Positions 1-64,000 of a stretch of 64,000 nucleotides of DNA are shown here, piece by piece (positions within the stretch are counted from its first letter, which is position 1; every line of letters begins with the position of its first letter). The stretch comes from Phycisphaerae bacterium (GTDB lineage: Bacteria; Planctomycetota; Phycisphaerae; Sedimentisphaerales; Anaerobacaceae). Made by a program: the position numbers and the translations under genes. The notes under the pieces were generated by a model. That model was not told the DNA's origin, did not search any database, and saw nothing but the letters and a program-made list of their open reading frames with translations. The stretch covers positions 1 through 64,000 of the forward strand of contig JAUWAY010000002.1 in NCBI GenBank assembly GCA_030601845.1. The letters are read 5' to 3'.

Positions 1-1033
<1,033 letters not shown>

Positions 1034-1215
1034 TATCAATCCTTGGTTGGCAGGTTAAATCGTCGCTCGTGACCCGTGTGACGTAGCACGAGAGACGGAC
1101 GACGGATTGTGCTCATATCCGCATCTGCATATTACTGAATTAGAAGACAGAAGTCAGAATTTTTTGTTTTTGCACTTTGATTTTTGAATTAGTCCGCCAT
1201 TGGCGGATAACGAAT
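1034..1215 (+). repeat. 23S-5S spacer carrying degenerate short repeats
   Basis: The spacer between 23S and 5S has no gene. It holds scraps of three repeat types that recur through the window: 'gctcgtgacccgtg' and the complementary 'cacgag' near 1065-1095, 'agaagacagaagtcag' near 1141-1158, and an A/T-rich 'tttttgaatt' piece near 1180. No tRNA is present in this spacer. Confidence 0.6.
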
Positions 1216-1326
1216 TTCCTGGTGACTATACTGACGGGGAAACGCCTGATCCCATTCCGAACTCAGAAGCTAAGCCCGTCCGGCCGATGGTAGTCCGCGA
1301 GGGCGAGAGTAGGTGATCGCCAGGAA
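1216..1326 (+). rRNA. 5S ribosomal RNA
   Basis: This is a complete 5S rRNA of about 111 nt. The ends pair as helix I (ttcctggtga at the 5' end with tcgccaggaa at the 3' end), and the core contains the conserved 'cccattccgaactcagaagc' region. A T-run follows directly. It lies 183 nt downstream of 23S, so it is the normal third gene of the rRNA operon. Its 3' half recurs as degraded copies at about 1742-1871, 2469-2606 and 3341-3395. Confidence 0.95.
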
Positions 1327-1372
1327 TTTTTTTTGCCTTCGTTTGATAAATGGATTTTCCTGGATGCTCACT

Positions 1373-1735
1373 ATGGGACTGACGAAAGTAACAACGAAAA
1401 TATCGTCATTTGGCGACAGCCAGAAATCCTACGAGGCGGTCTTTCTCGTGGATACTGGCGCAACGGATTCGTTAGTTCCCGCGCCAGAGCTTGAGAAGAT
1501 CGGTATTAAGAAAGAAGGCAAAATGTCCTATGAACTTGCTGACGGGACAGTCAAGGAATACCCGTATGGGTTGGGCCGCATTGAATTCATGGGTGAAACG
1601 ACCGCCGGGCGCGTGATTTTTGGTTTACCCGAAGCAGAGCCAATCCTTGGTGTGACGGCGCTGGAGTCGGTGGGGATCATTGTGGACCCTGTCAATAAAA
1701 CGCTAAAGCGACTGCCGGCGATTCCGTTGAAATGA
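1373..1735 (+). CDS. Clan AA (retropepsin-like) aspartic protease
   Basis: A 120-residue single-domain protein with the aspartic-protease motif D27-T-G-A and a distal hydrophobic ILGV segment near residues 86-90. Such half-size proteins are expected to act as homodimers (family knowledge). The reading frame runs back into the 5S gene through a GTG at 1313, but a start inside rRNA is implausible. The ATG at 1373 gives the usual short N-terminus; 1364 is an alternative. There is no signal peptide, so it should be cytoplasmic. It is the first of three cassettes between the 5S gene and position 3430. Its substrate is unknown. Confidence 0.8.
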   Translation: MGLTKVTTKISSFGDSQKSYEAVFLVDTGATDSLVPAPELEKIGIKKEGKMSYELADGTVKEYPYGLGRIEFMGETTAGRVIFGLPEAEPILGVTALESVGIIVDPVNKTLKRLPAIPLK

Positions 1736-1741
1736 AGACTC

Positions 1742-1873
1742 GGGCGATCCGCCTTCGCTGAAGCTACGGCGGGACAGGGAGTAGGTGATCGCCCCCGCAC
1801 CAAATTACCCTCGCTAGAGAAATGCGAGGGCAGGCGGCAGGTGCCTAATTCGTGCGGGGCAGGCAGGAATTAT
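1742..1873 (+). repeat. Degraded copy of the 5S rRNA 3' end, interrupted by two palindromes
   Basis: Pieces of the 5S 3' end (gggcga at 1742, agtaggtgatcgcc at 1780-1793, caggaatt at 1864-1871) appear in the original order. They are separated by a palindrome at 1748-1774 (stem tccgcc/ggcggga) and a second hairpin bounded by cccgcac (1794-1800) and gtgcggg (1852-1858). The copy begins a few bases after the protease stop codon and ends at a strong terminator. The same two insertions sit at the same places in the next copy (2469-2606). Confidence 0.75.
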
Positions 1874-1906
1874 AAAGGCCGGCTCTGAAAAATGAGCCGG
1901 CCTTTT
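1874..1906 (+). terminator. Rho-independent terminator
   Basis: Stem aaaggccggctc (1874-1885) pairs with gagccggccttt (1894-1905) around the loop tgaaaaat, followed by T residues. A nearly identical terminator follows the next 5S-derived copy (2608-2639), and a related one follows the third (3398-3428). Confidence 0.85.
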
Positions 1907-2004
1907 CCTCATATAAACCAACAAAATTCTTTGAATTATAATACCCAGGTGTTTATAATATAAAAAGAAGAATAATTCTTGTGTTGTTAATTTAGAGGTT
2001 TTTT

Positions 2005-2196
2005 ATGAGTGGTATTCAATTCGTTATTGACGACAAAGGTGCTAAATCTGCTGTCATCATTGATCTAAACAAGCACGCCGATTTGTGGGAAGATTTTTAT
2101 GACAGCTTAATCGCTCATCAGCGACGTAAAGAGCCTCGCGAATCACTTCAATCAGTGAAAAAACGTTTACGTCGCGCAGGGAAGCTAAATGGCTGA
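2005..2196 (+). CDS. RelB-like antitoxin of a type II toxin-antitoxin pair
   Basis: A 63-residue protein with an acidic, hydrophobic N-terminal half and a basic C-terminal end, as is usual for small antitoxins that bind the toxin and repress their own promoter. Its gene overlaps the following RelE-like gene by 8 nt, which is typical for such pairs and is the main reason for the assignment. The start ATG is preceded by 'gaggtttttt'. The sequence does not clearly match one named antitoxin family, so the call rests on size and context. Confidence 0.7.
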   Translation: MSGIQFVIDDKGAKSAVIIDLNKHADLWEDFYDSLIAHQRRKEPRESLQSVKKRLRRAGKLNG

Positions 2197-2448
2197 ATAT
2201 AGCATAACCTTTGCACGATCCGCGCGTAAAGAATTAGAAGCACTGGATGCTGCAATTGTCAGCAGGATATTCCCTAAAATCGAAAGCCTGTCTCAATACC
2301 CAAGATCTCACAATTGTGTTAAATTACAGGGTGGAAAAAACCTGTGGCGAATTAGGGTTGGAGTTTATCGGGTTATTATGCCATTGATGACGACAAGAAG
2401 CTCATAGATATAATAGCCGTAAGACATCGTAGAGACGCGTATAGATAA
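2189..2448 (+). pseudogene. RelE/ParE-family toxin, frameshifted near the C-terminus
   Basis: The product starts like a RelE/ParE mRNA interferase or gyrase toxin (SARKELEALD near the N-terminus, then 'KLQGGKNLWRIRVGVYRVI'). After residue 63 the frame goes wrong and stops at 2407. Inserting one T near 2376 (gttattatg to gttatttatg) restores the conserved end YAIDDDKK...RHRRDAYR, terminating at 2448, about 86 residues in all. Either the toxin has lost its C-terminal catalytic/RNA-contacting residues by a 1-nt deletion, or the base is an assembly error. It is translationally coupled to the antitoxin upstream. Confidence 0.8.
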
Positions 2449-2468
2449 AATACCATTTTGACAGTAGC

Positions 2469-2606
2469 AAGCTAAGCCCGTCCGGCCGATGGTAATCCTT
2501 GTGGGCGATCCGCCTTCGCTGAAGCTACGGCGGGACAGGGAGTAGGTGATCACCCCCGCACCAATTTACGGCTGGCGCCTAATTCGTGCGGGGCAGGCAG
2601 GAATTA
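2469..2606 (+). repeat. Second degraded copy of the 5S rRNA 3' half
   Basis: From 2469 the sequence matches the 5S rRNA from 'aagctaagcccgtccggcc' onward, then continues through the same two palindromic insertions seen in the copy at 1742-1873 (first palindrome at 2509-2535, second hairpin bounded by cccgcac near 2554 and gtgcggg near 2586). It ends in 'caggaatt' just before the terminator. It begins about 20 nt after the (restored) toxin stop codon. Confidence 0.8.
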
Positions 2607-2607
2607 T

Positions 2608-2640
2608 AAAGGCTGGCTCTGAAAAATGAGCTGGCCTTTT
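2608..2640 (+). terminator. Rho-independent terminator, second copy
   Basis: Stem aaaggctggctc (2608-2619) pairs with gagctggccttt (2628-2639) and is followed by T residues. Compared with the copy at 1874 both arms carry a C-to-T change, so two G-U pairs replace G-C pairs and the helix is kept. Confidence 0.8.
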
Positions 2641-2724
2641 CCTTTGCGCAGAATTTAATTTGACACAGACAAGCACAGGATTTACACTTTAGTCAGTCCA
2701 CTTGTAATAACTGGAGTATCAGCC

Positions 2725-3015
2725 GTGGCGATACAGGAAATAATTGGTGAGCGGAGAGAGCAGATTCTTGCTCTTGCTGCCAAATATGGCGCGTACAACG
2801 TACGGATATTCGGCTCTGTGGCTCGCGGCACCGCGGATGACACAAGCGATGTGGATTTTTTGGTCGAGTTGGAAGATGGACGCAGCCTATTCGACCTTGG
2901 TGGGCTTCTGATGGATTTACAGGGCCTATTGCATCGAGAAGTTGACGTTGTAACCGAAAATGGCCTTCATTGGTATATTAAGGATAGAATTCTCAAAGAA
3001 GCCAGGCCCCTATGA
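2725..3015 (+). CDS. mntA: MNT-type nucleotidyltransferase antitoxin (MntA-like)
   Basis: A 96-residue minimal nucleotidyltransferase. The signature GS-X10-DxD is present as G30-S31 ... D42-V-D44, with a further acidic pair in 'REVDVV' near residue 72. In characterised MntA-HepT systems this enzyme neutralises the HEPN RNase by AMPylating a tyrosine of its RX4HXY motif (established for the family; inferred here). A GTG start at 2725 is used. The 3' end overlaps the HEPN gene by the ATGA tetranucleotide, so the two are coupled. This is the third cassette behind the 5S gene. Confidence 0.88.
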   Translation: MAIQEIIGERREQILALAAKYGAYNVRIFGSVARGTADDTSDVDFLVELEDGRSLFDLGGLLMDLQGLLHREVDVVTENGLHWYIKDRILKEARPL

Positions 3016-3341
3016 AAGACGATAAGCTATATTTGATTCATGTTGCTGAATGTATCGAACGCATAGAATCCTATGTAAGTGCAATTGATAAAAAAGAGTT
3101 TATGACTTCTTCTCTCGTTCAGGATGCGGTAATCCGTAACTTGCAGGTTATGGCAGAATCCATGCAGCGTCTGTCCGACCGTCTAAAGGAGAATCAACCT
3201 GAAATAGACTGGTATAAGATAGCCGGCTTTCGTAACGTCCTTGTTCACAATTACCTTGGTGTGGAAGTGGAAAGGATCTGGAATATTGTTGAAAAGGAAC
3301 TTCCGGCCTTGAAGAAAGCCATCGGTAAAATGTTGGATTAG
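3012..3341 (+). CDS. hepT: HEPN-domain RNase toxin (HepT-like, DUF86)
   Basis: A 109-residue all-helical protein with the HEPN catalytic motif RX4HXY visible as R74-NVLV-H79-N-Y81. It is the expected toxin partner of the adjacent nucleotidyltransferase. Family knowledge: HepT cleaves RNA, and its Tyr is the AMPylation target. Both key residues and the length are intact, so the pair looks functional. The stop codon at 3339-3341 abuts a third 5S-derived fragment exactly. Confidence 0.88.
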   Translation: MKDDKLYLIHVAECIERIESYVSAIDKKEFMTSSLVQDAVIRNLQVMAESMQRLSDRLKENQPEIDWYKIAGFRNVLVHNYLGVEVERIWNIVEKELPALKKAIGKMLD

Positions 3342-3395
3342 CCGATGGTAATCCTTGTGGGTGAGAGTCTGTCTAAAGCCGGATTGCCAGGAATT
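3341..3395 (+). repeat. Third, shortest copy of the 5S rRNA 3' end
   Basis: Starting at the last base of the hepT stop codon, the sequence reads 'gccgatggtaatcc' then 'tgggtgagag' and ends with 'gccaggaatt', matching the 5S 3' end in order. It lacks the two palindromes found in the other copies and carries a different short stretch, 'tctgtctaaagccggatt', in their place. It is followed directly by a terminator. Confidence 0.75.
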
Positions 3396-3397
3396 AT

Positions 3398-3428
3398 AAA
3401 GGCCGACAGGTAACTGCTGTCGGCCTTT
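3398..3428 (+). terminator. Bidirectional terminator
   Basis: Stem aaaggccgacag (3398-3409) pairs with ctgtcggccttt (3417-3428) around a 7-nt loop, with A residues before and T residues after. It can terminate the mntA-hepT transcript and the convergent minus-strand gene ending at 3456. Confidence 0.85.
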
Positions 3429-3455
3429 ATTGGAGTGAAAACCTGGGGAGGAAGG

Positions 3456-4661
3456 TTAATTTACATTCTTAGGTGATTGCTCCGGCGATTCAAACTTAAA
3501 GTTTCTTTTTCCTGCCTGTTCACGGACGGCCTGAATTATCGCCGAGCCGAGGGTGTTACCTTCTTCCTGTCGTTTCTTCATTTCCTCGGTAACATATTTT
3601 TTCCGCTGCTCGTTAAGGTGCTGTATCCTTTGTTGTATTTGGGTTCGCTCTCTTGCCCTGGTTTCGATATAGGCCTTTCTTTCTTCCTGGCTCATCTTCT
3701 GCATCTCTTCGGGCAAATCCTCGGTCTTGACATCCTCTAACTTAAGCTTGTCAGTTTCAAGGGCATCGACGAGGTCCCAGGCCTCGTTCCTGTAATACAG
3801 CGACGATTTGGTTACTGCTCTTTGAATTGCGCCTTCTTCCGATACGCTCGCAGCGTTTTTGTCCTGCGCGGTTTGCCTTTCCCGAGCGAGCTGGCCGGCT
3901 GCGCCGTATGCGATATAGGTGTCATTTAGCTTTACACCAAGCTGAGCGATTTGCTTATCCTGCGGGGCCGCGATGTGGATAGTCCGGCGGTTATGGTTAA
4001 TGTTCAGATACTGTCCGTCGGCCAGCACAGCTCCGTCTTTCCACTTACCGTTCAACCCATCATTTTCTGAGCCGCAGTGAATCGTGTTGACGATAATCCC
4101 TTTCGAAATTGCTGCCTTGCAGGCCTGGCGATAATCAACGGGGCCCTGGGTGAAAGGTTCATTGCCGGCAATGAAAATCACTTTCAGGTCATCGGGCGAA
4201 CTGCTCCACTGGAGTAACTCTGTCGCCTCGGTGATAACCCAGCCGCAATACTCGCTGCCGCCGTTTGTCCTCAAGGCAAAGAGTTCCTCAGAAATCTTGT
4301 CGAGGTCCGTTGTGAGCGGGACAATCTGCCTGATATAACCATCTTTGCCGGGAAGAGAACTCTTGCCGTATTCAAAAAGCGCCACCTGAAGCTCAGGTTC
4401 TCCGCCGTTTCTTCTGGCGAAGATAAACTCGTTGACGATTGCCCAGAGTTCGGCCCTTGCCTGGTCAATCAGGCCCGACATACTGCCGCTGGTATCCAGC
4501 AGAATAGCTATCTGGACCATCGGCTTTTTCTCAACAATCGGCATTTCAATCAGCGACGGTTTCTTAGCAACCGGCACCTTCTCGTTTGCCGGCGCCACGT
4601 CAACAAAATACAATCCTATTGCAATTCCGAGCACACACACTGTCAATATTGTCTTTTTCAT
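3456..4661 (-). CDS. Secreted von Willebrand factor A domain protein
   Basis: A 401-residue protein with an N-terminal signal/anchor segment (residues 4-20) and a VWA domain at about 48-235 whose MIDAS motif is intact (D56-TSGS). VWA domains bind a divalent metal and ligand proteins. The C-terminal 130 residues are charged, Gln/Glu/Arg-rich and probably coiled coil. It is the last gene of a minus-strand group of four extracytoplasmic proteins with gaps of 63, 16 and 61 nt, so it is likely co-transcribed. Its ligand is not identifiable. Confidence 0.85.
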   Translation of the reverse strand: MKKTILTVCVLGIAIGLYFVDVAPANEKVPVAKKPSLIEMPIVEKKPMVQIAILLDTSGSMSGLIDQARAELWAIVNEFIFARRNGGEPELQVALFEYGKSSLPGKDGYIRQIVPLTTDLDKISEELFALRTNGGSEYCGWVITEATELLQWSSSPDDLKVIFIAGNEPFTQGPVDYRQACKAAISKGIIVNTIHCGSENDGLNGKWKDGAVLADGQYLNINHNRRTIHIAAPQDKQIAQLGVKLNDTYIAYGAAGQLARERQTAQDKNAASVSEEGAIQRAVTKSSLYYRNEAWDLVDALETDKLKLEDVKTEDLPEEMQKMSQEERKAYIETRARERTQIQQRIQHLNEQRKKYVTEEMKKRQEEGNTLGSAIIQAVREQAGKRNFKFESPEQSPKNVN

Positions 4662-4724
4662 TTTTTTGCTCCTTCCTTATCTTAAATTTATCAGTTCTTA
4701 ACTGCCATCTTAATAAGCATCGGC

Positions 4725-5927
4725 TCATCTATTCCCCGCTAACAGAGACCACACTGAGCTTTCAGCACCTGCTGATGCCTCAAGGCGCAGGAACTCAAGC
4801 CCGGTAGCGGCTACGGTTGTGATTGGAACCGGTTTGTCGATTCTATATCCGGGCTTGACGCCCGGCCCCAGCGCGAGCATCCATACACGGCGGCAGCCTT
4901 CGTCGGCACCTTCGTTAGTGTAGAAGTTACTATGGTGGATAAAGCCCCAGTGCCCAGGCCGGTCGAGCTCGCGCCCGTGGTCAGGCAGTATCAGCACAAG
5001 CGTCCGCCCGCGGTACTGCTCTATCTGTTCTGTTGCGTGCCAAAGCCGCCAGGTCAGCTCATCGGTGCGCCGGATCGCTTCAACGTATCGGGACCACGAG
5101 CCGTAATGTGCACAGTCAATTTCGCCAAAGTCCACCGCCATCACGTCCGGTGCGAACGTCCGCATACAGGCAATAGCACGGTCGGTCAGGAACGCATCGT
5201 GGCTTGTGGTTCCGGCCCCAGCCTTCCATTTTTCGAACTCGGTCTCGAAAAAGAGGCGAGCTTGTTTTGAACGGAACCCTTTCATTGAAATACGGCTTGT
5301 TGTCCGTACCAGTTTTGCGCAGGCGTCAGCCGCCTCGACTTCGGCATCGACCGAGCCGAGCGCTGCTGCATCCCGCATTCGTCTGCCCATCTGCTCCGCT
5401 GTCGCACGCGGGATAGTGGGCGGCTCTACCACGTTTGCAGCATAGTCCCTGCCGTAGGCCGGTGCCAGGCTCTCTCCAGTCCTGGCCAGGATTGAAGCGT
5501 AGACAAACGCCCACGCGGCTGTGTCGGGAGCACGATGGGCCTTGCGGAATATCTCAAAGATGGTCGGGTGTGCGACCGGCTTGGTCCAGTCGATATCATC
5601 CCACTCCCAGTGGCCGGTCATTATCGAACCGGCCGAATTCGGATGTACAACCTTATGCTCCACACGCATATTGGTAAACAAAGTTCCCTTTGGAACCATC
5701 TCATTCCAGAGGTAACGAATGTAGCGGTGCTCGCTGTCTCCTATTGATTCGCTCGAACGGGTACCGCCGCCAAAGAGGATCACGATGAGCTTACGCCGGC
5801 TGAGGGCTCCGGGCCCAAAACCTTGTAATGGCACCGCAGCTCGACCAAGAACAGCACCGGCCAGCGCCGCAGTGGCTCCTATACGTGCCGCGGCGGATAA
5901 AAACTCTCTTCGATTCATCTTTGTCAT
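4725..5927 (-). CDS. Tat-exported alkaline-phosphatase-superfamily phosphoesterase
   Basis: A 400-residue protein with a twin-arginine signal (NRREFLSAAARIG, residues 5-17). Metal-site motifs typical of the alkaline phosphatase/phosphodiesterase superfamily are visible: an early GGGTR segment near residue 54 supplying the nucleophile Thr/Ser region, a central 'DFGEIDCAHYG' and a late 'LPDHGREL'. It probably hydrolyses a phosphate mono- or diester outside the cytoplasm; the substrate cannot be read from sequence. Genes upstream and downstream encode VWA/VIT-type secreted proteins. It is not a sulfatase, because no C/S-x-P-S-R motif is present. Confidence 0.75.
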   Translation of the reverse strand: MTKMNRREFLSAAARIGATAALAGAVLGRAAVPLQGFGPGALSRRKLIVILFGGGTRSSESIGDSEHRYIRYLWNEMVPKGTLFTNMRVEHKVVHPNSAGSIMTGHWEWDDIDWTKPVAHPTIFEIFRKAHRAPDTAAWAFVYASILARTGESLAPAYGRDYAANVVEPPTIPRATAEQMGRRMRDAAALGSVDAEVEAADACAKLVRTTSRISMKGFRSKQARLFFETEFEKWKAGAGTTSHDAFLTDRAIACMRTFAPDVMAVDFGEIDCAHYGSWSRYVEAIRRTDELTWRLWHATEQIEQYRGRTLVLILPDHGRELDRPGHWGFIHHSNFYTNEGADEGCRRVWMLALGPGVKPGYRIDKPVPITTVAATGLEFLRLEASAGAESSVWSLLAGNR

Positions 5928-5943
5928 TTGAGCGCCTCTCTTG

Positions 5944-7452
5944 CTACTTTACTTTTTGAACTATCTGTTGCACCTTGTTATTCAAGCTGTTGGCTACTAT
6001 TTGCTGGCCTTTCCTTTTCCAAGCCTCTGCATCCACGGCCATATAGATCTCACCGGTCTTTTGCTCCAGCACTGTCCGGTAGATGTTGAATCTTGCTTTC
6101 TCAGGCCGGTACGCAGCAACCGCCCGCTCTTCAACTCTGCCATTATGGCACGCAACGGATGCGCGGAAACCAACCCCCTCCGGGACGGCAACCTCGAGGT
6201 TTATGGGGCCGAACTCATTCCACAACGAAGCCGGATGCACTACATACGCAAGCTGGTAGCTTGCCGGCCAGCCCGTGTCCAAATAAGCGTACTGACTGTA
6301 GCTCACCACCAGGGTCTGGGTCGATTTGGCAGGGAACTTTACCTGATAATGCAGGATGTTCATCGGAGCGAAGGTGAATATCACCGGCAGGTTTTTCAAA
6401 ATCGCCTTGCAGGAGGTTTTTTCCTCCTCAGTGATGTTCGCCTTTGGGTCGAGGTAGTCCACTCTCGCGTAGATTGTCGGGTCGCCGGCCCCCGTAATGT
6501 GCGAGTCTTCGTTGAACGCCGAGGCGTCGACCGTTATCTGGCGAGGGCGAACCTTTCCGGTCTGAAGATTTACTGACCGCACACGGACGTCACCTCCCCA
6601 GGCCGTGAAGATGGCCTCATAAGCAGCAGCGGCCTTAGGTTCGAAGCAAGAAGCCAGTTGCGCGAAAAACTGCGTGGCCTTCTGCTCGCCGACCGCCGAT
6701 AACGGGCCAAGGTTGGAGTTCATAAGCTCGTTAATCTCTTTATCTGCTCCCCACCACCATCTCATCCGGTCTGGTGGATGGCTTTTGATCTTGACAAAGT
6801 CAAGACTTGTGTACTCGACCATAAGATCAGCATCGCGCTCGTTCCACTTCATAGCATCTGTCAGGTGCGAGAAAAGAGCTTTGCGCGCAGCTTCACGAGC
6901 CTTGTCCTTGCTGTTACGGACGGATGCGACAAGACCCTTCAGTTCGAGGTTGTCAGCGACTGCCTTTTCAATGAGTTCCCGGGCGCGCTGCCGGATGATT
7001 CCATAAATAGCTGAGTTCGAGATGATGGTGCACGTGACAGGTGCTTGCCCCAGTTGGACCCGCACATCAGGCCTCGGCATCATTGAACGTGGATTAACAT
7101 ACACGCCGCGCAGAATAGGAAAACCAAAGTCCACCTCGATCTCTTTATTGGTCGGGTTTTCAATTGTGTACTCAGCCGACACACGGACAAGAGGCAGGGC
7201 GGCGATGGCGCTTCTTGGAAACGAGTCCTTACCAAATGTTACTCTCAGGTCCTCCTTAATCACCCGAAGGCGACTCTCTCGTCCGGGCTTTAGGTCCGGG
7301 TCAAGACGTGCAAGCACTCCTTTTGCAGCCGGGTCGCCGTTTGGATACTTGAGCACAAACGGCCCACCATTTCCCAAAGCCAGGTTTGCCATCAAAACAC
7401 ACAATGCCGAAGCACATCCCAATACTATTACAACTCTGTCAATCTTACTCAT
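5944..7452 (-). CDS. Secreted protein of unknown function
   Basis: The start at 7452 is preferred over the longer frame because a good ribosome-binding site (AAAGGAG) precedes it and the product then begins with a classical signal peptide. The 502-residue protein has a beta-rich N-terminal half ('SAEYTIENPTNKEIEVDFGFPI') that resembles domains presenting adhesion-like folds, and a second beta domain near the C-terminus ('INLEVAVPEGVGF'). I do not recognise a named enzyme or catalytic motif. It sits between the VIT-VWA gene and the phosphoesterase in the same orientation with short gaps, suggesting a joint envelope function. Confidence 0.6.
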   Translation of the reverse strand: MSKIDRVVIVLGCASALCVLMANLALGNGGPFVLKYPNGDPAAKGVLARLDPDLKPGRESRLRVIKEDLRVTFGKDSFPRSAIAALPLVRVSAEYTIENPTNKEIEVDFGFPILRGVYVNPRSMMPRPDVRVQLGQAPVTCTIISNSAIYGIIRQRARELIEKAVADNLELKGLVASVRNSKDKAREAARKALFSHLTDAMKWNERDADLMVEYTSLDFVKIKSHPPDRMRWWWGADKEINELMNSNLGPLSAVGEQKATQFFAQLASCFEPKAAAAYEAIFTAWGGDVRVRSVNLQTGKVRPRQITVDASAFNEDSHITGAGDPTIYARVDYLDPKANITEEEKTSCKAILKNLPVIFTFAPMNILHYQVKFPAKSTQTLVVSYSQYAYLDTGWPASYQLAYVVHPASLWNEFGPINLEVAVPEGVGFRASVACHNGRVEERAVAAYRPEKARFNIYRTVLEQKTGEIYMAVDAEAWKRKGQQIVANSLNNKVQQIVQKVK

Positions 7453-7513
7453 TTCAAAATCTCCTTTCGTGCTAAATGTTCTTTTCTTAACTGAATTAGT
7501 CATTCACACTCGC

Positions 7514-9772
7514 TTAGTTTAGGTTTCTGACGAGGACGGGCTCACCGTCGACCAGCAAAAGGATATCTCCGCTAAGGGCGATACTGCCCTGACGATTTTC
7601 TCTTGCTAATTGCTCTGCCAGTTCGATGAACTCTTTCGAGCCGAACTCGATGACCCTCTTCGGCTTAATTTCGTCTTCTTTTTCGACCAGCCTGCTGTCA
7701 ACCCAGCGATTACCCCTGCGATAATATGCCCGGTCATTAATCTGCTGCACCGTTGTAACCGAAACGCGTTCCATCCTCTCGTTGAAGAATACATTGCCAT
7801 AGTTCAGTGATTTCTGCGCCATCTGCGGCTGAATATTCAGGCTCTGACTAACCGCGCCCAGGCCGGAGCGCCTGCGCATCGCGCGACTTTCAAGCATGCT
7901 TCCGGCTTCATACAAGACCTCCACTCTGTCAGCAAGGTCAGTTCCCTCCCTTGCGAGAAAAGCCGTGTACTCGGTCAATATGCCGAACTCGGTCGAGAGA
8001 CGGACGATTTCGTCGACAAGCTCCTTGACCTTCGGGTCGTCCTTGGATGCGGCCGGGTCGGCGCCCATTTGACGAACAGCGTCGATAAGCTCTGCAATCT
8101 TTCTGCTGGCCCACAGGCGCGGCACAAAGCCGTTCCGAACATGGGCTTTGTCAAACTTGAATTTGAACTGAAACGTGCGTTTGCTGCCCAGATAGTTACC
8201 GCTTATCTTGAAAGTGATTGGCTCTTTGCCGACATACTGACCAAGCAGTATGAGCTGGTCGCCCTCGAAGAGGTCCGGAAGTCTGTCAGGTATGATGTCA
8301 CGGGTCCGTCCGATAGCGGGTCTGCCGTCTTTTCCCTCAACTTCGAGCTCCGCGTCCGCGAGGATTGGGCCGGTGAGCCGCTTGAAGACCCTGCCTATCT
8401 TGACCTCGACGTCTTCTTTGGGCAGGACAAATTCGGCCTTTGCCCGCGACTCGTTCGCAATTCTTTCCAGCAGAGGCGCGTTGACGTCAACGCCGACGCC
8501 GAAGGTGAATACGCGGCGATTGTAAGGGTTGGATTTTATTACAACATTGCGAATGGCCACCTCGGATGTTTGTCCCACGGTCGGCAGTCCGTCGGTCAGA
8601 AACAGAACTATGGGGAGCATCCCCTCGGTCGGCTTCTGGCTGAGCGCCTTGAGGAGTGCATCGTGTATGTTGGTCCCGCCGGTAGCTGTAATGCCCTCAA
8701 TGTATGCCCGTGCTGCTTCTTCAGTTCTTTTTGTTTTGATAACCGGTTTTTTTGAGAAGCACTCCACCGTGTTGCTGTAAATGATGATGTTGAATGCTTC
8801 GCCTTTTTTGAGCCCGGCGATAATCTGCAGTGCAGCTTCCTTAACCTGCGCGATTTTTTCATTTCTCATACTGCCCGAGCGGTCGATTACGAGTGTTAGT
8901 TCGCGTTTAATCGCGGGGCTATCGCCGGTCTTCGGCGGCTCGGCGGGCAGACCGGCAAGCAGCAGGAAGTATCCCCCACCGACTTTCTCATCAGGATAGG
9001 CGAACATTGAAGCGGTTACGCCGTTTTCCTGCATCAGATATGAAAGGCGGAACGGGCCCGGCTCGGCCACAGCGTCGGTGGCGATTTTGACGGTCATCTC
9101 CCTGTTACTGACTCGCTTTACGTCGAGCTTATGGCTGGCTGAATAAACCGTTGATATGGGGCGTTTGGCCTTGATGTTCGCCGTAACCTTCCACGGGACG
9201 GCGTACTCGAGCGATTCGGTCCGCGGCAGTATGTAATCCGCACGGTTGCCGTCCACTTCGAGAAGATGCTCGTATGTCAGACGCACCTTTTGCTTGCCTC
9301 TGGCCTCAACGGGAAAAACACTTGAGCGAATCAGATTGTAGCCCACAAACTCCACCAGGGCCGGGTCACGAATCTTCGATACCAACTGTTGGTATATTCT
9401 CCTGGCTTCATCCTTCGGCAGCACTTCCGCCGTTATTTCCCCCTTTGGTCCATCATACGCAAAGCCCCGCACCACTGCGCCGTCCGGCACCGGAACGATT
9501 AGCTCGGCTTCCTGTCGTCGATTGCTGGTATTGTGCAGCCGAAGCTCTATCGTAGTAGTTGCCGTGCCCTCCAGGATATCAATCAACACATTGATTTCCG
9601 TAATCTCAATAGCCCCTCGCCGGTCGGGGGCAAACGCCCGTGCCCGGCTCTGCGGCATAATGACATTCGGCGCCAAAGGCCTGATGCCGATATGGCTGAC
9701 CTGTGCGGACACCGGCCCGACTAAGATTGCCGCCAACAGATACCCAACAAGTTTTTTCTGCAGTCTCATCAT
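7514..9772 (-). CDS. VIT domain and VWA domain secreted protein (inter-alpha-trypsin inhibitor type)
   Basis: A 752-residue protein with a signal peptide (residues 1-23), an N-terminal VIT domain at about 45-170 (recognisable by 'LPKDEARRIYQQLVSKIRDP' and the following 'RLTYEHLL') and a VWA domain at about 280-460 with intact MIDAS ('IDRSGSM'). The C-terminal region is helical and low-identity. This arrangement is common in Planctomycetota and Proteobacteria as a surface or periplasmic protein. It is the first gene of the minus-strand operon. About 95 nt upstream of its start lies a TGTAA-N6-TGTAA repeat matching the one before the response-regulator gene. Confidence 0.85.
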   Translation of the reverse strand: MMRLQKKLVGYLLAAILVGPVSAQVSHIGIRPLAPNVIMPQSRARAFAPDRRGAIEITEINVLIDILEGTATTTIELRLHNTSNRRQEAELIVPVPDGAVVRGFAYDGPKGEITAEVLPKDEARRIYQQLVSKIRDPALVEFVGYNLIRSSVFPVEARGKQKVRLTYEHLLEVDGNRADYILPRTESLEYAVPWKVTANIKAKRPISTVYSASHKLDVKRVSNREMTVKIATDAVAEPGPFRLSYLMQENGVTASMFAYPDEKVGGGYFLLLAGLPAEPPKTGDSPAIKRELTLVIDRSGSMRNEKIAQVKEAALQIIAGLKKGEAFNIIIYSNTVECFSKKPVIKTKRTEEAARAYIEGITATGGTNIHDALLKALSQKPTEGMLPIVLFLTDGLPTVGQTSEVAIRNVVIKSNPYNRRVFTFGVGVDVNAPLLERIANESRAKAEFVLPKEDVEVKIGRVFKRLTGPILADAELEVEGKDGRPAIGRTRDIIPDRLPDLFEGDQLILLGQYVGKEPITFKISGNYLGSKRTFQFKFKFDKAHVRNGFVPRLWASRKIAELIDAVRQMGADPAASKDDPKVKELVDEIVRLSTEFGILTEYTAFLAREGTDLADRVEVLYEAGSMLESRAMRRRSGLGAVSQSLNIQPQMAQKSLNYGNVFFNERMERVSVTTVQQINDRAYYRRGNRWVDSRLVEKEDEIKPKRVIEFGSKEFIELAEQLARENRQGSIALSGDILLLVDGEPVLVRNLN

Positions 9773-9867
9773 TTTGCGTCTCCTTAATTGTGATTTCAGT
9801 TTTCTATCTTTTGTCTTGTGACATCAGTCTTCACTATTAAGTATAACGCACAAAGTCACCGAGGTTC

Positions 9868-9883
9868 TGTAAATAGTTTGTAA
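9868..9883. promoter_or_regulatory. Putative response-regulator box upstream of the VIT-VWA gene
   Basis: TGTAA at 9868-9872 and 9879-9883 form a direct repeat with an 11-bp period, the geometry bound by tandem OmpR/PhoB-type regulators. The surrounding 30 bases closely match the site at 12980-12995. Its position is 96 nt upstream of the start codon at 9772. The rest of the 9773-9976 gap shows no gene. Confidence 0.55.
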
Positions 9884-9976
9884 AAAAACTTTAGAATGAG
9901 ATGAACTTGGTGAAAGTGGCAGGTTTTGCGCAGAAGAAGTTTTGTAGTTTCGGATTGACCTAAGGAAAAAAGATGT

Positions 9977-12178
9977 TCAACCTTGCACGGCCAGGGCGAC
10001 TCTGAAGATTGAGCCGGTCGGCTTGGCGGCGAGGATTTCCACAAAGCCGTTGTGTGCCTCGGCGAATTTTTTCACCAGCGCAAGGCCTAAGCCCGTTCCG
10101 ACGGTCTCGCGCGTAGCTTCGGCCTCGGTGCGATAGAACTCTTCAAAGATTTTTTTCCGCTGATGATGGGGCACGCCCGGCCCATGGTCCTCAACCTCTA
10201 TCAGAATAAAGCCCCCCTCACCTCTGCTCCGCACCGTAATGGTCTTATCCTCCGCATCACGTGCATATTTGATTGCGTTGTCCAGCAGGTTCACAACTAT
10301 CTGCGTAACCGCATCGCTGTCAAAAGCCGTCTGCGCCGCTCCCTCTAACTCTGTTCTTATCGAAAAGCCGGTCTGTGCTGCGTAGGGCCTCATCATCTCA
10401 ACCACCTCTGTGATACACTCGTTTATATCACCCACACGGAATGTATATTTTTTTCGCCCTCTTTGGATGCGCGAAAAGTCCAGCACATTCTCTATCAGTC
10501 GGCTGAGCCGCTCGCTCTCCTGTCGCATATTTCTATAATACTCGCCGACCTTGTCCTCCGATTTGACCCACTTCTTCTCTAACATTTCCGAGTACATCCG
10601 TATTGAAGTCAGCGGAGTCCGAAGTTCGTGCGAGACCGCCGATATAAAATCATCCTTTTTCTGTGCCAGCTTGAGTTGCGCCCGCGCATTACGCCACAAA
10701 CTTACCAGCCCCAGCGTCACCGCCAGTAGCACTACAGTGACAATGCTAAAATACCAGTTTTGAAGCTGACTTATTTCTTTGCCAATCCAGCCGGGGTCGA
10801 TTTCTCTAAGGTTTAATACCAAATCACCAAAGCCAAAATCCAATATCGCCGTATGCGCCGACCCACCGTTTTCTGTTTCGGACAATTCAAAACTCATACC
10901 TTCGCGCATAAACCGCGCTGCGGACTCTTGGACCTCCTCGACCAGCTTCTTTTCATTAAGCTGGAAGCCCTGCAGAAAGTGCCTCTCTTCGATTTGTATA
11001 TGTCTTAGCAGAAACACCTGTCCACCGAATATGGACCGCTCAGCGTCTCCGCCGCCAACCACCACCGGCACAAACGGCTCAATCCGTATCTGGACCGTCT
11101 CAATTTGATTTTCCTCTACGCCCGACCGCTCCAAAACGTACAGCTCCTCCATTTCATCCACTTGAACCGCTTGCGTTTGGGCCTGTTCTGCCTGATCGCC
11201 CCTTTGCGCTTGCCGATATTGGTCTGCTTGACTGCCGGAGAGAAGCTGATTTGTTACCCCGACATCGTCCATCGGTTGTAATCGCCCGGCTTCACCACCC
11301 AGCCGAGCTCTATATATCTGCCGGTCGTGGTCTATCGATTCTTTTTCTACAACTTGCGCGAGCTCATCCACCTCTGCAGCGCTTTCAAGTTCGGCTTGCT
11401 CTGCCCAACTGTCAAAAGCAGCTTGCTGTCTGCCCGGCTCTACGCTCTGCGCCACATTGGAGGCAACTATCGAACGCTGTTGAGTAATGATCTGTGGTTG
11501 CTGCGGCGCTTTTTGAAAGCTCTCGATAGGATAAGACTTGCCGCGTCGGCTTCTTGATTCTTTGCTTTTTGCGTATTCGATTTTCTGAACATCACTCCTG
11601 GCCAGCTCAACGTGTTTAAGCGTTTTTGACTCGGCACTTACCGGAGCTGTTACTTTTTTATCAGTTTCCATCTTAGACGACCGCAGCATCAGGCCGTTCA
11701 GCACAGGCAGCAGGTTATTTTCTATGTTGAGCCTGTTCGACAGCGCTTTAGCATAAAGCTCATTATCGAGGTCTGTTTCGGCTTGTCTTTGTTCGATGTC
11801 GTCATTTGGCGTAATGATTTTTCCGCCCGGCTCGATTTGAAAGTGGCCGTACGCAAGACCGTGTTCCAGACGATTACTCAATGGCGAACGCAGCAAGGGC
11901 ATCTGTTGCCGCGGCATCAACTGCTGTTGCAGCGCTACGGTCTCCGGCACATAGTAATACTGATAATCGGTGTACGGTCTGTTCTGCTCGGTTTGCATAA
12001 ACTCATCGAGTTTGCGTTTGACATCCTGCCTGATTTGTTCTGCTACCTGCGCAAATTCGCCGAGGCGCTTATCTTGCATGCCCTCAGCCTTTATTCGGAT
12101 GGAGTGATATCCTAACCACCCCAGGCCACACAGGGAAGCAAAAATTATCACCGATAAAATTATAAGCCGCCTGTACAT
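9977..12178 (-). CDS. Membrane sensor histidine kinase
   Basis: A 733-residue sensor kinase. The N-terminus has a transmembrane helix at 5-24, then a long periplasmic region of about 450 residues that is rich in Gln/Glu/Ala and has no recognisable sensor domain, then a second helix near 475-495. The cytoplasmic part holds the HisKA box with the phospho-acceptor H517 (SHELRTPL) and a HATPase_c domain with N box (NLLDNAIKYA), 'EDHGPGVP' and 'GTGLGLALVKKF'. It lies 16 nt behind the response-regulator gene and is surely its partner. The oversized low-complexity sensor region is unusual. Confidence 0.93.
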   Translation of the reverse strand: MYRRLIILSVIIFASLCGLGWLGYHSIRIKAEGMQDKRLGEFAQVAEQIRQDVKRKLDEFMQTEQNRPYTDYQYYYVPETVALQQQLMPRQQMPLLRSPLSNRLEHGLAYGHFQIEPGGKIITPNDDIEQRQAETDLDNELYAKALSNRLNIENNLLPVLNGLMLRSSKMETDKKVTAPVSAESKTLKHVELARSDVQKIEYAKSKESRSRRGKSYPIESFQKAPQQPQIITQQRSIVASNVAQSVEPGRQQAAFDSWAEQAELESAAEVDELAQVVEKESIDHDRQIYRARLGGEAGRLQPMDDVGVTNQLLSGSQADQYRQAQRGDQAEQAQTQAVQVDEMEELYVLERSGVEENQIETVQIRIEPFVPVVVGGGDAERSIFGGQVFLLRHIQIEERHFLQGFQLNEKKLVEEVQESAARFMREGMSFELSETENGGSAHTAILDFGFGDLVLNLREIDPGWIGKEISQLQNWYFSIVTVVLLAVTLGLVSLWRNARAQLKLAQKKDDFISAVSHELRTPLTSIRMYSEMLEKKWVKSEDKVGEYYRNMRQESERLSRLIENVLDFSRIQRGRKKYTFRVGDINECITEVVEMMRPYAAQTGFSIRTELEGAAQTAFDSDAVTQIVVNLLDNAIKYARDAEDKTITVRSRGEGGFILIEVEDHGPGVPHHQRKKIFEEFYRTEAEATRETVGTGLGLALVKKFAEAHNGFVEILAAKPTGSIFRVALAVQG

Positions 12179-12194
12179 TTACGCGTCCAATCAC

Positions 12195-12890
12195 TCACTC
12201 ATTTTCATATTTGTAGCCCGCACCGCGAACAGTTTTGATAATTTGTGGCTCGGCCACGTTCCGCTCGATTTTACTTCTCAACTTTGCAATGTGCATATCC
12301 ATTGTCCTCGTGCCCAAGTCAGTCATCGTCTCGTCCCAGACCTCTTTATAGAGTTCTTCTCTGCTAATGACCCGGTTCGGATTGGCTGCAAAATACTGTA
12401 TGATTTGTGCCTCGCGCCTGGTAATTTCTATTTCTTTGTTCTTGCGTTTTACCTTCAACGCTGCAATATCAACATTTAGGTCTGCAAACTTAAAATTTTG
12501 CCCGACCGCCCGGGCGGGGTCCGTCCGCCGCAGCACCGCATTTATCCGAGCCAGCAGCTCCTCGAGCGAAAATGGCTTGGTAATATAATCATCGGCGCCG
12601 AGGTCCAGTCCCGCTACTTTTTCTTTTTCCTGTCCCTTGGCCGTCAGCATAATAACCGGACTTTGCAGGCCATCCTGACGCCATTTTCTGCATAGCTGTT
12701 CGCCGCTGACTTTCGGCAGCATCAGGTCGAGCAAAATCAAATCGAACTTGCCTTTTGCCACAGCCCGTTCCGCCTCGAGCCCGTCCACGGCTTCGGCAAC
12801 TCCAAACCCGTGAAACTCCAGGAAATCCCTTAGCGCCGTGCGGATTTTCTGCTCATCTTCAACCACCAATATATATGCTTTTTGCTCCAT
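12195..12890 (-). CDS. OmpR-family response regulator
   Basis: A 231-residue two-domain regulator: receiver domain (phospho-acceptor D55 in 'LILLDLMLP', acidic pair E11-D12, switch residue in 'MLTAKG') and a C-terminal winged helix (about 135-228, 'ITRREAQIIQYFA', 'TRTMDMHIAKLRSKI'). The start is set at 12890, where an AGGTG ribosome site precedes the ATG; the longer frame to 12947 adds an unrelated tail. It is followed by the histidine kinase. A repeat at 12980-12995 in its own promoter region suggests autoregulation. Confidence 0.95.
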   Translation of the reverse strand: MEQKAYILVVEDEQKIRTALRDFLEFHGFGVAEAVDGLEAERAVAKGKFDLILLDLMLPKVSGEQLCRKWRQDGLQSPVIMLTAKGQEKEKVAGLDLGADDYITKPFSLEELLARINAVLRRTDPARAVGQNFKFADLNVDIAALKVKRKNKEIEITRREAQIIQYFAANPNRVISREELYKEVWDETMTDLGTRTMDMHIAKLRSKIERNVAEPQIIKTVRGAGYKYENE

Positions 12891-12979
12891 AACACACCTG
12901 CCGGGTTCCCATTTTGCGACGTACCGCAAAACAGGGTCCCACACCATATATATTATAAGCTAAATGCAAGCTGAGGGTT

Positions 12980-13010
12980 TGTAAATGTTTTGTAAAAAAT
13001 CTAACTGTCA
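12980..13010. promoter_or_regulatory. Putative response-regulator box upstream of the regulator gene
   Basis: TGTAA occurs at 12980-12984 and again at 12991-12995 (11-bp period), with a further TGTCA at 13006-13010. The site lies 90 nt upstream of the regulator start codon (12890), in the same orientation and nearly the same distance as the matching site upstream of the VIT-VWA gene. It also lies in the shared region with the divergent ECF sigma gene. Confidence 0.55.
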
Positions 13011-13027
13011 TTTTACATGCATTTTAC

Positions 13028-13056
13028 TTAACTTTTAACCGGCATTGTTGCATAAT
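13028..13056 (+). promoter_or_regulatory. Possible promoter of the ECF sigma operon
   Basis: A -35-like ttaact (13028-13033) and a -10-like cataat (13051-13056) are separated by 17 nt. The match to the housekeeping consensus is partial, and no experimental start site can be claimed. It would give a leader of about 100 nt before the sigma gene at 13160. Confidence 0.3.
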
Positions 13057-13159
13057 TAATTCAGTATGGATAATCGAAGTTTTTGGAATTTTTTTTGTTC
13101 TTTGTCAACCGTTGGGCTACGATAGACGTCTGGAATAGTAGATGGAGTAGTTTGCTTCG

Positions 13160-13744
13160 ATGGACAATACCGACGAAAGTTTAATTGACGCCCATCGTCG
13201 GGGCGACAGAGCGGCGTTCGGCGAGCTTGTTCGCCGATACGGAGACAGTGTATTAGGATTTTTATTTCGAATGAGCAACAGTAGAGAACTGGCTGAGGAT
13301 TTTTTTCAGGAGACCTTCAAACGGGTCCACGAAAAAGCCCATACGTTTCGGGGCGGTCGATTCAAAAGCTGGTTGTTTACAATCGCCAAAAATGTCGCCA
13401 TTGACGGCTTGAGGAGACGCAGAAAGTTGCGGGTTGTATCGCTCGAACAGAAAGTTGATTGTGCCGATGGCGAAGAATTAAGTGCGGTTGCTCTGGCGGA
13501 TAATTCGTCTAATCCTTCGGACGAGGCCGTAAAAGCTGAGCAGACCGAGCAGGTTCGCCACGCCATTGCATTATTGCCCGCAAAGCAGCGGGCGACACTT
13601 GTCCTGGCCTATTACCAGCAGCTCAACTACCGTCAGGTGGCACAAGTGATGGGCTGTTCTATCGGGACGGTCAAAACACAGATGTTCAGGGCACTTAAAA
13701 CCCTGGCTCAAAAGTTACCTGATATTTCAAAGGAGCAGAAATGA
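13160..13744 (+). CDS. ECF-type RNA polymerase sigma factor
   Basis: A 194-residue group 4 sigma factor with sigma region 2 (about 20-95; 'AEDFFQETFKRVHEKAHTF', 'FKSWLFTIAKNVAIDGLRR') and region 4 (about 130-185; 'LPAKQRATLVLAYYQQLNYRQVAQVMGCSIGTVKTQMFRA'-like helix-turn-helix). It directs polymerase to its own regulon. The next gene overlaps its stop codon, and two genes on is a membrane protein with an anti-sigma zinc-finger-like N-terminus, so this is a sigma/anti-sigma operon. Confidence 0.95.
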   Translation: MDNTDESLIDAHRRGDRAAFGELVRRYGDSVLGFLFRMSNSRELAEDFFQETFKRVHEKAHTFRGGRFKSWLFTIAKNVAIDGLRRRRKLRVVSLEQKVDCADGEELSAVALADNSSNPSDEAVKAEQTEQVRHAIALLPAKQRATLVLAYYQQLNYRQVAQVMGCSIGTVKTQMFRALKTLAQKLPDISKEQK

Positions 13745-14418
13745 AAAAAGCAAGTCTTGCACGGATTGTCATTTGCGTCGGCCTGCTCGCTCTGGTTGGC
13801 TACGTAACACTGAGTCAGGCACAACAGAAAACTCTTCAACCAAAATGTGTCAGCGCCCAGAGGTTGCAGACGCCGGGATTACTGCCGCATGGGAAAGTGA
13901 AAGATGGTCTGGCGGCTTTTCTCTTGTCCCATCGTGATAGTTTCAAGGTTGGCGAGCCTATCCTACTCACTTACGGCATAATAAATGTCGGTTCAGGACT
14001 TGAGTGGGAAACTAATGTTCAAAAAACTGAAGAAAACTCAAAGCTCAAGACCAGAGTCTGGTGGTTAGGTAACAATCCGGAGCTTCAGTACAACTATTCC
14101 TGGTTTGAGATAACAGGTCCTGATGGGAATAATGTACCATATCGTGGTGGTACAGCAACTTTGCCGAACTACACGGTAGCACCGGCAGCAGTTGTGGACA
14201 AGCTCTCTGTAGTGCTACATCATCGACAGATTGTTGGAAACCATTACCCTGACCTTCGTGGGCCGCTTACATCTTTCCCTGGTTTTGAAAAATCTTTTTT
14301 TGACCTCAGTAAACTCGGAACTTACAAAGTCCGATGGGGATATAATCCACGGTGGAAGGTTGGCCCGTGGACCGGCGAACTGATGTCCAACGAAGTGCAA
14401 TTGGAGATTCTGAAATAG
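13741..14418 (+). CDS. Secreted or anchored protein of unknown function
   Basis: A 225-residue protein with an N-terminal signal segment (residues 7-28). The rest looks like a beta sandwich: 'FKVGEPILLTYGIINVG' near the start and 'TYKVRWGY...SNEVQLEIL' at the end resemble Ig-like domains of extracellular proteins. It has no catalytic motif that I recognise. The gene starts 4 nt before the sigma gene stop and ends 3 nt before the anti-sigma fusion gene, so it is in the core of this operon and may be a sensor or target of the pathway. Confidence 0.7.
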   Translation: MKKASLARIVICVGLLALVGYVTLSQAQQKTLQPKCVSAQRLQTPGLLPHGKVKDGLAAFLLSHRDSFKVGEPILLTYGIINVGSGLEWETNVQKTEENSKLKTRVWWLGNNPELQYNYSWFEITGPDGNNVPYRGGTATLPNYTVAPAAVVDKLSVVLHHRQIVGNHYPDLRGPLTSFPGFEKSFFDLSKLGTYKVRWGYNPRWKVGPWTGELMSNEVQLEILK

Positions 14419-14421
14419 CCT

Positions 14422-16254
14422 ATGAAAAATCATCTTACAGAAAAAGAACTTATCGAATACCAGTTCAAGCTGGCCTCAGAGGCGCGGGCCGAAGAGATTG
14501 CCGAGCACCTTAAAGACTGTGCCCGATGTCGCGAAGGTCTGGAAGGACTGAAGCGCAAATTCGCTGCGCTTGATTTGCTGCGTGACGAGACAAAAGTTTC
14601 TGAGGATTTGATTTCACAGGTAATAGCCCAGGCCGAGAAGCCGACACAGGCAAAAATTGTTTCGTTTAGAAAACCCGCCTGGATTACTGCCGTTGCAGCG
14701 GTGTTATTGTTAGGCTTGCTGCTATTGGTCCCTCATTTGACCAGGCAGGAGGTGCAAACTCGTGAGGTTGCCCAAGACTTAGCCAGGCCAGCAGAAGATT
14801 TTGGTAAAAAAGATACTATGGAAAAGTTTGCCCTTGATTTGGCGGAAGAAAAGCCGGCGGTTGTCGCAGCCGCTAAGGTTGCGGAGAAATTAGTGCCGGA
14901 CAAACCACCTTTTGCTCCGGCAAGTGCTATTGAATTGGTAGTACTGCCGAGACGGGAAAAGGTTCAGATTACTATTTACAATTCTGCTGATTTGACATTA
15001 GTGCGGGAGCGGCGGAACCTGACACTGAAGAAGGGCTGGAACTGGCTGCAGTTTATGTGGGCAAATACGCTGATAGACCCGACATCGCTTTCTCTGGAGC
15101 CGCTGGCCAGAACGGACAAAATCGATATACAGCAGCTGGTATTTCCCGCCCGGCTGTGCGAGCTTGGCCGATGGCTTATCCGCTCGCAGATTACAGGCCA
15201 GGTGCCGTTTGAGATAACGTATTTTACCTCCGGATTGAGTTGGCGGGCATTTTATATGGGGACACTCTCCGCGGATGAGCGAAAGATGGAGCTGGCCGGC
15301 TATGTCCGCTTAACAAACAAGAGCGGCGAGGATTACGAAAAGGCCCAGACCCGCCTGATTGTCGGCAAAGTCCACATCCTCGACCAGATAGCCCAACTGG
15401 CAAAACGAACATACCCCTACAACCGACCGGGTGAAATGTGGGACTTCGCTGAGAAGTATGCCGAATTCGAGGAGGAATGGGAGTACTACGCTGACGAAAT
15501 CAGGGACAGGGTTACCAGCGATTTGAAGCTATTGAGACCCAAGGAAATCAGAAAAGAGGGTCTCAGCGAGTATTTCCTCTACACAATTGAGGGAACGGAA
15601 ACAATCCCCGATAAGTGGGGCAAGCGCCTGCTTTCGTTTGAGGCTGAAGATATTGAGGTTAAGAGTCTTTACAAATACGACGAGCAGCGCTGGGGTAATC
15701 AGGCCATAAGGTTCGTTGCCTTTGCCAATGATGAAGAACACAATCTGGGAGAGACGCCGATTCCGAACGGGACCGTGAAGATATACAGCTACTACTCTGC
15801 GAAGCAGCGCTTCGCTGCGAAGTACGAGCAGGCCGATGAGCGAGGGCATCTATCATACGTCGGCGGCACGAATATAAAGTATATTCCGGTTGATGAGGAG
15901 GTTGAGTTAAATCTTGGCCCTGCCCGATTGGTCAGCGTCGAGCCGATACTTATGAATTTTGAGACAGATAATTTCCTATACGATAGAAACAAGGACATCG
16001 CCGGCTGGGACGAAATACGAACCTGGAAAATAGAGGTTACCAATACTCGCACGCTGCCGGTCGAGATAGAAATTACCCGCGGCTTCGACACGGCGTATTG
16101 GACGTTGCAGCTCGATGGCCGGGACGTCTCTTATAAAAAGCACGATGCGACGCATGCTCGTTTCAAACTCGAAATCGAACCGCGAACCAAGCGGAAATTT
16201 AATTATACGGTAACAACGTATCACGGCTTACGCCAGGAAGCACTAACAGAATAA
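14422..16254 (+). CDS. Fusion of anti-sigma zinc-finger region, one membrane helix and a DUF4139-like extracytoplasmic domain
   Basis: A 610-residue protein. Residues 1-45 carry a zf-HC2-like anti-sigma signature (H-x3-C-x2-C in 'EHLKDCARC'), with 'RKPAWITAVAAVLLLGLLLLVPHL' at about 88-110 as a single membrane helix. From about 170 onward it is homologous to the two genes at 17339 and 18557 ('LVVLPRREKVQITIYNSADLTLVRE', 'GLSWRAFYMGTLSADE'), a fold related to DUF4139/mucoidy-inhibitor-like proteins. The natural reading is a transmembrane anti-sigma factor whose sensor is the large outer domain. The partner sigma is the gene at 13160. Confidence 0.75.
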   Translation: MKNHLTEKELIEYQFKLASEARAEEIAEHLKDCARCREGLEGLKRKFAALDLLRDETKVSEDLISQVIAQAEKPTQAKIVSFRKPAWITAVAAVLLLGLLLLVPHLTRQEVQTREVAQDLARPAEDFGKKDTMEKFALDLAEEKPAVVAAAKVAEKLVPDKPPFAPASAIELVVLPRREKVQITIYNSADLTLVRERRNLTLKKGWNWLQFMWANTLIDPTSLSLEPLARTDKIDIQQLVFPARLCELGRWLIRSQITGQVPFEITYFTSGLSWRAFYMGTLSADERKMELAGYVRLTNKSGEDYEKAQTRLIVGKVHILDQIAQLAKRTYPYNRPGEMWDFAEKYAEFEEEWEYYADEIRDRVTSDLKLLRPKEIRKEGLSEYFLYTIEGTETIPDKWGKRLLSFEAEDIEVKSLYKYDEQRWGNQAIRFVAFANDEEHNLGETPIPNGTVKIYSYYSAKQRFAAKYEQADERGHLSYVGGTNIKYIPVDEEVELNLGPARLVSVEPILMNFETDNFLYDRNKDIAGWDEIRTWKIEVTNTRTLPVEIEITRGFDTAYWTLQLDGRDVSYKKHDATHARFKLEIEPRTKRKFNYTVTTYHGLRQEALTE

Positions 16255-16284
16255 CAATGGTAATATTTTTTAGGAAATTGAATT

Positions 16285-17265
16285 GTGAACAGCAAAACAA
16301 ATGTAAATGTTCAAATGTTAGCGGCCGTTCTGATTGTTTTGTTAAGTGTGGTCCTTGTGGCTGAAAATTCAGCGGTGGCGAAGGATACGGCTGTAATCGA
16401 TAATCTAGGGGCAAGACATAATCCGGACCGTTTCAAAAACGAAATAGATTTAATTGAAAAGGCAAAAGACAGGGAAACAAAAATAAAGCTTTTGCGTGAG
16501 ATGCTGGGGAGTGTGCCAAAACATCCGGACAATATCATGCTTGAGCATCGTTTGGCTGTTCAGATTGCCGGTGTGACCGACCCTCAGACACATCAATACA
16601 TTGGAACCGATGACGCAAGGCGAATTTATGAAAGAATTGTGAAGGATTATAACCACATGGATTATTATAGTCAGGATATGCCCAATTATCTTTATTCGTC
16701 ACAGATGCTTGATTCGACACAGATGCTTGTGCCAATATGTGCCAGTGCGGCTGGTGTTTACCAAAAAGACCCGGAGGCAGCCCGGAAGTATTTTTACATG
16801 GCAATGGAATGTCTTAACCAAACGTACCAGAGGCGCAAAAAAGATTGGCAAAGCGCTGAAGCTCCCAAGAAGCCCTTGGAGGACAGCCCTTTCAGTGGGT
16901 CAATTGAAATCTCAAAGTGGGAATCCAGAATGTATATGTGGCAGAAACGTAAGGATCACGCTGCACTGGGAGATGTGCTGCATAAATTTGAATTACGGCT
17001 GATGAAAGAGGCTGTCAAGGCGCACTTGTTAAGCTATTTGTCGAAGGATGGTGTGTATGATGTAGATTATCCTTCTTTTCATCAGGATGAGATTCTGAAA
17101 GCAATGATGAAAATTAAAAAGGATAATCAGAGTAAGATTCTGAAAGCGGCGATGAAAATTAAAATGGATTTTCCGAATACGCCTATAGCAGATTATGCAT
17201 CGGAATATGCTGATATTATTTGCATCGTGCTTGATAGAGCGCGATTGAGAACTAAGCAAAAATGA
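16285..17265 (+). CDS. Secreted protein of unknown function
   Basis: A 326-residue protein starting at a GTG preceded by a weak ribosome site. It has a signal peptide (residues 10-33) and a helical body with repeated Lys/Met-rich segments near the C-terminus ('ILKAMMKIKKDNQSKILKAAMKIKMDF', an internal duplication of about 13 residues). Helix spacing suggests TPR-like repeats, but I see no clean motif. It is in the operon between the anti-sigma fusion and its paralogues. Function not recognised. Confidence 0.6.
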   Translation: MNSKTNVNVQMLAAVLIVLLSVVLVAENSAVAKDTAVIDNLGARHNPDRFKNEIDLIEKAKDRETKIKLLREMLGSVPKHPDNIMLEHRLAVQIAGVTDPQTHQYIGTDDARRIYERIVKDYNHMDYYSQDMPNYLYSSQMLDSTQMLVPICASAAGVYQKDPEAARKYFYMAMECLNQTYQRRKKDWQSAEAPKKPLEDSPFSGSIEISKWESRMYMWQKRKDHAALGDVLHKFELRLMKEAVKAHLLSYLSKDGVYDVDYPSFHQDEILKAMMKIKKDNQSKILKAAMKIKMDFPNTPIADYASEYADIICIVLDRARLRTKQK

Positions 17266-17338
17266 ATGGTCCAGCCTGGAAGCGATATGGACTGGAAGAA
17301 AACGAAAATTGTGTGAGTTTTTTAAAGGAGAATGAATT

Positions 17339-18520
17339 ATGAACAGCAAAAGAATCAAACTAATTGTGATTGTGTTGCTTGTCAGCACCGCAATCGTCCA
17401 GGCCAGGATTAAGCTGGTGGCGCTGCCTGAGCGGGCGGCGACGGTGATTCGCCTGGACAACCCGCAGTGGACACTGATTGAGGAAGAGCGTGTCCTTACA
17501 CTGCAGCAAGGGCTCAACAAGGTGGACTTTTCCTGGAAGGGCGTCAGCATCGATGCCGACTCGATTCGCCTAAGAGTCCTCGACCATCCGGATAAGGTAA
17601 CTTTGCTGAATGTGAGCTACCCGCCCGATGAGGCGGCCCTTGTCTGGGAAATCAGCAGCGACAAGGACTACGCCGAGACGGTGCGAATCAGCTATCTCTT
17701 GCGTAATATCGACCGGCTGATTACTTACAAGGCCCTCGCCGACAAGGCCGAAACCGCCGTCGATTTGACCAGCTTCCTGGTCCTGCGCAATTTCTCAGGT
17801 GAGGATTTCGAGCGGGCAAGGGTGCTGCTGGATTACGGCGAGGCCTTTGAGCAGGGAATCGACCACGAGGAGACCAAGCAGATGCTGTTTCTAAAGGTCC
17901 CGAAGGTGCCTATTACAAAAGTGTGGACATTCGACGCCGCCAAGCTCCCGTGGGACCCGGAACAGCTGGAAAACAAAAATGTCGGCATCCCCGTGAGCTA
18001 CGAAATTGTAAACGACTCCGAAAGTGGCCTGGGTGAATTTGCACTCTGGGGCGGCAAAGCGCGAATCTTCCAGGACGATGGCCACGAAAGCACCATCTTC
18101 CTCGGTGAGGACGTAACGGCACTGGTGCCGGTCGGCGAAAAAATGGAGCTTTACATCGGCGATAGCCGCGACATCGTCGTTACGCAGCGAAAAATGTATG
18201 AGCGGCAAATCAACAAGCGATACAACAAAAGAAATCAGCTTGTTCTCTATGATACTGATGAGCAAATCACTGCAAAGATTGAGAATTTCAAGGACAGCCC
18301 TGCCGTGCTGACAATGATTCAGCACATTCCCGGCCAGTGGGAGATGAAAGAGTGCAATATGGAGTATGAAAAAAAGGACGCGTCTACCCTTGAGTTCGAG
18401 ATTAAATTGCCTGCCCGCAGCGAGGCCGGCCCGGCCACGGAGGAGCTGAAGATGCACTACCACCGCCGAAATGTCAGGCCGGGAGTAAGACCGCAAATAA
18501 GTCCGCAATTTAGAAGATAA
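17339..18520 (+). CDS. Secreted DUF4139-like protein
   Basis: A 393-residue protein with a signal peptide (residues 6-21). It shares with the genes at 14422 and 18557 the opening 'LVALPERAATVIRL' pattern, the 'LQQGLNKVDFSW' motif and a C-terminal beta domain, but lacks the 'GLSWRAFYMG' centre, so it is the most divergent of the three. A well-placed AAAGGAG precedes the ATG. The tail is Pro/Arg-rich. The family is known only as an outer-surface or periplasmic beta protein; no enzymatic activity can be stated. Confidence 0.65.
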   Translation: MNSKRIKLIVIVLLVSTAIVQARIKLVALPERAATVIRLDNPQWTLIEEERVLTLQQGLNKVDFSWKGVSIDADSIRLRVLDHPDKVTLLNVSYPPDEAALVWEISSDKDYAETVRISYLLRNIDRLITYKALADKAETAVDLTSFLVLRNFSGEDFERARVLLDYGEAFEQGIDHEETKQMLFLKVPKVPITKVWTFDAAKLPWDPEQLENKNVGIPVSYEIVNDSESGLGEFALWGGKARIFQDDGHESTIFLGEDVTALVPVGEKMELYIGDSRDIVVTQRKMYERQINKRYNKRNQLVLYDTDEQITAKIENFKDSPAVLTMIQHIPGQWEMKECNMEYEKKDASTLEFEIKLPARSEAGPATEELKMHYHRRNVRPGVRPQISPQFRR

Positions 18521-18556
18521 TAAACTTGAACCTGTCAAACTATAAGGAGCAGCAAA

Positions 18557-19891
18557 ATGAAACGCACAATGTTGATATTACTGATAATCGTTGCAATGAC
18601 CGGTGTCAGCCGGGCCAAGGTTGATTTGGTTACGCTTCCGACGCGGGATACGGTGCAGCTGACAATTTATAACTCTGCGGATATGACGTTAGTGCGTGAG
18701 AGCAGGGCCCTTACGCTAAAAGACGGCAGAAATAAATTGCAGTTCTCCTGGGCAAATACGCTCATCGACCCGACCAGCTTAGAGATGCTGCCTAAAGCGG
18801 CCGCAGACAAAATTGACATCGCCGATCTGTCTTTCCCGCCGAGAGTAAGAAACCTGGGTCTGTGGAACATCGAAAGCCGTGTGAGCGGCAAGGTGCCGGT
18901 AGAGATTACGTATCTGACCAGCGGCCTGTCCTGGCGGGCATTTTATATGGGAACGCTCACCGAAAATGAAGAGACGATGCGCCTAAAGGGCTATGTCCGG
19001 GTAACAAATAGAAGCGGCGAAGACTACGAAAACGCCCAGACTCGACTTATCGTCGGCAGAGTCCACATCCTCGACCGGATAGCTGACCTTGCCCGCCGGC
19101 AGTATCCCTACGGCCGACCAGGCGAAATAGTGCCGATGATAATGGATGAAAGGCGACTCGGCCTGCCAGCCAAAAGAGCGATGGTGACTGCGGAAATGAT
19201 GGCCGCTGGCATACCTACCGCGCCAAAGGAAATCAAAAAGGAAGGCATCAGCGAGTATTTTCTCTATACAATTGAGGGTAAAGAAACTATTCCTACCGGC
19301 TGGTCGAAACGGCTGCTCAGCTTTGACGTTGACGAAGTGGCGGTCGTGAATCTGTATAAATACGAAGAGCAAAGGTACGGCCGCAGCGTTGTCCGCTTTC
19401 TTAGCTTCAAAAACGATGAGGAGCACAACCTCGGCGATACGCCCATCCCCGGCGGAATGCTCAAAGTTTACAGAGGTGTCGGCACTCAGGGACACTTATC
19501 TTACACCGGCCAATCTTCCTTCAAGTATGTCCCCGTGGATGAGGATGTTGAGCTTAACCTCGGTGCCGTTGCAAACGTTGTTGTCGAGCCGACGCTTATG
19601 GACTTTAGTACCGACAACTACAGGTTCGATAATCGCGGCGACATTTCCGGCTGGGACGAAATCCGCAAATTCAAAATCGAAGTCAAAAATACCCGCGATA
19701 TTGCCGTCAAGGTTGAAATCCGCCGCAACTTCAATACTTCTTATTGGGAGTTGGAAAAAAGCGGCGATTTTGATGAGCTTGAGGAGGTGGACAAAGATAC
19801 CGTCAAATTCACGCTAATGCTAAAGCCGAGATCTGCGAAAGAGTTTGAGTACACCCTGACGACCTATCACGGCGTCAGGCAGGACGACTAG
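18557..19891 (+). CDS. Secreted DUF4139-like protein, close paralogue of the anti-sigma fusion's outer domain
   Basis: A 444-residue protein with a signal peptide (residues 1-20). Over its whole mature length it parallels residues 170-610 of the 14422 product: 'NSADMTLVRESRALTLKDGRNKLQF', 'TSGLSWRAFYMGTL', 'ISEYFLYTIEGKETIP', 'DNYRFDNRGDISGWDEIRKF' and the shared end 'TYHGVRQ'. The free secreted form and the membrane-tethered anti-sigma form of one domain in one operon suggest that the two may compete for or assemble with the same signal. It is the last gene before the terminator at 19948. Confidence 0.7.
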   Translation: MKRTMLILLIIVAMTGVSRAKVDLVTLPTRDTVQLTIYNSADMTLVRESRALTLKDGRNKLQFSWANTLIDPTSLEMLPKAAADKIDIADLSFPPRVRNLGLWNIESRVSGKVPVEITYLTSGLSWRAFYMGTLTENEETMRLKGYVRVTNRSGEDYENAQTRLIVGRVHILDRIADLARRQYPYGRPGEIVPMIMDERRLGLPAKRAMVTAEMMAAGIPTAPKEIKKEGISEYFLYTIEGKETIPTGWSKRLLSFDVDEVAVVNLYKYEEQRYGRSVVRFLSFKNDEEHNLGDTPIPGGMLKVYRGVGTQGHLSYTGQSSFKYVPVDEDVELNLGAVANVVVEPTLMDFSTDNYRFDNRGDISGWDEIRKFKIEVKNTRDIAVKVEIRRNFNTSYWELEKSGDFDELEEVDKDTVKFTLMLKPRSAKEFEYTLTTYHGVRQDD

Positions 19892-19947
19892 ACCAAAGCC
19901 TCGCGCCGGTAGTAAGCATTAGCAGAGAGCAAAACCCTATTGAATAA

Positions 19948-19980
19948 AAAGGGCTGCAAGTCTAATACTCACAGCCCTTT
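19948..19980. terminator. Bidirectional terminator
   Basis: aaagggctg (19948-19956) pairs with cagcccttt (19972-19980), with an A-run before and T residues after. It can end the DUF4139 operon from the left and the minus-strand remnant ending at 20019 from the right. A sequence-related hairpin lies at 24290-24319, after the PKD protein gene. Confidence 0.75.
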
Positions 19981-20018
19981 AATTCATTTAACAACTTAAA
20001 AAATACTATTAGCCTGCT

Positions 20019-20243
20019 CTAACGCCTCCAATGCCAATCAATTATCTTAATGCTATCGTTGCCATAGAAGTATTGCCCGCTGGTAAAGACACCTGTAACC
20101 GTAACGGTCCCATCAATCGGCCCGGCAACACAGAAAGCACGGTCAAAACCCGCCTCAATCTCAACTAAACCGTCTTCATTGACAAAGACATCGTGCAGGT
20201 GGGAAAAAACGAAATTGCTTAATACGTTTGACAGATTGAGAAG
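20019..20243 (-). pseudogene. C-terminal fragment of a secreted protein gene
   Basis: An open frame without any start codon encodes about 75 residues with a beta-rich, extracellular look: 'DVFVNEDGLVEIEAGFDRAF', 'GTVTVTGVFTSGQYFYG', then 'NDSIKIIDWHWRR' and stop at 20019. It is in the same frame as, and begins right behind, the stop codon of the nuclease gene ending at 20247. It ends shortly before the terminator at 19948. I read it as the orphan 3' end of a surface-protein gene, possibly the same gene whose 5' part is at 23147-23359. Confidence 0.55.
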
Positions 20244-20246
20244 CTT

Positions 20247-20966
20247 CTACGCTCCTGTTGTAAGTTTCACTAACATTTCTAATTTCTGACAATCTCTGCA
20301 CCCATCAAACCCCTCAGGCGGGCTTGTTATATCAGCTAATTCTCTGACTTTCTTTAACAACGGCATAACCATTTCTTTTGGCTTTAGCTCAAGCTCTAAT
20401 AAATGAGCCCTGAAAGGCATATGAAAGCCTTTCTCCAATAGAACTAAATCCAAACTCTCGGATGTTACGTTTGTCTGCGGTTCATAATAGGCTAATCCGA
20501 TGCCAGTAACGGGTTTTAAACCGCATTTCTCGGCAATCAAAGCATAACCGTTCAACTGAACCTTGTAAACCGGCATCAGAGCATCCTGGCCGGCAGTAAA
20601 CCTTGATGTTTTGTAATCGACTATAAAATATGAACCATCCTTCTTTTGAAAAATGTCATCGACAATTCCTGTTAACTGTACATGTGTCTCTTCGTCAGTG
20701 AAATTAAACTGACCACGCGGAGGTGCCTTTACCGGTCTGCTAAATTCGCCAAAGTTTTTGAACCATCTGGGAAGAACACCATCCCGCTCATGGTGCGACC
20801 AGGTGATCTTTTTGGTATATGAATCTATACTCGAAAAAATACCCGGAAATATCTGGAACGGCAGATCACACTTTAATTTTATCCACGCACAGCGTGGACA
20901 GGAATCAGGCATTGAAAACAAATGTCCTAATGTCTTAGCTGATATACGGATTAACGTCCTATCCAT
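20247..20966 (-). CDS. PD-(D/E)XK nuclease domain protein
   Basis: A 239-residue protein. The nuclease core is visible as 'LTGIVDDIF' (D103/D104) followed by 'YFIVDYKTS' (D117-x-K119). Two Cys pairs frame the protein, 'SCPRC' at residues 22-26 and 'GCRDC' near 223-227, an arrangement that can hold a metal or iron-sulfur cluster as in Cas4/AddB-type enzymes. It is probably a DNA nuclease of the PDDEXK_1 superfamily. It lies 180 nt downstream of a GmrSD-like gene; the two together suggest a small defence island. No cas genes are present in the window. Confidence 0.7.
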   Translation of the reverse strand: MDRTLIRISAKTLGHLFSMPDSCPRCAWIKLKCDLPFQIFPGIFSSIDSYTKKITWSHHERDGVLPRWFKNFGEFSRPVKAPPRGQFNFTDEETHVQLTGIVDDIFQKKDGSYFIVDYKTSRFTAGQDALMPVYKVQLNGYALIAEKCGLKPVTGIGLAYYEPQTNVTSESLDLVLLEKGFHMPFRAHLLELELKPKEMVMPLLKKVRELADITSPPEGFDGCRDCQKLEMLVKLTTGA

Positions 20967-21150
20967 TTGCTATAAGCCCCCAAAAATCCAAGAACAGGGT
21001 ATAGTTTTCTAATTATGTTTGCCCCTGTAATGTTCAACCCGGTTGGTTTATCAGTGAAACGGAGGCATTTTCGTCTACGCATAAACCTGTACCTTTGTTA
21101 AAAAACATTACCATAATTTCGGCTATCTTTTAACGGGTAGCAGCATAATT

Positions 21151-23046
21151 TTACTGACCATCACTTTCGTCATCGTCTACAATCTCGTCCTGAATCTCTT
21201 CTGGACTCGTTGCGGACTCTGGAGCCAGCCACCGTTCAAGCAGCCACTTAACTATTTTATTTCGCCGGTCAATTAGTTCTTTTTCTGTCCAGTCGTCGTA
21301 TTCGCAAAGTTTACGCTCCATATTTGATTGGCCGATTGCATAGCAAGGTGAACTTGAACCCGCCTCACCTTTCTTTTTAGGAAATGGCTTGTTGCTATAA
21401 GAGCTATTATCAGAAGTGAGGCACAAGTTGCTGAAATCATGTGTGAACTTCTTTCGCAATTGAGGTGTAAATCGTTCGGTCCAATATCCTTCTGTCGGTG
21501 TTTGTGGCAAAACATGTTCTATCGTTTCCATCCTTTTATCTGATTCAAGTTGTGACCAAGGAATCCTCACACCTCTACCTTGAGCAAGATGTTCTTCGTA
21601 TTCGTAAAGAAAGTATTTTATCCCCCCCCAATGATACCAATCATTTTCTGTGTCGTTCAACTGAGCTTCATTAGCAAATCTTTTCTGGGGGCTATAGTAG
21701 TTAATAAGAGAAGCCACCCTGTCCAAAGAGTTTTCGAAAGTTTTTTTGTTATTGTAGAATTCATTGGCAATTTGATAAAGAGTTGAACGTCCAGCATTAG
21801 CGCGACGTTTCAGGAATCTGTATATCCGGAATGAGTAGTTCTCGCAAAGTTTTAAGGTCCGCAGATATGCCCCAGCGTCACTTGGCTTTCGAAAGCGGAT
21901 TGCCATTAGCAACGGTATAAATGGTGCCATGACATTTAACCTGCAGAGTTTTTGACTGAATCGTACAATATCACTTTTTGTTTGATCAAAATGATATGAA
22001 TTGAAAGCATCGTTTTGCTCTGGGCAAAAAATGTCGCAATATAGTTTTACGGAATCTTTCAGTGTTCTTATATACTGTTTAAGTTCATCAAGGAGCTGTT
22101 CGTGTTGATCAATATAATTTCTTAGATGAAATTTGGCCTTTATCGATTTACTACCCTTCCAGTTTTTCAGGTTATAATCATAGGCCATAATCCAATGCAT
22201 GCGAAGTAACCGATCCTCATCATAAGTTGAGGATAAACCACAACTCATGAGAGTTTGAAAGACATGGGACCACGTATCATTGATTTGCTCTGCAAGGTTG
22301 TGTTCCTCGCTAAGCTTTAGCTTTGTAGTAAGATAGAGGAGGTAGTTTTTGACTTTCTCCAAATTGGTTATTTGTAAACCGCGATCATTCATGACCTCAA
22401 AAATAACTCCCACATCCGAAGCATCATCGACGGTATAAACTGTAAAAGCAAGTCGCTGGCAAATTTTAGCCCTAAAGCAATCAAGCCAATTACTATAATC
22501 TTCCTTAAGTTCTAACTGCTTTTCCTCGAAGTAATCAGCAAATTGTTGTTTTGCATCCGATATGTTTTGCTGCGCACGTACAGCGGGACCGATGATATTT
22601 ACACCACGTAAGCAATCTTCAAAGAACTGGTGACAATCTCCATTCAAGGTCAATTTGGATAGCGATTGATCGTTTCGGTCAGTTATAAAGATATATCGAT
22701 CAGTAAGTCCGTCTGCCAATTTTGTGTCATCTAATTTCTTGAGCTCTCTTCTGATCGCATCAAGCAGAAGCACTATCGTTGTGAGTCGCTGCTGACCATC
22801 GACGATGTCATACTGTTCAAATAATTGCCCACATTCGTTCTCAATTCGTTTGTCTTCAACGTTGTGTAAGACAAGGGTGCCCGTGTAATGGTGTTTGCTC
22901 TCTGGTAGGTATTCCAAATCCTCAAGCAATTCGTTTCTCTGATGATTTTCCCAAGAATAACCACGCTGATAATCTGGAACCCGAAATAAGCAATCTGCAA
23001 AAATTGTATCTGGCGTTAAAAGTTCAGTAGTCAATTTTGATTTCAT
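21151..23046 (-). CDS. DUF262/DUF1524 protein, GmrSD-like type IV restriction enzyme
   Basis: A 631-residue protein. The N-terminal DUF262 (GmrS-like, ParB/DndB-related NTPase) domain shows 'VPDYQRGYSW' (23-32) and the signature D83-GQQR. The C-terminal DUF1524 (GmrD-like HNH nuclease) domain shows 'IEHVLPQTP' with H511 and the downstream 'LCLTSDNSSYSNKPF' with its Asn residues. Fused GmrSD proteins cut DNA with modified cytosines (known for GmrSD), and a role against phage is inferred. Start and ribosome site (AAAGGAG) are clear. It is intact. Confidence 0.88.
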   Translation of the reverse strand: MKSKLTTELLTPDTIFADCLFRVPDYQRGYSWENHQRNELLEDLEYLPESKHHYTGTLVLHNVEDKRIENECGQLFEQYDIVDGQQRLTTIVLLLDAIRRELKKLDDTKLADGLTDRYIFITDRNDQSLSKLTLNGDCHQFFEDCLRGVNIIGPAVRAQQNISDAKQQFADYFEEKQLELKEDYSNWLDCFRAKICQRLAFTVYTVDDASDVGVIFEVMNDRGLQITNLEKVKNYLLYLTTKLKLSEEHNLAEQINDTWSHVFQTLMSCGLSSTYDEDRLLRMHWIMAYDYNLKNWKGSKSIKAKFHLRNYIDQHEQLLDELKQYIRTLKDSVKLYCDIFCPEQNDAFNSYHFDQTKSDIVRFSQKLCRLNVMAPFIPLLMAIRFRKPSDAGAYLRTLKLCENYSFRIYRFLKRRANAGRSTLYQIANEFYNNKKTFENSLDRVASLINYYSPQKRFANEAQLNDTENDWYHWGGIKYFLYEYEEHLAQGRGVRIPWSQLESDKRMETIEHVLPQTPTEGYWTERFTPQLRKKFTHDFSNLCLTSDNSSYSNKPFPKKKGEAGSSSPCYAIGQSNMERKLCEYDDWTEKELIDRRNKIVKWLLERWLAPESATSPEEIQDEIVDDDESDGQ

Positions 23047-23146
23047 TGTTGCGCTCCTTTCAGGCCTAAGTTTAACAGTATTTGGGCTCCCACGCCATCC
23101 TTTTCATTCAGCAGAGCTAACAGCAAATGCTGAGTGCTCTCATACG

Positions 23147-23359
23147 CTATTTTTCGCTTAAACTATCATCCACATAAAAGCTTCCCCAATGGGAAAGGTT
23201 ATCATTGCCGAAAGGACCGCCTCGGCACACCGAGTTCCCGCTAAACGCGCAGTTCATCAGCGTCGAACTGCTATTGTTGCAGTAAATTCCACCACCTTCC
23301 TCTGAGTAACCGTTCATAATTGTGACCCCATCCAAAATAGAAAAGCCTTGTGATACCAC
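23147..23359 (-). pseudogene. Fragment of a right-handed beta-helix surface protein
   Basis: About 70 residues with the typical rung pattern of planctomycete parallel beta-helix proteins ('FSILDGVTIMNGYSEEGGGIY', 'NCAFSGNS'), then an unrelated tail and a stop at 23147. There is no signal peptide: the frame begins directly behind a leader that resembles the one before the PKD protein gene, so the true N-terminus is missing. It is a remnant, not a functional gene. Confidence 0.65.
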
Positions 23360-23379
23360 AATTTAAGCTTTTCGTTTCT

Positions 23380-23560
23380 AAGCTCCCTTCCTTCTTGTGT
23401 TCTTTCGCAACAAAAATGTGATTTTTCGTCCAAACCTCTGCGACGTAGGCGCACTAACCAACCGCTTTCCGGCTACGCCCTTGTCAGATTTTGCCCTCCG
23501 AGATGGCTGGTTTTTCGTGGGGGAAAAGCTGGATTGAAACTCCTCCGACTTTTCACCGCA
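23380..23560 (-). promoter_or_regulatory. Structured leader (copy A) with GTTGCGAAAGAAC hairpin
   Basis: On the minus strand this stretch shares several blocks, in order, with the leader upstream of the PKD protein gene (27845-28040): 'tcggagg', a hairpin (cgtag/ctacg here), 'aggtttgg', and the identical 13-mer GTTGCGAAAGAAC at 23398-23410, followed by an 'aaggaaggg' ribosome-site-like sequence. The 13-mer can form a small hairpin closed over a GAAA tetraloop. It looks like a 5' untranslated RNA element, now attached to a broken gene. Confidence 0.5.
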
Positions 23561-23580
23561 CTCCTCCTTGATACTAAAAA

Positions 23581-23820
23581 GACGCTGCCATTATATCGCG
23601 GAAGGAGCGAATGTCAATTAAAAACCCCCAAAAAAATGAAATTTTTTACGAAATTATCGTACTTTTTATATTTTTCTCCGTAAATCGACAAAAATCGCAG
23701 CTCCTTTCTGTAAATCCCCCTTTTAAAACCCCAAAACAGCCAAAACCGCATTTTGCCCAAAATCCCGTAGAAACCACGTGTTTTAACTCGGCCAAAATGC
23801 CTTCGTGGCTGAAATTCCTC
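23581..23820. other. A/T-rich intergenic DNA without recognised features
   Basis: This stretch is rich in A and T with C-runs; the open frames on both strands have no protein-like composition. I see no gene, RNA or clear repeat in it. Confidence 0.4.
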
Positions 23821-23935
23821 CGCGAAATCCGTGATTAAAGAATCCGTGGCCAGTTTCGAATTTTGAAATTTGTTCATTCGAATTTGTTTCGGATTTCGTG
23901 CTTCGTATTTCGGATTTTCTTCTACCCACTATCCC
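23821..23935. repeat. Degenerate short-period repeats ('aatccgtg' and 'ttcggatttcg' types)
   Basis: The stretch contains 'gaaatccgtg...aatccgtgg' (23824-23849) and then 'tttcgaattttgaaattt', 'gtttcggatttcg' and 'cgtatttcgga' (23853-23921). The second part closely resembles the arms that flank the four-helix-bundle gene at 52410. No protein is encoded. Confidence 0.6.
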
Positions 23936-23939
23936 TCCT

Positions 23940-24180
23940 CCCTCGTCCCTCGTCAATCTGCCTCTTACAACCTGATATCCTAATTCCTGGTATCCTGCGC
24001 CCTGATTTCCTGATATCCAGATATCCCAATTTCTGTCTTCTGTCCTCTGACATCGGGCATCGAGCATCGAGTATCGGGCATCGAGTATCGAGTCTTTTTC
24101 GTCCTCTGTCTTCTGACATCGGGCATCGAGTATCGGGCATCGAGTATCGAGTCTTTTTCGTCTTCTGTCCTCTTATACCA
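23940..24180. repeat. Composite tandem repeat region
   Basis: Three successive degenerate types are visible: 'tccctcg' units (about 23938-23955), 'tgatatcc/taattcc/tggtatcc' units (23972-24029), and a larger unit of about 59 bp present twice plus a partial copy (24030-24180), made of 'ttctgtcctctgacatcggg', 'catcgagtatcgggcatcg' and 'agtctttttcg'. The internal period is about 7 bp. There are no unique spacers, so it is not a CRISPR array. The open frames across it are artefacts of the repeat. Confidence 0.75.
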
Positions 24181-24228
24181 CATTTGGCTAAGATGTGCAA
24201 CAGGATGCTTGCCTCCGCTCCCTTTTAT

Positions 24229-24258
24229 CCCAATAATCAATAGTAAATAATCAATTGA
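24229..24258. repeat. 'attgattatt' repeat
   Basis: caataatcaatagtaaataatc is the complement of the tract at 44446-44478 (ttgattatt, accattgattatttactattg). It is a short dispersed repeat without coding capacity. Confidence 0.5.
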
Positions 24259-24289
24259 AAGGCCCCCACCGCACGCCAACGCTACCAAA

Positions 24290-24319
24290 AAGGGCTGCAA
24301 GCGTATGCTCACAGCCCTT
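24290..24319 (-). terminator. Terminator of the PKD protein gene
   Basis: aagggctg (24290-24297) pairs with cagccctt (24312-24319), flanked by A residues on the left that give a U-run on the minus-strand transcript. It resembles the terminator at 19948-19980. Confidence 0.7.
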
Positions 24320-24351
24320 AAGATGCTAATTCAGTCAATGTAATCCGGCGG

Positions 24352-27300
24352 TTACTTCCGTGTCGTCTCAAAGGTGAAACTTCCAACGAGGAAGTTCTTG
24401 CTGGCTCTCCATATCTCCACGGTATATTCTGCCGGTTTCTTAGGCGTCTTGAAGTTGGTAATGTAAAGCTCGGCAAGACTGTCAATCCTGTAGTCTCTGG
24501 CAGTATCACCAAACAGTGCTGCCTGCAGGATGTTACCTGGAACTAAAGATTCGTATATCCTAATCTCCAGTTCCTCATTATACACAAATGGCATCGCAGC
24601 ATCGACACTCTCAGCTATTCTCAGCGAGAACTTTACCGGCATTGTCCGCCCTCCTCTGTACTCTTGAGAAGCTGGCAGAAGTTCCACAACTGCCCAGTTG
24701 CGAATACTGAACGGCACAACCTCACTCCAGCCTTCATTGCCATAGGGGTCAACAGCACTTGCTAATATTACGTAGTAACCGTCAGGTAATACGAGCGTAT
24801 CAAAAGGATACTCCCACTCGCCGGAGATTGAATTGTAAGTAGCTGGAAGACCTTCGTAGCCGATTGGAATACCATTTCCATCATTTGGCTCGCGTAAATA
24901 GAAGTACACATCCGTAACCCCACTTACATCGGTTGCCTCAGCCGTCAAGGTTACTCCATCCTGAGCTGCTTGGTCGGCATCCGGAACAATAATCTCAACC
25001 TCAGGTGGAGTATTCTCCAAGACTGTAACCTCAGCGGTATCAATGCCTGTTGCGCCATCAATGTCCTTGACCTGAAGCGTTGCCGTATATTCCGCACACA
25101 CAGGATAAGTATACGTAACTGTGCAATCCGTCGACCACGCAGTGTCATATATACCGTCACTTTCGAAATCCCAGCGGTATTGAAGGGTCTCAGTCTCACC
25201 CGGATCGGGGTCAGTAGAACCACAACCATCGAAGGTAATCTCGCCAGCGGCGCAATTGTAAGGTCCATCGGCATCAGCCACGGGTGGACCATTGCCGACA
25301 TTGATTACCGTATCTTCGGCATCCGAAAGACCGGTGTTATCTGTGACCTTTAATCCTATGACATATAACCCTTTGACACAGCTCGACCACTCTACGGTGT
25401 GGCCAGTGGCATCATCATATTCACCATCATTATCGAGGTCCCACTCATAGCTAACGATGTAACCATGCCAGGGGTGTTCAGGATCGGGATACAATTCACC
25501 ATCGGGGTCATAGGAGTTACAGCCAGACAAAGTTATGGTCTCGCATTTTCCTGCCAGGTAAGGTCCTCCAGCGTCTGCCACTGGCGGCCATGGTGGACCG
25601 GTTATATGCACTATACATTCATCGGTATCATGTTTTGCCGGCACACTATCGTCAGTCACCCTGAGGGTTACCGTGTAGTCTTTTGTTGTTGCAGGCCAGT
25701 TTATGGTCCCATCAGGATTGTAAACAGCAGGGTAGGCATGTTCCGCTGTTGGTCCTGAACTGCTGTAATCGTATGTGCCATCTCCGTCAAAATCCCATTC
25801 GTAGAGGACTATGCTTTTGGCAGGATCGCGATGATACGAGTCGGAGGCATCAAATTCCACCTCAACCAGCGGCGGATGGTTCGCTACATCAGGTCCTGCA
25901 TTAGCAACCGGACCAGGTTCCACAACTGTATGCTGAAGGGTCAGAAGAGCCCAGGCAGTACATAGAGGGTGACTTGACCAAAATCCCTCTGGCCAACTTC
26001 CATCACCCAGTTGGTGATTCACTAAATAAGTTGCATACCCTCTAACTGGATCCCCATACCAATCCAAACCAGATGGATCGTTGAGTGGCGAAATGTACTT
26101 TATACCCAGGAGTCTGAATCCCTTCATCACAGAATAAAAGGCGTAATAACTATTTCCTATAAAATGCTCCAAATCGGTATCCCAATTGGCATCGATGAAG
26201 TTTACGGCAGCTATAACCCTCGGGGAAGTTATGTCATCCCCGAAGAACTTCATCTCGCATAGTAAGCCGCCTGTCTTTGCTACGTTGACCCAATCCTCTG
26301 GGCTCATATAGCCAGAGCCACCACTCGCATCATTTTGGATGTAATCTATCCACAAATTTAATTCCTCTTTCACGAACTGAGGTATAGTAACGGTTGCTTC
26401 TCCGAATTCTGTCGTTTCGACAGCTTCCATCCCAATTACCGGCCATTGAGCGCAGGAATTGTCTGAGTCACCGTAATTCGCATAATATCTCCAGCCGCCT
26501 CTGTAACTACCGTCGCAAGGGTCACTTTGGCCAAATGCAAGATAATCGACCATATCCTGGACGATGTCCTTGTATTTGCGTCCTTTGACCCATGTGGCAT
26601 CGCCAGTCTCAGCGATAAGATCCGGCGCCTTACTGCTGGCGAAAGTCATCAGCGTAATGCCGCATTCATACATTGAACTTTCGAATTCAGTATAGCATCC
26701 CAGACCAATGCCGTTACCATTAGTGTCAGGGTCGCCTGCCCCCTGAACAGAAATGTCGTGCTTATGTATTTGCATAAGAAGGTAGTTGAGACCTCTCTGC
26801 ACGGTGTCTACATAGGGGTCTTCGCTCACATTGCCGGTAGGAAGATGGCCCTGTATTTCAAAGGCCTCGGTACAAGCGCCGGTTGCTGAAGCCGCCCATC
26901 CATCTATGCTTTGAAGTGTTAAATCTGTAGATGTTAATGATAAAATAGAGGATTGTTCAATTCCTATCTCCGGGCCTTCACATACAAAATTTGAGCTTGT
27001 GAATTCTAAAGTTAAAGTGCTATTGCTGGAATCATACGTATATGTTCCACTCGCAGTGTATGTTCCTGGACAATCAACAACTATCTCCCCAACAACTTCA
27101 ATAGAACCATCTGGATTAAAGGTTATATCGTATGTTCCTTTGTCAGAAATGTAATGCCACATCCCAGTGATATCACCAGCTGTTCCACTGTCTCTTGTCC
27201 ATATCATCATATCAGACCAATATCCATAGTCGGCTCCATCGGGGTATGTGCTTCGGACCTGGTCCTTGTGCAGTCGCCACAGCCCTTCATCAATAGCCAC

Positions 27301-27729
27301 ATTTACCTGCACAGCCAAAACAGAACCATCCTTAATTTCAATGAGATAGTCATCAAAGTCACTCTCTCCGTTTTCATCAGTGACTGTTAGCGTGGCTACA
27401 AAGGAATCACCGACATCACCTATGTAAGTGTGTTTGGCCTCAATCACATATGGATTGGCAACAATTCCTGAAACCACTGGGCTGCCATCGCCAAAATCCC
27501 AAACATAAGTGTCAAGCTCCGCATCTCCATCAGGATCATGGGCAGTTCCCTTGAGTGTGATTTCATTGCCATTCCATGTGTCATGAGGTATCGCCAGATT
27601 TTCGGGATACCACGGAACACAAACGACTTTGGGGGGCGCTGCCTGCGCTTGCGGTGTGGCAATCATCACGGTGGACAAGAGGACTACTGAGCATAGTACA
27701 AAAATACCTTTCCAATTTAAAGTCTTCAT
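24352..27729 (-). CDS. Large secreted PKD-domain protein with a central alpha/alpha-toroid-like region
   Basis: A 1125-residue protein with a signal peptide (residues 8-31). A first PKD domain follows (about 35-130, 'YVWDFGDGSPV'). The centre (about 310-610) has features of a prenyltransferase/terpenoid-cyclase-like alpha-alpha toroid ('VQRGLNYLLMQIHK', 'YRGGWRYY', 'QLGDGSWPEGFWSSHPLCTAWALLTLQH'). Then come three more PKD-type domains ('YEWDFDGDGTYDY', 'YEWDLDNDGEYDD', 'YRWDFESDGIYDT') and a final Ig-like region. The toroid alone suggests binding or processing of a polymer, but catalytic residues cannot be assigned. A structured leader and a short upstream frame precede it. Confidence 0.75.
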   Translation of the reverse strand: MKTLNWKGIFVLCSVVLLSTVMIATPQAQAAPPKVVCVPWYPENLAIPHDTWNGNEITLKGTAHDPDGDAELDTYVWDFGDGSPVVSGIVANPYVIEAKHTYIGDVGDSFVATLTVTDENGESDFDDYLIEIKDGSVLAVQVNVAIDEGLWRLHKDQVRSTYPDGADYGYWSDMMIWTRDSGTAGDITGMWHYISDKGTYDITFNPDGSIEVVGEIVVDCPGTYTASGTYTYDSSNSTLTLEFTSSNFVCEGPEIGIEQSSILSLTSTDLTLQSIDGWAASATGACTEAFEIQGHLPTGNVSEDPYVDTVQRGLNYLLMQIHKHDISVQGAGDPDTNGNGIGLGCYTEFESSMYECGITLMTFASSKAPDLIAETGDATWVKGRKYKDIVQDMVDYLAFGQSDPCDGSYRGGWRYYANYGDSDNSCAQWPVIGMEAVETTEFGEATVTIPQFVKEELNLWIDYIQNDASGGSGYMSPEDWVNVAKTGGLLCEMKFFGDDITSPRVIAAVNFIDANWDTDLEHFIGNSYYAFYSVMKGFRLLGIKYISPLNDPSGLDWYGDPVRGYATYLVNHQLGDGSWPEGFWSSHPLCTAWALLTLQHTVVEPGPVANAGPDVANHPPLVEVEFDASDSYHRDPAKSIVLYEWDFDGDGTYDYSSSGPTAEHAYPAVYNPDGTINWPATTKDYTVTLRVTDDSVPAKHDTDECIVHITGPPWPPVADAGGPYLAGKCETITLSGCNSYDPDGELYPDPEHPWHGYIVSYEWDLDNDGEYDDATGHTVEWSSCVKGLYVIGLKVTDNTGLSDAEDTVINVGNGPPVADADGPYNCAAGEITFDGCGSTDPDPGETETLQYRWDFESDGIYDTAWSTDCTVTYTYPVCAEYTATLQVKDIDGATGIDTAEVTVLENTPPEVEIIVPDADQAAQDGVTLTAEATDVSGVTDVYFYLREPNDGNGIPIGYEGLPATYNSISGEWEYPFDTLVLPDGYYVILASAVDPYGNEGWSEVVPFSIRNWAVVELLPASQEYRGGRTMPVKFSLRIAESVDAAMPFVYNEELEIRIYESLVPGNILQAALFGDTARDYRIDSLAELYITNFKTPKKPAEYTVEIWRASKNFLVGSFTFETTRK

Positions 27730-27750
27730 CGTTTCTCCTTCAATTGACTG

Positions 27751-27828
27751 TTAACAATACATGTTGTAAAAACATAACACACAATTCCATTTACAAAAAA
27801 AATTACGAGTTTTAGGGAAAGCTATCAT
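27751..27828 (-). CDS. Possible 25-residue Cys-rich upstream peptide
   Basis: In the leader of the PKD gene an ATG at 27828 lies 8 nt behind a good AAGGAG site. It opens a 25-codon frame that ends at 27751, 21 nt before the PKD start codon. The peptide is basic and carries four Cys residues. It could be a leader peptide that couples translation to the big gene, or it may be fortuitous; there is no homology evidence. Confidence 0.35.
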   Translation of the reverse strand: MIAFPKTRNFFCKWNCVLCFYNMYC

Positions 27829-27844
27829 ATTCTAATCTCCTTAT

Positions 27845-28045
27845 TTTTCCGGTTCTTTCGCAACAAAATGCGATTCTTGTCCCAAACCTTTGTGAAATAT
27901 GGACGGAATGCGTCGAACTAATTAACCCCTGCACATTTGGCATCACCTCCTTTGAAAGCCCAAATGCCTTTGACCTTATCTACCTCCGAGGGAAAGCTCT
28001 GAAATGACCGAACGAAAGAGCTTTCTCCCTTCCTTTTCCAAGCTA
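27845..28045 (-). promoter_or_regulatory. Structured leader (copy B) of the PKD protein gene
   Basis: Read on the minus strand, the leader has a long hairpin (agggagaaagctct pairing with agagctttccct, about 28000-28030), then 'tcggagg', a second stem (ggcat/atgcc), a small gacg/cgtc hairpin, 'aaggtttggg', and the 13-mer GTTGCGAAAGAAC at 27852-27864, followed by a ribosome site. Several blocks and their order are shared with copy A at 23380-23560. I do not recognise a known riboswitch class. Confidence 0.5.
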
Positions 28046-28060
28046 AAAGCTATGCGCTCC

Positions 28061-28480
28061 GTGCAGAGAAATCAACAAAATTTTTATTACTTTTGAGATT
28101 TTTTCCAATACTTTTCTGCCCACTCCGTGGTTACTGGACTTGATTTGTCCACATAGAACAATTCGCGCAGGGGGGTAGCAAAAACGTACTCATTTTTCGC
28201 AATTTTTACACAAAACGTCCCCTTTTTTCGCAAATTTTCGCAATTTTGTCGCTACTTTTCGCAAATTTTCTCTACTTTTCTCATTTTTTCTCTACTTTTC
28301 TCTACTTTTCACCACTTTTTTCTTACCTATCTTGCCCAAACCTTACAACCCAACCCCGCTACCCCCATTTTTACCCCAAAAATCAGTGTAATCTGTGAAA
28401 TCTGTGGTTAAATTTCGCCAATTTTATCAAATTCCGGATAATTTCAGTCCTAAATTTTGTTAGTATAGTTTTCAAAGATT
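28061..28480. repeat. Low-complexity intergenic DNA with 'ctacttttc' repeats
   Basis: About 400 nt without a gene. Between 28250 and 28320 the word 'ctacttttc' or a close variant occurs four to five times at intervals of about 11-12 or 23-24 nt ('tctctacttttc'). At 28385-28410 there is an 'aatctgtgaaatctgtgg' degenerate repeat of the kind seen near 23824. I see no promoter or RNA with confidence. Confidence 0.5.
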
Positions 28481-28481
28481 T

Positions 28482-28545
28482 ACGCATTTGCGAAAAAACT
28501 TGCGCATTTGATTCGAAAATCTGCGCATTTGTGTCGAACTTTCCC
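28482..28545. repeat. Three iteron-like copies of 'tgcgcatttg' upstream of the ECF sigma gene
   Basis: tacgcatttg (28481), tgcgcatttg (28501) and tgcgcatttg (28522) are spaced by about 20 nt, the last two followed by 'ttcgaaa' and 'gtcgaac'. Regular spacing near two helical turns, 130-190 nt before the sigma gene, suggests a protein-binding array. It may equally be another degenerate repeat. Confidence 0.45.
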
Positions 28546-28677
28546 CCAAAGTTTCGAAAAACCAGATGTCTTTTTTAGTGCTTCCTCGCATTCGGATAAA
28601 TTACCCTAAAAGATTTCAATTTACTTCTAAATCACGTATAATACTATTGTTATCAACGTTGCTTTAAGAGCCGAATT

Positions 28678-29289
28678 ATGAAGCCCATTTTTGACAAACC
28701 GAGCGATGCCGAACTTCTCGACCGCTACGCGGCCGGCGAGGAAGCCGCATTTCGTGAAATCGTAAATCGTTATAAGAACGGCCTTTATGTGTTCTTAAAA
28801 CACTTTCTAAATCGTCGAGACTTTGTCGAAGACGTTTTTCAGGAGACCTTCCTGCAGCTCTTTACCAGCAGAGAAAGCTTCGACCCGGCTCGGCCCCTGC
28901 GCCCCTGGCTGTTCACCATAGCTGCCAATAAGGCAAAGGATGCCCTTCGCAAACAGCAGAGAACAGCCGCCATTCCGATAGGCACTATGGCAGAGTCGGA
29001 GGATTTGTCGTTCGATGATGTGCTAAACGCCCTTACTTACGACAGTACAATGCCTTACGAGAAACTTCAAAAGAGCGAAACCGCCTGGCAAGTAAGGCAA
29101 ATTATAACGAATATGCCGGAAAATCTGCGGGTAATACTGATTTTGGCGTATTTTAACAAATTTTCTTACAAACAAATGGCCCGGATTTTAAGTATACCTA
29201 TTGGAACTATCAAAAGCAGACTCCACACAGCCGTCGCCCGTTTTGGCAAAGAGTGGAAAGCATCAGTCGGGAGCAAAGAAACTAAATGA
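28678..29289 (+). CDS. ECF-type RNA polymerase sigma factor
   Basis: A 203-residue group 4 sigma factor: region 2 at about 20-95 ('FVEDVFQETFLQLFTS', 'RPWLFTIAANKAKDALR') and region 4 at about 140-195 ('MPENLRVILILAYFNKFSYKQMARILSIPIGTIKSRLH'-type helix-turn-helix). Its stop overlaps the next gene, a membrane protein with a cytoplasmic N-terminus that should be its anti-sigma factor. An 850-nt repeat-rich region lies upstream. Confidence 0.94.
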   Translation: MKPIFDKPSDAELLDRYAAGEEAAFREIVNRYKNGLYVFLKHFLNRRDFVEDVFQETFLQLFTSRESFDPARPLRPWLFTIAANKAKDALRKQQRTAAIPIGTMAESEDLSFDDVLNALTYDSTMPYEKLQKSETAWQVRQIITNMPENLRVILILAYFNKFSYKQMARILSIPIGTIKSRLHTAVARFGKEWKASVGSKETK

Positions 29290-30317
29290 CTTCGTTAACC
29301 AATCAGCAAAAACAGCTATTGTTTGATTACTGCATAGGTTTAACATCCGAAAAAGAAACAGCCGAAGCCGAGGCGTTAATATCCTCAAGCGAAGAAGCCG
29401 CCGAGATTCACTCAAAGCTCAAAGCCGCCCTGGCACCGCTTGAGGCCGTAGCATCCGAACCCTGCCCGGATGAGCTGGCAGAGCGTACCATCTGGCGGCT
29501 AAGCAATCTTGCACGTTCAAGCCAGCTTCAACTCCAGCAATTGCTTGCCACCGAACAAGCAAGAGATGTTCCCACTAAGAGTCGCCTCTGGTGGAACCTG
29601 GGCAAAGTGGCAGCAGCGGCAGCGGTGATTTTCATTGTTGTAGGAACGTGGTTTGCTCCTCTGGACTTCATCCGTCAAAAATCCTGGCAGCAGCGGTGCC
29701 AGGCGCAATTGGGCAGGATATTTTGGGGTTTGAGCAATTACATTTCCGACCATGACGGCAAACTGCCCTCTGTTGCAACAGCAGCGGGTGCACCCTGGTG
29801 GAAGGTGGGTGACCAGGGCAGTAAAAACCACTCCAACACCCGACATATATGGCTTTTGGTAAAACTCAATTATGTCAATCCGGCTGGCTTTGCCTGCCCC
29901 GGCAGTAAAGATGTGGACATCCTCCAATTAACTCCCTCACAAATAAAAACCTATAACGATTTCCCGGGCAGAAAGTATATGACCTATAGCTTTCGAATAA
30001 GGTGTCACGAAGCTGCGGGCGGGAATCTGCGGTGCCGGAAAGTTTTAATGGCAGATTTAAGCCCGCTGTTTGAAAAATTGCCACAAGATTACTCCAGGCC
30101 GTTTAAGCTGCACCTCGACAAGAAATTACTGACTCTTAACAGCATCAATCATAAGCGTCGTGGCCAAAACGTTCTGTTTGGTGACGGCCGTGTGGAATTT
30201 GTGAAAACACGTCATACCGGCATATCAGAGGACGATATATTCACACTGCAGAACACCGATATATATCAAGGCTGCGAAGTGCCATCCTGCGAAGCCGACG
30301 CCTTCCTCGCGCCGTAA
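29286..30317 (+). CDS. Membrane protein, probable anti-sigma factor with a pseudopilin-like (DUF1559-type) outer domain
   Basis: A 343-residue protein overlapping the sigma gene by 4 nt. Residues 1-100 are cytoplasmic and helical, one membrane helix lies at about 107-127, and the outer part has the pattern of planctomycete DUF1559 proteins: 'CQAQLGRIFWGLSNYISDHDGKLPS' after the helix and the late 'NVLFGDGRVEFVK' corresponding to the H-x9-DG end motif. The Zn-finger His/Cys residues of classical anti-sigmas are absent, so the anti-sigma role rests on topology and operon position. Confidence 0.65.
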   Translation: MTSLTNQQKQLLFDYCIGLTSEKETAEAEALISSSEEAAEIHSKLKAALAPLEAVASEPCPDELAERTIWRLSNLARSSQLQLQQLLATEQARDVPTKSRLWWNLGKVAAAAAVIFIVVGTWFAPLDFIRQKSWQQRCQAQLGRIFWGLSNYISDHDGKLPSVATAAGAPWWKVGDQGSKNHSNTRHIWLLVKLNYVNPAGFACPGSKDVDILQLTPSQIKTYNDFPGRKYMTYSFRIRCHEAAGGNLRCRKVLMADLSPLFEKLPQDYSRPFKLHLDKKLLTLNSINHKRRGQNVLFGDGRVEFVKTRHTGISEDDIFTLQNTDIYQGCEVPSCEADAFLAP

Positions 30318-30319
30318 TA

Positions 30320-30373
30320 ATTCGTATTCTCGTAGCTCGTAGCTCGTATCTCGTGACTCGTATTGCGTGACAT
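30320..30373. repeat. Heptad repeat tract ('ctcgtag' type)
   Basis: About six consecutive 7-bp units, ctcgtag, ctcgtag, ctcgtat, ctcgtga, ctcgtat, tgcgtga, fill the short gap between two convergent genes (stops at 30317 and 30383). This is one of the cleanest examples of the window's degenerate heptad repeats. Confidence 0.8.
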
Positions 30374-30382
30374 GAATTGTGA

Positions 30383-31183
30383 TTAGTCACGCTTATCTGC
30401 AGAATCAAATCCCGGTCGGACGAAAGAGCGTGCATTTGGAAATGCCGATTCGGTTTTTCTGCGTAATCGGTCGAGGTGCACAAGGATGTCGAGGAGCTTA
30501 TCTTCCTGCTGTGGGAAATGCTGGCGTATTTGGCCCCAGGCAGCGATTGAGCGGTCAATTGCAATAAGAGCGATTTTTACGGAGCCATCCGAGTCTTTAG
30601 GAAATTCATCCAGGCACGGTGGGGTTTCTTTCAAACTGCCTCCGATTGCCCTGAGAAATTTAACATATATGAAATGCTGGTACCAGCGGATTACATCTAC
30701 CGCATCTTTGAGACCGGCAGCTTCACGAGCAGGGTCGGAGTCCGGCAATTCAAGCTGGACTTGTAAGCTCAAATCATCGGCCTTTTCCTCAAATAGGTCT
30801 CCTGCTGAATCGAACCAATCCTTTACCATTTGGCTATAGCTTTTTGCTACACGAGCACATTCGTAGTTTTCGGCAGCGTCCCTGATGCTCTCCTGCTCGT
30901 CCGCCACCGCTTGAAGGTCAATAGAATCAAGATCGATGCCTTGCTCTTTTGCGGTTTCTTTCACCATTTCAAGCGTAAGTTGAAACATTTCAGACAGTTT
31001 TTGCCAGAAGACCTTGTTGTTCATGTCGAGGGCTTGCAGGTCGTCAAAATGTTCTTCGCTCAATGCAAAGTTCATACATCGCGAAGTCAGCGGACAACGT
31101 TCGCACCACCGGTCACAGTAATTATAAATGCCCGAAATAAATTTCGGGTCTTCGGCAAGCTTCTTGATATATTCTTTATCCAT
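30383..31183 (-). CDS. Conserved protein of unknown function with an N-terminal Cys cluster
   Basis: A 266-residue soluble protein. Near the N-terminus it has four closely spaced cysteines ('CDRWCERCPLTSRC', residues 23-36), a possible metal or Fe-S site; the rest is helical and acidic ('SAGDLFEEKADDLSLQVQ'). I do not recognise a family with known function. It is followed downstream by a heptad repeat tract and preceded by queG on the same strand, with a 50-nt gap. Confidence 0.6.
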   Translation of the reverse strand: MDKEYIKKLAEDPKFISGIYNYCDRWCERCPLTSRCMNFALSEEHFDDLQALDMNNKVFWQKLSEMFQLTLEMVKETAKEQGIDLDSIDLQAVADEQESIRDAAENYECARVAKSYSQMVKDWFDSAGDLFEEKADDLSLQVQLELPDSDPAREAAGLKDAVDVIRWYQHFIYVKFLRAIGGSLKETPPCLDEFPKDSDGSVKIALIAIDRSIAAWGQIRQHFPQQEDKLLDILVHLDRLRRKTESAFPNARSFVRPGFDSADKRD

Positions 31184-31232
31184 ATAATTGGCTAGAAGAA
31201 AAATCCACGACTATAAATAAAGTAATATACGG

Positions 31233-32180
31233 TTACTTTTTTAAATTTTCAAGGCAGATTTGGGCGTTTCTTTTCAATCTTTCAAGGCCTAAACGTTTAA
31301 TAGGTGAGTCAGCGAATTTCGCTTCGAAGTCCTCCTGAGTCAAATTCAAAATCTGGTGCAGGTCAAGTTTGGCTCTATCACTATAGAATTTGAACTCTTT
31401 ATTTTTGCAGGCAGGTGCGTTTTGTTGATAGGGACAGGCGAGGACACATTCGTCACAGCCGAAGAGCCGGTCGCCTATTTTTTCAGCTAAAGCAGGAGGG
31501 ATTCGGCCTTCGTATTCGATTGTCAAATAGCTGATGCATTTGTTGGCGTCGAATTGGCCATCGGGTCGCAGGGCCCCTGTGGGGCAGGCATCGATGCACT
31601 TATCGCAATTTGAGCAGTCGGCTGTAATCGGCTCATCGGTTTGCAGTTTCAGAGTTGTTATTACTTCGCCTAATGTTATCTGGCAGCCGAGCTTCGGGTT
31701 GATAAGCATATGATTTTTTCCGATGAAGCCCAGGCCAGCCCTGGCGGCAAAGGCCCTTTCAGTTAGAGGAACCGAGTCAACACAAATCTTGAACTGCAGG
31801 CCCTGGCCGGCGATAGAAGTTATAAAACCAGTCAATTTGCGCAGGCGTTTTTTTATAAAGAGGTGATAATCTTCGTATTGGGCGTAGTTGGCTACTGTAG
31901 CCGTTGGGACTGTATGGTCTGGCGGTTTTGGTTTTTGTTTTGGCGGTTTGTAATTCAGGCCGAGGCAGATTAGCGATTGGGCATTTTTTAGCAGTTTGGT
32001 CGGGTCAATACGTTTTTCAAGATTTTTGTGCATATAGTTCATCTGTCCGGCGCAGCCGGCTTTCAGCCAGCCGGTCAGCAATTCGACCTGCTCGGTATTC
32101 AGGGCGGATGCATCCGTTATCCCGACAAGGTCGAAACCCAATTCAATCGCTTTTAGCTTTATGTCTTTGGCCAAAGTCAT
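31233..32180 (-). CDS. queG: Epoxyqueuosine reductase QueG
   Basis: A 315-residue cobalamin-dependent iron-sulfur enzyme that makes the last step of queuosine tRNA modification, epoxyqueuosine to queuosine. Visible are the conserved region with catalytic Asp ('ICVDSVPLTERAFAARAG' and 'GFIGKN') and two 4Fe-4S motifs, 'CSNCDKCIDACPTGAL' and 'CDECVLACPYQ'. The start at 32180 (ATGACTTTG) gives the usual N-terminus; the upstream extension to 32216 is not family-like. It appears complete and cytoplasmic. Confidence 0.93.
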   Translation of the reverse strand: MTLAKDIKLKAIELGFDLVGITDASALNTEQVELLTGWLKAGCAGQMNYMHKNLEKRIDPTKLLKNAQSLICLGLNYKPPKQKPKPPDHTVPTATVANYAQYEDYHLFIKKRLRKLTGFITSIAGQGLQFKICVDSVPLTERAFAARAGLGFIGKNHMLINPKLGCQITLGEVITTLKLQTDEPITADCSNCDKCIDACPTGALRPDGQFDANKCISYLTIEYEGRIPPALAEKIGDRLFGCDECVLACPYQQNAPACKNKEFKFYSDRAKLDLHQILNLTQEDFEAKFADSPIKRLGLERLKRNAQICLENLKK

Positions 32181-32270
32181 TATGGAGATTATACAGAATC
32201 CGGCCGGAAGGCGCAAAGATTTTTGAGCGTCGGATTTGGAGGGTTACCATTTCATTACTGCAAGTGCTGG

Positions 32271-34841
32271 TCATTGTGCCACGATTTCGTACCAGAGCGT
32301 CTTGTACTTTGGGCCGATAGAGAAACTCGTGGCCTGACCTATGGTCTGCGTGGGGACTTCTTGGCGGCGCTGGCCACGGCCATCGAGGGCATAGACCGAC
32401 CGGACACGGGTTTTCAGTGTCACGTTGGCCTCGATGCCGTTGACGTGCGTTGGGCCGGTACCCCAGCGGTCGCCGACTGATGTGCGCTGCTGGTTCCAGC
32501 CCATATTCAAATTCTCGGCTGAGCCCACTGCCGTTAGTAATATGCGTTTTGATTTTCCCAGTTCTTTGCCGTCGAGCGTTGTGACGACAATGGCGGCGTA
32601 TTTGCGCTCGGTTTGGCCAACGGAAATCTTCAGGGTGCCGAAGTCGAACCTCTGGCCTGCAATCAATCCCCAAATAGCGCAGGAGGTGGGCGTGTCGACC
32701 TTGACGTGTGCCAAATCCGGGTCGGTAGCATCCCAGACTACGGAGCCATCGGGACTGGCCAGTCGCCGAGCGGTGGGTGCGGCTGGCATTTGTGGTTTTC
32801 GGGCTTTCGGGTCGATGCCAATGCGATAGCTAAGCGCAAGCGAGGCGGGTAGATGCTCATCGAGGGTGCCGGCGGCGGTGTGCGTCAGAGGCGCAAGGTC
32901 GCCGCGGCGATACATATTCGCACAGGCCGTCAGCAGTGCGAGCTTGACGGGCTGGCCATTGAATGAGAAATACCTCAGCAGATGGTCGGTGAACCAGTCG
33001 CTTTCGCTGGTGTGATAATTGAAGAAAAAGACGGCGTCCCAATCCTGCAGTGCGGCGACCATCGCGGCGAAGGGCACAACGCTGGCAGCGTAGTCGCTGG
33101 GATTGGGAATGTTCCATTCGGAAATGGTAAATGGTCTGTCGAGCAGCTGCCAAGGCGTGCGCTGCAGTAGCGCATCCTGGCCGGGGACGCATTCCATAGG
33201 CGTGTTGCTGATTGTCCAGTTCTTTCTGTCCCACGGCCGGACGGGAAACCGCGGATGCTGCCAGTAAGCGTGGATGTCGGTGTAGTCGCAGGTGTTGGCG
33301 ACAATCGCGGCGCCGTGATAGTTGATCTGAGAGGCGGTGATTGGCACCTTTACGCCGAGGTCGTTTTTGAGAAATGCGATGATTTCGTTGATGAAGTCCT
33401 CTTCGGTATCTATCATAAACTGCCTGACGTCTTCTTGTGCCTTGTCGGTCCATCCTTTGGTAGGGATTTCGATGTTGGCTTGCTCGATGGTCTGGCTGGC
33501 GGGCAGTACCACCAGATTCGCGCCGTGACGGAGGCGGGCCTGCGCGAGATACAGGTTGATGTCACTGCCGCCAAACTTGAAGCAGATACGAGCGTTGTTT
33601 GAGACGGTATCGCCGGCCCGGAAGACGCGCTCGATGTGCAACCATTGGGGCGCCAGTTGCAGGGTTTCTCTAAGACCAAGGTCTCGCCAGTTGTCCGGGC
33701 CTTGATTCGAGACGTCCACCGATACCGTTCTGGGGCTGTCGGCCTTAATCCAGAAAGAGAGCGTGTAGAGCTTGCCTTTCTCGACAGAGAGATCGGCGAG
33801 CATTAGTTCCTGGCGGCTAATTTCTGGGGCCTGTTTGACTATTTCGAGCTTAAGGGCCTTTATGCCCGGCTTTGGCCCGGGCTGGTTGGACCGGGCTTTC
33901 ACGGGGAAGGCAGCACTTTGATGTAGCCGCCAGGGTTTAAGGTTGGCTGAGAAGTCGCCCATATCGGCCAGTTCGCTGCCGAGCGGTTCGCCGGTATCTT
34001 TCCAGTTTTTCTTTAAGGCGTTGGTAGTGCCGTAGCGATTTTTTAGCCAAGCGTTCCATTGCCGCTTGAACTGGCCTCGATACGGTTCGGGCAGCGAGGC
34101 CGCAAGGGCCGGGCCGCGTGTGCTGAAGGCGTTTTCATTCGTGAGCTCGAGCATCGCAATGCCGGGGTCGTCGGCGCGGCGCAGCTTGCGGTACGGATTG
34201 TAGTGCGTCAGGTACATCCGGCAGAATTCTTTGAAGAGTTTGCGCATTTGTGGTTCGTAATACAGCAGATATTTGTTGTATCGAACCGCCCGCGGGAGGT
34301 TTTTGCTTAGAAAGCCCTCCGCTTCGGTGAATGTTCTGGATACGTGCAGGTTGAGGTTCACGTAGATGCCGTGCTTGTGGAGCTGGTCGAGGAAATAATC
34401 CTGGCGGTCGAGCTGCTGCGGGTCGAAGGTGCGCCGGCCGTTGATGATTTTGGCCCAGATGCCGCGTGGTGCAGCAGCGCTATCGTGGTGGTGCATTCTC
34501 ACGCCGTTGACGCCGAGTTTGGCCAGGTGGGCGGCGATTATTTCGGCTTGTTCGTGCGTTGGAAAGCTGGCACCGTAGCACGTGTTCACACCCCATATCT
34601 TCAGGCGACCGCTTTTGGTATAGAACCTGCCGTCCCGGATGGTAACAAAGCCGTCGGCGCCGGCGGGCCCGGGCGACAATTTTGACATATCCGTTGCCGA
34701 TGGCGTAGCATCGTCACCCGGTATGACAAACGGAAAACGCTCCTTGCCCGAGGCATTTATGGGATGTACCGAGGCTGCAATACCACAAAGCAGTGAGAGG
34801 ACAACGAGAAATACTACAACTTTAGTTTTTTGCAACATCAT
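32271..34841 (-). CDS. Secreted glycoside hydrolase (GH5-like clan A fold) with carbohydrate-binding region
   Basis: An 856-residue exported protein (signal peptide 7-24). A TIM-barrel hydrolase is suggested by 'RLKIWGVNTCYGASFP' (79-94), 'LGVNGVRMHHHDS' (109-121), the acid/base candidate E236 in 'ELTNENAF', and the nucleophile candidate E575 in 'ISEWNIPN'. An inserted beta domain at about 310-460 ('LYTLSFWIKADSPRTVSVDV') resembles a carbohydrate-binding module. The substrate is unknown; the adjacent sulfatases point to a sulfated polysaccharide. Confidence 0.75.
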   Translation of the reverse strand: MMLQKTKVVVFLVVLSLLCGIAASVHPINASGKERFPFVIPGDDATPSATDMSKLSPGPAGADGFVTIRDGRFYTKSGRLKIWGVNTCYGASFPTHEQAEIIAAHLAKLGVNGVRMHHHDSAAAPRGIWAKIINGRRTFDPQQLDRQDYFLDQLHKHGIYVNLNLHVSRTFTEAEGFLSKNLPRAVRYNKYLLYYEPQMRKLFKEFCRMYLTHYNPYRKLRRADDPGIAMLELTNENAFSTRGPALAASLPEPYRGQFKRQWNAWLKNRYGTTNALKKNWKDTGEPLGSELADMGDFSANLKPWRLHQSAAFPVKARSNQPGPKPGIKALKLEIVKQAPEISRQELMLADLSVEKGKLYTLSFWIKADSPRTVSVDVSNQGPDNWRDLGLRETLQLAPQWLHIERVFRAGDTVSNNARICFKFGGSDINLYLAQARLRHGANLVVLPASQTIEQANIEIPTKGWTDKAQEDVRQFMIDTEEDFINEIIAFLKNDLGVKVPITASQINYHGAAIVANTCDYTDIHAYWQHPRFPVRPWDRKNWTISNTPMECVPGQDALLQRTPWQLLDRPFTISEWNIPNPSDYAASVVPFAAMVAALQDWDAVFFFNYHTSESDWFTDHLLRYFSFNGQPVKLALLTACANMYRRGDLAPLTHTAAGTLDEHLPASLALSYRIGIDPKARKPQMPAAPTARRLASPDGSVVWDATDPDLAHVKVDTPTSCAIWGLIAGQRFDFGTLKISVGQTERKYAAIVVTTLDGKELGKSKRILLTAVGSAENLNMGWNQQRTSVGDRWGTGPTHVNGIEANVTLKTRVRSVYALDGRGQRRQEVPTQTIGQATSFSIGPKYKTLWYEIVAQ

Positions 34842-34860
34842 ACACCTCCTGACGAATCAA

Positions 34861-36369
34861 TCATTTATCCGGCAGGGCGCCGCGCCAGCCGGCCTTCATT
34901 ATCACCGCGAGCCGTTTGACAGTTGCTGCATAGCTGGGCTGATTGACAACGTTTACGTTCTCGTCGGGGTCGGTGCGGTGGTCGTATAATTCACGTGCCC
35001 GGACCTTTCCTGACTTGCGATCTTTCCATTCGGTATAGCGATAGTGCTCGGTGCGCATAGTATAGCCCATAATTCCTCCGCTGCGCGGGTACTGACTGAA
35101 AACGGCTGATTTCCACTGGCGGTTAGGATTTTCCAGCAGCGGCACGAAACTGGTGCCCTCAAGATGCTCAGGTACTCGGAGTCCGCACAGCTCGCAGAGT
35201 GTGGGGTAAATATCCACATACTCGGTCAGGGCATAGCTTCGCCGGCCGGCGGTCTTCATCTCCGGGACGCTGATAATCATCGGCACGTGTGTATCTATTT
35301 CAAAGTTCGTGTGTTTGCACCAGCTTGCGTGCTCGCCCAGTTTCCAGCCGTGGTCGCACCAGAAGATAACGACCGTTTTGTCCCGCAGCTTCAGACGCTC
35401 CAGCTCGCCAAGCAGCCGCCCGATGAGGGCGTCAATGTAAGTTACGCAGGCGTAATAGCCGCGTATCAACTGGCGGGCCTGGTTGTCGGGCACTTTGCCC
35501 TCCTTCGGCATACCGAAATAATTTCGCAGCTCGCCGAAGTTGGTCAAAGAATACTCCGTTGCATTTTTAGGTATGAAGGGATTGTCGGCCAGTTTGATTT
35601 TTTGCTGTGGATACATATCCCAGTACTTTTTTGGTGCGTTGAACGGCAGGTGCGGCTTGTGAAAGCCCATAGCGATAAAGAAGGGCCTGTCTTTAAGGCG
35701 GTGCAGCTCCTTGATGGCAAAGTCGGTATTCTTGCCGTCTGGATAGGCGTTGTCCGGGACATCGGCTGCCTCAAATGGCGGTCCCTGACCCTTTGTTTGC
35801 TGCCGAGCGATGGCCTGGTTCTTTTCCAACAGGTATCCCCGTCCGACCCAGTCTCCTTTTGAACGATAGGGGTCGGTGCTCCAGCCGACAAGGTCGTCTC
35901 CGGGATGATGGTAAATCTTGCCGATGGAAATGGTCTCGTAGTCATTTTGCTTGAAGTGCTGCGGCAGAGTCAGGACGTTGGGCAGGGCCTTGCGAAGCGG
36001 CGTGTTCAGGTCGTAAACGCCTGTCGAGTCAGGCCGCAGCCCACTGAGCAGGCTCATCCGCGAGGGTGCACAAACCGCCTGTTGGCAATAGGTTCGCTCA
36101 AAGAGAAGTCCCTCGTCGGCTAAACGGTCGATGTTCGGCGAGATAATCTGTTTTTTGCCATAGCAGGCGAGTTGAGGCCTAAGGTCATCGACGGCAATGA
36201 ACAGGACATTCATTTTGCCCCCCTTCTTGCCTCTGGCAAGAGGCAGGGGGGTGCTGTTCATTTTTCCCAGAGCAGAGATTGGATTTAATCCGGTAAAGCC
36301 GGCAGCGAGAGACATCGCTGCGCCGCCGGCTATCATTCCTAGAAAATCGCGACGGGTACAATCACTCAT
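34861..36369 (-). CDS. Exported Cys-type sulfatase (iduronate-2-sulfatase-like)
   Basis: A 502-residue sulfatase. The formylglycine motif is C100-A-P-S-R104, with metal ligands D61/D62 ('IAVDDLRPQLACYG') and 'FWCDHGWKLGEH' near residue 320. A Tat signal is present (CTRRDFLGMIAGG). The ATG at 36369 is chosen because AAGGAGG precedes it; the upstream extension to 36432 would translate a conserved 13-mer element. It needs a formylglycine-generating enzyme, not seen in the window. It sits between the glycosidase gene and a divergent second sulfatase. Confidence 0.9.
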   Translation of the reverse strand: MSDCTRRDFLGMIAGGAAMSLAAGFTGLNPISALGKMNSTPLPLARGKKGGKMNVLFIAVDDLRPQLACYGKKQIISPNIDRLADEGLLFERTYCQQAVCAPSRMSLLSGLRPDSTGVYDLNTPLRKALPNVLTLPQHFKQNDYETISIGKIYHHPGDDLVGWSTDPYRSKGDWVGRGYLLEKNQAIARQQTKGQGPPFEAADVPDNAYPDGKNTDFAIKELHRLKDRPFFIAMGFHKPHLPFNAPKKYWDMYPQQKIKLADNPFIPKNATEYSLTNFGELRNYFGMPKEGKVPDNQARQLIRGYYACVTYIDALIGRLLGELERLKLRDKTVVIFWCDHGWKLGEHASWCKHTNFEIDTHVPMIISVPEMKTAGRRSYALTEYVDIYPTLCELCGLRVPEHLEGTSFVPLLENPNRQWKSAVFSQYPRSGGIMGYTMRTEHYRYTEWKDRKSGKVRARELYDHRTDPDENVNVVNQPSYAATVKRLAVIMKAGWRGALPDK

Positions 36370-36394
36370 ACAGTAATCCTCCTTAAGAGCTATC

Positions 36395-36407
36395 GTTCTT
36401 TCGCAAC
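36395..36407 (-). promoter_or_regulatory. Third copy of the GTTGCGAAAGAAC element
   Basis: The same 13-mer seen in the leaders at 23398 and 27852 occurs here, 26 nt upstream of the sulfatase start codon and just before its ribosome site. A short hairpin (gcggc/gccgc) precedes it on the transcript. The longer leader blocks are not shared. Confidence 0.5.
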
Positions 36408-36648
36408 AGCGGCCCTTCACTGAGCCGCACAACTACACCGTGCAAAATAAACTATGGATACACCACTGTCAATCGGTTCTTACAGAATTTCATTCTCCCC
36501 CCAAAAGTCGCTACTCCTGCTTCCGCCGGGGTAAACTTGTCCTGTGAAAATGGGGAAACCGCTTGTAAATGAGCAGCAGAGCAGTTATTATAGTTGCCAA
36601 TTAAAAGACTTTTAAAAAAGAAAAAAGGAATGATGAAAGGATAATTTT

Positions 36649-38037
36649 GTGAATCGGCGTGAGTTTATGAAAACATTGGGCATGTCAGCGGCAGCGCTGT
36701 CTCTGGGCAATTTTGCACAGGCCACTTCTTCCCGTGGTAACTCTGACAGGCCGAATATCATCTTCATCCTGGCCGATGACCTGGGCTATGGGGACCTTGG
36801 CTGCTACGGTCAGCAGAAGATCAAAACGCCGAACATCGATAGGATGGCAGCCGAGGGGATGCTTTTCACGCAGAATTATGCCGGCAGCACGGTTTGCGCA
36901 CCGTCGCGTTTCACGCTGATGATGGGACGGCACATCGGTCATGCGAGGACAACGGGGCAGGGACAATGCCTCATGCCTGAGGATGTCACGGTGGCAAAGC
37001 TGCTCAAAGGGGCAGGATACGCCACCGCCTGCATTGGCAAGTGGGGACTGGGCCAGACCGGCTCGACAGGCATACCAAATAAACAGGGATTCGATTACTG
37101 GTTCGGCTTTCTAAATCAGGGCAGAGCCCATTTTTATTATCCGCTCTATGTGTGGAGGAATGCCGAGAATTTCTATCTTGAAGGAAACCAGGGCGGCAAA
37201 AAGGGCGGATATGTCCACGATTTGTTCACCGCCGAGGCGCTTGTATTTATTAAAGACAATAAAGATAAACCGTTCTTCCTGTATCTACCATATACGATAC
37301 CGCATGCAGAATTAACGGCACCTGATGACAGTATGAAACAATATGAGGGTAAGTTCGAAGAACAGGCTTACATAACCAGTTCAGAAAAAGCTGGTGGGGG
37401 TACTCGCGGTCCTGATGGCAAAGGTTATTGCAGTCAGAAAACGCCTCGTGCTGCATTTGCGGCAATGGTCTCCCGAATGGACCGGGATGTGGGCAGGATT
37501 ATAGATTTGCTTAAACGGTTGGGTCTTGACGAGAACACAATTGTGATGTTCAGCAGTGATAACGGCCCACACGAGGAAGGAGGCAACGACCCTGTTTTTT
37601 GGAAGAGTAGCGGGCCACTACGTGGTATAAAGCGTGACCTCTATGAGGGCGGCATCCGTGTGCCGCTGGTCATCCGCTGGCCAGGCAAGATTAAAGCGGG
37701 TAGTGCGAGTAATCACATCTGTGCTTTCTGGGACTTTCTACCGACCTGCGCCGAACTCGCAGGCGTTAAGCCACCCGGCCAAATCGACGGCATCTCTATG
37801 GTTCCGGCCCTGAGGGGACAACCGGAGAAGCAGAAAAAACACGAATTTCTTTACTGGAAATTCAAGAATATGCAAGCCGTGCGTATGGGCGACTGGAAGG
37901 CCTTCTGTCTGGAGCAGAAGGACAAAACAGAACTGGAACTGTATAACCTGGAAGAGGATATCGGCGAGAAGAACAACATTGCGGATAAACACCCTGACGT
38001 TGTAAAGAAAATTGAGAAAATAATTCGTAGCTCGTGA
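36649..38037 (+). CDS. Exported Cys-type arylsulfatase
   Basis: A 462-residue sulfatase with the formylglycine motif C83-A-P-S-R87, metal-binding D43/D44 ('LADDLGYGDLGCYG'), 'FSSDNGPHEEGG' and 'RGIKRDLYEGGIRVPLVIRWPG' typical of arylsulfatase A-type enzymes. The N-terminus has a Tat-like signal (NRREFMKTLGMSAAAL). It starts at a GTG. Its last codons and the stop (…cgt agc tcg tga) lie inside a heptad repeat tract, so the C-terminal 'RSS' is repeat-derived. It is divergent from the sulfatase at 34861 with a 280-nt shared upstream region. Confidence 0.9.
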   Translation: MNRREFMKTLGMSAAALSLGNFAQATSSRGNSDRPNIIFILADDLGYGDLGCYGQQKIKTPNIDRMAAEGMLFTQNYAGSTVCAPSRFTLMMGRHIGHARTTGQGQCLMPEDVTVAKLLKGAGYATACIGKWGLGQTGSTGIPNKQGFDYWFGFLNQGRAHFYYPLYVWRNAENFYLEGNQGGKKGGYVHDLFTAEALVFIKDNKDKPFFLYLPYTIPHAELTAPDDSMKQYEGKFEEQAYITSSEKAGGGTRGPDGKGYCSQKTPRAAFAAMVSRMDRDVGRIIDLLKRLGLDENTIVMFSSDNGPHEEGGNDPVFWKSSGPLRGIKRDLYEGGIRVPLVIRWPGKIKAGSASNHICAFWDFLPTCAELAGVKPPGQIDGISMVPALRGQPEKQKKHEFLYWKFKNMQAVRMGDWKAFCLEQKDKTELELYNLEEDIGEKNNIADKHPDVVKKIEKIIRSS

Positions 38038-38056
38038 CTCATCTCTCGTGTCCCGG
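38022..38056. repeat. Heptad repeat tract across the sulfatase stop codon
   Basis: attcgtag, ctcgtga, ctcatct, ctcgtgt form a degenerate run of 7-bp units that begins in the sulfatase C-terminus, contains its stop codon (38035-38037) and continues into the gap before the next gene. Confidence 0.75.
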
Positions 38057-38087
38057 GGCACAAGGCACAGTACGAAAGGAGAATATT

Positions 38088-40181
38088 GTGAAGTTGAGAT
38101 TCGTTTTTATGGTGCTGTGTATTATTAGTTCATCAATGACTTTTGCGGGAGAGCAACATCAACTCAATCCGCAAATTACCAGTGATATCGACCTGACTAA
38201 GCTGTCCGGCAAGGGCGTAAAGATTCTGGAGAACTATAGCGGCCGGCCGGACAGCAAAGGTGTTATGGAATATTATGAGCTTTCGCTGCCCGATTTTGAA
38301 TGCGGCTGCTATTATGCGAGCGGATGGTGGCCCGCAGGCGGCAACAGGGTTTTCGGTCAAATTGTAAATGACAGCTCCTTAAACTCCGTTCCAGAAGGGG
38401 GAATATTTCTTCTGCTCAAGCTAAAAAAGGACAGCTACTTAGCGGTCCTGCCAATCGCCGGCAAGACGGCTTATTCATGGTTCGATTCGAAGGACGGCAG
38501 GCTAATTCTTAAGATGGGGACACACGGCAAAGACGCCATCGAAGGTGACATCCCGCTGTACGCCTGGGCCAAGGCCGACAATCCGTATGAAGCGTGCAAT
38601 ACGGCCTGGGAATCGGCCCTGGATTGCGAACAAATCAAAGGCGCCGCTTTTATGCGGGAGAAGAAAGAATATCCGCAGATTTTCAAATACCTTGGTTGGT
38701 GTTCCTGGGAATATTACAAGGGCAGAATCGATGAAGAAAATATGGTCGGCGCAATGGAAGCCATCGAAAAGTCGGGCCTTCCTATCCGCTATTTGCTTGT
38801 AGATAATGGGCACTTTGACCGAAGTTCCCTTGCACCAAACGACAAATTCCCGAACGGCTACAAACCCTTAACGGATATGCGCAAGGAAGATAAAATCAAG
38901 TGGGTCGGCATCTGGTACGCATTTCTGGGCGCTAATCATGGGGTCGTGGCGCCTGGCAATCTCGGTGAAATCGGTGAGTTTATGTATGAATGTAACGTGA
39001 AGAAACTGCTGCCATTAAATGACGAGAAGGCGGCGAGGGCGTTTTACGAATACATGCTTGGTTTCGCGAAAAGAGACGATGTTGATTTTCTAAAAGTTGA
39101 CTTCCAGACCGATGCGCTCCCTTTCTACGCTGGAACATCGCTTTCGAATCCGCTTGGGGGCCTACCAGCGGATAATACCAATGCCATAGGCAATCCTGTT
39201 GCGGCGGCCGCTAACCTGGCAGCGGTTTTTCAATCTGTTGTTGATTCCCGGATGAACGGTCTTATCAATTGCAACTGGCACAATGCCGTAAGCGTTTTTA
39301 ATTCGAAGAACAGTGTTGCTGGTCGATGCAGCGAAGATTACAAAGTCGGAAACCTTGAAAGGGCCAGGGGGCATCTTTACCATTCTTACGCTGCCATCCC
39401 CTGGCTGGGGCAAATTGCCTGGGGCGACCATGATATGTTCCATTCCAGTGACAAGGTTGCGGGACGAATGATGGCGGTGTCCAAGGCGTTCTCGGGCGGG
39501 CCGGTGTATCTATCCGACAATCCGGGACATTTTGCCCCTGAGAATGTTTGGCCTTTGTGTTATAAGGATGGATTGCTCCTGCGTCCTATGGCGCCGGCGG
39601 CCCCACTTGCCGATTGTATTTTCATAGACCCTTTGAACGAAAGCAAAGCATATAAAGTCGTCGCACCTTTAGCTAACCAAACTGCTGCTATTGTCATATA
39701 TAATCTGACACAACAAGCTGTTCCCGTTAAAGCAGTTATTACAGCCGAAGATTATCAAAACGCCAGTGGTATGATGCAGCCGTATCCGGGGAAATGGAGA
39801 GTTCCAGCCGAGGGGCTGATTATCTACGATTGGTATGCCGGCAAGGCCGAGAAGCTTGGCGCCGAGTACACCTTTGAGCTGGAAGGTTTTTCCGACCGGC
39901 TGCTGCATCTTTGCCCGGTCCGCAACGGCTGGGCGGTTATCGGGCGAACCGACAAATACCTGTCACCGGCGGCGGTGGAAGTGGTGAAAAATACACCCGG
40001 CAAACTGACGATTCGCATGATTGAGAGCGGCCCGCTGGCAGTGTGGAATGCCAGCGGAGTTCCTTCGGCTGAAAATGTTTCATTCGAGGACCGGGGAGAC
40101 GGGCTGTGGCAAGCGGACATCGAACCCGGTCATCGGGATATGTTGATTACTATCAGAAGAATATCTGTCGGCAGGAATTAA
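38088..40181 (+). CDS. Secreted GH36-like alpha-galactosidase / raffinose-synthase-type glycosidase
   Basis: The start is a GTG at 38088 behind a clear AAAGGAG; the frame upstream of it belongs to repeat DNA. The 698-residue product has a signal peptide and the pattern of the GH36/GH31-type barrel: 'GWCSWEYYKGRIDEENM', 'YLLVDNGHF', nucleophile candidate D338 in 'FLKVDFQTD' and acid/base candidate D417 in 'GRCSEDYKV'. It fits the raffinose-synthase (Sip1) subgroup. The neighbouring sulfatases suggest removal of galactose-type residues from a sulfated glycan. Confidence 0.75.
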   Translation: MKLRFVFMVLCIISSSMTFAGEQHQLNPQITSDIDLTKLSGKGVKILENYSGRPDSKGVMEYYELSLPDFECGCYYASGWWPAGGNRVFGQIVNDSSLNSVPEGGIFLLLKLKKDSYLAVLPIAGKTAYSWFDSKDGRLILKMGTHGKDAIEGDIPLYAWAKADNPYEACNTAWESALDCEQIKGAAFMREKKEYPQIFKYLGWCSWEYYKGRIDEENMVGAMEAIEKSGLPIRYLLVDNGHFDRSSLAPNDKFPNGYKPLTDMRKEDKIKWVGIWYAFLGANHGVVAPGNLGEIGEFMYECNVKKLLPLNDEKAARAFYEYMLGFAKRDDVDFLKVDFQTDALPFYAGTSLSNPLGGLPADNTNAIGNPVAAAANLAAVFQSVVDSRMNGLINCNWHNAVSVFNSKNSVAGRCSEDYKVGNLERARGHLYHSYAAIPWLGQIAWGDHDMFHSSDKVAGRMMAVSKAFSGGPVYLSDNPGHFAPENVWPLCYKDGLLLRPMAPAAPLADCIFIDPLNESKAYKVVAPLANQTAAIVIYNLTQQAVPVKAVITAEDYQNASGMMQPYPGKWRVPAEGLIIYDWYAGKAEKLGAEYTFELEGFSDRLLHLCPVRNGWAVIGRTDKYLSPAAVEVVKNTPGKLTIRMIESGPLAVWNASGVPSAENVSFEDRGDGLWQADIEPGHRDMLITIRRISVGRN

Positions 40182-40202
40182 TCCATAAAAGAAGGATATA
40201 AA

Positions 40203-41078
40203 ATGGCAGAAGAACTAATCGGGATAATAGGCGGTACAGGGCTGGGCGATGCACTGGCTGAGCAACTAATTGATGCAGAATTTCACGATGTTGACACACC
40301 GTTCGGCAAGCCGAGCACGGCTATTTGCGTCGGCAAGATAGGCAATAAGAAAATTGCCTTTCTCAATCGTCACGGCAAGGGACATAAACTTTCTCCAAGC
40401 GAGGTGCCGTTCACAGCTAATATCTTTGCTTTGAAAAAGCTCGGCGTTCATACGGTAATAGGCAGCGGTGCGGTGGGGTCGCTTCGCGAGGAAATTGCTC
40501 CCGGCGACCTGGTTATCGTTGACCAGTTCATCGATAAGACATTCAAGCGGGAGAATACTTTTTTTAGAGGTTTTGGGGCGGTGCACTGCGAGATGACAGA
40601 ACCAACCTGCGGGCGAGTTCGGGAGATACTTGTAGATATTGCTAAAGAGCTTGATATAAAGACGCACCCAAAGGGAACCTACGTTTGTATGGAAGGGCCG
40701 CAATTTTCCACGCGGGCCGAATCACTTATGCACCGTGGCTGGGGTGGTGATTTGATTGGTATGACTGCTATGCCTGAGGCCAAATTAGCCAGAGAGGCAC
40801 AAATCTGTTATGCTATGGTTGCGTTAGCCAGTGATTATGACTGCTGGCGACCACACGAAGCCGACAAAGATAAGCAAACACTTCTGAAAGAGATTATTGC
40901 AAATTTGCAGACGGCAATAGACAATTGCCTGAAGCTTATAAAGGCGGTTTTGACAGGTCGGCGAGGGCTTGTCAGCGAGGATTGCCGTTGTAGAAAAAGT
41001 CTTGATTTGGCCGTGTGGACAGACCAGAGCCAAATTAGTGCCCCTGACAAAGAAAAGTTAAAAGTGCTTTTCGAATAG
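40203..41078 (+). CDS. mtnP: S-methyl-5'-thioadenosine / purine nucleoside phosphorylase
   Basis: A 291-residue phosphorylase of the MTAP subfamily. It cleaves methylthioadenosine (or a purine nucleoside) with phosphate. The N-terminal phosphate loop 'IIGGTGLGDAL', 'NRHGKGH', 'SGAVGSLREEIAPGDLVIVDQFID' and the substrate loop 'GTYVCMEGPQFSTRAES' are typical. The next conserved segment 'GGDLIGMTAMPEAKLARE' and 'DYDCW' support MTA rather than guanosine specificity. It is complete; a good ribosome site lies upstream. It is probably independent of the preceding glycan genes. Confidence 0.9.
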   Translation: MAEELIGIIGGTGLGDALAEQLIDAEFHDVDTPFGKPSTAICVGKIGNKKIAFLNRHGKGHKLSPSEVPFTANIFALKKLGVHTVIGSGAVGSLREEIAPGDLVIVDQFIDKTFKRENTFFRGFGAVHCEMTEPTCGRVREILVDIAKELDIKTHPKGTYVCMEGPQFSTRAESLMHRGWGGDLIGMTAMPEAKLAREAQICYAMVALASDYDCWRPHEADKDKQTLLKEIIANLQTAIDNCLKLIKAVLTGRRGLVSEDCRCRKSLDLAVWTDQSQISAPDKEKLKVLFE

Positions 41079-41170
41079 GTTCAAGGACTTGACAACAGGC
41101 CAATTAGTGATATAGTAGGGGCCAAATCTTATCGGTTTTTGGAAAAAACTAAATTTGAAAGGATAATGAA

Positions 41171-41596
41171 ATGAAGGGACCAGCAAAAATGGCATTTGTT
41201 TTGGCAATTGGTTTTGTCGTTACTATGTTGATTGCAGGCTGTGAAGAAGAACAACAGCTACCAAACACCAAAAAGAGCAGACTTATAGGTGCTGAAAACA
41301 TACAGCTAAAGAAAGAGTTAAAGCAGCGCGACAGGGAAATCGAAAGGCAAAAACAACTGCATAAAAAGGAAATTGAGAAGCAAAAACTGCAACTTGAAAA
41401 ATGTTTGCAGGAAAAGAAGGGTCTGGAAGAACAGTTAGCAGGAAAATTTGGGGACCAGATAGATGAACTTTTCAAGGATGTTGGTGGAGAAAACTTAGAA
41501 CTGCGTGAGGAAATTAAAAATCTCAAAGCACAAATAGAGAAACTTAAAGAAGAACTCGACGAATTAAAGGCAAAGGCAGGTCCTAAACCTCTGTAA
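41171..41596 (+). CDS. Small coiled-coil lipoprotein
   Basis: A 141-residue protein with a lipoprotein signal peptide; the lipobox is LIAGC with Cys24 as the lipidation site. The mature part is almost entirely charged heptad-type coiled coil ('KKELKQRDREIERQKQLHKKEI'). It probably anchors to the outer or inner membrane and oligomerises. No specific function is recognised. It is convergent with the CTP synthase gene. Confidence 0.75.
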   Translation: MKGPAKMAFVLAIGFVVTMLIAGCEEEQQLPNTKKSRLIGAENIQLKKELKQRDREIERQKQLHKKEIEKQKLQLEKCLQEKKGLEEQLAGKFGDQIDELFKDVGGENLELREEIKNLKAQIEKLKEELDELKAKAGPKPL

Positions 41597-41603
41597 TCTG
41601 TCG

Positions 41604-43379
41604 TTAATCAGTGCGATGGCACAGTTTTCGGGTGGCTTTTATGCAATCGGGCAATTTTTCCTGTGTGTAATGTTTTTGCATTGCTGCTGCAACGAGTCCT
41701 ACGAACATTGGTTGAGGTTTCAGTGGGCGGGAAGTCAGGCAGGGATGTGCCTGAGTGCCCACAAAGAATGGATGGGACGGGATTTCCAGGATTTGCATAA
41801 TCGGCTGATTGGGTGCTTTGCCGGAAAACACGAGGCCGGCCTTTTCCAGCGGCTCAATATAACGGGGGTCAACCTCATAACGATGTCTGAATCGCATTCG
41901 TACAGAGGCTGTTTTGCCAAAGAGCTTCCAGACCAGTGTCTGGGGTTTTAGTTTTATGTCCTGTCCGCCGAGGCGCATATTTCCGCCGAGGCCTTCTATT
42001 TTTTTCTGCTCCGGCAATATATCGATTACCGGCTCGGGACAGTCCGGCTCAATCTCGGTGCTGTTGGCTTTTTTAAGCCCGCAGACGTTGCGAGCAAATT
42101 CTATAACAGCCATTTGAAAGCCAAAACATAGTCCCAGATAGGGCAAATTGTTCTGGCGGGCATATTTTATGCAGGCAATTTTGCCCTCAGCACCGCGGGT
42201 ACCGAATCCGCCGGGGACAATGATGCCGTCAACGTCAGCCAAGTTGTCGGCTGCGTTTTCATCGGTAATGCCGGTCGTTTCAATCCATTTTATTTTTGTC
42301 TCGCAGCTAAGGGCGATACCGGCGTGTTCGAGGGCATTGATTATCGAGGCATAACTGTCACGGACGGATGTGTATTTGCCGATGATGCCGATGGATATTT
42401 GGCGATTGGCGGCACCGATTTTGTCGGTGAAATCGCACCATTTAGCCCAGGCCTTGCGTTCGTGTCGCAGATTGATTCTGTCCTCGATTTTGAGCAGTCT
42501 GGCGACCTCAAAATCCAGGCCACGGTCTCTGAGCATAGCCGGTATCATATAAATACTGGCTGAATCAGGGAGACTTATGACCCTTTCGAGAGGGACATTA
42601 CTATAGACGCTGATTTTTTGCCGGACCTTCTCAGTAACGGGATTGGTTGCCCTGCAGGCGATGATGTCCGGCTGAATGCCACACTGCATAAGCTGCTTGA
42701 TTCCTAATTGTGCGGCCTTTGATTTCTGCTCGCCCAGGATTGCAGGCTCTAATATATATGTCAGGGCCACGAAGCAGCAGCTATTGGGTCCTTCTTCGTA
42801 TGCCAGCTCTCGCATCGCCTCGATAAAATAGGCATTTTCCAAATCGCCGACCGTGCCGCCAATCTCGACAAAAACCATATCGGCGTCGGTATCGGCTGCC
42901 AACTGCCGAAGTTTCAGTTTGACCTCGCCGGTAACGTGCGGAATCATCTGCACGTCCCTGCCGAGATAGTCGCCGTGGCGCTCCTTGTGCAGGATTGAGC
43001 TGAATATCTGGCCGCTCGTGGCAAAGTTTGCCCTGCTTAAATCCTGGTCGAGCATCCTCTCGTATGTGCCCAAATCCATATCGCATTCCATACCGTCATC
43101 GAGCACAAACACCTCACCGTGGCGAAAAGGATTCAGCGTGCCGGAATCTATGTTCAAATATCCTTCGAGCTTAATTGGTGTAACTTTCAGACCCTTATCC
43201 TGCATCAGCAAAGCCAGGCAGGATGAGAATATGCCCTTGCCGAGGCCGCTCATCACAGTGCCGGCAACGAAACAATAGCGGGTTTTTCCTTTTTTATAGT
43301 CGGCCGGCACCGGCGAGAAAAATTCGCTCTCGGTCGATATATCACTAACAGAAGCCAACAAATCTTTATCTTTCAACAT
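41604..43379 (-). CDS. pyrG: Divergent CTP synthase
   Basis: A 591-residue CTP synthase (UTP + ATP + Gln to CTP). The synthetase domain has the P-loop 'GTVMSGLGKG', 'HGEVFVLDDGMECDMDLGTYERML' and 'KERHGDYLGRDVQMIPH'; the glutamine amidotransferase domain has the nucleophile C418 ('LGLCFGFQ'). Two departures stand out: the usual 'DPYINVDPGTMSP' reads 'EGYLNIDSGTLNP', and the catalytic 'HPE' reads H545-P-C547, replacing the triad Glu. The start at 43379 lies 4 nt behind the kdsB stop. The tail is about 40 residues longer than in E. coli. Confidence 0.88.
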   Translation of the reverse strand: MLKDKDLLASVSDISTESEFFSPVPADYKKGKTRYCFVAGTVMSGLGKGIFSSCLALLMQDKGLKVTPIKLEGYLNIDSGTLNPFRHGEVFVLDDGMECDMDLGTYERMLDQDLSRANFATSGQIFSSILHKERHGDYLGRDVQMIPHVTGEVKLKLRQLAADTDADMVFVEIGGTVGDLENAYFIEAMRELAYEEGPNSCCFVALTYILEPAILGEQKSKAAQLGIKQLMQCGIQPDIIACRATNPVTEKVRQKISVYSNVPLERVISLPDSASIYMIPAMLRDRGLDFEVARLLKIEDRINLRHERKAWAKWCDFTDKIGAANRQISIGIIGKYTSVRDSYASIINALEHAGIALSCETKIKWIETTGITDENAADNLADVDGIIVPGGFGTRGAEGKIACIKYARQNNLPYLGLCFGFQMAVIEFARNVCGLKKANSTEIEPDCPEPVIDILPEQKKIEGLGGNMRLGGQDIKLKPQTLVWKLFGKTASVRMRFRHRYEVDPRYIEPLEKAGLVFSGKAPNQPIMQILEIPSHPFFVGTQAHPCLTSRPLKPQPMFVGLVAAAMQKHYTQEKLPDCIKATRKLCHRTD

Positions 43380-43387
43380 AAATTTAA

Positions 43388-43424
43388 CCTCGTATCTCGT
43401 ATTTCGCTTCACGCTTCACTTTAT
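43388..43424. repeat. Heptad repeat tract at the kdsB 3' end
   Basis: ctcgtat, ctcgtat, ttcgctt, cacgctt, cac form a degenerate heptad run that encodes the last residues of KdsB (minus strand, '...KREAKYEIRG') and ends within a few bases of its stop codon. Confidence 0.7.
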
Positions 43425-43707
43425 ACCGAACGACGAACTCGGCGTATTGCTGTGGTGTATCTATGCCGTCGCAGGTGTGCTCGACTTTGCCGACCAAAAT
43501 TGAATAGCCATTTTCAATCGCTCGCAATTGCTCAAGTTTTTCGATTTTCTCCAGCGGGGTTTGCGGCAAAGAAGTAATCTTTAGCAGAAACTGTTTGCGA
43601 TAAGCGTAAATTCCAATGTGCCGCAGATATTGTTGTGTTTTTCCTATGCCGGATTTTTCCCTATCATAAGGAATGGGGGCTCGCGAAAAATAAATCGCCC
43701 TGCCAAT

Positions 43708-43742
43708 CTCGTGGCTCGTGGCTCGTGACTCGTGACTCGTAT
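43708..43742. repeat. In-frame heptad tract inside kdsB
   Basis: Five consecutive units, ctcgtgg, ctcgtgg, ctcgtga, ctcgtga, ctcgtat, lie inside the coding region and add about 12 residues to a loop that in ordinary KdsB is short ('DPNVVKVV...GRALYFSR'). Confidence 0.85.
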
Positions 43743-43927
43743 CACCAACACAGGGAGATATTATAACCTTTACGATATTAGGGTCGGCAATCTGCTCAGG
43801 ACTCTGGAACTCGGCAGCTAAGGTGGCCATTGGATAGTCTGGGTTTTTTATTAAAAGCTCGGCCAGATAATCGATATTTTCCGGGTCGATCTCCGGCTCA
43901 TCGGCCTGGAGGTTCACCACGATATCC

Positions 43928-43955
43928 GAATTTTGAATTTTGAATTTTGAATTTT
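43928..43955. repeat. Four GAATTTT units inside kdsB (frame-disrupting)
   Basis: Exactly four 7-bp units at 43928-43934, 43935-43941, 43942-43948 and 43949-43955. Because 7 is not a multiple of 3, each gain or loss of a unit changes the reading frame. It lies between the 'SGTDRIAEV' and 'VVNLQADEP' motifs. Confidence 0.9.
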
Positions 43956-44210
43956 CAGTATGACTTCAGCGATGCGGTCGGTGCCGCTTTTGTGCTCGAT
44001 TGAGGTTAGAATACATTCGGCTCCGAACGATTTGGCAGCAGCGGCAATTCTTTCATCGTCGGCTGCTATTATTACCTTGTCGGGTGTTTTAGCTAAACAG
44101 GCCTGCTCGTAGGTGTGCTGGACGAGGAATTTGCCGGTATCTTTGGCGAGAACCTTACCGGCGAATCTGGTAGAACCGTAACGAGCAGGAATACAAGCTA
44201 CAATTTTCAC

Positions 44211-44554
44211 GCTTATCCTTCCCGGCAGCAGAATTTTGTCAAAAAACCACTGCCGAAGCATACTAAACTAAGCAGAATCTTCTGTCAACAGGGCAAAATA
44301 ATTTCTTTTTGAAAAAAACTTAAACTTTGGCAGCACCACCTGGCGGCCTCCACAAAGACATGCTCAGCCGGACAAAGTGGCGGCTGCTCGGGCGCTAATT
44401 TAATAATTGCGGACTTGTAATCCGCAGCGGAGAGGATATATTCTATTGATTATTGACCATTGATTATTTACTATTGAAACAAAGAAAACGTTAACCAATC
44501 AGGGATTTTATTGCAGAACAGTAATGTCAAAACAATACTTAGGGAGTGGTAGTT
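44211..44554. other. Intergenic region between kdsB and the sugar ABC importer
   Basis: About 340 nt without a gene. It holds a hairpin 'gcggacttgtaatccgc' (44413-44430) and the 'ttgattattgaccattgatt' repeat (44446-44478), the complement of the one at 24229. The region should contain the promoters of the divergent kdsB and ABC operons, but no clear -35/-10 pair was picked out. Confidence 0.4.
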
Positions 44555-45568
44555 ATGAAAAAGGCCTTAGGAGTAATTGCACTTGTTGCTATAGCTGTCG
44601 TTTTTACTGCGATTGGTTGTAAGCAGAAGGAAGAAAGCGAAGATAAGTATCGTATTGCCGTGATTCCGAAGGGGACGACACACGTTTTCTGGAAGTCGAT
44701 TCACGCCGGGGCGGTCAAGGCGGAGCGGGAGTTTCAGGAATTGGGCGTGGAAGTGATATGGAAAGGACCGCTCAAAGAGGATGACCGGGAGTCGCAGATC
44801 AGGGTGGTGGAAGATTTCATAACGCTCGGCGTATCGGGAATGGTGCTGGCACCATTGGACGATGCGGCACTGCGCAGACCGGTCAAGGATGCCGTAAACA
44901 ACGGTATCCCGGTGGTGATTATCGACAGTGGCCTCAAGAGTGAAGATTACGTCAGTTTCATTTCTACCGACAACTATATCGGCGGCAGGAAGGGCGGCGA
45001 ACATCTGGCCAGGATTTTGGGCGGGAAAGGCAAGGTGATTATGCTGCGGTACCAGGAGGGCTCAGCCAGCACGATGAATCGGGAGCAGGGGTTCCTGGAT
45101 GTGTTAAAAGAAAAATACCCCCAAATCGAGGTAGTCAGTTCGAACCAGTACGGCGGGGCGACAACGGAAAGTGCCTACATTGCGAGCGAAAACCTGTTGG
45201 CGCCGTTGCGTACGCCCGACGGGGGGTTGACGATTGATGGTATCTTTTGCCCGAACGAGTCAACGGCCTTTGCAATGCTGCGGGCGCTGCAGGACAGCGG
45301 CCTGGCGGGCAGGGTGAAATATGTGGGTTTTGACAGCTCTGAGCGGCTGGTGCAGGGGCTGGCCAAAGGCGATATTCACGGGCTGGTGCTGCAGGACCCA
45401 ATCAATATGGGTTACCTGGGCGTCAAGACCATTATAGCGCACCTGACGGGCGAGGAAGTGCCTAAACGAATTGACACGGGCTCGGTGGTGGCGACTCCGG
45501 AAAATATGAACGACCCCGATATCAGGAACCTGTTAAAGCCGGATTTCAAGAAATGGTTGAACGAGTAG
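44555..45568 (+). CDS. Sugar ABC importer substrate-binding lipoprotein
   Basis: A 337-residue periplasmic-binding protein of the LacI/ribose-binding (peripla_BP_4) type. It has a lipoprotein signal ('VVFTAIGCKQK'), the domain opening 'YRIAVIPKGTTHVFWKSIHAGAVKAE', and 'GVSGMVLAPLDD', 'GIPVVIIDSG' typical of pentose/hexose binders. The start at 44555 is preceded by AGGGAG. It captures a sugar outside the membrane and hands it to the permease at 47091. The sugar cannot be named from sequence. The gene overlaps the ATPase gene by 16 nt. Confidence 0.92.
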   Translation: MKKALGVIALVAIAVVFTAIGCKQKEESEDKYRIAVIPKGTTHVFWKSIHAGAVKAEREFQELGVEVIWKGPLKEDDRESQIRVVEDFITLGVSGMVLAPLDDAALRRPVKDAVNNGIPVVIIDSGLKSEDYVSFISTDNYIGGRKGGEHLARILGGKGKVIMLRYQEGSASTMNREQGFLDVLKEKYPQIEVVSSNQYGGATTESAYIASENLLAPLRTPDGGLTIDGIFCPNESTAFAMLRALQDSGLAGRVKYVGFDSSERLVQGLAKGDIHGLVLQDPINMGYLGVKTIIAHLTGEEVPKRIDTGSVVATPENMNDPDIRNLLKPDFKKWLNE

Positions 45569-47094
45569 ATTTTGACCGGTCGGCGGTGCGACTGGAGATG
45601 CAGGGGATTTGTAAGCGCTTCGGGGCAACGGTGGCGCTGGAGGATGTGGATATCAAGGTGGCCCCGAGGGAGGTCTTGGCGCTGGTGGGCGAGAACGGTG
45701 CCGGCAAGAGCACGCTGATGAAGGTGCTTTCGGGGGCGGTCAAGGCGGACGCAGGCCAGATGTGGCTGGAAGGTGTGCCGTATCGGCCGAGCAACCCGCT
45801 CGAGGCACGACGGGCCGGAGTGGCAATGATTTATCAGGAGCTTTCACTTACGCCGCACCTGAGCGTGCAGGAAAATATCATGTTAGGTATGGAACCGACA
45901 ACACTGGGGGTAGTGCGCTGGAAGGAGGTGCGCCGGCGAGCAATCGAGGCGATTGAGGAATTTGAAAATCCGGAGCTGACCCCGGATGCGCGGGTCAGCA
46001 AATTGTCGGTGGGTTCGCAGCAGCTGGTAGAGATTGCACGGGCTTTGGCCATCGGCTGCCGTGTACTGGTTCTCGACGAGCCGACCAGCAGTTTGACGCA
46101 GCAGGATGTGGAGCGGCTGTTCGAGCTTATTGGGCGGCTTAAACAGCAAGGCAAAGCCGTTGTTTACATTTCGCACTTTATTGAAGAGGTCAAGTGCGTT
46201 GCGGACCGGGTGGTGGTTCTGCGCGATGGAAAAGTGGTCGGCAGCAGCAATGTGGCTGCCATCACTACCGACGAGATAATATCGCTGATGGTGGGTCGGC
46301 AGGTTGAGGAGCTTTACCCGCGCTCTTCGCGTCAGGCAGGAGAGGTAATTCTGGAGATTGAAGATTTGGCCGGCGTCGAGAAGCCAGAGTCGGCGAGTTT
46401 GCAGTTGCGTCGCGGGGAGGTGTTAGGCATCTCCGGACTGGTGGGTGCGGGGCGAACGGAGCTTCTGCGGAGCCTGTTCGGGCTGGAGCCGGTGCGCAAA
46501 GGAAAGATTCGACTGGGCGTTTACACGGGGCCGGCTTCGCCGGTAAGGCGGTGGGTGCAGGGTGCTGGTCTTCTCAGCGAGGACCGCAAGGAAGAGGGAC
46601 TGGCGCTTTCTTTGAGTGTAGCGGACAACGTAACGCTTTCCAAACTGAAGGGCTTCGGCCCGCTTGGGTTGGTACTGCCAAGCCGACAGGATAGAGCCAC
46701 CCGGCGGTGGATAGAACGGTTGGGTATCCTCTGCCTTGGACCCAGACAACCGGTGTCGTCTTTATCGGGAGGTAACCAACAGAGGGTGGCGCTGGCCCGA
46801 TTACTTCAGCACGACGTAGATGTATTGCTGCTGGACGAGCCGACGCGTGGTATCGACGTGGCGGCCAAGGCGATGGTTTACCGGTTAATTGACGAGCTGG
46901 CGAGCGGTTCGCCGGCAGAGGGGCGAGCAGCTAAGGCGATACTGATGGTGAGCAGTTATTTGCCGGAGTTGATGGGTGTCTGTGACCGGGTGGCGGTGAT
47001 GTGCCGTGGAAGGTTGGGACCGACGCACCGGATTGCTGAGGTGGATGAGCATAAGCTCATGCTGGAGGCAACCGGACAGGAGGCAAGTACATGA
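45553..47094 (+). CDS. Sugar ABC importer ATPase (two nucleotide-binding domains)
   Basis: A 513-residue duplicated ATPase of the RbsA/MglA type. The first half has Walker A 'GENGAGKST', signature 'LSVGSQQ' and Walker B 'VLVLDEPTSSL'. The second half has a degenerate Walker A ('GLVGAGRTE'), signature 'LSGGNQQ' and 'VLLLDEPTRGID', the normal asymmetry of this family. It powers the import carried out with the permease encoded next (ATGA overlap at 47091). It is complete. Confidence 0.94.
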   Translation: MVERVDFDRSAVRLEMQGICKRFGATVALEDVDIKVAPREVLALVGENGAGKSTLMKVLSGAVKADAGQMWLEGVPYRPSNPLEARRAGVAMIYQELSLTPHLSVQENIMLGMEPTTLGVVRWKEVRRRAIEAIEEFENPELTPDARVSKLSVGSQQLVEIARALAIGCRVLVLDEPTSSLTQQDVERLFELIGRLKQQGKAVVYISHFIEEVKCVADRVVVLRDGKVVGSSNVAAITTDEIISLMVGRQVEELYPRSSRQAGEVILEIEDLAGVEKPESASLQLRRGEVLGISGLVGAGRTELLRSLFGLEPVRKGKIRLGVYTGPASPVRRWVQGAGLLSEDRKEEGLALSLSVADNVTLSKLKGFGPLGLVLPSRQDRATRRWIERLGILCLGPRQPVSSLSGGNQQRVALARLLQHDVDVLLLDEPTRGIDVAAKAMVYRLIDELASGSPAEGRAAKAILMVSSYLPELMGVCDRVAVMCRGRLGPTHRIAEVDEHKLMLEATGQEAST

Positions 47095-48101
47095 GTGATA
47101 GGGAGTCGAGTTTGTCAGAAAAGGGGGCGTTCGGGTCAAATTGGCGGAGCTGGCTCAATATTCTGGGCCCGGTATTGGGTCTGGCGGTAGTGTACGAACT
47201 GTTTGTGCTGATTGCGCCGCCGAGTTTTGCGACCGCGCGGAACATGGAGACAATTGCCCGACAGACGACGATTGTGGGAATGGCGGCACTGGGGATGACG
47301 TTGGTAATCATCTGCGGTGGGATTGACCTTTCGGTTGGTTCAATCGTGGCCCTGAGTACGGTGGTAATTGCCTGGCTGCTGCAGCACGCCGGTGTCGGAC
47401 CGCTTACCGCGGCCGTGGGTGGTGTTGCGGCGGCGGCGTTTTTCGGACTGATAAGCGGACTTGTTATAACACGGCTGCGGGTAGTGCCGTTTATTGTTAC
47501 CTTGGGTATGATGTTAGTGGTTCGGGGAGTGGCAAAGGGCATCGGACGCGAGCAGAAAATCGATGTCGACCCGGAGCGACTGAGATGGCTGGAGGAGCTG
47601 CTGGCCTCGGTGCCGAAAGAGCGAAGCTGGATGATGGTACCTGCCGGAGTGTGGCTGCTGGTGCTGCTGGCTATAGCGATGGCGGCGCTGCTGCGGTATA
47701 CGCGGCTGGGGCGGCACACATTTGCCATCGGTTCCAATGAGCAGACTGCCCGGCTTTGTGGGGTTGCAGTGGAGCGGGTGAAGATAATAGTTTTCACTCT
47801 GTGTGCAGCATTTGCCGGCTTGGGTGGACTTATGCAGTTTTCCCGGTTGACGGTAGGTGACCCCACGGTAGCGGTTGGGGTGGAGCTGGATGTAATCGCT
47901 GCAGTGGTTATCGGCGGCGGCAGTCTCGGTGGCGGCGAAGGGTCAATTCTGGGTTCGCTGGTGGGGGCGCTGATTATGACGGTTATTGCTTCGGGGTGCA
48001 CGCAGATGGGGCTGCCGAACTGGGTGCAGGAGATTATCACAGGGGCAATCATCGTCGGGGCGGTGGCACTGGATCGGCTGCGGCACCGTCGCGCCGCCTG
48101 A
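47091..48101 (+). CDS. Sugar ABC importer permease (RbsC type)
   Basis: A 336-residue membrane protein with about 8-10 predicted helices and the family landmarks 'GMAALGMTLVIICGGIDLSVGSIVAL' and 'GRHTFAIGSNEQTARLCGV' plus 'GGGSLGGGEGSILGSLVGALIM'. It forms the channel with the ATPase and binding protein upstream. An 'EQKIDVDPERLRWLEELL' loop of about 30 residues in the middle is longer than in RbsC. It is the last gene of the importer operon. Confidence 0.92.
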   Translation: MSDRESSLSEKGAFGSNWRSWLNILGPVLGLAVVYELFVLIAPPSFATARNMETIARQTTIVGMAALGMTLVIICGGIDLSVGSIVALSTVVIAWLLQHAGVGPLTAAVGGVAAAAFFGLISGLVITRLRVVPFIVTLGMMLVVRGVAKGIGREQKIDVDPERLRWLEELLASVPKERSWMMVPAGVWLLVLLAIAMAALLRYTRLGRHTFAIGSNEQTARLCGVAVERVKIIVFTLCAAFAGLGGLMQFSRLTVGDPTVAVGVELDVIAAVVIGGGSLGGGEGSILGSLVGALIMTVIASGCTQMGLPNWVQEIITGAIIVGAVALDRLRHRRAA

Positions 48102-48182
48102 ACGAACAGGCAAGATTCAGAGAACCCCGGTGCCATTGTGGTTGGGCGGAGTTGTGTATGATTATGAATTTTAGGATTTTTC

Positions 48183-48211
48183 TTGACAAAGGTGGATGGA
48201 TTTGGTTTAAT
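48183..48211 (+). promoter_or_regulatory. Promoter of the trp operon
   Basis: A perfect -35 ttgaca (48183-48188) and a -10 tttaat (48206-48211; five of six bases) are separated by 17 nt. Transcription should start near 48218, directly before the leader peptide. Confidence 0.75.
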
Positions 48212-48229
48212 TATTATATTATGAGGCAA

Positions 48230-48295
48230 ATGAACCGTAAAAATACCGGTAACTGGTGGTGGCCTGTGGATATATATCCGACAGGCGAGCGGTGA
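48230..48295 (+). CDS. trpL: trp operon leader peptide
   Basis: A 21-codon frame with three consecutive Trp codons (48254-48262), ending in TGA at 48293. An in-frame ATG at 48221 is an alternative start; the ribosome site is weak (gagg, 48223-48226). Ribosome stalling at the Trp codons would control the attenuator behind it. It is too short to be a gene on its own, but position, codons and the RNA structure agree. Confidence 0.85.
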   Translation: MNRKNTGNWWWPVDIYPTGER

Positions 48296-48362
48296 TTTGC
48301 TGTACACAATCTGTTAGATTTGCGAAAAACGCAGCCTGTCGAGAAAGCAGGCTGCTTTTTTT
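48262..48362 (+). promoter_or_regulatory. trp attenuator (regions 1-4)
   Basis: Region 1 gcctgtggata (48262-48272) pairs with region 2 tatccgacaggc (48275-48286). Region 2 (gacaggc) can instead pair with region 3 (gcctgtc, 48334-48340). Region 3 with region 4 forms the terminator gcagcctg/caggctgc (48331-48338, 48348-48355) followed by seven T. Stalling on the Trp codons would cover region 1 and free region 2 for the antiterminator 2:3, the classical enterobacterial logic. Confidence 0.85.
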
Positions 48363-48414
48363 ATTTGTATTTTAGGTAATTTCGGGATAAAAATTACAGT
48401 AAAAGGTAAAAACG

Positions 48415-50055
48415 ATGGAAGATTACAGACAAATAATACTCAGTGCCGAGCCGGGGCAAATCGTGCCCATCGTCAAGCAAATCGACATTGCCGAGCCGGT
48501 GGATTTTTTTGCCAGGCTAAGCGACTACGGCCGGGCTAAAAACTGCTGTTTGTTTGAGTCCAGAGAATACTTAGCAGGTAGTGGGGCGCTCAGTTTCGGC
48601 ACATCAAGGCCGGCACTTTATCTTACCGGCACGGGCGTCGAATTTACTATCAAAGCCTTGAGTAATACCGGCAGGCGGATAATAACATATCTGTCGCAGG
48701 GCGACCACACGGGGTCGCCCCTACGAAGGGGGCGGTTTGGTTTTTGCGCATCGGTTGATTTTGGTCCGGAGGTAATCACCGGCCGAATTAAACAGGACGA
48801 AAAAAAAGTTGATGAGCAAACGCGGCTCAAGAGCACAAACCAGATGGATGTGTTACGAGCGGTGGCGTTTGCCTTTGGCCTGGCGAGCAAGCCGTTCCGC
48901 GTAACCTGCGGATTATTAGGAGCTATAAGCTACGATTTCATAGACCAGTTTGAAAAGCTGCCTCAAAATGAAGATGACCTGTTGGGCAATCCCGATTATG
49001 AACTTTACTTCGCCGACAATATCTTTCTGTGTGACCACGAACGCAGCAAGGGCTATGTAATTGTCAACTGTGTAGTAACCGATGATAATCGTCAAACTTT
49101 GATTGCTGAGGCACAGGAGTGCTTCGACTACTATTTTGATATTGCGCAAACTGATACGCCGAAAGGGCGCCAGTTTAGCGGCTCACTCGCAGCCGCCTCA
49201 ACCGATACCACTCAGGCCGAATATGAGAAAATGGTTCGCAAGGCCAAGCAGCATATCATTGATGGGGACATCCTTCAGGTGGTCCTGAGCAGAACGAAGT
49301 TGGAGCCCTGTCCTGATGAACCGCTGGACGTTTACAGGCGGCTGCGGGCATTGAATCCTTCGCCTTATATGTTTTATCTAAATATCCCCAATACGATACT
49401 GATGGGGTCCAGTCCGGAGCTGAATTTGCGTGTTAGTGGAACCAAGCCCCGCAACGTTGAGATTCGGCCGATAGCCGGCACAAAACCCAGAGGCGCTGAT
49501 ACCGACACCGATTTTCGGTATGAGGCGGAGCTGAAACTCGACCGCAAAGAGTTGGCCGAGCACATAATGTTAGTTGATTTGGCCAGAAACGATATTGCGC
49601 GTGTGGCTAAGCCGGGCAGCAGAGTCGTTACCGAGTTGCTTACGGTTGAAAAATATGCGTCGGTCCAGCATCTGGTAAGTAATGTTAAAGGCACGCTCGC
49701 AGCTGAGCTTGACGCATTGAGTGCGTATCTTGCCACGATGAATATGGGGACACTTACGGGCGCTCCGAAGATTGAAGCAATGAAGCTGATACGTTTGTTT
49801 GAAAAAACCAAGCGCGGCTACTACGGCGGGGCTGTTTGCTACCTTACCGTGGACGGCCAGTTCGACAGTTGTATTACCATAAGAAGCCTGCAGGTCAAAG
49901 ACCATACGGCTTATATTCGAGTCGGCGCAGGCATCGTGCACGACAGTGTCCCGAAGACCGAATTTGAGGAGACCGAGCACAAGGCAAAATCCTGTCTGCG
50001 TGCAATTCGAGGACAGAAGACAGAAGACAGAGCCCCGAACGTGAGTGAGGGGTAA
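48415..50055 (+). CDS. trpE: Anthranilate synthase component I
   Basis: A 546-residue chorismate-utilising enzyme making anthranilate with TrpG. Catalytic and binding motifs are present: 'MGSSPELNLRV', 'RPIAGTKPRG', 'LVDLARNDIARV', 'GTLTGAPKIEAMKLI', 'YYGGAVCYL'. Two foreign pieces are in frame: a palindromic repeat (48698-48730, encoding a Gly/Arg-rich loop, 'GDHTGSPLRRGR') and a C-terminal tail from an 'agaagacag' heptad repeat ('RGQKTEDRAPNVSEG'). Otherwise it is complete. It is the first structural gene behind the attenuator. Confidence 0.93.
   Translation: MEDYRQIILSAEPGQIVPIVKQIDIAEPVDFFARLSDYGRAKNCCLFESREYLAGSGALSFGTSRPALYLTGTGVEFTIKALSNTGRRIITYLSQGDHTGSPLRRGRFGFCASVDFGPEVITGRIKQDEKKVDEQTRLKSTNQMDVLRAVAFAFGLASKPFRVTCGLLGAISYDFIDQFEKLPQNEDDLLGNPDYELYFADNIFLCDHERSKGYVIVNCVVTDDNRQTLIAEAQECFDYYFDIAQTDTPKGRQFSGSLAAASTDTTQAEYEKMVRKAKQHIIDGDILQVVLSRTKLEPCPDEPLDVYRRLRALNPSPYMFYLNIPNTILMGSSPELNLRVSGTKPRNVEIRPIAGTKPRGADTDTDFRYEAELKLDRKELAEHIMLVDLARNDIARVAKPGSRVVTELLTVEKYASVQHLVSNVKGTLAAELDALSAYLATMNMGTLTGAPKIEAMKLIRLFEKTKRGYYGGAVCYLTVDGQFDSCITIRSLQVKDHTAYIRVGAGIVHDSVPKTEFEETEHKAKSCLRAIRGQKTEDRAPNVSEG
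48698..48730 (+). repeat. Palindromic element inserted in trpE
   Basis: agggcgacc and ggtcgccct flank a short loop (stem gggcgacc/gggtcgccc), followed by 'ctacgaaggg'. It resembles a dispersed genomic palindrome and is translated in frame as part of TrpE, in the N-terminal, poorly conserved domain. Confidence 0.65.
50009..50046. repeat. Heptad repeat tract at the trpE 3' end
   Basis: ggacaga, agacaga, agacaga form three clean 7-bp units (50011-50031), followed by diverged sequence. The stretch is coding (TrpE C-terminal tail); the stop codon follows at 50053. Confidence 0.75.
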
Positions 50056-50070
50056 AAAGGACAAAGTCTT

Positions 50071-50676
50071 ATGGAATATATAAACAGAAAAGTTTTGTTC
50101 ATCGATAATTTCGATTCGTTTACATATAATTTAGTGGACGATTTCTGTAAGCGCAATTGCCAGGCCAAAGTTTACCGAGCTGACACCGACGTTGAAGAAT
50201 TGGGAGTTCTGGCTGATGAATTCGTCCCGGACCTGCTGGTGATTTCACCGGGCCCGGGCACGCCTGACACAGCCGGCGTCTCGCTCTCAGCGGTAGATTA
50301 TTTCAAAGACAAGCTGCCGATATTCGGTGTGTGCCTGGGTCACCAGGTGATTGTGCAATATTTCGGCGGGAAAATCGGCCATGCCCCGCAGCCGATGCAC
50401 GGCAAGCCCTCAAGAGTAACCCACAATCAAAAGGACATATTTGCCGGCGTAGAAAACCCGCTGCAGGCGGGACGCTATCACAGTCTTTGTGTGATAGAGC
50501 TGCCGGGGTGTCTGGAAAAAACTGCTGATTTCGAAGGGATTGTTATGGGGGTCCGCCACAAAGAGCTTCCAATATTCGGCGTGCAGTTTCACCCGGAAAG
50601 CATTTTAACCCCCGCAGGCGGCAAAATAATCGAGAATATTTTATCAATTGCAAAAGAGCAAAAAAGGAAAGACTAA
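50071..50676 (+). CDS. trpG: Anthranilate synthase component II (glutamine amidotransferase)
   Basis: A 201-residue class I amidotransferase that supplies ammonia to TrpE (and possibly to PabB). The catalytic Cys is in 'GVCLGHQVI' (residue 90) and the His/Glu pair in 'QFHPES'. 'NFDSFTYNLVDDF' at the N-terminus and 'SPGPGTPDTAGVS' are standard. It lies 15 nt after trpE and 2 nt before trpD. Confidence 0.95.
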   Translation: MEYINRKVLFIDNFDSFTYNLVDDFCKRNCQAKVYRADTDVEELGVLADEFVPDLLVISPGPGTPDTAGVSLSAVDYFKDKLPIFGVCLGHQVIVQYFGGKIGHAPQPMHGKPSRVTHNQKDIFAGVENPLQAGRYHSLCVIELPGCLEKTADFEGIVMGVRHKELPIFGVQFHPESILTPAGGKIIENILSIAKEQKRKD

Positions 50677-50678
50677 GA

Positions 50679-51707
50679 ATGGCCACAATAGCAGAATATA
50701 TCGAGCCATTATTGGGCGGTAAGGATTTGAGCTTTGAGCAGGCGACGAATTTGCTGGACGTTGTTTTTGAAGGTCAGATACCCGAGGTCCAGATTGCGGC
50801 GTTTCTCACAGCGATGCGCATCAAGGGAGCGACGGCGGCGGAACTGGCCGGCCTTGCCAGATCGCTGCGAAGCCACGCTGTCCGTGTAAAGGTTGATATC
50901 GATAATTTGGTTGACACCTGTGGAACAGGCGGCGGAGCAATTAAAACCTCTAATGTTTCGACGGCGGCTGCGCTGGTAGCGGCCGGCGCAGGCGTTTACG
51001 TTGCCAAGCACGGCAATCGGGGTATAACCAGCAAATGCGGCTCGGCTGACGTTCTTGAGGAATTGGGCGTTAAGATAGATGCTGGCGCCGAGACGGTAGC
51101 GGAGTGTATTAAGCAGGCACACATCGGATTTATGTTTGCCCCTATGTTCCATCCGGCGATGAAATATGTTCAGCCCATACGAAAGGCCCTGGGCTTTCGG
51201 ACGGTTTTCAATATCTTAGGGCCTCTGGCCAATCCGGCCGGCGCACAAAGGCAGGTGCTGGGTGTGGCCGATGAAAATCTGATGGGACGAATAGCCGAGG
51301 CACTTAAACTGCTGGGCACTGGGTATGCAATGGTGGTGCACAGCAATGGGATGGATGAGATAAGCACACTGGCACCGACCAAAATACTCGAACTAAAACA
51401 GGGCCAAATAACAAGAAAGGAACTGAACCCGAAAGAGCTGGGTATCACTTTGGCCAGTGTAGAACAGTTGCGAGTAACCGATGCCAAGACCAGCGCCAAG
51501 CTGCTTAGGGACATACTGGGCGGTAAAGAGACCGGAGCTCGGAGAGATATTGTTATCTTGAACGCCGCTGCTGCGATAATTGCCGGGGGACTGTCTGATG
51601 ATTTTGAATCTGCAATCGAGATGGCAAACGCCTCAGTGGGAGATGGTAAGGCATTATCCTGCCTGGAAAAACTAATCGAAATCTCAAACGTGTCTTGTGA
51701 CCCGTGA
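50679..51707 (+). CDS. trpD: Anthranilate phosphoribosyltransferase
   Basis: A 342-residue enzyme transferring phosphoribose from PRPP to anthranilate. The PRPP-binding 'DTCGTGGGAIKTSNVSTAAA' and 'HGNRGITSKCGSADVLEELG' and the late 'GMDEIS' are intact. The last codons and stop (tgt gac ccg tga) fall inside a heptad repeat tract, so the terminal 'SCDP' is repeat-derived. The next gene starts 39 nt later within the same repeat. Confidence 0.95.
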   Translation: MATIAEYIEPLLGGKDLSFEQATNLLDVVFEGQIPEVQIAAFLTAMRIKGATAAELAGLARSLRSHAVRVKVDIDNLVDTCGTGGGAIKTSNVSTAAALVAAGAGVYVAKHGNRGITSKCGSADVLEELGVKIDAGAETVAECIKQAHIGFMFAPMFHPAMKYVQPIRKALGFRTVFNILGPLANPAGAQRQVLGVADENLMGRIAEALKLLGTGYAMVVHSNGMDEISTLAPTKILELKQGQITRKELNPKELGITLASVEQLRVTDAKTSAKLLRDILGGKETGARRDIVILNAAAAIIAGGLSDDFESAIEMANASVGDGKALSCLEKLIEISNVSCDP

Positions 51708-51745
51708 CCCGAACGAGCCACGAGGCACGAACCACGAGCGACGAA
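51690..51745. repeat. Heptad repeat tract across trpD/trpF junction
   Basis: ttgtgac, ccgtgac, ccgaacg, agccacg, aggcacg, aaccacg, agcgacg form seven or eight 7-bp units. The first half reads 'cgtgac', the second its complement 'ccacgag', so the tract is itself a loose inverted repeat. It contains the trpD stop codon and ends next to the trpF start codon. Confidence 0.85.
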
Positions 51746-51746
51746 T

Positions 51747-52370
51747 ATGTTGATAGTGAAGGTTAAAATTTGTGGCATTACCAATTACGAGGACGCCAAG
51801 ACAGCGATGGATATGGGTGCGGATTTATTAGGCTTTAACTTTTATCCGAAAAGCCCCAGGTTTATAGCTCCAGAGAAAGCAGCTGATATAATAAGCAAGC
51901 TGCCGGGCTTTATAGATATTGCCGGTTTGTTCGTCAATGCGAGCTACGAGCAAATCCGGGAAACGATAGACGAATGCCAGTTGGACTGGGTGCAATTGCA
52001 CGGTGATGAAAGCCCGAAGTTCTGCAGCGCCTTCCTTTCTCTGAATGTAAAAACAATGAAGGCCCTGCGGGTAAAAGACAAAAAAGACATCAAAAAAGCA
52101 GACAGTTATTTTACCGATGCTATTTTGCTGGATGCTTTCAACCCTGAGAAATACGGCGGTACGGGACTGACCTTTGACTGGAATATCGTGGGGCATATCG
52201 GCAAGCGTGTTTTCTTGGCCGGCGGGATAAACCCCGATAATGCAGTGGCAGCAGTTGAGCTGGGGGTTTACGGGATTGATGTATGTAGCGGCATCGAAGC
52301 TGAGCCGGGCAAAAAAGACCACAAGAAAATGAAAAAACTGTTTGAAAATATACAACACTTAAGAGGATGA
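51747..52370 (+). CDS. trpF: Phosphoribosylanthranilate isomerase
   Basis: A 207-residue TIM-barrel isomerase. The catalytic Cys is in 'VKICGITNYEDA' and the Asp in 'GTGLTFDW', with phosphate-binding 'LAGGINPDN' and 'GIDVCSGIE'. The ATG at 51747 is used; the GTG at 51756 (VKVKICG) is an equally plausible start because the ribosome site is poor. No trpC (indole-glycerol-phosphate synthase) lies before or after it, as it would in most trp operons. Confidence 0.93.
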   Translation: MLIVKVKICGITNYEDAKTAMDMGADLLGFNFYPKSPRFIAPEKAADIISKLPGFIDIAGLFVNASYEQIRETIDECQLDWVQLHGDESPKFCSAFLSLNVKTMKALRVKDKKDIKKADSYFTDAILLDAFNPEKYGGTGLTFDWNIVGHIGKRVFLAGGINPDNAVAAVELGVYGIDVCSGIEAEPGKKDHKKMKKLFENIQHLRG

Positions 52371-52434
52371 AATACGAATATCGAAATCCGAAACCCGAAA
52401 CAAATTCAAATGACCAAAATACAAAACTCAAAAC
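52370..52434. repeat. Left inverted arm of the four-helix-bundle cassette
   Basis: The stretch reads in steps of 'gaaatccgaaacccgaaac' and 'aaatgaccaaaatacaaaac', a degenerate short repeat. Its block cgaatatcgaaatccgaaa (52375-52393) is exactly complementary to 52811-52829 in the right arm. The start codon of the gene (52410) lies inside the arm. Confidence 0.8.
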
Positions 52435-52775
52435 GCTATGACCTGGAAGAGAGGACGCTTAAGTTTGCAAAGCGGGCCAGGGCTTTTGTTAAGAAACTGA
52501 AGAAAACCATAGCTAATATCGAAGATGGAAAACAACTGGTAAAAGCATCAGGTTCTGTTGGAGCAAATTACATTGAGGCCAACGAAGCTCTTAGTAAGAA
52601 AGACTTTGTTATGCGTATTAAGATATGCCGGAAGGAGGCCAAAGAGAGTGCATACTGGTTGAAGCTTGTCGACTCTGAGGACGACCCGGAACTGGAACGT
52701 GAAAGACACGAACTGATACAAGAAGCTACCGAGTTCACGAGTATCTTTGGGGCTATTTTGCGAAAGAGCGAATGA
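52410..52775 (+). CDS. Four-helix-bundle protein (23S rRNA intervening-sequence type)
   Basis: A 121-residue helical protein of the S23/IVSP family ('RTLKFAKRARAFVKKLKK', 'SGSVGANYIEANEALSKKDFVMRIKICRKEAKESAYWLKL'). In the family such proteins are encoded in intervening sequences of 23S rRNA or as loose genes; the related Avd protein serves diversity-generating retroelements. Their function is not settled. Here the gene sits in the trp operon between trpF and trpB, bounded by inverted repeats (52370-52434, 52776-52846), and has nothing to do with tryptophan. It is intact. Confidence 0.88.
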   Translation: MTKIQNSKRYDLEERTLKFAKRARAFVKKLKKTIANIEDGKQLVKASGSVGANYIEANEALSKKDFVMRIKICRKEAKESAYWLKLVDSEDDPELERERHELIQEATEFTSIFGAILRKSE

Positions 52776-52846
52776 GGTTTTGAGCATTTGGTATTTGAAT
52801 TTTGATATTGTTTCGGATTTCGATATTCGAATTTCGGATTTAGAGA
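52776..52846. repeat. Right inverted arm of the four-helix-bundle cassette
   Basis: gttttgagcatttggtatt, gaattttgatattg, tttcggatttcgatattcg and aatttcggattt mirror the left arm; the two arms pair over about 60 nt with one 7-bp unit and a few bases unpaired. A degenerate relative lies at 23853-23921. Confidence 0.8.
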
Positions 52847-52876
52847 CTATACGATGTGTGAGAAAGGATATGGGGT

Positions 52877-54061
52877 ATGAAGTATAGAGGTAGATTCGGT
52901 GATTATGGCGGCTTTTATGTGCCGGAGGTTTTGATACCGGTTCTGGAAGAATTGGAGGGTGCGTTTTATCGCTTTTACGAAGATGAGCGGTTTGTAACTG
53001 AGCTTGCTCAGCTTTCTAAGGATTACGCCGGCAGGCCCTCGCCGCTTTATTATGCGAAAAGGTTCAGCGAATATGTCGGCTTTAAGGTGTATCTAAAACG
53101 CGAAGACCTTCTGCACGGCGGAGCGCACAAAGTCAACAACACGCTCGGACAGGGCCTTTTGGCAAAGTATATGGGCAAAACCAAACTCATTGCCGAAACC
53201 GGCGCAGGCCAGCACGGCCTGGCTACCGCGATGATTGGGGCTTTGTTTGGTATGGAGACCAAAATCTTTATGGGCGTAACCGATATTGAGCGACAGAGCG
53301 TCAACGTCCATAAAATGAAACTATGCGGTGCAGAAGTCATTCCGATTGAAGGAGGGACAGGGACACTGAAGGACGCTATCAACGAGGCCCTTCGCTACTG
53401 GACGGCTCACGTTACCGATACGTTTTATCTTTTCGGCTCGGCCTGCGGGCCGCATCCATACCCTACGATAGTAAAACATTTTCAAACCTGTATTGGCGAA
53501 GAGACAAGGCAGCAGTGTCTTGAGCAAATCGGCAAATTACCGGATATGATTGTCGCCTGTGTCGGCGGCGGCAGTAATGCGATAGGTATTTTTTCTGCCT
53601 TTCTGGACGATAAAGACGTGAAGCTAATTGGTGTCGAAGCAGGTGGAAGGAGCTTGGCCAGCGGCAAGCACGCTGCGACACTGGTAGCCGGTCGGGTCGG
53701 CATCTTACACGGAGCAAAATCGTATCTGCTGCAGGACAAAGAAGGCCAGGTTCACGATACCGAATCGGTAAGTGCGGGGCTGGATTACCCGGCCGTTGGG
53801 CCGGAACATTGTTTGTTAAAAGATACCGGCAGGGCCAAATACGTCGCCGCAGAAGATGCCGAGGTGCTTGATGCCTTTGAGCTGCTGAGTAAAAGTGAGG
53901 GGATACTGCCAGCTTTGGAAAGCGCACATGCTTTGGCGTATCTTTGCCGCCAAAAAGGAAAGTTATCGCCGGATACAATTGCGGTGGTAAATCTTTCCGG
54001 CCGAGGCGATAAAGATGTTTCAATCGTGGAAAAACGAAGAAGCGTATCTCGTGAAGCGTGA
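52877..54061 (+). CDS. trpB: Tryptophan synthase beta subunit
   Basis: A 394-residue PLP enzyme condensing indole with serine. The PLP lysine is in '[12 protein letters not shown]', 'ETGAGQHG' and '[10 protein letters not shown]' are intact, and the N-terminal '[17 protein letters not shown]' is typical of TrpB1. The end 'SVSREA' with the stop codon (54059-54061) lies within a heptad repeat. A broken toxin-antitoxin pair on the other strand separates it from trpA by 860 nt. Confidence 0.96.
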
Positions 54062-54066
54062 AACGA
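54043..54066. repeat. Heptad repeat at the trpB stop codon
   Basis: cgtatct, cgtgaag, cgtgaaa, cga form a short degenerate tract of 7-bp steps that includes the last codons and the stop of trpB. Confidence 0.6.
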
Positions 54067-54150
54067 TGTCGACCGGTTACCGAAACGAAGGTACAGTATA
54101 GACCAAGGACTGATTTTGTGCCAAACAAGACAATTGTTTGCTTCAGATCA

Positions 54151-54312
54151 TTATGAGGCTTTCTTTATATTTTCAAAAGAGACTATTTTGTGATTAGATT
54201 TTTTCTGCCTTTTTTTTGCATCCTCGATGATTTTTTCTATATCAAAGCCAAAAGCTGCTGCATGTTTTTCTCTAATTTTTCTTACTTCATTTACTATTGG
54301 ATCTTCCCACAT
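54151..54312 (-). CDS. Small antitoxin-like protein
   Basis: A 53-residue frame, too short for a 60-codon cut-off. It reads 'MWEDPIVNEVRKIREKHAAA', then a Lys-rich end. This pattern matches small proteins found next to PIN toxins; function as antitoxin is inferred. It begins 4 nt downstream of the PIN gene stop (54317) on the minus strand, so the two form one unit. It is preceded by a GGGAG ribosome site overlapping the toxin gene end. Confidence 0.65.
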   Translation of the reverse strand: MWEDPIVNEVRKIREKHAAAFGFDIEKIIEDAKKRQKKSNHKIVSFENIKKAS

Positions 54313-54316
54313 TGTT

Positions 54317-54790
54317 CTATACTCCCATTAATTCTTCTGGTGTACATATTAAGGGTAATTCATAATCCTGAATTTCACAAATCCTTTTTATTTTAACAAT
54401 GATCTCAGCATTTGCTAAATGTATACAGTTCCATGTCAGTAAAAATTGCATTCCATGCACTGTGGATAAAGAAATATGAGCTGCATCCGTTGCAGATTTC
54501 TGAGGAATAATACGGGAATCAAGAATGGTTTTAGCAAGTATTTTTACTTCGTCTGTCAAATCCAATTGTTTAAATTTAGAAATAATTGCCAGTCTTCTTT
54601 TTGCTATTTCTGGATCCCCGGCAGATATCTCATCAATCACAAACTGAGAAATATATATGTCAAAATCATTCCTTCTGGTTTCCCACTATCCCTGTGTAAT
54701 CTGCTGATGTCCTGCCACAATTAAATCTCTGCTTGGCCTTGAAGCTAAGTAGCTTGGAACTGTACTTTCTAAGTATAATTTTGGTTTCAT
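54317..54790 (-). pseudogene. PIN-domain (VapC-like) toxin with an in-frame stop codon
   Basis: From an ATG at 54790 the frame reads '[20 protein letters not shown]', '[10 protein letters not shown]', then TAG (54686-54688), then 'WETRRNDFDIYISQFVIDEI' and on to 'TDAAHISLSTVHGMQFLLTWN' and the stop at 54317, 158 codons without a frameshift. The stop falls where relatives carry a Trp/Glu region, next to a patch that resembles the 'aatctgtgtaatctg' repeat. The gene is probably dead; translation might restart at a GTG at 54640. It lies inside the trp operon on the opposite strand. Confidence 0.8.
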
Positions 54791-54925
54791 TTACTGAATA
54801 GTAACAAAAAGATAGGTTTATTGCAAGTAATTTCTTATAGAAGTTCTTTTGCAAGCAGAAGGTTGACTAAAACACATCAAACAGTAGAATGAGAACCAAA
54901 ATCAGAATAAATAAGGATACAGGTT

Positions 54926-55732
54926 ATGAGAACATATAAGCAAGTTTTTTCAGAATTAGCAGAGCTAAAGCAAGCGGCGTTAATACCGTTTTTCGTAATC
55001 GGCGACCCGGATTTTGATACAAGTTTTGCAATTATCAAAACTGCTATCGATGCCGGGGCCGATATTCTGGAATTAGGCATACCGTTCTCCGACCCGATAG
55101 CAGATGGGCCGACAATCCAAAAGGCCGATATTCGCTCTTTAAGAAGCGGGATGAACGTGGCAAAGGCGCTGGAATTTATCCGCTTGCTCCGCGATTACAA
55201 GGACATTCCAATCGGACTGCTGATGTATTACAACCTGATTTACCAGTACGGAACGGAAAAGTTTTTCAGTGATTTCCACCAGGCGGGCGTTAACAGCGTC
55301 TTGGTTGCTGATTTGAGCATCGACGACGCCGGTGAAATTACTCAACCCGCCGTCTCAGCGGGTCTTGATACTGTTTTTATGGTTACGCCAAATACCGACA
55401 CGGAAAGAATGAAGCTGATTGCCTCTAAAACCACCGGCTTTATTTATACCGTCTCGCTGTTGGGCGTTACCGGCAGCAGGGAGAAACTGTCCGATGCGGT
55501 CGAAGAGCTGGTCGGCAAATTGAAAAAGTTGACCAGTGTTCCTATTTGTGTGGGTTTTGGAATCAGCACAGCCGAACACGCAGCGACGATTGCTTCAGCA
55601 GGAGCCGACGGCGTGATAATCGGCTCAAAAATAGTGGCATTGATTGAGAATAATCTGGCAAATCCCAAAAAAATCCTTGCTGAAATCTCAACGTTCTTAA
55701 GTAACGTTAAAAAGACAATCGCACCGCAATGA
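54926..55732 (+). CDS. trpA: Tryptophan synthase alpha subunit
   Basis: A 268-residue TIM barrel cleaving indole-3-glycerol phosphate. Catalytic Glu and Asp are in 'DILELGIPFSDPIADGPTIQ', and 'YYNLIYQYG', 'TPNTDTERM', 'GFGISTAEHAATIASAGADGVIIGS' are normal. It starts behind 'aaggatacagg'. Separated from trpB by the toxin-antitoxin insert, it may need its own promoter in the gap (54791-54925), which I could not identify. Confidence 0.95.
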   Translation: MRTYKQVFSELAELKQAALIPFFVIGDPDFDTSFAIIKTAIDAGADILELGIPFSDPIADGPTIQKADIRSLRSGMNVAKALEFIRLLRDYKDIPIGLLMYYNLIYQYGTEKFFSDFHQAGVNSVLVADLSIDDAGEITQPAVSAGLDTVFMVTPNTDTERMKLIASKTTGFIYTVSLLGVTGSREKLSDAVEELVGKLKKLTSVPICVGFGISTAEHAATIASAGADGVIIGSKIVALIENNLANPKKILAEISTFLSNVKKTIAPQ

Positions 55733-55755
55733 CGGGGAGTGTTTCAGCGGGTGAA

Positions 55756-56031
55756 TTAAAAAGCGATTTTGAAGTCTTTGTGTTGTGGGTCGGGGGGGAT
55801 TTCTTCAGTTTTGGTTTCTCTTATATAGCCACCGAAGGTTTCTTGAATGTCACGCAGGCAATCTGCTATATCGTCAGAATAGCCCTGAACAATCATCTCA
55901 ACAGTGCCATCCGGCAGATTACGGACGAGGCCGGCTAACATATAACGATTGGCTATGCGATGTGCGGCAAAGCGAAAGCCAACACCCTGGACCTGGCCGG
56001 TAAAAATTATATGTTTGGCGCTCTGGCTCAT
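55756..56031 (-). CDS. acyP: Acylphosphatase
   Basis: A 91-residue enzyme that hydrolyses acyl phosphates. The anion-binding loop with catalytic Arg ('GQVQGVGFRF') and the catalytic Asn ('GLVRNLPDGTVEM') are both present. The start at 56031 gives the usual short N-terminus. It converges on trpA with a 23-nt gap. Confidence 0.9.
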   Translation of the reverse strand: MSQSAKHIIFTGQVQGVGFRFAAHRIANRYMLAGLVRNLPDGTVEMIVQGYSDDIADCLRDIQETFGGYIRETKTEEIPPDPQHKDFKIAF

Positions 56032-56138
56032 TGTAACTTCTATACTAACCCTAAACAGTTTTTGGTGCAAGCGGGCAAATGGTAAAATAGATTAGGGTTC
56101 ACCCCGAGCGTAAAGTAAAGTATAATCCGCTGGATTAG

Positions 56139-56175
56139 CCCCGCTGCTTCGATTTTGCGAAGCAAAACGACGGGG
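56139..56175. repeat. Palindromic hairpin before the RsbU-like gene
   Basis: ccccg (56139) pairs with cgggg (56171-56175), and inside it gcttcg/cgaagc (56146-56163) form a second stem. It may be a dispersed palindrome like those in the 5S remnants and trpE, or a leader hairpin of the following gene. Confidence 0.45.
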
Positions 56176-56190
56176 TAATAACAGTTGATT

Positions 56191-57477
56191 ATGGCAAAAA
56201 AGACAAAGAAACAAATTGAAAGAGACGAGCAGATTTATCAGCTTACCACACTTGTGGCGGGGAAGTTTTCGCTTCAGGATGTTCTGGACAAACTCGCCGA
56301 AGCGGCGGTGAAGATTACCGGTGTCAAGGCCTGCTCGATTCGACTGCTGGATGAACAGGCCGGCAATCTGAAGATGAGAAGCACATACGGGCTTAGTGAA
56401 CAATACCGCAACAAAGGGGTGGTTTCCAAAAATGATACGGTGATTAAAGCTGCTTTCGCAGGCCGGGCGGTGGTGTTGGATGATATGCGAGTCGACGACA
56501 GAGTCAAATATAAAGAGGCGACGATAAGAGAGGGACTCGTCAGCCAGCTTACTGTTGCGATGCAATTCAGGAACAAGGCGATTGGTGTGCTTCGCCTGTA
56601 TAGTCCGAGGCCAAAACGTTTTGATGAAGATGATATTGCTCTTGCGCGGGCGGTCGCTTCACAGTGTGCGGTAGCGATAACAAACGCCAAACTGTATGCA
56701 GAGGCGATTGAAGGCGAGCACATCGCAGAGCAGATGCGGCTGGCGGGAGCTATTCAGCGAAGGATGATTCCACAGACCGCTCCGCTGATACCGGGCCTGG
56801 ATATAGCTGCTACTTATATTCCCTGCTTTGATGTGGGCGGCGACTTCTACGATTTTATTCGAATAGGTGAAAGTTGTGTTGCTGTGGCCATTGCCGATGT
56901 GACAGGCAAAGGAATTCCTGCTGCGCTTATGATGAGCTGTTTCAGAGGAACCTTGCGGGCTTACGCCGATAGTGAGTCCAGTAGAGATACCATCGAAGAA
57001 ATTATTAACAAACTCAATAGAATGGCGTGCAGCGAGTGCCCTGATGGTGAGTTTGTCACGTTGTTTTATGCAATCATTGACGTTAAAGATAAAACAATAA
57101 CTTATTGCAATTGCGGGCATGAGCCGACGATGCTGATAAGAGATGGCCAGGTTACAGAATTGCAAAAGGGCGGACTGGTACTTGGAGTCGAGACGGAAGC
57201 CGAATATGAGATTGAAACCGTTGGGTTAAAAGACGGTGATTGTTTGCTGTTTCTTACAGATGGGCTGATTGACGCAGCTAACTTTGACGGCCAGTTCTGG
57301 GGCAGGCAACGTTTGCTGAAAACCGCAAAGAAATTTACCGCCGGTTCAGCTGAACAGATGGTTAAAAATATCCTCGGATACAGAAGGCGTTTTGTCGGAC
57401 TTGCCAGGCAGGTCGATGACACAAGTATTATTGTTGTCAAGGCCGATAGAACAGTAGAACCGGAATTTATGAAGTGA
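56191..57477 (+). CDS. GAF domain, RsbU/SpoIIE-type serine phosphatase
   Basis: A 428-residue signalling protein. Residues 20-170 are a GAF domain ('LVAGKFSLQDVLDKLAEAAVKI', 'ASQCAVAITNAKLYAEAI') and 190-415 a PP2C-type phosphatase ('IPGLDIAATYIPCFDVGGDFYDF', 'VAIADVTGKGIPAALMMS', 'DGLIDAAN', 'DDTSIIVVK'). Family members dephosphorylate anti-sigma antagonists in partner-switching systems; no RsbW/RsbV genes are nearby. The start at 56191 is chosen over an upstream TTG. Confidence 0.9.
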   Translation: MAKKTKKQIERDEQIYQLTTLVAGKFSLQDVLDKLAEAAVKITGVKACSIRLLDEQAGNLKMRSTYGLSEQYRNKGVVSKNDTVIKAAFAGRAVVLDDMRVDDRVKYKEATIREGLVSQLTVAMQFRNKAIGVLRLYSPRPKRFDEDDIALARAVASQCAVAITNAKLYAEAIEGEHIAEQMRLAGAIQRRMIPQTAPLIPGLDIAATYIPCFDVGGDFYDFIRIGESCVAVAIADVTGKGIPAALMMSCFRGTLRAYADSESSRDTIEEIINKLNRMACSECPDGEFVTLFYAIIDVKDKTITYCNCGHEPTMLIRDGQVTELQKGGLVLGVETEAEYEIETVGLKDGDCLLFLTDGLIDAANFDGQFWGRQRLLKTAKKFTAGSAEQMVKNILGYRRRFVGLARQVDDTSIIVVKADRTVEPEFMK

Positions 57478-57489
57478 GGCCAGTTTGAA

Positions 57490-58179
57490 ATGGCGGATTT
57501 GATTATTACGATTGATGGTCCGGCGGCCAGCGGTAAGAGTACCGTAGCCCGGCTGTTGGCAAAAAGGCTCGGCGCCAGCTTTCTCGATACCGGTGCGATG
57601 TATCGGGCTGTCACGCTGGCTGCGATGCAGGCCGGCGTCGATATGAGCGATGAAGAAAAGCTGCTTGGCGTTTTGGATGGCAAAAAATTTAAATTTGCTA
57701 TCAAAGAAAGCAAAATGGCAGTTTACATCGACGGCGTTGATGCTACCGGGCAGATACGCGGGCAGCAGGTTACTGCAAGTGCTCGACATATTGCCTCGGC
57801 GGCAAAGGTGCGGGCTAAACTGGTAGAGATGCAGAGACAATTTGCAGCCGGCCAAGAAAAAATAGTTACCGAGGGAAGGGACCAGGGCACGGTAGCGTTT
57901 CCCAATGCCGATGTTAAATTTTTTCTAACGGCCAGCCCAATCGAGAGGGCAAGAAGAAGGCAATCTGAACTGCTGGCTAAAGGCGCCGGCGAAAGTCTTG
58001 AGAAAATACAAAGGGACATTGAAGAAAGGGACAAAAGCGACCAAGGTAGAGAAATCGGGCCGTTAAAACCCGCCAGCGATGCTATTATTGTTGATACCAC
58101 CGATTTAAGTATAGAAGAGGTTGTTGAAAAACTTTTGGATTATACAAAAGAAAAATGCCTAAAAAAGAGCCGAAAATGA
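57490..58179 (+). CDS. cmk: Cytidylate kinase
   Basis: A 229-residue CMP/dCMP kinase. P-loop 'DGPAASGKSTVARLLA', 'FLDTGAMYRAVTLAA', 'TEGRDQGTVAFPNADVKFFLTAS' and 'ERDKSDQGREIGPLKPASDA' are all present. It is the first of the run cmk-plsC-ispH-rpsA, an order found in many bacteria. The 3' end overlaps the following gene. Confidence 0.95.
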   Translation: MADLIITIDGPAASGKSTVARLLAKRLGASFLDTGAMYRAVTLAAMQAGVDMSDEEKLLGVLDGKKFKFAIKESKMAVYIDGVDATGQIRGQQVTASARHIASAAKVRAKLVEMQRQFAAGQEKIVTEGRDQGTVAFPNADVKFFLTASPIERARRRQSELLAKGAGESLEKIQRDIEERDKSDQGREIGPLKPASDAIIVDTTDLSIEEVVEKLLDYTKEKCLKKSRK

Positions 58180-58808
58180 GATGGTTCCGGTTTGCGCGCT
58201 GGTGTTGCAAAGTTTTTTGCAACCTATTTTTTCGGATGCGTGTTTACGGCAGGGAAAATGTCCCTGATAAAGATGCTTTTGTACTGGTCGGTAACCACCA
58301 GAGCTTTCTTGACCCGATACTTTGTGGAATACCTTTGAAGAGGCCTTTGTATTTTCTTGCCCGTGATTCGCTTTTTGCCAATCGTTTTTTTGGCTGGCTG
58401 ATTTCTTCGGTCAATACTATACCCGTCAGGCAGGGCAAAGCGGATTTGTCCGCAATGAAGGTGGTCATTGGTAAACTTAAAGAAGGTTATGGTGTTTGTC
58501 TTTTTCCGGAAGGTACGCGTACGAGTGATGGTAAAATTGTGCCCTTTAAACCCGGTTTCGGTCTTTTATGCAGGCGTGGCGAAGCGGCGGTTGTGCCGGT
58601 ACTGATTGACGGGTCTTTTGAATGCTGGCCGAGGCACAGGAAGATATTCTCGCCCGGCCGGATTGTGGTCTGCTACGGCAACGCCATTACGGCTGGCGAG
58701 GTCGCGAATATGAGCGACAGAGAACTCGCGGAGCTCTTAACTGATACGCTGCGCCGGATGCAAACGAAAAGCCGCCTGAAACACGGCAAAAAACCATATA
58801 ATTATTGA
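58176..58808 (+). CDS. plsC: 1-acyl-sn-glycerol-3-phosphate acyltransferase
   Basis: About 210 residues, with the HX4D motif 'NHQSFLDP' and 'FPEGTRTS' of the PlsC family; it makes phosphatidic acid at the membrane. The start is uncertain: ATG at 58176 overlaps the cmk stop as ATGA, while ATG at 58155 adds 7 residues. A hydrophobic N-terminal segment 'WCCKVFCNLFF' suggests membrane association. Confidence 0.9.
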   Translation: MRWFRFARWCCKVFCNLFFRMRVYGRENVPDKDAFVLVGNHQSFLDPILCGIPLKRPLYFLARDSLFANRFFGWLISSVNTIPVRQGKADLSAMKVVIGKLKEGYGVCLFPEGTRTSDGKIVPFKPGFGLLCRRGEAAVVPVLIDGSFECWPRHRKIFSPGRIVVCYGNAITAGEVANMSDRELAELLTDTLRRMQTKSRLKHGKKPYNY

Positions 58809-58816
58809 TATTGGCT

Positions 58817-59662
58817 ATGAAAGTTATAGTTGCTCAAAAGTGTGGATTTTGTCCCGGCGTTAGAAACGCTATCAGTATGGCTGAAAAAATACTGGCCAAA
58901 GAAAGGCAAGTTTATAGTCTCGGGCCAATTATTCACAACAAAGATATGGTGGAGCGGCTGGCAAAAGCGGGGCTTAAAACCGTCGATAGCGTGGAAGAAA
59001 TTCAGTCAGGGACGGTTCTTATCCGCTCTCACGGTGCCGCCCCCGAGCAGATAGCCAAAATCAAAAAAGGGGGACTTCATATTGTTGATGCCACTTGTGT
59101 TCTGGTTAAGAGGTTGCAGCAGATAGCCAAGCAACTGGATAGAGCTGGTTATAAGGTGGTGATAGTTGGTGACGAAAATCATCCTGAGGTTCAGGCGGTT
59201 GTGGGTTGTGCCAGGGACGTTGTTGTGGCCGCTGATGAGTCGGATTTACATAAGTTGCCTAAAAATGGCAAGTTAGGGGTCGTTTGTCAAACTACTGAAA
59301 GCCCGCAGCATTTTAGTAAAATGCTTGGTGCCATAGCCAGACAAGGCTTTAATGAGTTGAAAGTAATCAATACCTTGTGTAAGGAGGCGATAAAGAGACT
59401 GGAATCAGCCGTGCAATTGTGCAGGCGGGTGGATATAATGTTTGTGCTCGGTGGTTTGGAAAGTGCCAATATACGCAAGCTGGCGGAGCTTTGCAAAAAA
59501 TACAATAGCCAAACGTTTCACTTGCAAAATTGGAATGAACTTGATAAAATGGTTCTTTCTGGTAAAAATGTGGCGGGTGTTACGGCAGGGGCCTCGACGC
59601 CTGATTGGATAATAGCCGAGTTTGTAAAAAATTTGGAGGCTTTTAATAATAGCAGCGGCTGA
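58817..59662 (+). CDS. ispH: 4-hydroxy-3-methylbut-2-enyl diphosphate reductase
   Basis: About 281 residues; last step of the MEP isoprenoid pathway, iron-sulfur dependent. The three cluster cysteines are in 'CGFCPGVRNAI' (C12), 'VDATCVLVK' and 'INTLCKEA'; substrate residues 'IHNKDMV', 'RSHGAAP', 'NHPEV' and the 'TAGASTPDWII' end are present. Some usually fixed neighbours differ (DATC followed by V instead of P), as in divergent planctomycete enzymes. ATG at 58817 is used. Confidence 0.92.
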   Translation: MKVIVAQKCGFCPGVRNAISMAEKILAKERQVYSLGPIIHNKDMVERLAKAGLKTVDSVEEIQSGTVLIRSHGAAPEQIAKIKKGGLHIVDATCVLVKRLQQIAKQLDRAGYKVVIVGDENHPEVQAVVGCARDVVVAADESDLHKLPKNGKLGVVCQTTESPQHFSKMLGAIARQGFNELKVINTLCKEAIKRLESAVQLCRRVDIMFVLGGLESANIRKLAELCKKYNSQTFHLQNWNELDKMVLSGKNVAGVTAGASTPDWIIAEFVKNLEAFNNSSG

Positions 59663-59703
59663 GTTAAAACTTCGGCAAAAGAACACAAAGATGTAATTGG
59701 GGT

Positions 59704-59767
59704 CCCCAAACGCTCTTTATTGCGTTTGGGGGCTCTCCGCATTGGCTGCGTGGGCCAATGCGTTTTT
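59704..59767 (+). terminator. Two hairpins between ispH and rpsA, the second a terminator
   Basis: The first hairpin is ccccaaacgc/gcgtttgggg (59704-59713, 59722-59731). The second is cgcattggc/gccaatgcg (59738-59746, 59754-59762), followed by five T, a typical intrinsic terminator. They lie about 110 nt before the rpsA start and could serve as terminator of ispH or as an attenuator of rpsA. Confidence 0.75.
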
Positions 59768-59878
59768 ATAAATGATTAACTAAAAATTATATCTGTGCAG
59801 CGTTGTGCAGGGCTTGTCGGCGTAAATGTGGGGCGCCGACAGGTCGGAGAAACAGACTCCACAGGGGAATTAGAGTTT

Positions 59879-62038
59879 ATGGTAGAGAAGAATATATTTA
59901 ACAAATTAGGTTTGTCACAGGATGAACTTGACCAGCAGGTCAATGAGCTGTTCACTGATAAAGACAGCCAATTTTTGGAAGAGGTTTTGCATGCAAAGGT
60001 CGATTCACGTCTGCCGGGGACTATTCTCAAAGGTACAATCGTATCGCAAATAGGCAATGATGTTATTGTCGAAGTGGGCCTGAAAAGCGAAGGCGTTGTC
60101 GATGCAAGTGAATTTGAAAGTCCTGATGAGATAACGCCTGGAAAAGAGATAGAAGTTCTTCTTGAAGATACTGATTCTGAAGGCGGGCTTATCCTCCTGA
60201 ACAAGCGCAAGGCCGACCGCATCAGGGGCTGGGAAACAATTATTAATACAAAGAAGGAAGGTGATGTTGTCACCGGCAAGGTTATAAGACGCATCAAGGG
60301 TGGCTTACTGATTGATATTGGCGTGCCTGTGTTTTTGCCGGCCTCGCAGGTCGATATTAGAAGACCCGGGGATATCAGTAGATTCATCGGCAAGGAAATT
60401 GAATGCAGGATTCTCAAGATTGATGTTGAAGGACGCAACATAGTCGTCTCGAGACGCAAACTTATCGAAGAAGAACGTCGCAGCAGTAAGGAAAAAATTA
60501 TGACCGAGATCGAGGTCGGCCAATTGCGAAAAGGTGTTGTGAAAAATATCGCCGACTTCGGGGTCTTCGTGGATTTGGGCGGCGTGGATGGTCTGCTGCA
60601 TATCTCTGATTTAAGCTGGGGCAGAATCTCACATCCGTCAGAAGTCATTAAACTCGATCAGGAGATTGAGTGTGTTGTTATTGCCCTCGATAAAGAAAAG
60701 GAGAAGATTTCCTTGGGGTTAAAGCAGAAAACCGCCAGTCCCTGGGAAGATGTTGAAGAGCGTTATCTGATCGGAGCGAAGGTAAAGGGCACCGTTGTAA
60801 ACGTGATGAATTATGGTGTGTTTGTTCGGCTTGAAGAGGGCGTTGAAGGGCTGGTGCATATTAGCGAGATGAGCTGGACCAGGCGTCTGGCACACCCCGG
60901 GGAGATACTCAATCTCGGCGATGAAATCGAGGTGGTCGTCTTGAATGTTAATAAAGACAAACAGGAAATCTCGCTGGGCTTAAAGCAAACCGAAATCAAT
61001 CCCTGGACGATTGCCTCTCAGAAGTATCCGGTGGGAACCATCGTTACAACAACGGTGCGAAGTGTGACAAATTTTGGTGTATTTGTTGAGATAGAGCCGG
61101 GCATTGATGGCATGGTACACATTTCAGATTTGAGTTGGACAAAGAAATATAATCATCCCGGCGAAATGTTGCAAAGGGGCCAGGAAGTAAAATGCGTTGT
61201 TCTCGATGTTGATGAGGAGAAACAACGCGTATCGTTAGGCATAAAGCAAATGACCGAAGACCCCTGGATTCGTGCCATCCCGGAAAAATATATCCCAGGA
61301 CACATTATCAAAGGCACTATCACAAAACTGACCAATTTTGGTGCATTTGTTGAACTTGAATCGGATTTGGAGGGGCTGCTGCACATTTCCGAACTCGCCG
61401 ACCATAAGATTGATAGGCCTCAGGATATTGTTAAATTGGGCGATGAGGTTGAGGTTAAGATTTTAAGGGTCGACCCTGAATCTCGAAAGATAGGGTTGAG
61501 TTTACGAAGGGCTCAGTGGGCCGCCGAAGAACAGGCGGCCAAAACCGTCCAACAGCAGACCCCAGAAGCCCTCCAGCTTGTTCCCTCTGATAGTGATAGG
61601 GAGGAGGTTGCAAAGCCGCAAGAGCAGGCCGACGAAGCTAAAGAGACTGAGGCTGAGCAGCCGCAACAGACAGAAGAGCCCAAAAAGCCGAAAGAGACCG
61701 AAGAGTCTGAAAAGCCGAAAGAGCAGGCCGACGAAGCTAAAGAGACTGAAGAGTCTGCAAAGCCGAAAGAGCAGGCCGACGAAGCTAAAGAGACTGAAGA
61801 GTCTGCAAAGCCGAAAGAGCAGGCCGACGTAGCTAAAGAGACTGAGGCTGAGCAGACGCAACAGACAGAGGAACCCGAAAAGCCGAAAGAGACCGAAGAG
61901 TCTGAAAAGCCGAAAGAGCCAGAGCAGTCTGAGGAAGCTAAAGACGAGCAAACTCAAAAGACAGAGCAAGCAGACAGCCAGGCCGGTGGCAATAATAGTT
62001 CACAGCACAAGGCCGAGCCTGATACCGATAATCAATAG
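59879..62038 (+). CDS. rpsA: 30S ribosomal protein S1 with a long charged C-terminal tail
   Basis: A 719-residue protein with six S1 RNA-binding domains at about 40-545 (for example 'GVVKNIADFGVFVDLGGVDGLLHISDLSW', repeated with variations). It helps mRNA bind the ribosome. The ATG at 59879 is set because the longer frame adds an unrelated leader. From about residue 555 the C-terminus is a Lys/Glu/Pro/Thr/Gln-rich low-complexity tail of about 165 residues built from repeated 'KPKEQADEAKETEES' units (DNA 61618-61960). E. coli S1 ends at 557. Confidence 0.93.
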   Translation: MVEKNIFNKLGLSQDELDQQVNELFTDKDSQFLEEVLHAKVDSRLPGTILKGTIVSQIGNDVIVEVGLKSEGVVDASEFESPDEITPGKEIEVLLEDTDSEGGLILLNKRKADRIRGWETIINTKKEGDVVTGKVIRRIKGGLLIDIGVPVFLPASQVDIRRPGDISRFIGKEIECRILKIDVEGRNIVVSRRKLIEEERRSSKEKIMTEIEVGQLRKGVVKNIADFGVFVDLGGVDGLLHISDLSWGRISHPSEVIKLDQEIECVVIALDKEKEKISLGLKQKTASPWEDVEERYLIGAKVKGTVVNVMNYGVFVRLEEGVEGLVHISEMSWTRRLAHPGEILNLGDEIEVVVLNVNKDKQEISLGLKQTEINPWTIASQKYPVGTIVTTTVRSVTNFGVFVEIEPGIDGMVHISDLSWTKKYNHPGEMLQRGQEVKCVVLDVDEEKQRVSLGIKQMTEDPWIRAIPEKYIPGHIIKGTITKLTNFGAFVELESDLEGLLHISELADHKIDRPQDIVKLGDEVEVKILRVDPESRKIGLSLRRAQWAAEEQAAKTVQQQTPEALQLVPSDSDREEVAKPQEQADEAKETEAEQPQQTEEPKKPKETEESEKPKEQADEAKETEESAKPKEQADEAKETEESAKPKEQADVAKETEAEQTQQTEEPEKPKETEESEKPKEPEQSEEAKDEQTQKTEQADSQAGGNNSSQHKAEPDTDNQ
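61618..61960 (+). repeat. Tandem coding repeats in the S1 tail
   Basis: A unit of about 60 bp ('gaagagtctgcaaagccgaa', 'agagcaggccgacgaagcta', 'aagagact') occurs two to three times nearly exactly (61700-61840), flanked by diverged units. The reading frame is kept (unit a multiple of 3). Confidence 0.85.
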
Positions 62039-62283
62039 CCGATAGAAACAGTTTTCGATTGCCAATTGCCGTTTTGACCATCGAAAATTGTAATCTGGAA
62101 ATCTCTGTATACCATTATCGACCAGTTACGGTTAGTCGGCTAAACCTGGGGGTGTATTTGGCCGATACCGGAAACAGATGTCTTTCGTGGAGAACTGAGC
62201 GTCCTGTAATATCGGCAAAATCAAGACCAAATTCGCCCTTATCGCTGGAGTCGAAAGACCTGCTGGCTGGGCGGGAGTGAGCC

Positions 62284-63105
62284 ATAGCGTTTGATATTAC
62301 CATAAAAGAATACCTCAAAGAGATTGATGAAGCGCCGCTGTTGACACTGGAGCAGGAGCATTTGTTAGGCAAGCTGGTGGTCGAAGAAAACGACCCGCGG
62401 GCCAGAGAGCGATTAGTACGGAGCAACCTTCGGCTGGTCGTTAATATCGCGAAGAAGTATGCCAGCCGGGGAATGAGTCTTGGTGACTTGATTGAGGAAG
62501 GAAATCTCGGCCTTATAAAAGCTGTCGATTACTTTGACCCTTATCGTGGGACGCGGTTCAGCACGTATGCAGCGTGGTGGATAAAGCAGAGTATCAAGCG
62601 CGCACTGCTGGAAAATGTCCAGCCGGTGCACATCCCTACCTATATGGTCGCGTTAATAAATCAGTGGCGACATATCGCAGCGGAACTGGAGAGTAAGCTT
62701 GGCAGGATGCCGAGTGTTCAAGAGATGGCAGATATAATGCAGCTTTCGCTGCGCAAGGCAGGGATTGTACATCAGATTGTCAAAGTACTTAGTTCTGTCA
62801 TCTGCGTTTACAGCGGTGATGACGTCGGCGAAGAACAAATGCTCGAGACGGCTTTGGAGGACCAAAGTACCGGTCAGCCGGAAGACCCATTGGTTGCGGA
62901 TGAGGAAAAAGCGAAGGTTTTGAGATTGCTAAATGAAATCGACCCCAGGCAGGCCGATATTTTGATGTTGCATTATGGACTGGCCGGCCGCAAACCGATG
63001 ACACTAAAAGAAATCGGCGAAAAGTTAGGCCTGACTCGAGAGAGAATCCGCCAGATTCACCATGAGGCACTTACCAAACTTTATGAATATATGAACGAAG
63101 AGTAG
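62284..63105 (+). CDS. Primary-type (RpoD/SigA-like) sigma factor without a normal start codon
   Basis: Region 1.2 starts clearly upstream of the first usual start: 'EYLKEIDEAPLLTLEQEHLLG'. In this frame there is no ATG/GTG between the stop at 62278 and TTG 62341. An ATA at 62284 has a GGGAG site 7 nt ahead and is the likely start (or an ATG changed to ATA); ATT at 62296 is another. The 274-residue protein has regions 2 ('GNLGLIKAVDYFDPYRGTRFSTYAAWWIKQSIKRAL'-type), 3 and 4 ('TLKEIGEKLGLTRERIRQIHHEAL') and no region 1.1. Confidence 0.85.
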   Translation: MAFDITIKEYLKEIDEAPLLTLEQEHLLGKLVVEENDPRARERLVRSNLRLVVNIAKKYASRGMSLGDLIEEGNLGLIKAVDYFDPYRGTRFSTYAAWWIKQSIKRALLENVQPVHIPTYMVALINQWRHIAAELESKLGRMPSVQEMADIMQLSLRKAGIVHQIVKVLSSVICVYSGDDVGEEQMLETALEDQSTGQPEDPLVADEEKAKVLRLLNEIDPRQADILMLHYGLAGRKPMTLKEIGEKLGLTRERIRQIHHEALTKLYEYMNEE

Positions 63106-63158
63106 AAGTAGGACTATGTGCCTGCCTATGGCTGATAGAAACCAGGGATGGTAAATAA

Positions 63159-63686
63159 ATGACAACCGAACAAATTAACCTCGAAAGATACATTCGCACT
63201 ATTCCCGACTGGCCAAAGAAGGGGATTTTATTCCGCGATATCACGCCATTGTTAGCTGACCCAAAGGCCTTTGCGGCAGCAATAGATGCTTTATGTGCAG
63301 ACTTTGTAGAGCAGGGCATTGAGGTAGTTGTAGCTGTCGAGGCCAGAGGGTTCATATTTGGTGCCGCGGTTGCAAGAAAACTCGGAGTCGGCTTCGTGCC
63401 CATAAGAAAAAAGGGCAAGTTGCCTTTCAAAACCGAAAGCGTCAGTTACAATTTGGAGTATGGCACAGACACTTTAGAGGTGCATAGTGATGCCATAGAT
63501 AAAGGGGCGAAGGTTCTGATGGTCGATGATTTACTGGCAACGGGCGGGACAATGGCGGCGGCCTGCAAACTCATCGAAGAAATAGGGGGGCAAATTGCGG
63601 CGATAGTGTTTCTTATCGAGCTTGGCGAATTAGCCGGCCGAGAAAAACTTGGCGGATATAAAATCCATACCTGTTTAACTTATTAA
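63159..63686 (+). CDS. apt: Adenine phosphoribosyltransferase
   Basis: A 175-residue purine salvage enzyme (adenine + PRPP to AMP). The PRPP loop 'VLMVDDLLATGGTM' and 'VAVEARGFIFGAAVARKLGVGFVPIRKKGKLP' are standard, as is the length. It starts behind 'aggg atggtaaata' with ATG at 63159 and ends before a bidirectional terminator. Confidence 0.96.
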   Translation: MTTEQINLERYIRTIPDWPKKGILFRDITPLLADPKAFAAAIDALCADFVEQGIEVVVAVEARGFIFGAAVARKLGVGFVPIRKKGKLPFKTESVSYNLEYGTDTLEVHSDAIDKGAKVLMVDDLLATGGTMAAACKLIEEIGGQIAAIVFLIELGELAGREKLGGYKIHTCLTY

Positions 63687-63767
63687 TCAGCTTGGCAAAC
63701 AAGTGCCCGGTGACAGAATTGTAAACGAGCAAACCTAAGGTTTATAAGTTTTTCATCAAAAGATAAA

Positions 63768-63791
63768 GGGTTCAGGTTATTGCCTGAACCC
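63768..63791. terminator. Bidirectional terminator
   Basis: gggttcagg (63768-63776) pairs exactly with cctgaaccc (63783-63791), with A-rich sequence before and T-rich after. It serves apt from the left and the PEP-CTERM gene from the right. Confidence 0.8.
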
Positions 63792-63831
63792 TCTCTTTGC
63801 TCAAGCAAAAATTAAGCCCTTGGGGCACAAT

Positions 63832-64000
63832 TCACTTATGCTCTTTTGGTCTGGTCACTAACACCATCGCACCCAAACCAAGCAAAACCACCGTAGCTGG
63901 CTCAGGAATCGGTTCCTGCGTCAGGCTAAAGGTAAACGTATCGCTACCTGGAATAAAAATATCGAACTGAAGTGTTACAGTCTCACCAGGTGGCACTGCC
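63832..64000 (-). CDS. PEP-CTERM secreted protein, C-terminal end (partial)
   Basis: The last 56 residues of a minus-strand gene that continues beyond the window. They show a beta segment ('ETVTLQFDIFIPGSDTFTFSL') and a PEP-CTERM sorting tail: 'PEPATVVLLGLGAMVLVTRPKEHK', that is, the Pro-Glu-Pro motif, a membrane helix and a basic end. Such tails are processed by exosortases (family knowledge). Confidence 0.85.
   Translation of the reverse strand, partial: AVPPGETVTLQFDIFIPGSDTFTFSLTQEPIPEPATVVLLGLGAMVLVTRPKEHK

Follow-up and report, generated by a model that had tools for sequence, protein, structure and literature searches.

A heptanucleotide tract sets an assembled planctomycete kdsB out of frame, in a family whose KdsB loops repeatedly carry heptads

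Introduction

Heptanucleotide repeats have been described as occurring in excess across many bacterial genomes, with polymerase slippage put forward as an idea to account for them (PMC4692102, PMC4679880), the units including GGGNATC in Xanthomonas and Nostoc (PMC4692102) and TAACTGA in Beggiatoaceae (PMC4679880). The heptads considered here resemble those cases in forming short 7-bp arrays across the genome, mostly outside genes, but they differ in that many different units, not one dominant unit, occur in a genome and in that heptads appear repeatedly inside the loops of one conserved enzyme. Heptamer-derived satellites also occur in Bacteria (PMC6749651, in passages that make no mention of kdsB).

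In the parts of the literature cited here, the phase-variable heptads of hmw in Haemophilus influenzae lie in promoters, number about 11-38 units, and vary between isolates (PMC2651432, PMC8262952). The tract that we describe is likewise a 7-bp repeat whose count could set the expression of an envelope-related function, but it lies in coding sequence, has four units, and is represented by a single assembled count.

The enzyme encoded at this locus, KdsB (models NF003952 and TIGR00466), is described as using K19, D95, and D219 in its mechanism (PMC3149649). The copy examined here, situated in a window of 64,000 nt (the whole stretch of DNA that was analyzed), is like other KdsB proteins in matching both models with each of its halves; it differs in being split by a frame break, in a family many of whose members carry heptad-coded loop insertions. 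Our literature search found no paper on heptanucleotide repeats in Planctomycetes, on phase-variable kdsB, or on tandem repeats in Sedimentisphaerales.

Results

In the window, kdsB occupies positions 43384-44210 of the minus strand and is split into two reading frames at four copies of GAATTTT (43928-43955, 100% match; AAAATTC x4 on the minus strand), which we refer to as the loop-1 tract. Reading starts at a GTG (44210), and the tract follows 255 nt further on. The frame of the N-terminal part (43914-44210), which contains the CTP-site lysine K19, passes through the tract and meets a TGA after 98 codons; the C-terminal part (43384-43926), which contains both metal-binding aspartates in ADEP and GIDTP motifs, is open in a different frame via a GTG at 43920 down to 43384. 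These frames, along with the model matches given below, confirm the original prediction of two kdsB halves joined out of frame at the tract. By frame arithmetic, 2, 5, 8, or 11 units keep the frame and four break it, such that the number of units sets kdsB in or out of frame; the earlier proposal that two or five units would restore it is thereby borne out. The further suggestion that two units would give the loop length of ordinary KdsB comes close, the resulting 39-nt junction being one codon longer than the 36 nt of most relatives. By chance, 64 kb of random bases would contain a perfect 28-nt run of period 7 about 1e-8 times. Beyond the tract, the gene showed no additional frame break, and with the frame broken at the tract, no single open reading frame (ORF) would be predicted to encode an active KdsB.

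A second heptad array, which the original prediction had missed, lies in frame within the same gene at loop 3 (43708-43740; CTCGTGG/CTCGTGA units on the plus strand), and two CGCTTCA units are present in the codons of the C-terminal tail (43405-43419). Downstream of kdsB and on the same strand is an intact pyrG-like gene (41604-43379), which presumably encodes CTP synthase and which served as a control gene. Elsewhere in the window, positions 23887-24173 contain several different adjoining 7-bp arrays with a 59-bp higher-order unit, and positions 61609-61932 form a long imperfect repeat region with periods of 48 and 99 bp.

Against KdsB model NF003952 (length 250), the N-terminal half matches positions 1-91 (9.8e-31) and the C-terminal half matches positions 94-241 (2.6e-45), each half alone falling below the whole-protein cut-off of the models, as expected for a split gene. 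K19 and the two metal-binding aspartates are all kept, with the frame break lying between the lysine and both aspartates; neither fragment would therefore be expected to work alone. The gene bears no marks of a long-standing pseudogene, whether conserved-site decay, raised pN/pS, or further stops. In the 89 columns where at least 95% of the other sequences agree, the window gene has no change, which is the lowest possible score and is common to 19 of the other 60 sequences, and the mean pN/pS against 17 relatives (0.198) falls within the range of those relatives' own means (0.177-0.244). A fixed count of four units with decayed flanks had been named as an outcome that would speak against phase variation; half of this is now answered, in that the flanks of the tract show no decay. 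A search for a second kdsB, also proposed earlier as a check, found none in the 75%-complete draft genome; the only other protein matching PF02348, of 407 amino acids, was read from its sequence as GlmU.

We compared the junction across 110 distinct kdsB sequences, window included, leaving aside five loci that hold the C-terminal half only (L039, L072, L073, L091, and L101). The relatives, retrieved by kdsB, carry the titles Sedimentisphaerales, Phycisphaerae, or Planctomycetota, and the 60 relatives' genomes searched include none of the window's genus. All 109 relatives keep the frame across the junction. Of the 110 genes, that of the window alone is out of frame, and it alone has a stop before residue 240; related genomes thus do not present a mixture of ON and OFF tract lengths. 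Among the relatives, six have a loop-1 tract, and all six are in frame: L048, with five AAAATTC units at the exact site of the window tract; L024 and L131, with CCCCTAT-type heptads; and L052, L065, and L069, with other heptads. An AlphaFold2 model of the five-unit L048 protein (pLDDT 87.4, pTM 0.87), whose best PDB matches are KdsB structures, places the tract-coded residues between a helix (76-87) and a strand (99-102). Over the KdsB alignment as a whole (at least 55% identity), 27 inserts of at least 3 residues fall in six internal low-occupancy segments, and the best repeat lag is 7 in 25 of the 27, two of them weakly (L132, 0.35; L042, 0.37).

We applied one rule to all genes (28-nt windows with 80% identity at lag 7). 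By this rule, 18 of 65 kdsB genes contain a tract (21 tracts in 49.3 kb), compared with 0 of 76 pyrG genes (106.7 kb), 0 of 31 kdsA genes (25.6 kb), and 2 of 30 aspS genes (54.1 kb; one of the two being this genome's own aspS), giving Fisher p values of 2e-7, 5e-4, and 0.03, respectively, all of which are too small on account of shared descent among the sequences. The 65 kdsB genes were gathered partly through peptide patterns of the window KdsB, and because one of these (HEIGRAIY) overlaps the loop-3 array, the count was repeated on genomes chosen by taxonomy alone. In these genomes, a kdsB tract occurs in 7 of 27 members of the same family and in 0 of 23 members of other families of the order (p = 0.011), and pooled aspS and kdsA genes of the same family show a tract in 1 of 36 (p = 0.017 against the 7 of 27 for kdsB), with shared descent inflating both significances. 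A scan of 46 family loci returned 19 tracts within ORFs, one of which is a run of N, and 16 of the 18 real tracts are in kdsB. Relative to the three control genes, kdsB in these relatives is a repeat hotspot. The tracts of the relatives fall in three loops, and on a tree of 61 kdsB sequences the inserts require at least 6 changes in loop 1, at least 3 in loop 2, and at least 10 in loop 3, with loop labels assigned by eye and with heptads making up only part of the loop-3 cases of L035 and L042.

Heptads also abound across the genome itself, a draft metagenome-type assembly of 1.86 Mb in 31 contigs. A 464-kb sample contains 41 perfect runs of at least 2.5 units at period 7, compared with 0 in a locally shuffled copy and 0-3 at each of periods 8-12, an excess over both chance and other periods that marks the repeats as a heptanucleotide class of simple sequence repeat. 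In 857 kb (46% of the genome), we found 55 perfect heptad tracts of at least 18 nt, 10 of which were called intragenic by a rule combining ORFs and codon usage, the other 45 being left unclassed. Nine of the 10 are in frame and one, the loop-1 tract of kdsB, is broken; if one tract in three were in frame by chance, this outcome would have p = 0.0004. A tract had to pass somewhat more stringent cut-offs to be called "broken" than to be called "in frame". Outside kdsB, in-frame tracts lie in eight genes, whose products match aspartate-tRNA ligase (AspS), AddA, RnfD, TsaB, DnaE, ribosomal protein S16 (where the tract is a Lys/Ala-rich tail and is perhaps a different kind of repeat), an RNase H plus PurN ORF, and a methyltransferase-like protein. 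Heptads are therefore a genome-wide feature and are not restricted to surface genes, as the in-frame tracts of AspS, DnaE, TsaB, and AddA make plain. Neither this spread of heptads nor their presence in loop 1 of relatives figured in the original prediction.

Two of these loci have features of their own. In the RNase H plus PurN ORF (L148:14160-15518, minus strand, contig C15 of this genome, G000), an RNase HI domain and a PurN domain are encoded together and a run of heptad units marks the boundary between them, much as though two genes had become fused through a repeat tract. Both this genome (L136:5329-5353, G000) and one other family member (L210, G009) have an in-frame aspS heptad array, and their units are similar. 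In three further relatives, aspS is in two pieces with a gap relative to the model (G027:C62:71363-72926, G046:C1:65576-67154, and G024:C249:31785-33357), which could be either frame breaks or deletions.

Discussion

We think it probable that kdsB is a normally constrained housekeeping gene whose assembled allele stands one heptad out of frame after a recent one-unit slip, in a lineage that repeatedly gains heptads in its KdsB loops. Under such a scheme, 7-bp tandem repeats would arise across the genomes of a Sedimentisphaerales-like planctomycete family, and in three KdsB surface loops far more often than in control genes; tandem slippage would create and resize the tracts, the KdsB loops would tolerate the inserts, and selection would usually purge out-of-frame lengths and keep those in frame. 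With the loop-1 tract at four units, translation would end at residue 98, and no KdsB activity would be expected. Most likely, replication slippage would recently have added or removed one unit, and the four-unit allele would be present in part or most of the population sampled. Four units are a short substrate for slippage, which counts against a one-unit slip.

The first alternative, which we judge unlikely, is that the break is an artefact of assembly or consensus and that the true unit count is in frame. The source is a fragmented, incomplete draft, the gene shows no decay, and the allele is the only broken one both among the 110 kdsB sequences and among the 10 intragenic tracts, all of which would fit an artefact. 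However, a five-unit tract of the same AAAATTC/GAATTTT repeat was assembled in frame in contig C22, and since the 28-nt tract is shorter than ordinary reads, a miscount of units is not expected.

The original prediction pointed to possible phase variation, in which cells would turn KdsB on and off, at rates of use to them, through changes in heptad number, the assembly having caught the OFF state. Part of what it rested on has stood: a clean frame-setting 7-bp repeat in a gene without decay, joined now by the five-unit, in-frame relative L048, the enrichment of heptads in kdsB over three control genes, and the failure to find a second kdsB in the draft. Other results make the idea quite improbable, in that the tract has only four units (compared with the roughly 11-38 of hmw), all 109 relatives are in frame, as would not be the case for a freely toggling gene, and heptads occur throughout the genome, in frame, in genes such as aspS, dnaE, tsaB, and addA. 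Moreover, CMP-Kdo supply, which an OFF state would halt, is essential in many Gram-negative bacteria. We give similarly little credence to a broader version, in which kdsB would be a contingency or tuning locus throughout this planctomycete family, length changes in the three loops being useful (through slow in-frame tuning with occasional OFF cells) and the window representing an OFF cell type.

A very recent loss of both KdsB and Kdo from the lineage appears very unlikely. In its favor, neither a second kdsB nor waaA was found in the 75%-complete draft, and waaA is present in 32 of 37 relatives' genomes, including all 20 of those with completeness of 90% or more and contamination of 5% or less. 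But the genome has open kdsA and lpxC genes, kdsB shows no decay, and the two genes that adjoin waaA in L183 were not found in the draft either (by a search run without a positive control); because these neighbors are missing too, we read the absence of waaA as a gap in the assembly and not as evidence that the whole Kdo branch has been lost. Finally, both halves are conserved, and the GTG at 43920 overlaps the upstream TGA as GTGA, as might suit a ribosome that slips on AAAA runs (-1 being needed) or restarts at this GTG to yield two assembling fragments, but we find this barely plausible, given no Shine-Dalgarno-like string in the approximately 25 nt before the GTG, no classical slippery heptamer (by eye), and an overlap that looks incidental because the GTG encodes a valine common in in-frame relatives.

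The kdsB sequences form a natural series showing the repeated gain of 7-bp repeats in the same loops of a conserved enzyme, apparently under selection for frame, and they allow the birth and purging of heptads in coding DNA to be measured. If four-unit cells are alive and common, they would show a Gram-negative-type envelope coping without CMP-Kdo. There is also a warning for annotation, in that a gene recorded as broken at a heptad tract may be a single slip from intact.

With respect to the origin of the loop-1 tract, L048 falls within a clade with L044 and L120 (bootstrap 100), neither of which has a loop-1 tract, and the window branches outside this clade. Because L048 nests among tract-free relatives, two gains of AAAATTC are simpler than one gain followed by several losses, and the tract was probably gained separately by the window and L048, common descent being the less simple story on this tree. 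Given that separate gains are probable, the five units of L048 need not represent the ancestral state of the window. The sequence beside the tract is locally altered in both genes, and either local A-rich seeding or exchange between lineages may explain why the two genes have an identical unit at one site. A second such coincidence of unit and site occurs in loop 2, where an AAAACTC heptad is found in L062 and, separately, in the L044/L120/L048 clade (L045/L120).

Follow-up and report, generated by a model that had tools for sequence, protein, structure and literature searches.

Heptad-repeat arms around an IVP gene between trpF and trpB: a probable IVS-like mobile cassette in a Phycisphaerae bacterium

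We know of no function for the IVP/S23p protein family, which to our knowledge is mostly known from insertions in rRNA genes. In the intervening sequence (IVS) of the Coxiella burnetii 23S rRNA, three copies of GACAGAT plus one of GACAGAA lie directly before the S23p start codon, the terminal stem is 28 bp long with the RNase III sites inside it, and S23p is thought to be untranslated (PMC4990558). Heptamers in front of the ORF are a trait of the Coxiella element and not a general defining feature of IVSs. ORFs of the same family sit at scattered sites in rRNA insertion sequences of CPR bacteria (PMC11270868), and IVP genes occur in cas operons (e.g., cmr3-cmr2; PMC3936711), where their placement at an operon junction looks like the one described here; the passages of these two papers on which we draw make no mention of heptad arms. 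In the Beggiatoaceae, the heptanucleotide TAACTGA forms direct repeats just before start codons and a post-transcriptional regulator has been proposed as its reader; neither inverted pairs nor IVP genes are described in the relevant part of that report (PMC4679880). We found no description of operon cassettes of the heptad-armed IVP type in the open-access full-text literature.

The locus analyzed here lies in a 64,000-nt stretch of contig JAUWAY010000002.1 from a Phycisphaerae bacterium (GCA_030601845.1), hereafter the window, at the junction of two genes of the trp operon. Its features are:

51747..52370, + strand: trpF, the upstream host gene (ORF list and comparison with relatives)
52370..52434, + strand: left arm (arm alignment; cores conserved in 59 homologous left arms)
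52410..52775, + strand: IVP gene (23S_rRNA_IVP / S23p), encoding a four-helix-bundle protein of 121 aa, pI 9.3
52776..52846, + strand: right arm, inverted (arm alignment; 61 homologous right arms)
52877..54061, + strand: trpB, the downstream host gene (ORF list and comparison with relatives)

The cassette occupies the trpF-trpB intergenic region and not the rRNA location that is a criterion of an IVS. The left arm's outermost core shares bases with the TGA stop codon of trpF. An earlier, sequence-only reading of the window had proposed that the arms enclose a four-helix-bundle gene alone, with its start codon in one arm, and this description holds: 52410-52775 is the sole ORF between the arms, its ATG lies inside the left arm at the inner edge, and the product matches PF05635.

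The inverted arms themselves, 52370-52434 and 52776-52846 in that reading, are equally well founded. Aligned with each other they score 33.5 over ~64 nt (gapped local alignment), while shuffled sequence reaches a maximum of 18, which rules out a chance inverted repeat. About 1500 other positions of the window with the same spacing also reach a maximum of 18, save two control samplings at 33.5 that are taken to be the cassette locus itself. Ungapped, the arms are 71-76% complementary over 59-65 nt, and the 19-nt block 52375-52393 is the exact reverse complement of 52811-52829. The left array (52368-52399) consists of five 4-nt cores spaced 7 nt apart (starts at 52368, 52375, 52382, 52389 and 52396), a TGAA followed by four CGAA; the arm reads TGAA ATA CGAA TAT CGAA ATC CGAA ACC CGAA ACA AATTCAAATGACC, with AAACAAATTCAAATGACC..., in which the start codon of the gene lies, following the array. 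The right array (52812-52843), with four TTCG and one TTAG, is an inverted array of the same kind. In the predicted RNA (52365-52850) an outer stem of ~25 bp holds the gene in its loop (MFE -138.8 kcal/mol, z -5.6).

Both the Coxiella IVS and the cassette measure ~430-480 nt, have complementary ends and place tandem heptamers just ahead of an S23p/IVP ORF, a kind of ORF that the larger IVSs carry; both are patchy in distribution, have spread horizontally and contain a gene that degenerates. The cassette differs in that it resides in a protein operon rather than in rRNA, uses a different heptad, has five cores in both arms, and has gene-less and solo-arm derivatives scattered through the genome. 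That the Coxiella IVS follows the same plan with another heptad is the strongest support for the label “IVS-like”, which the sequence-only reading had already applied; protein family, complementary ends and heptamer plan all agree with it (PMC4990558).

In profile searches the cassette protein matches PF05635 (E 1e-10) and TIGR02436, above cut-off, and its AlphaFold model is a confident four-helix bundle (pLDDT 93). Foldseek matches include 2rld, an S23-family structure, and 2gsc (Xcc0516), with weaker matches to the Avd proteins of diversity-generating retroelements (DGRs; 8ub7, 4dwl). The 2rld and 2gsc structures contain five chains apiece, and Xcc0516 is a homopentamer according to Lin 2006, as cited in passages of PMC4990558 and PMC10053308. 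Avd, a DGR accessory protein, is comparable as a pentameric four-helix bundle with a nucleic-acid partner; unlike in DGRs, however, neither an RT nor a template or variable repeat was found alongside the element.

A protein search recovered close relatives of the IVP gene in many phyla, among them Planctomycetes, Scalindua, Brocadia, numerous phyla of the CPR, Deltaproteobacteria, Omnitrophota, Nitrospirota, Verrucomicrobia and one Methanophagales archaeon. If the cassette is a unit, as had been supposed, its arms should accompany the gene at other loci, and at most of them they do: by motif search of 81 loci, left arrays were found at 70, right arrays at 66 and both at 59. The family was likewise found with its arms at non-rRNA sites, where the sequence-only reading had suggested looking for it, and overlap with rRNA was seen at none of the 80 related loci. 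With none of these 80 close relatives in rRNA, a direct link between the cassette and rRNA insertions is missing.

The cores are well conserved among these relatives. With an arm finder that demands the two innermost cores and leaves the remaining core positions free, the frequency of AA in cores 0-4 was 1.00, 1.00, 0.97, 0.95 and 0.92 in 59 homologous left arms, and 1.00, 1.00, 1.00, 1.00 and 0.95 in 61 homologous right arms; it falls to 0.31 (left) and 0.21 (right) at the sixth position outward, and to 0.03 and 0.02 inward. In comparisons of 1081 element pairs, the proteins are identical at 0.65 of their positions and the 4-fold degenerate sites at 0.292 (chance, 0.265), whereas arm cores agree at 0.85. 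Since the cores are alike across phyla despite saturated synonymous sites, the arms are constrained and not a product of chance.

This constraint does not appear to extend to the pairing of the arms. In the core CxAA, x is G, T or C. An element's two arms share the same x in 54 of 59 cases, and the protein tree requires a minimum of 8 switches of this base. Likeness between left and right arms is confined to these x columns; elsewhere in the arms, left and right agree at 0.752 within an element, versus 0.748 between elements (permuted). Among 40 G-type elements, the duplex energy is -31.7 kcal/mol for an element's own arms and -32.2 kcal/mol for swapped arms, with 3702 of 5000 permutations as low. 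As swapping brings no loss of pairing, the heptad, and not the stem, looks like the recognized unit. A stem kept by compensatory change along its length is unsupported, the covariation being confined to the repeated x base. The stem is able to form, yet selection appears to act on the heptad rather than on base pairing; what is finely selected in the arms is not their pairing. By these comparisons, the arms are under constraint by heptad type, and gene plus arms form one unit in many phyla.

Arms of this design are common at IVP genes in general. In ~30 genomes belonging to the same family as the window, inverted repeats that exceed the 95% control level flank 62 of 100 IVP genes, as against 2.9% of 174 other genes of these genomes. 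Period-7 arrays occur upstream of 63 and downstream of 58 IVP genes, with 0-7 at other lags; arrays are present on both sides of 47% of IVP genes and of 5% of controls, and heptad arrays lie upstream of 21% of control genes. The heptad varies by subfamily (TAGTATT, GCGTATT, GATTGCG, CAGATAA, AGTTTTG and GTTCATT, among others), and heptad agreement within one element's arms is 0.717, versus 0.452. Heptad likeness climbs with protein identity, from 0.44 (<40% identity) to 0.66 (60-80%), which partly reflects common descent. Across 30 genomes of other phyla, inverted arms were found at 70% of 30 sampled genes, lag 7 being the commonest, with lag 8 also represented. Five cores are the mode beyond the close family, without being universal (28 of 63 upstream and 20 of 58 downstream arms). 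A heptad-protein match across phyla was clear only at ≥ ~65% identity (rank 1, two cases; overall p = 0.06), and such matching is only suggestive.

Heptad arrays are also frequent elsewhere in the window, which contains 12 lag-7 arrays versus 0-3 at every other lag from 4 to 13. A solo five-core array (ACGA x5, 32 nt) lies at the trpD-trpF junction (51713-51744, + strand), and more 7-nt-period arrays with other heptads, several with exactly five cores, are located at 30329-30361, 43708-43740, 44444-44475 and 24031-24152. Two arrays interrupt kdsB (43380-44215, - strand), AAAATTC x4 with a frame change and CTCGTGG/CTCGTGA (33 nt), while the frame of relatives is open without them; kdsB of genome G022 (locus L357) has a third array, AAAACTC, elsewhere in the gene.

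The sequence-only reading had raised the possibility of a mobile element, and comparisons of insertion sites bear it out. The trpF-trpB junction is empty in many relatives (~2-20 nt), several carry other heptad-type repeats there, and among the relatives compared the window's genome alone has a gene-bearing element at this site. Gene and arms recur together at a diverse set of further sites, also in other phyla, and phyla are intermixed in the protein tree of the relatives. At leuC-leuD, the site is empty in G011 and G008, while the full gene is present in G015 and G020, a truncated gene in G018 and G076, a solo right arm in G064, and a gene-less hairpin in G003, G022 and the window's genome; as to whether this junction was entered once or repeatedly, the tree needs 3 changes and a single clade is not rejected (p-AU 0.79), so that either history would fit. 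Copies decay into gene-less hairpins and solo arms, as this series shows. A close copy of the gene occurs in 18 of 60 family genomes and the arm repeat in 46 of 60, many of them without the gene; in the window's genome the repeat is found at 48 places, the weakest of which are doubtful.

Several other arrangements were observed at these sites and elsewhere. At trpF-trpB of a relative, L126 (G034), there is a nested gene-less insert; its outer ends are AAATCC...GGATTT, and the arms inside them belong to another type of repeat. At the leuC-leuD junctions L207, L210, L211 and L215 of relatives, the insert comes from another family of four-helix-bundle cassettes (MQNDK...FKKRLY...), whose inverted arms differ and are rich in A. 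In G080 (L177-L181, L187) and G068 (L189-L192), which represent two genera, a MITE with ends TACTACAGCGCAACTTAGC.../...GTTGCGCTGT encloses the gene-less heptad hairpin, and the near identity of its copies in G080 suggests that it spread recently. In the window's genome, solo left arms (e.g., L006, L008, L009, L010, L013 and L014) run to a fixed inner end, ...TTCAAAAC, where they are joined to unrelated dispersed repeats (GCCACAGAGGACACAGAG, CACGGATTACACGG and GAGATTCTTCGC), as though modules of intergenic repeats had been strung together.

Dispersal of the arm repeat in the window's genome and in many family genomes without the gene, together with gene-less hairpins, some within another MITE, would also suit ordinary MITE/REP-like heptad repeats moved by a host transposase, the four-helix gene being a bystander between two copies. 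We regard this as unlikely, given that the same arms surround the same gene in many phyla, that matched inverted heptad arms mark 62% of IVP genes and 3% of controls with a heptad that differs by subfamily, and that the truncated leuC-leuD copies represent arms left after gene loss. The cassette resembles MITEs and REP-RAYT systems in its short, gene-less inverted-repeat derivatives, dispersed intergenically, but differs from them in the lack of a target-site duplication, in its heptad-built arms, in the specific protein gene inside, and in that no Y1 transposase was found in the window's genome (75% complete). The suspicion that the arms are chance members of a dispersed repeat is half right: the repeat is dispersed, but the pair around the gene is not a chance one.

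Gene-bearing elements are strongly oriented. Their upstream gene is co-directional in a ratio of 67:3 and their downstream gene in a ratio of 65:5 (ORFs called with a simple script); the left end falls mostly -2 to +8 nt from the stop codon, and the element's first AA often finishes a TAA stop. Gene-less arms in the window's genome show little bias (15:10). Selection for expression is thus the probable cause of the bias in gene-bearing copies, although the two sets of counts come from different samples. The position of co-directional gene-bearing copies between a stop and the next start, and the pairing of the arms in the predicted RNA (z -5.6), could instead mark a domesticated RNA module, in which the arms are an RNase III substrate that splits the trpF and trpB messages or regulate trpB. 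This is improbable, as a gene-bearing element at trpF-trpB is confined to the window's genome among the relatives compared, swapped arms pair as well as own arms, and sites are diverse across genomes.

Terminal inverted repeats are present, as in a MITE or an insertion sequence, and 35 elements with both ends showed no excess of direct repeats ≥4 nt that would indicate target-site duplication. The candidate inserting enzymes searched were Y1_Tnp and RVT_1 only: Y1_Tnp (RAYT) is absent from the window's genome (75% complete), and RVT_1 is absent from that genome and from the near-complete genomes of the carriers G030, G061 (99%) and G015 (98%). As for vehicles, there was no match in phages, viral contigs, PADLOC or PHROGs, and plasmids carry distant relatives only, mostly cyanobacterial. 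The inserting enzyme presumably acts in trans. It could in principle be a reverse transcriptase working with an Avd-like protein, as in a DGR-like retroelement, with which the Avd fold (8ub7, 4dwl), the missing target-site duplication and the orientation bias of gene-bearing copies are consistent; the absence of RVT_1 from the genomes named and the little orientation bias of gene-less arms make such an origin improbable. Least probable of all is that 7-nt polymerase slippage produced the arrays and that they flank IVP genes merely by chance: repeats of seven nucleotides are frequent in bacteria (see the literature quoted in PMC4679880), 21% of control genes also have a heptad array upstream, and the arrays in kdsB could be local expansions, but slippage leaves unexplained the equal-type inverted arrays on both sides (47% of IVP genes vs. 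5% of controls), the sharp five-core length, and the cross-phylum conservation at saturated synonymous distance.

The family-wide matched arms, the empty trpF-trpB sites and the Coxiella plan together argue for an IVS-like mobile cassette outside rRNA. The locus is probably a small, selfish mobile element of IVS type set in a protein operon, with its own IVP protein as the probable reader of the heptad ends. Its layout runs from a five-heptad arm through the IVP/S23p gene to an inverted five-heptad arm, directly behind the trpF stop, and the whole would be transcribed together with the trp operon. As a basic four-helix bundle with pentameric solved relatives, IVP may be the cognate heptad reader; by analogy with those structures, the five cores per arm suggest one heptad per subunit of a possible pentamer. 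Whether in mobility or in expression, the protein might bind these ends in the form of RNA or single-stranded DNA. In the transcript, the arms would pair, so that the insert could be tolerated or processed (RNase III), like rRNA IVSs.

More tentatively, and with rather more doubt than expectation, IVP/S23p proteins in general could be pentameric readers of a heptad code, every subfamily binding a heptad of its own at both cassette ends, with five per arm and thus one for each subunit. They would then be the basis of pan-phylum, transposase-less mobile elements, of which the rRNA IVSs, and perhaps the Avd of DGRs, would be specialized offshoots. The IVP/S23p family gains a concrete candidate ligand in the five-heptad arrays, and in the genomes surveyed the usual home of IVP genes is a small intergenic cassette. 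CRISPR-associated IVP genes, as reported in passages of PMC3936711 and PMC10910872, may be operon-junction cassettes and not functional cas partners. A cassette design formerly known mainly from insertions in rRNA genes is widespread in protein operons across phyla, and heptad cassettes may account for one class of dispersed 7-nt repeat that environmental bacteria carry.
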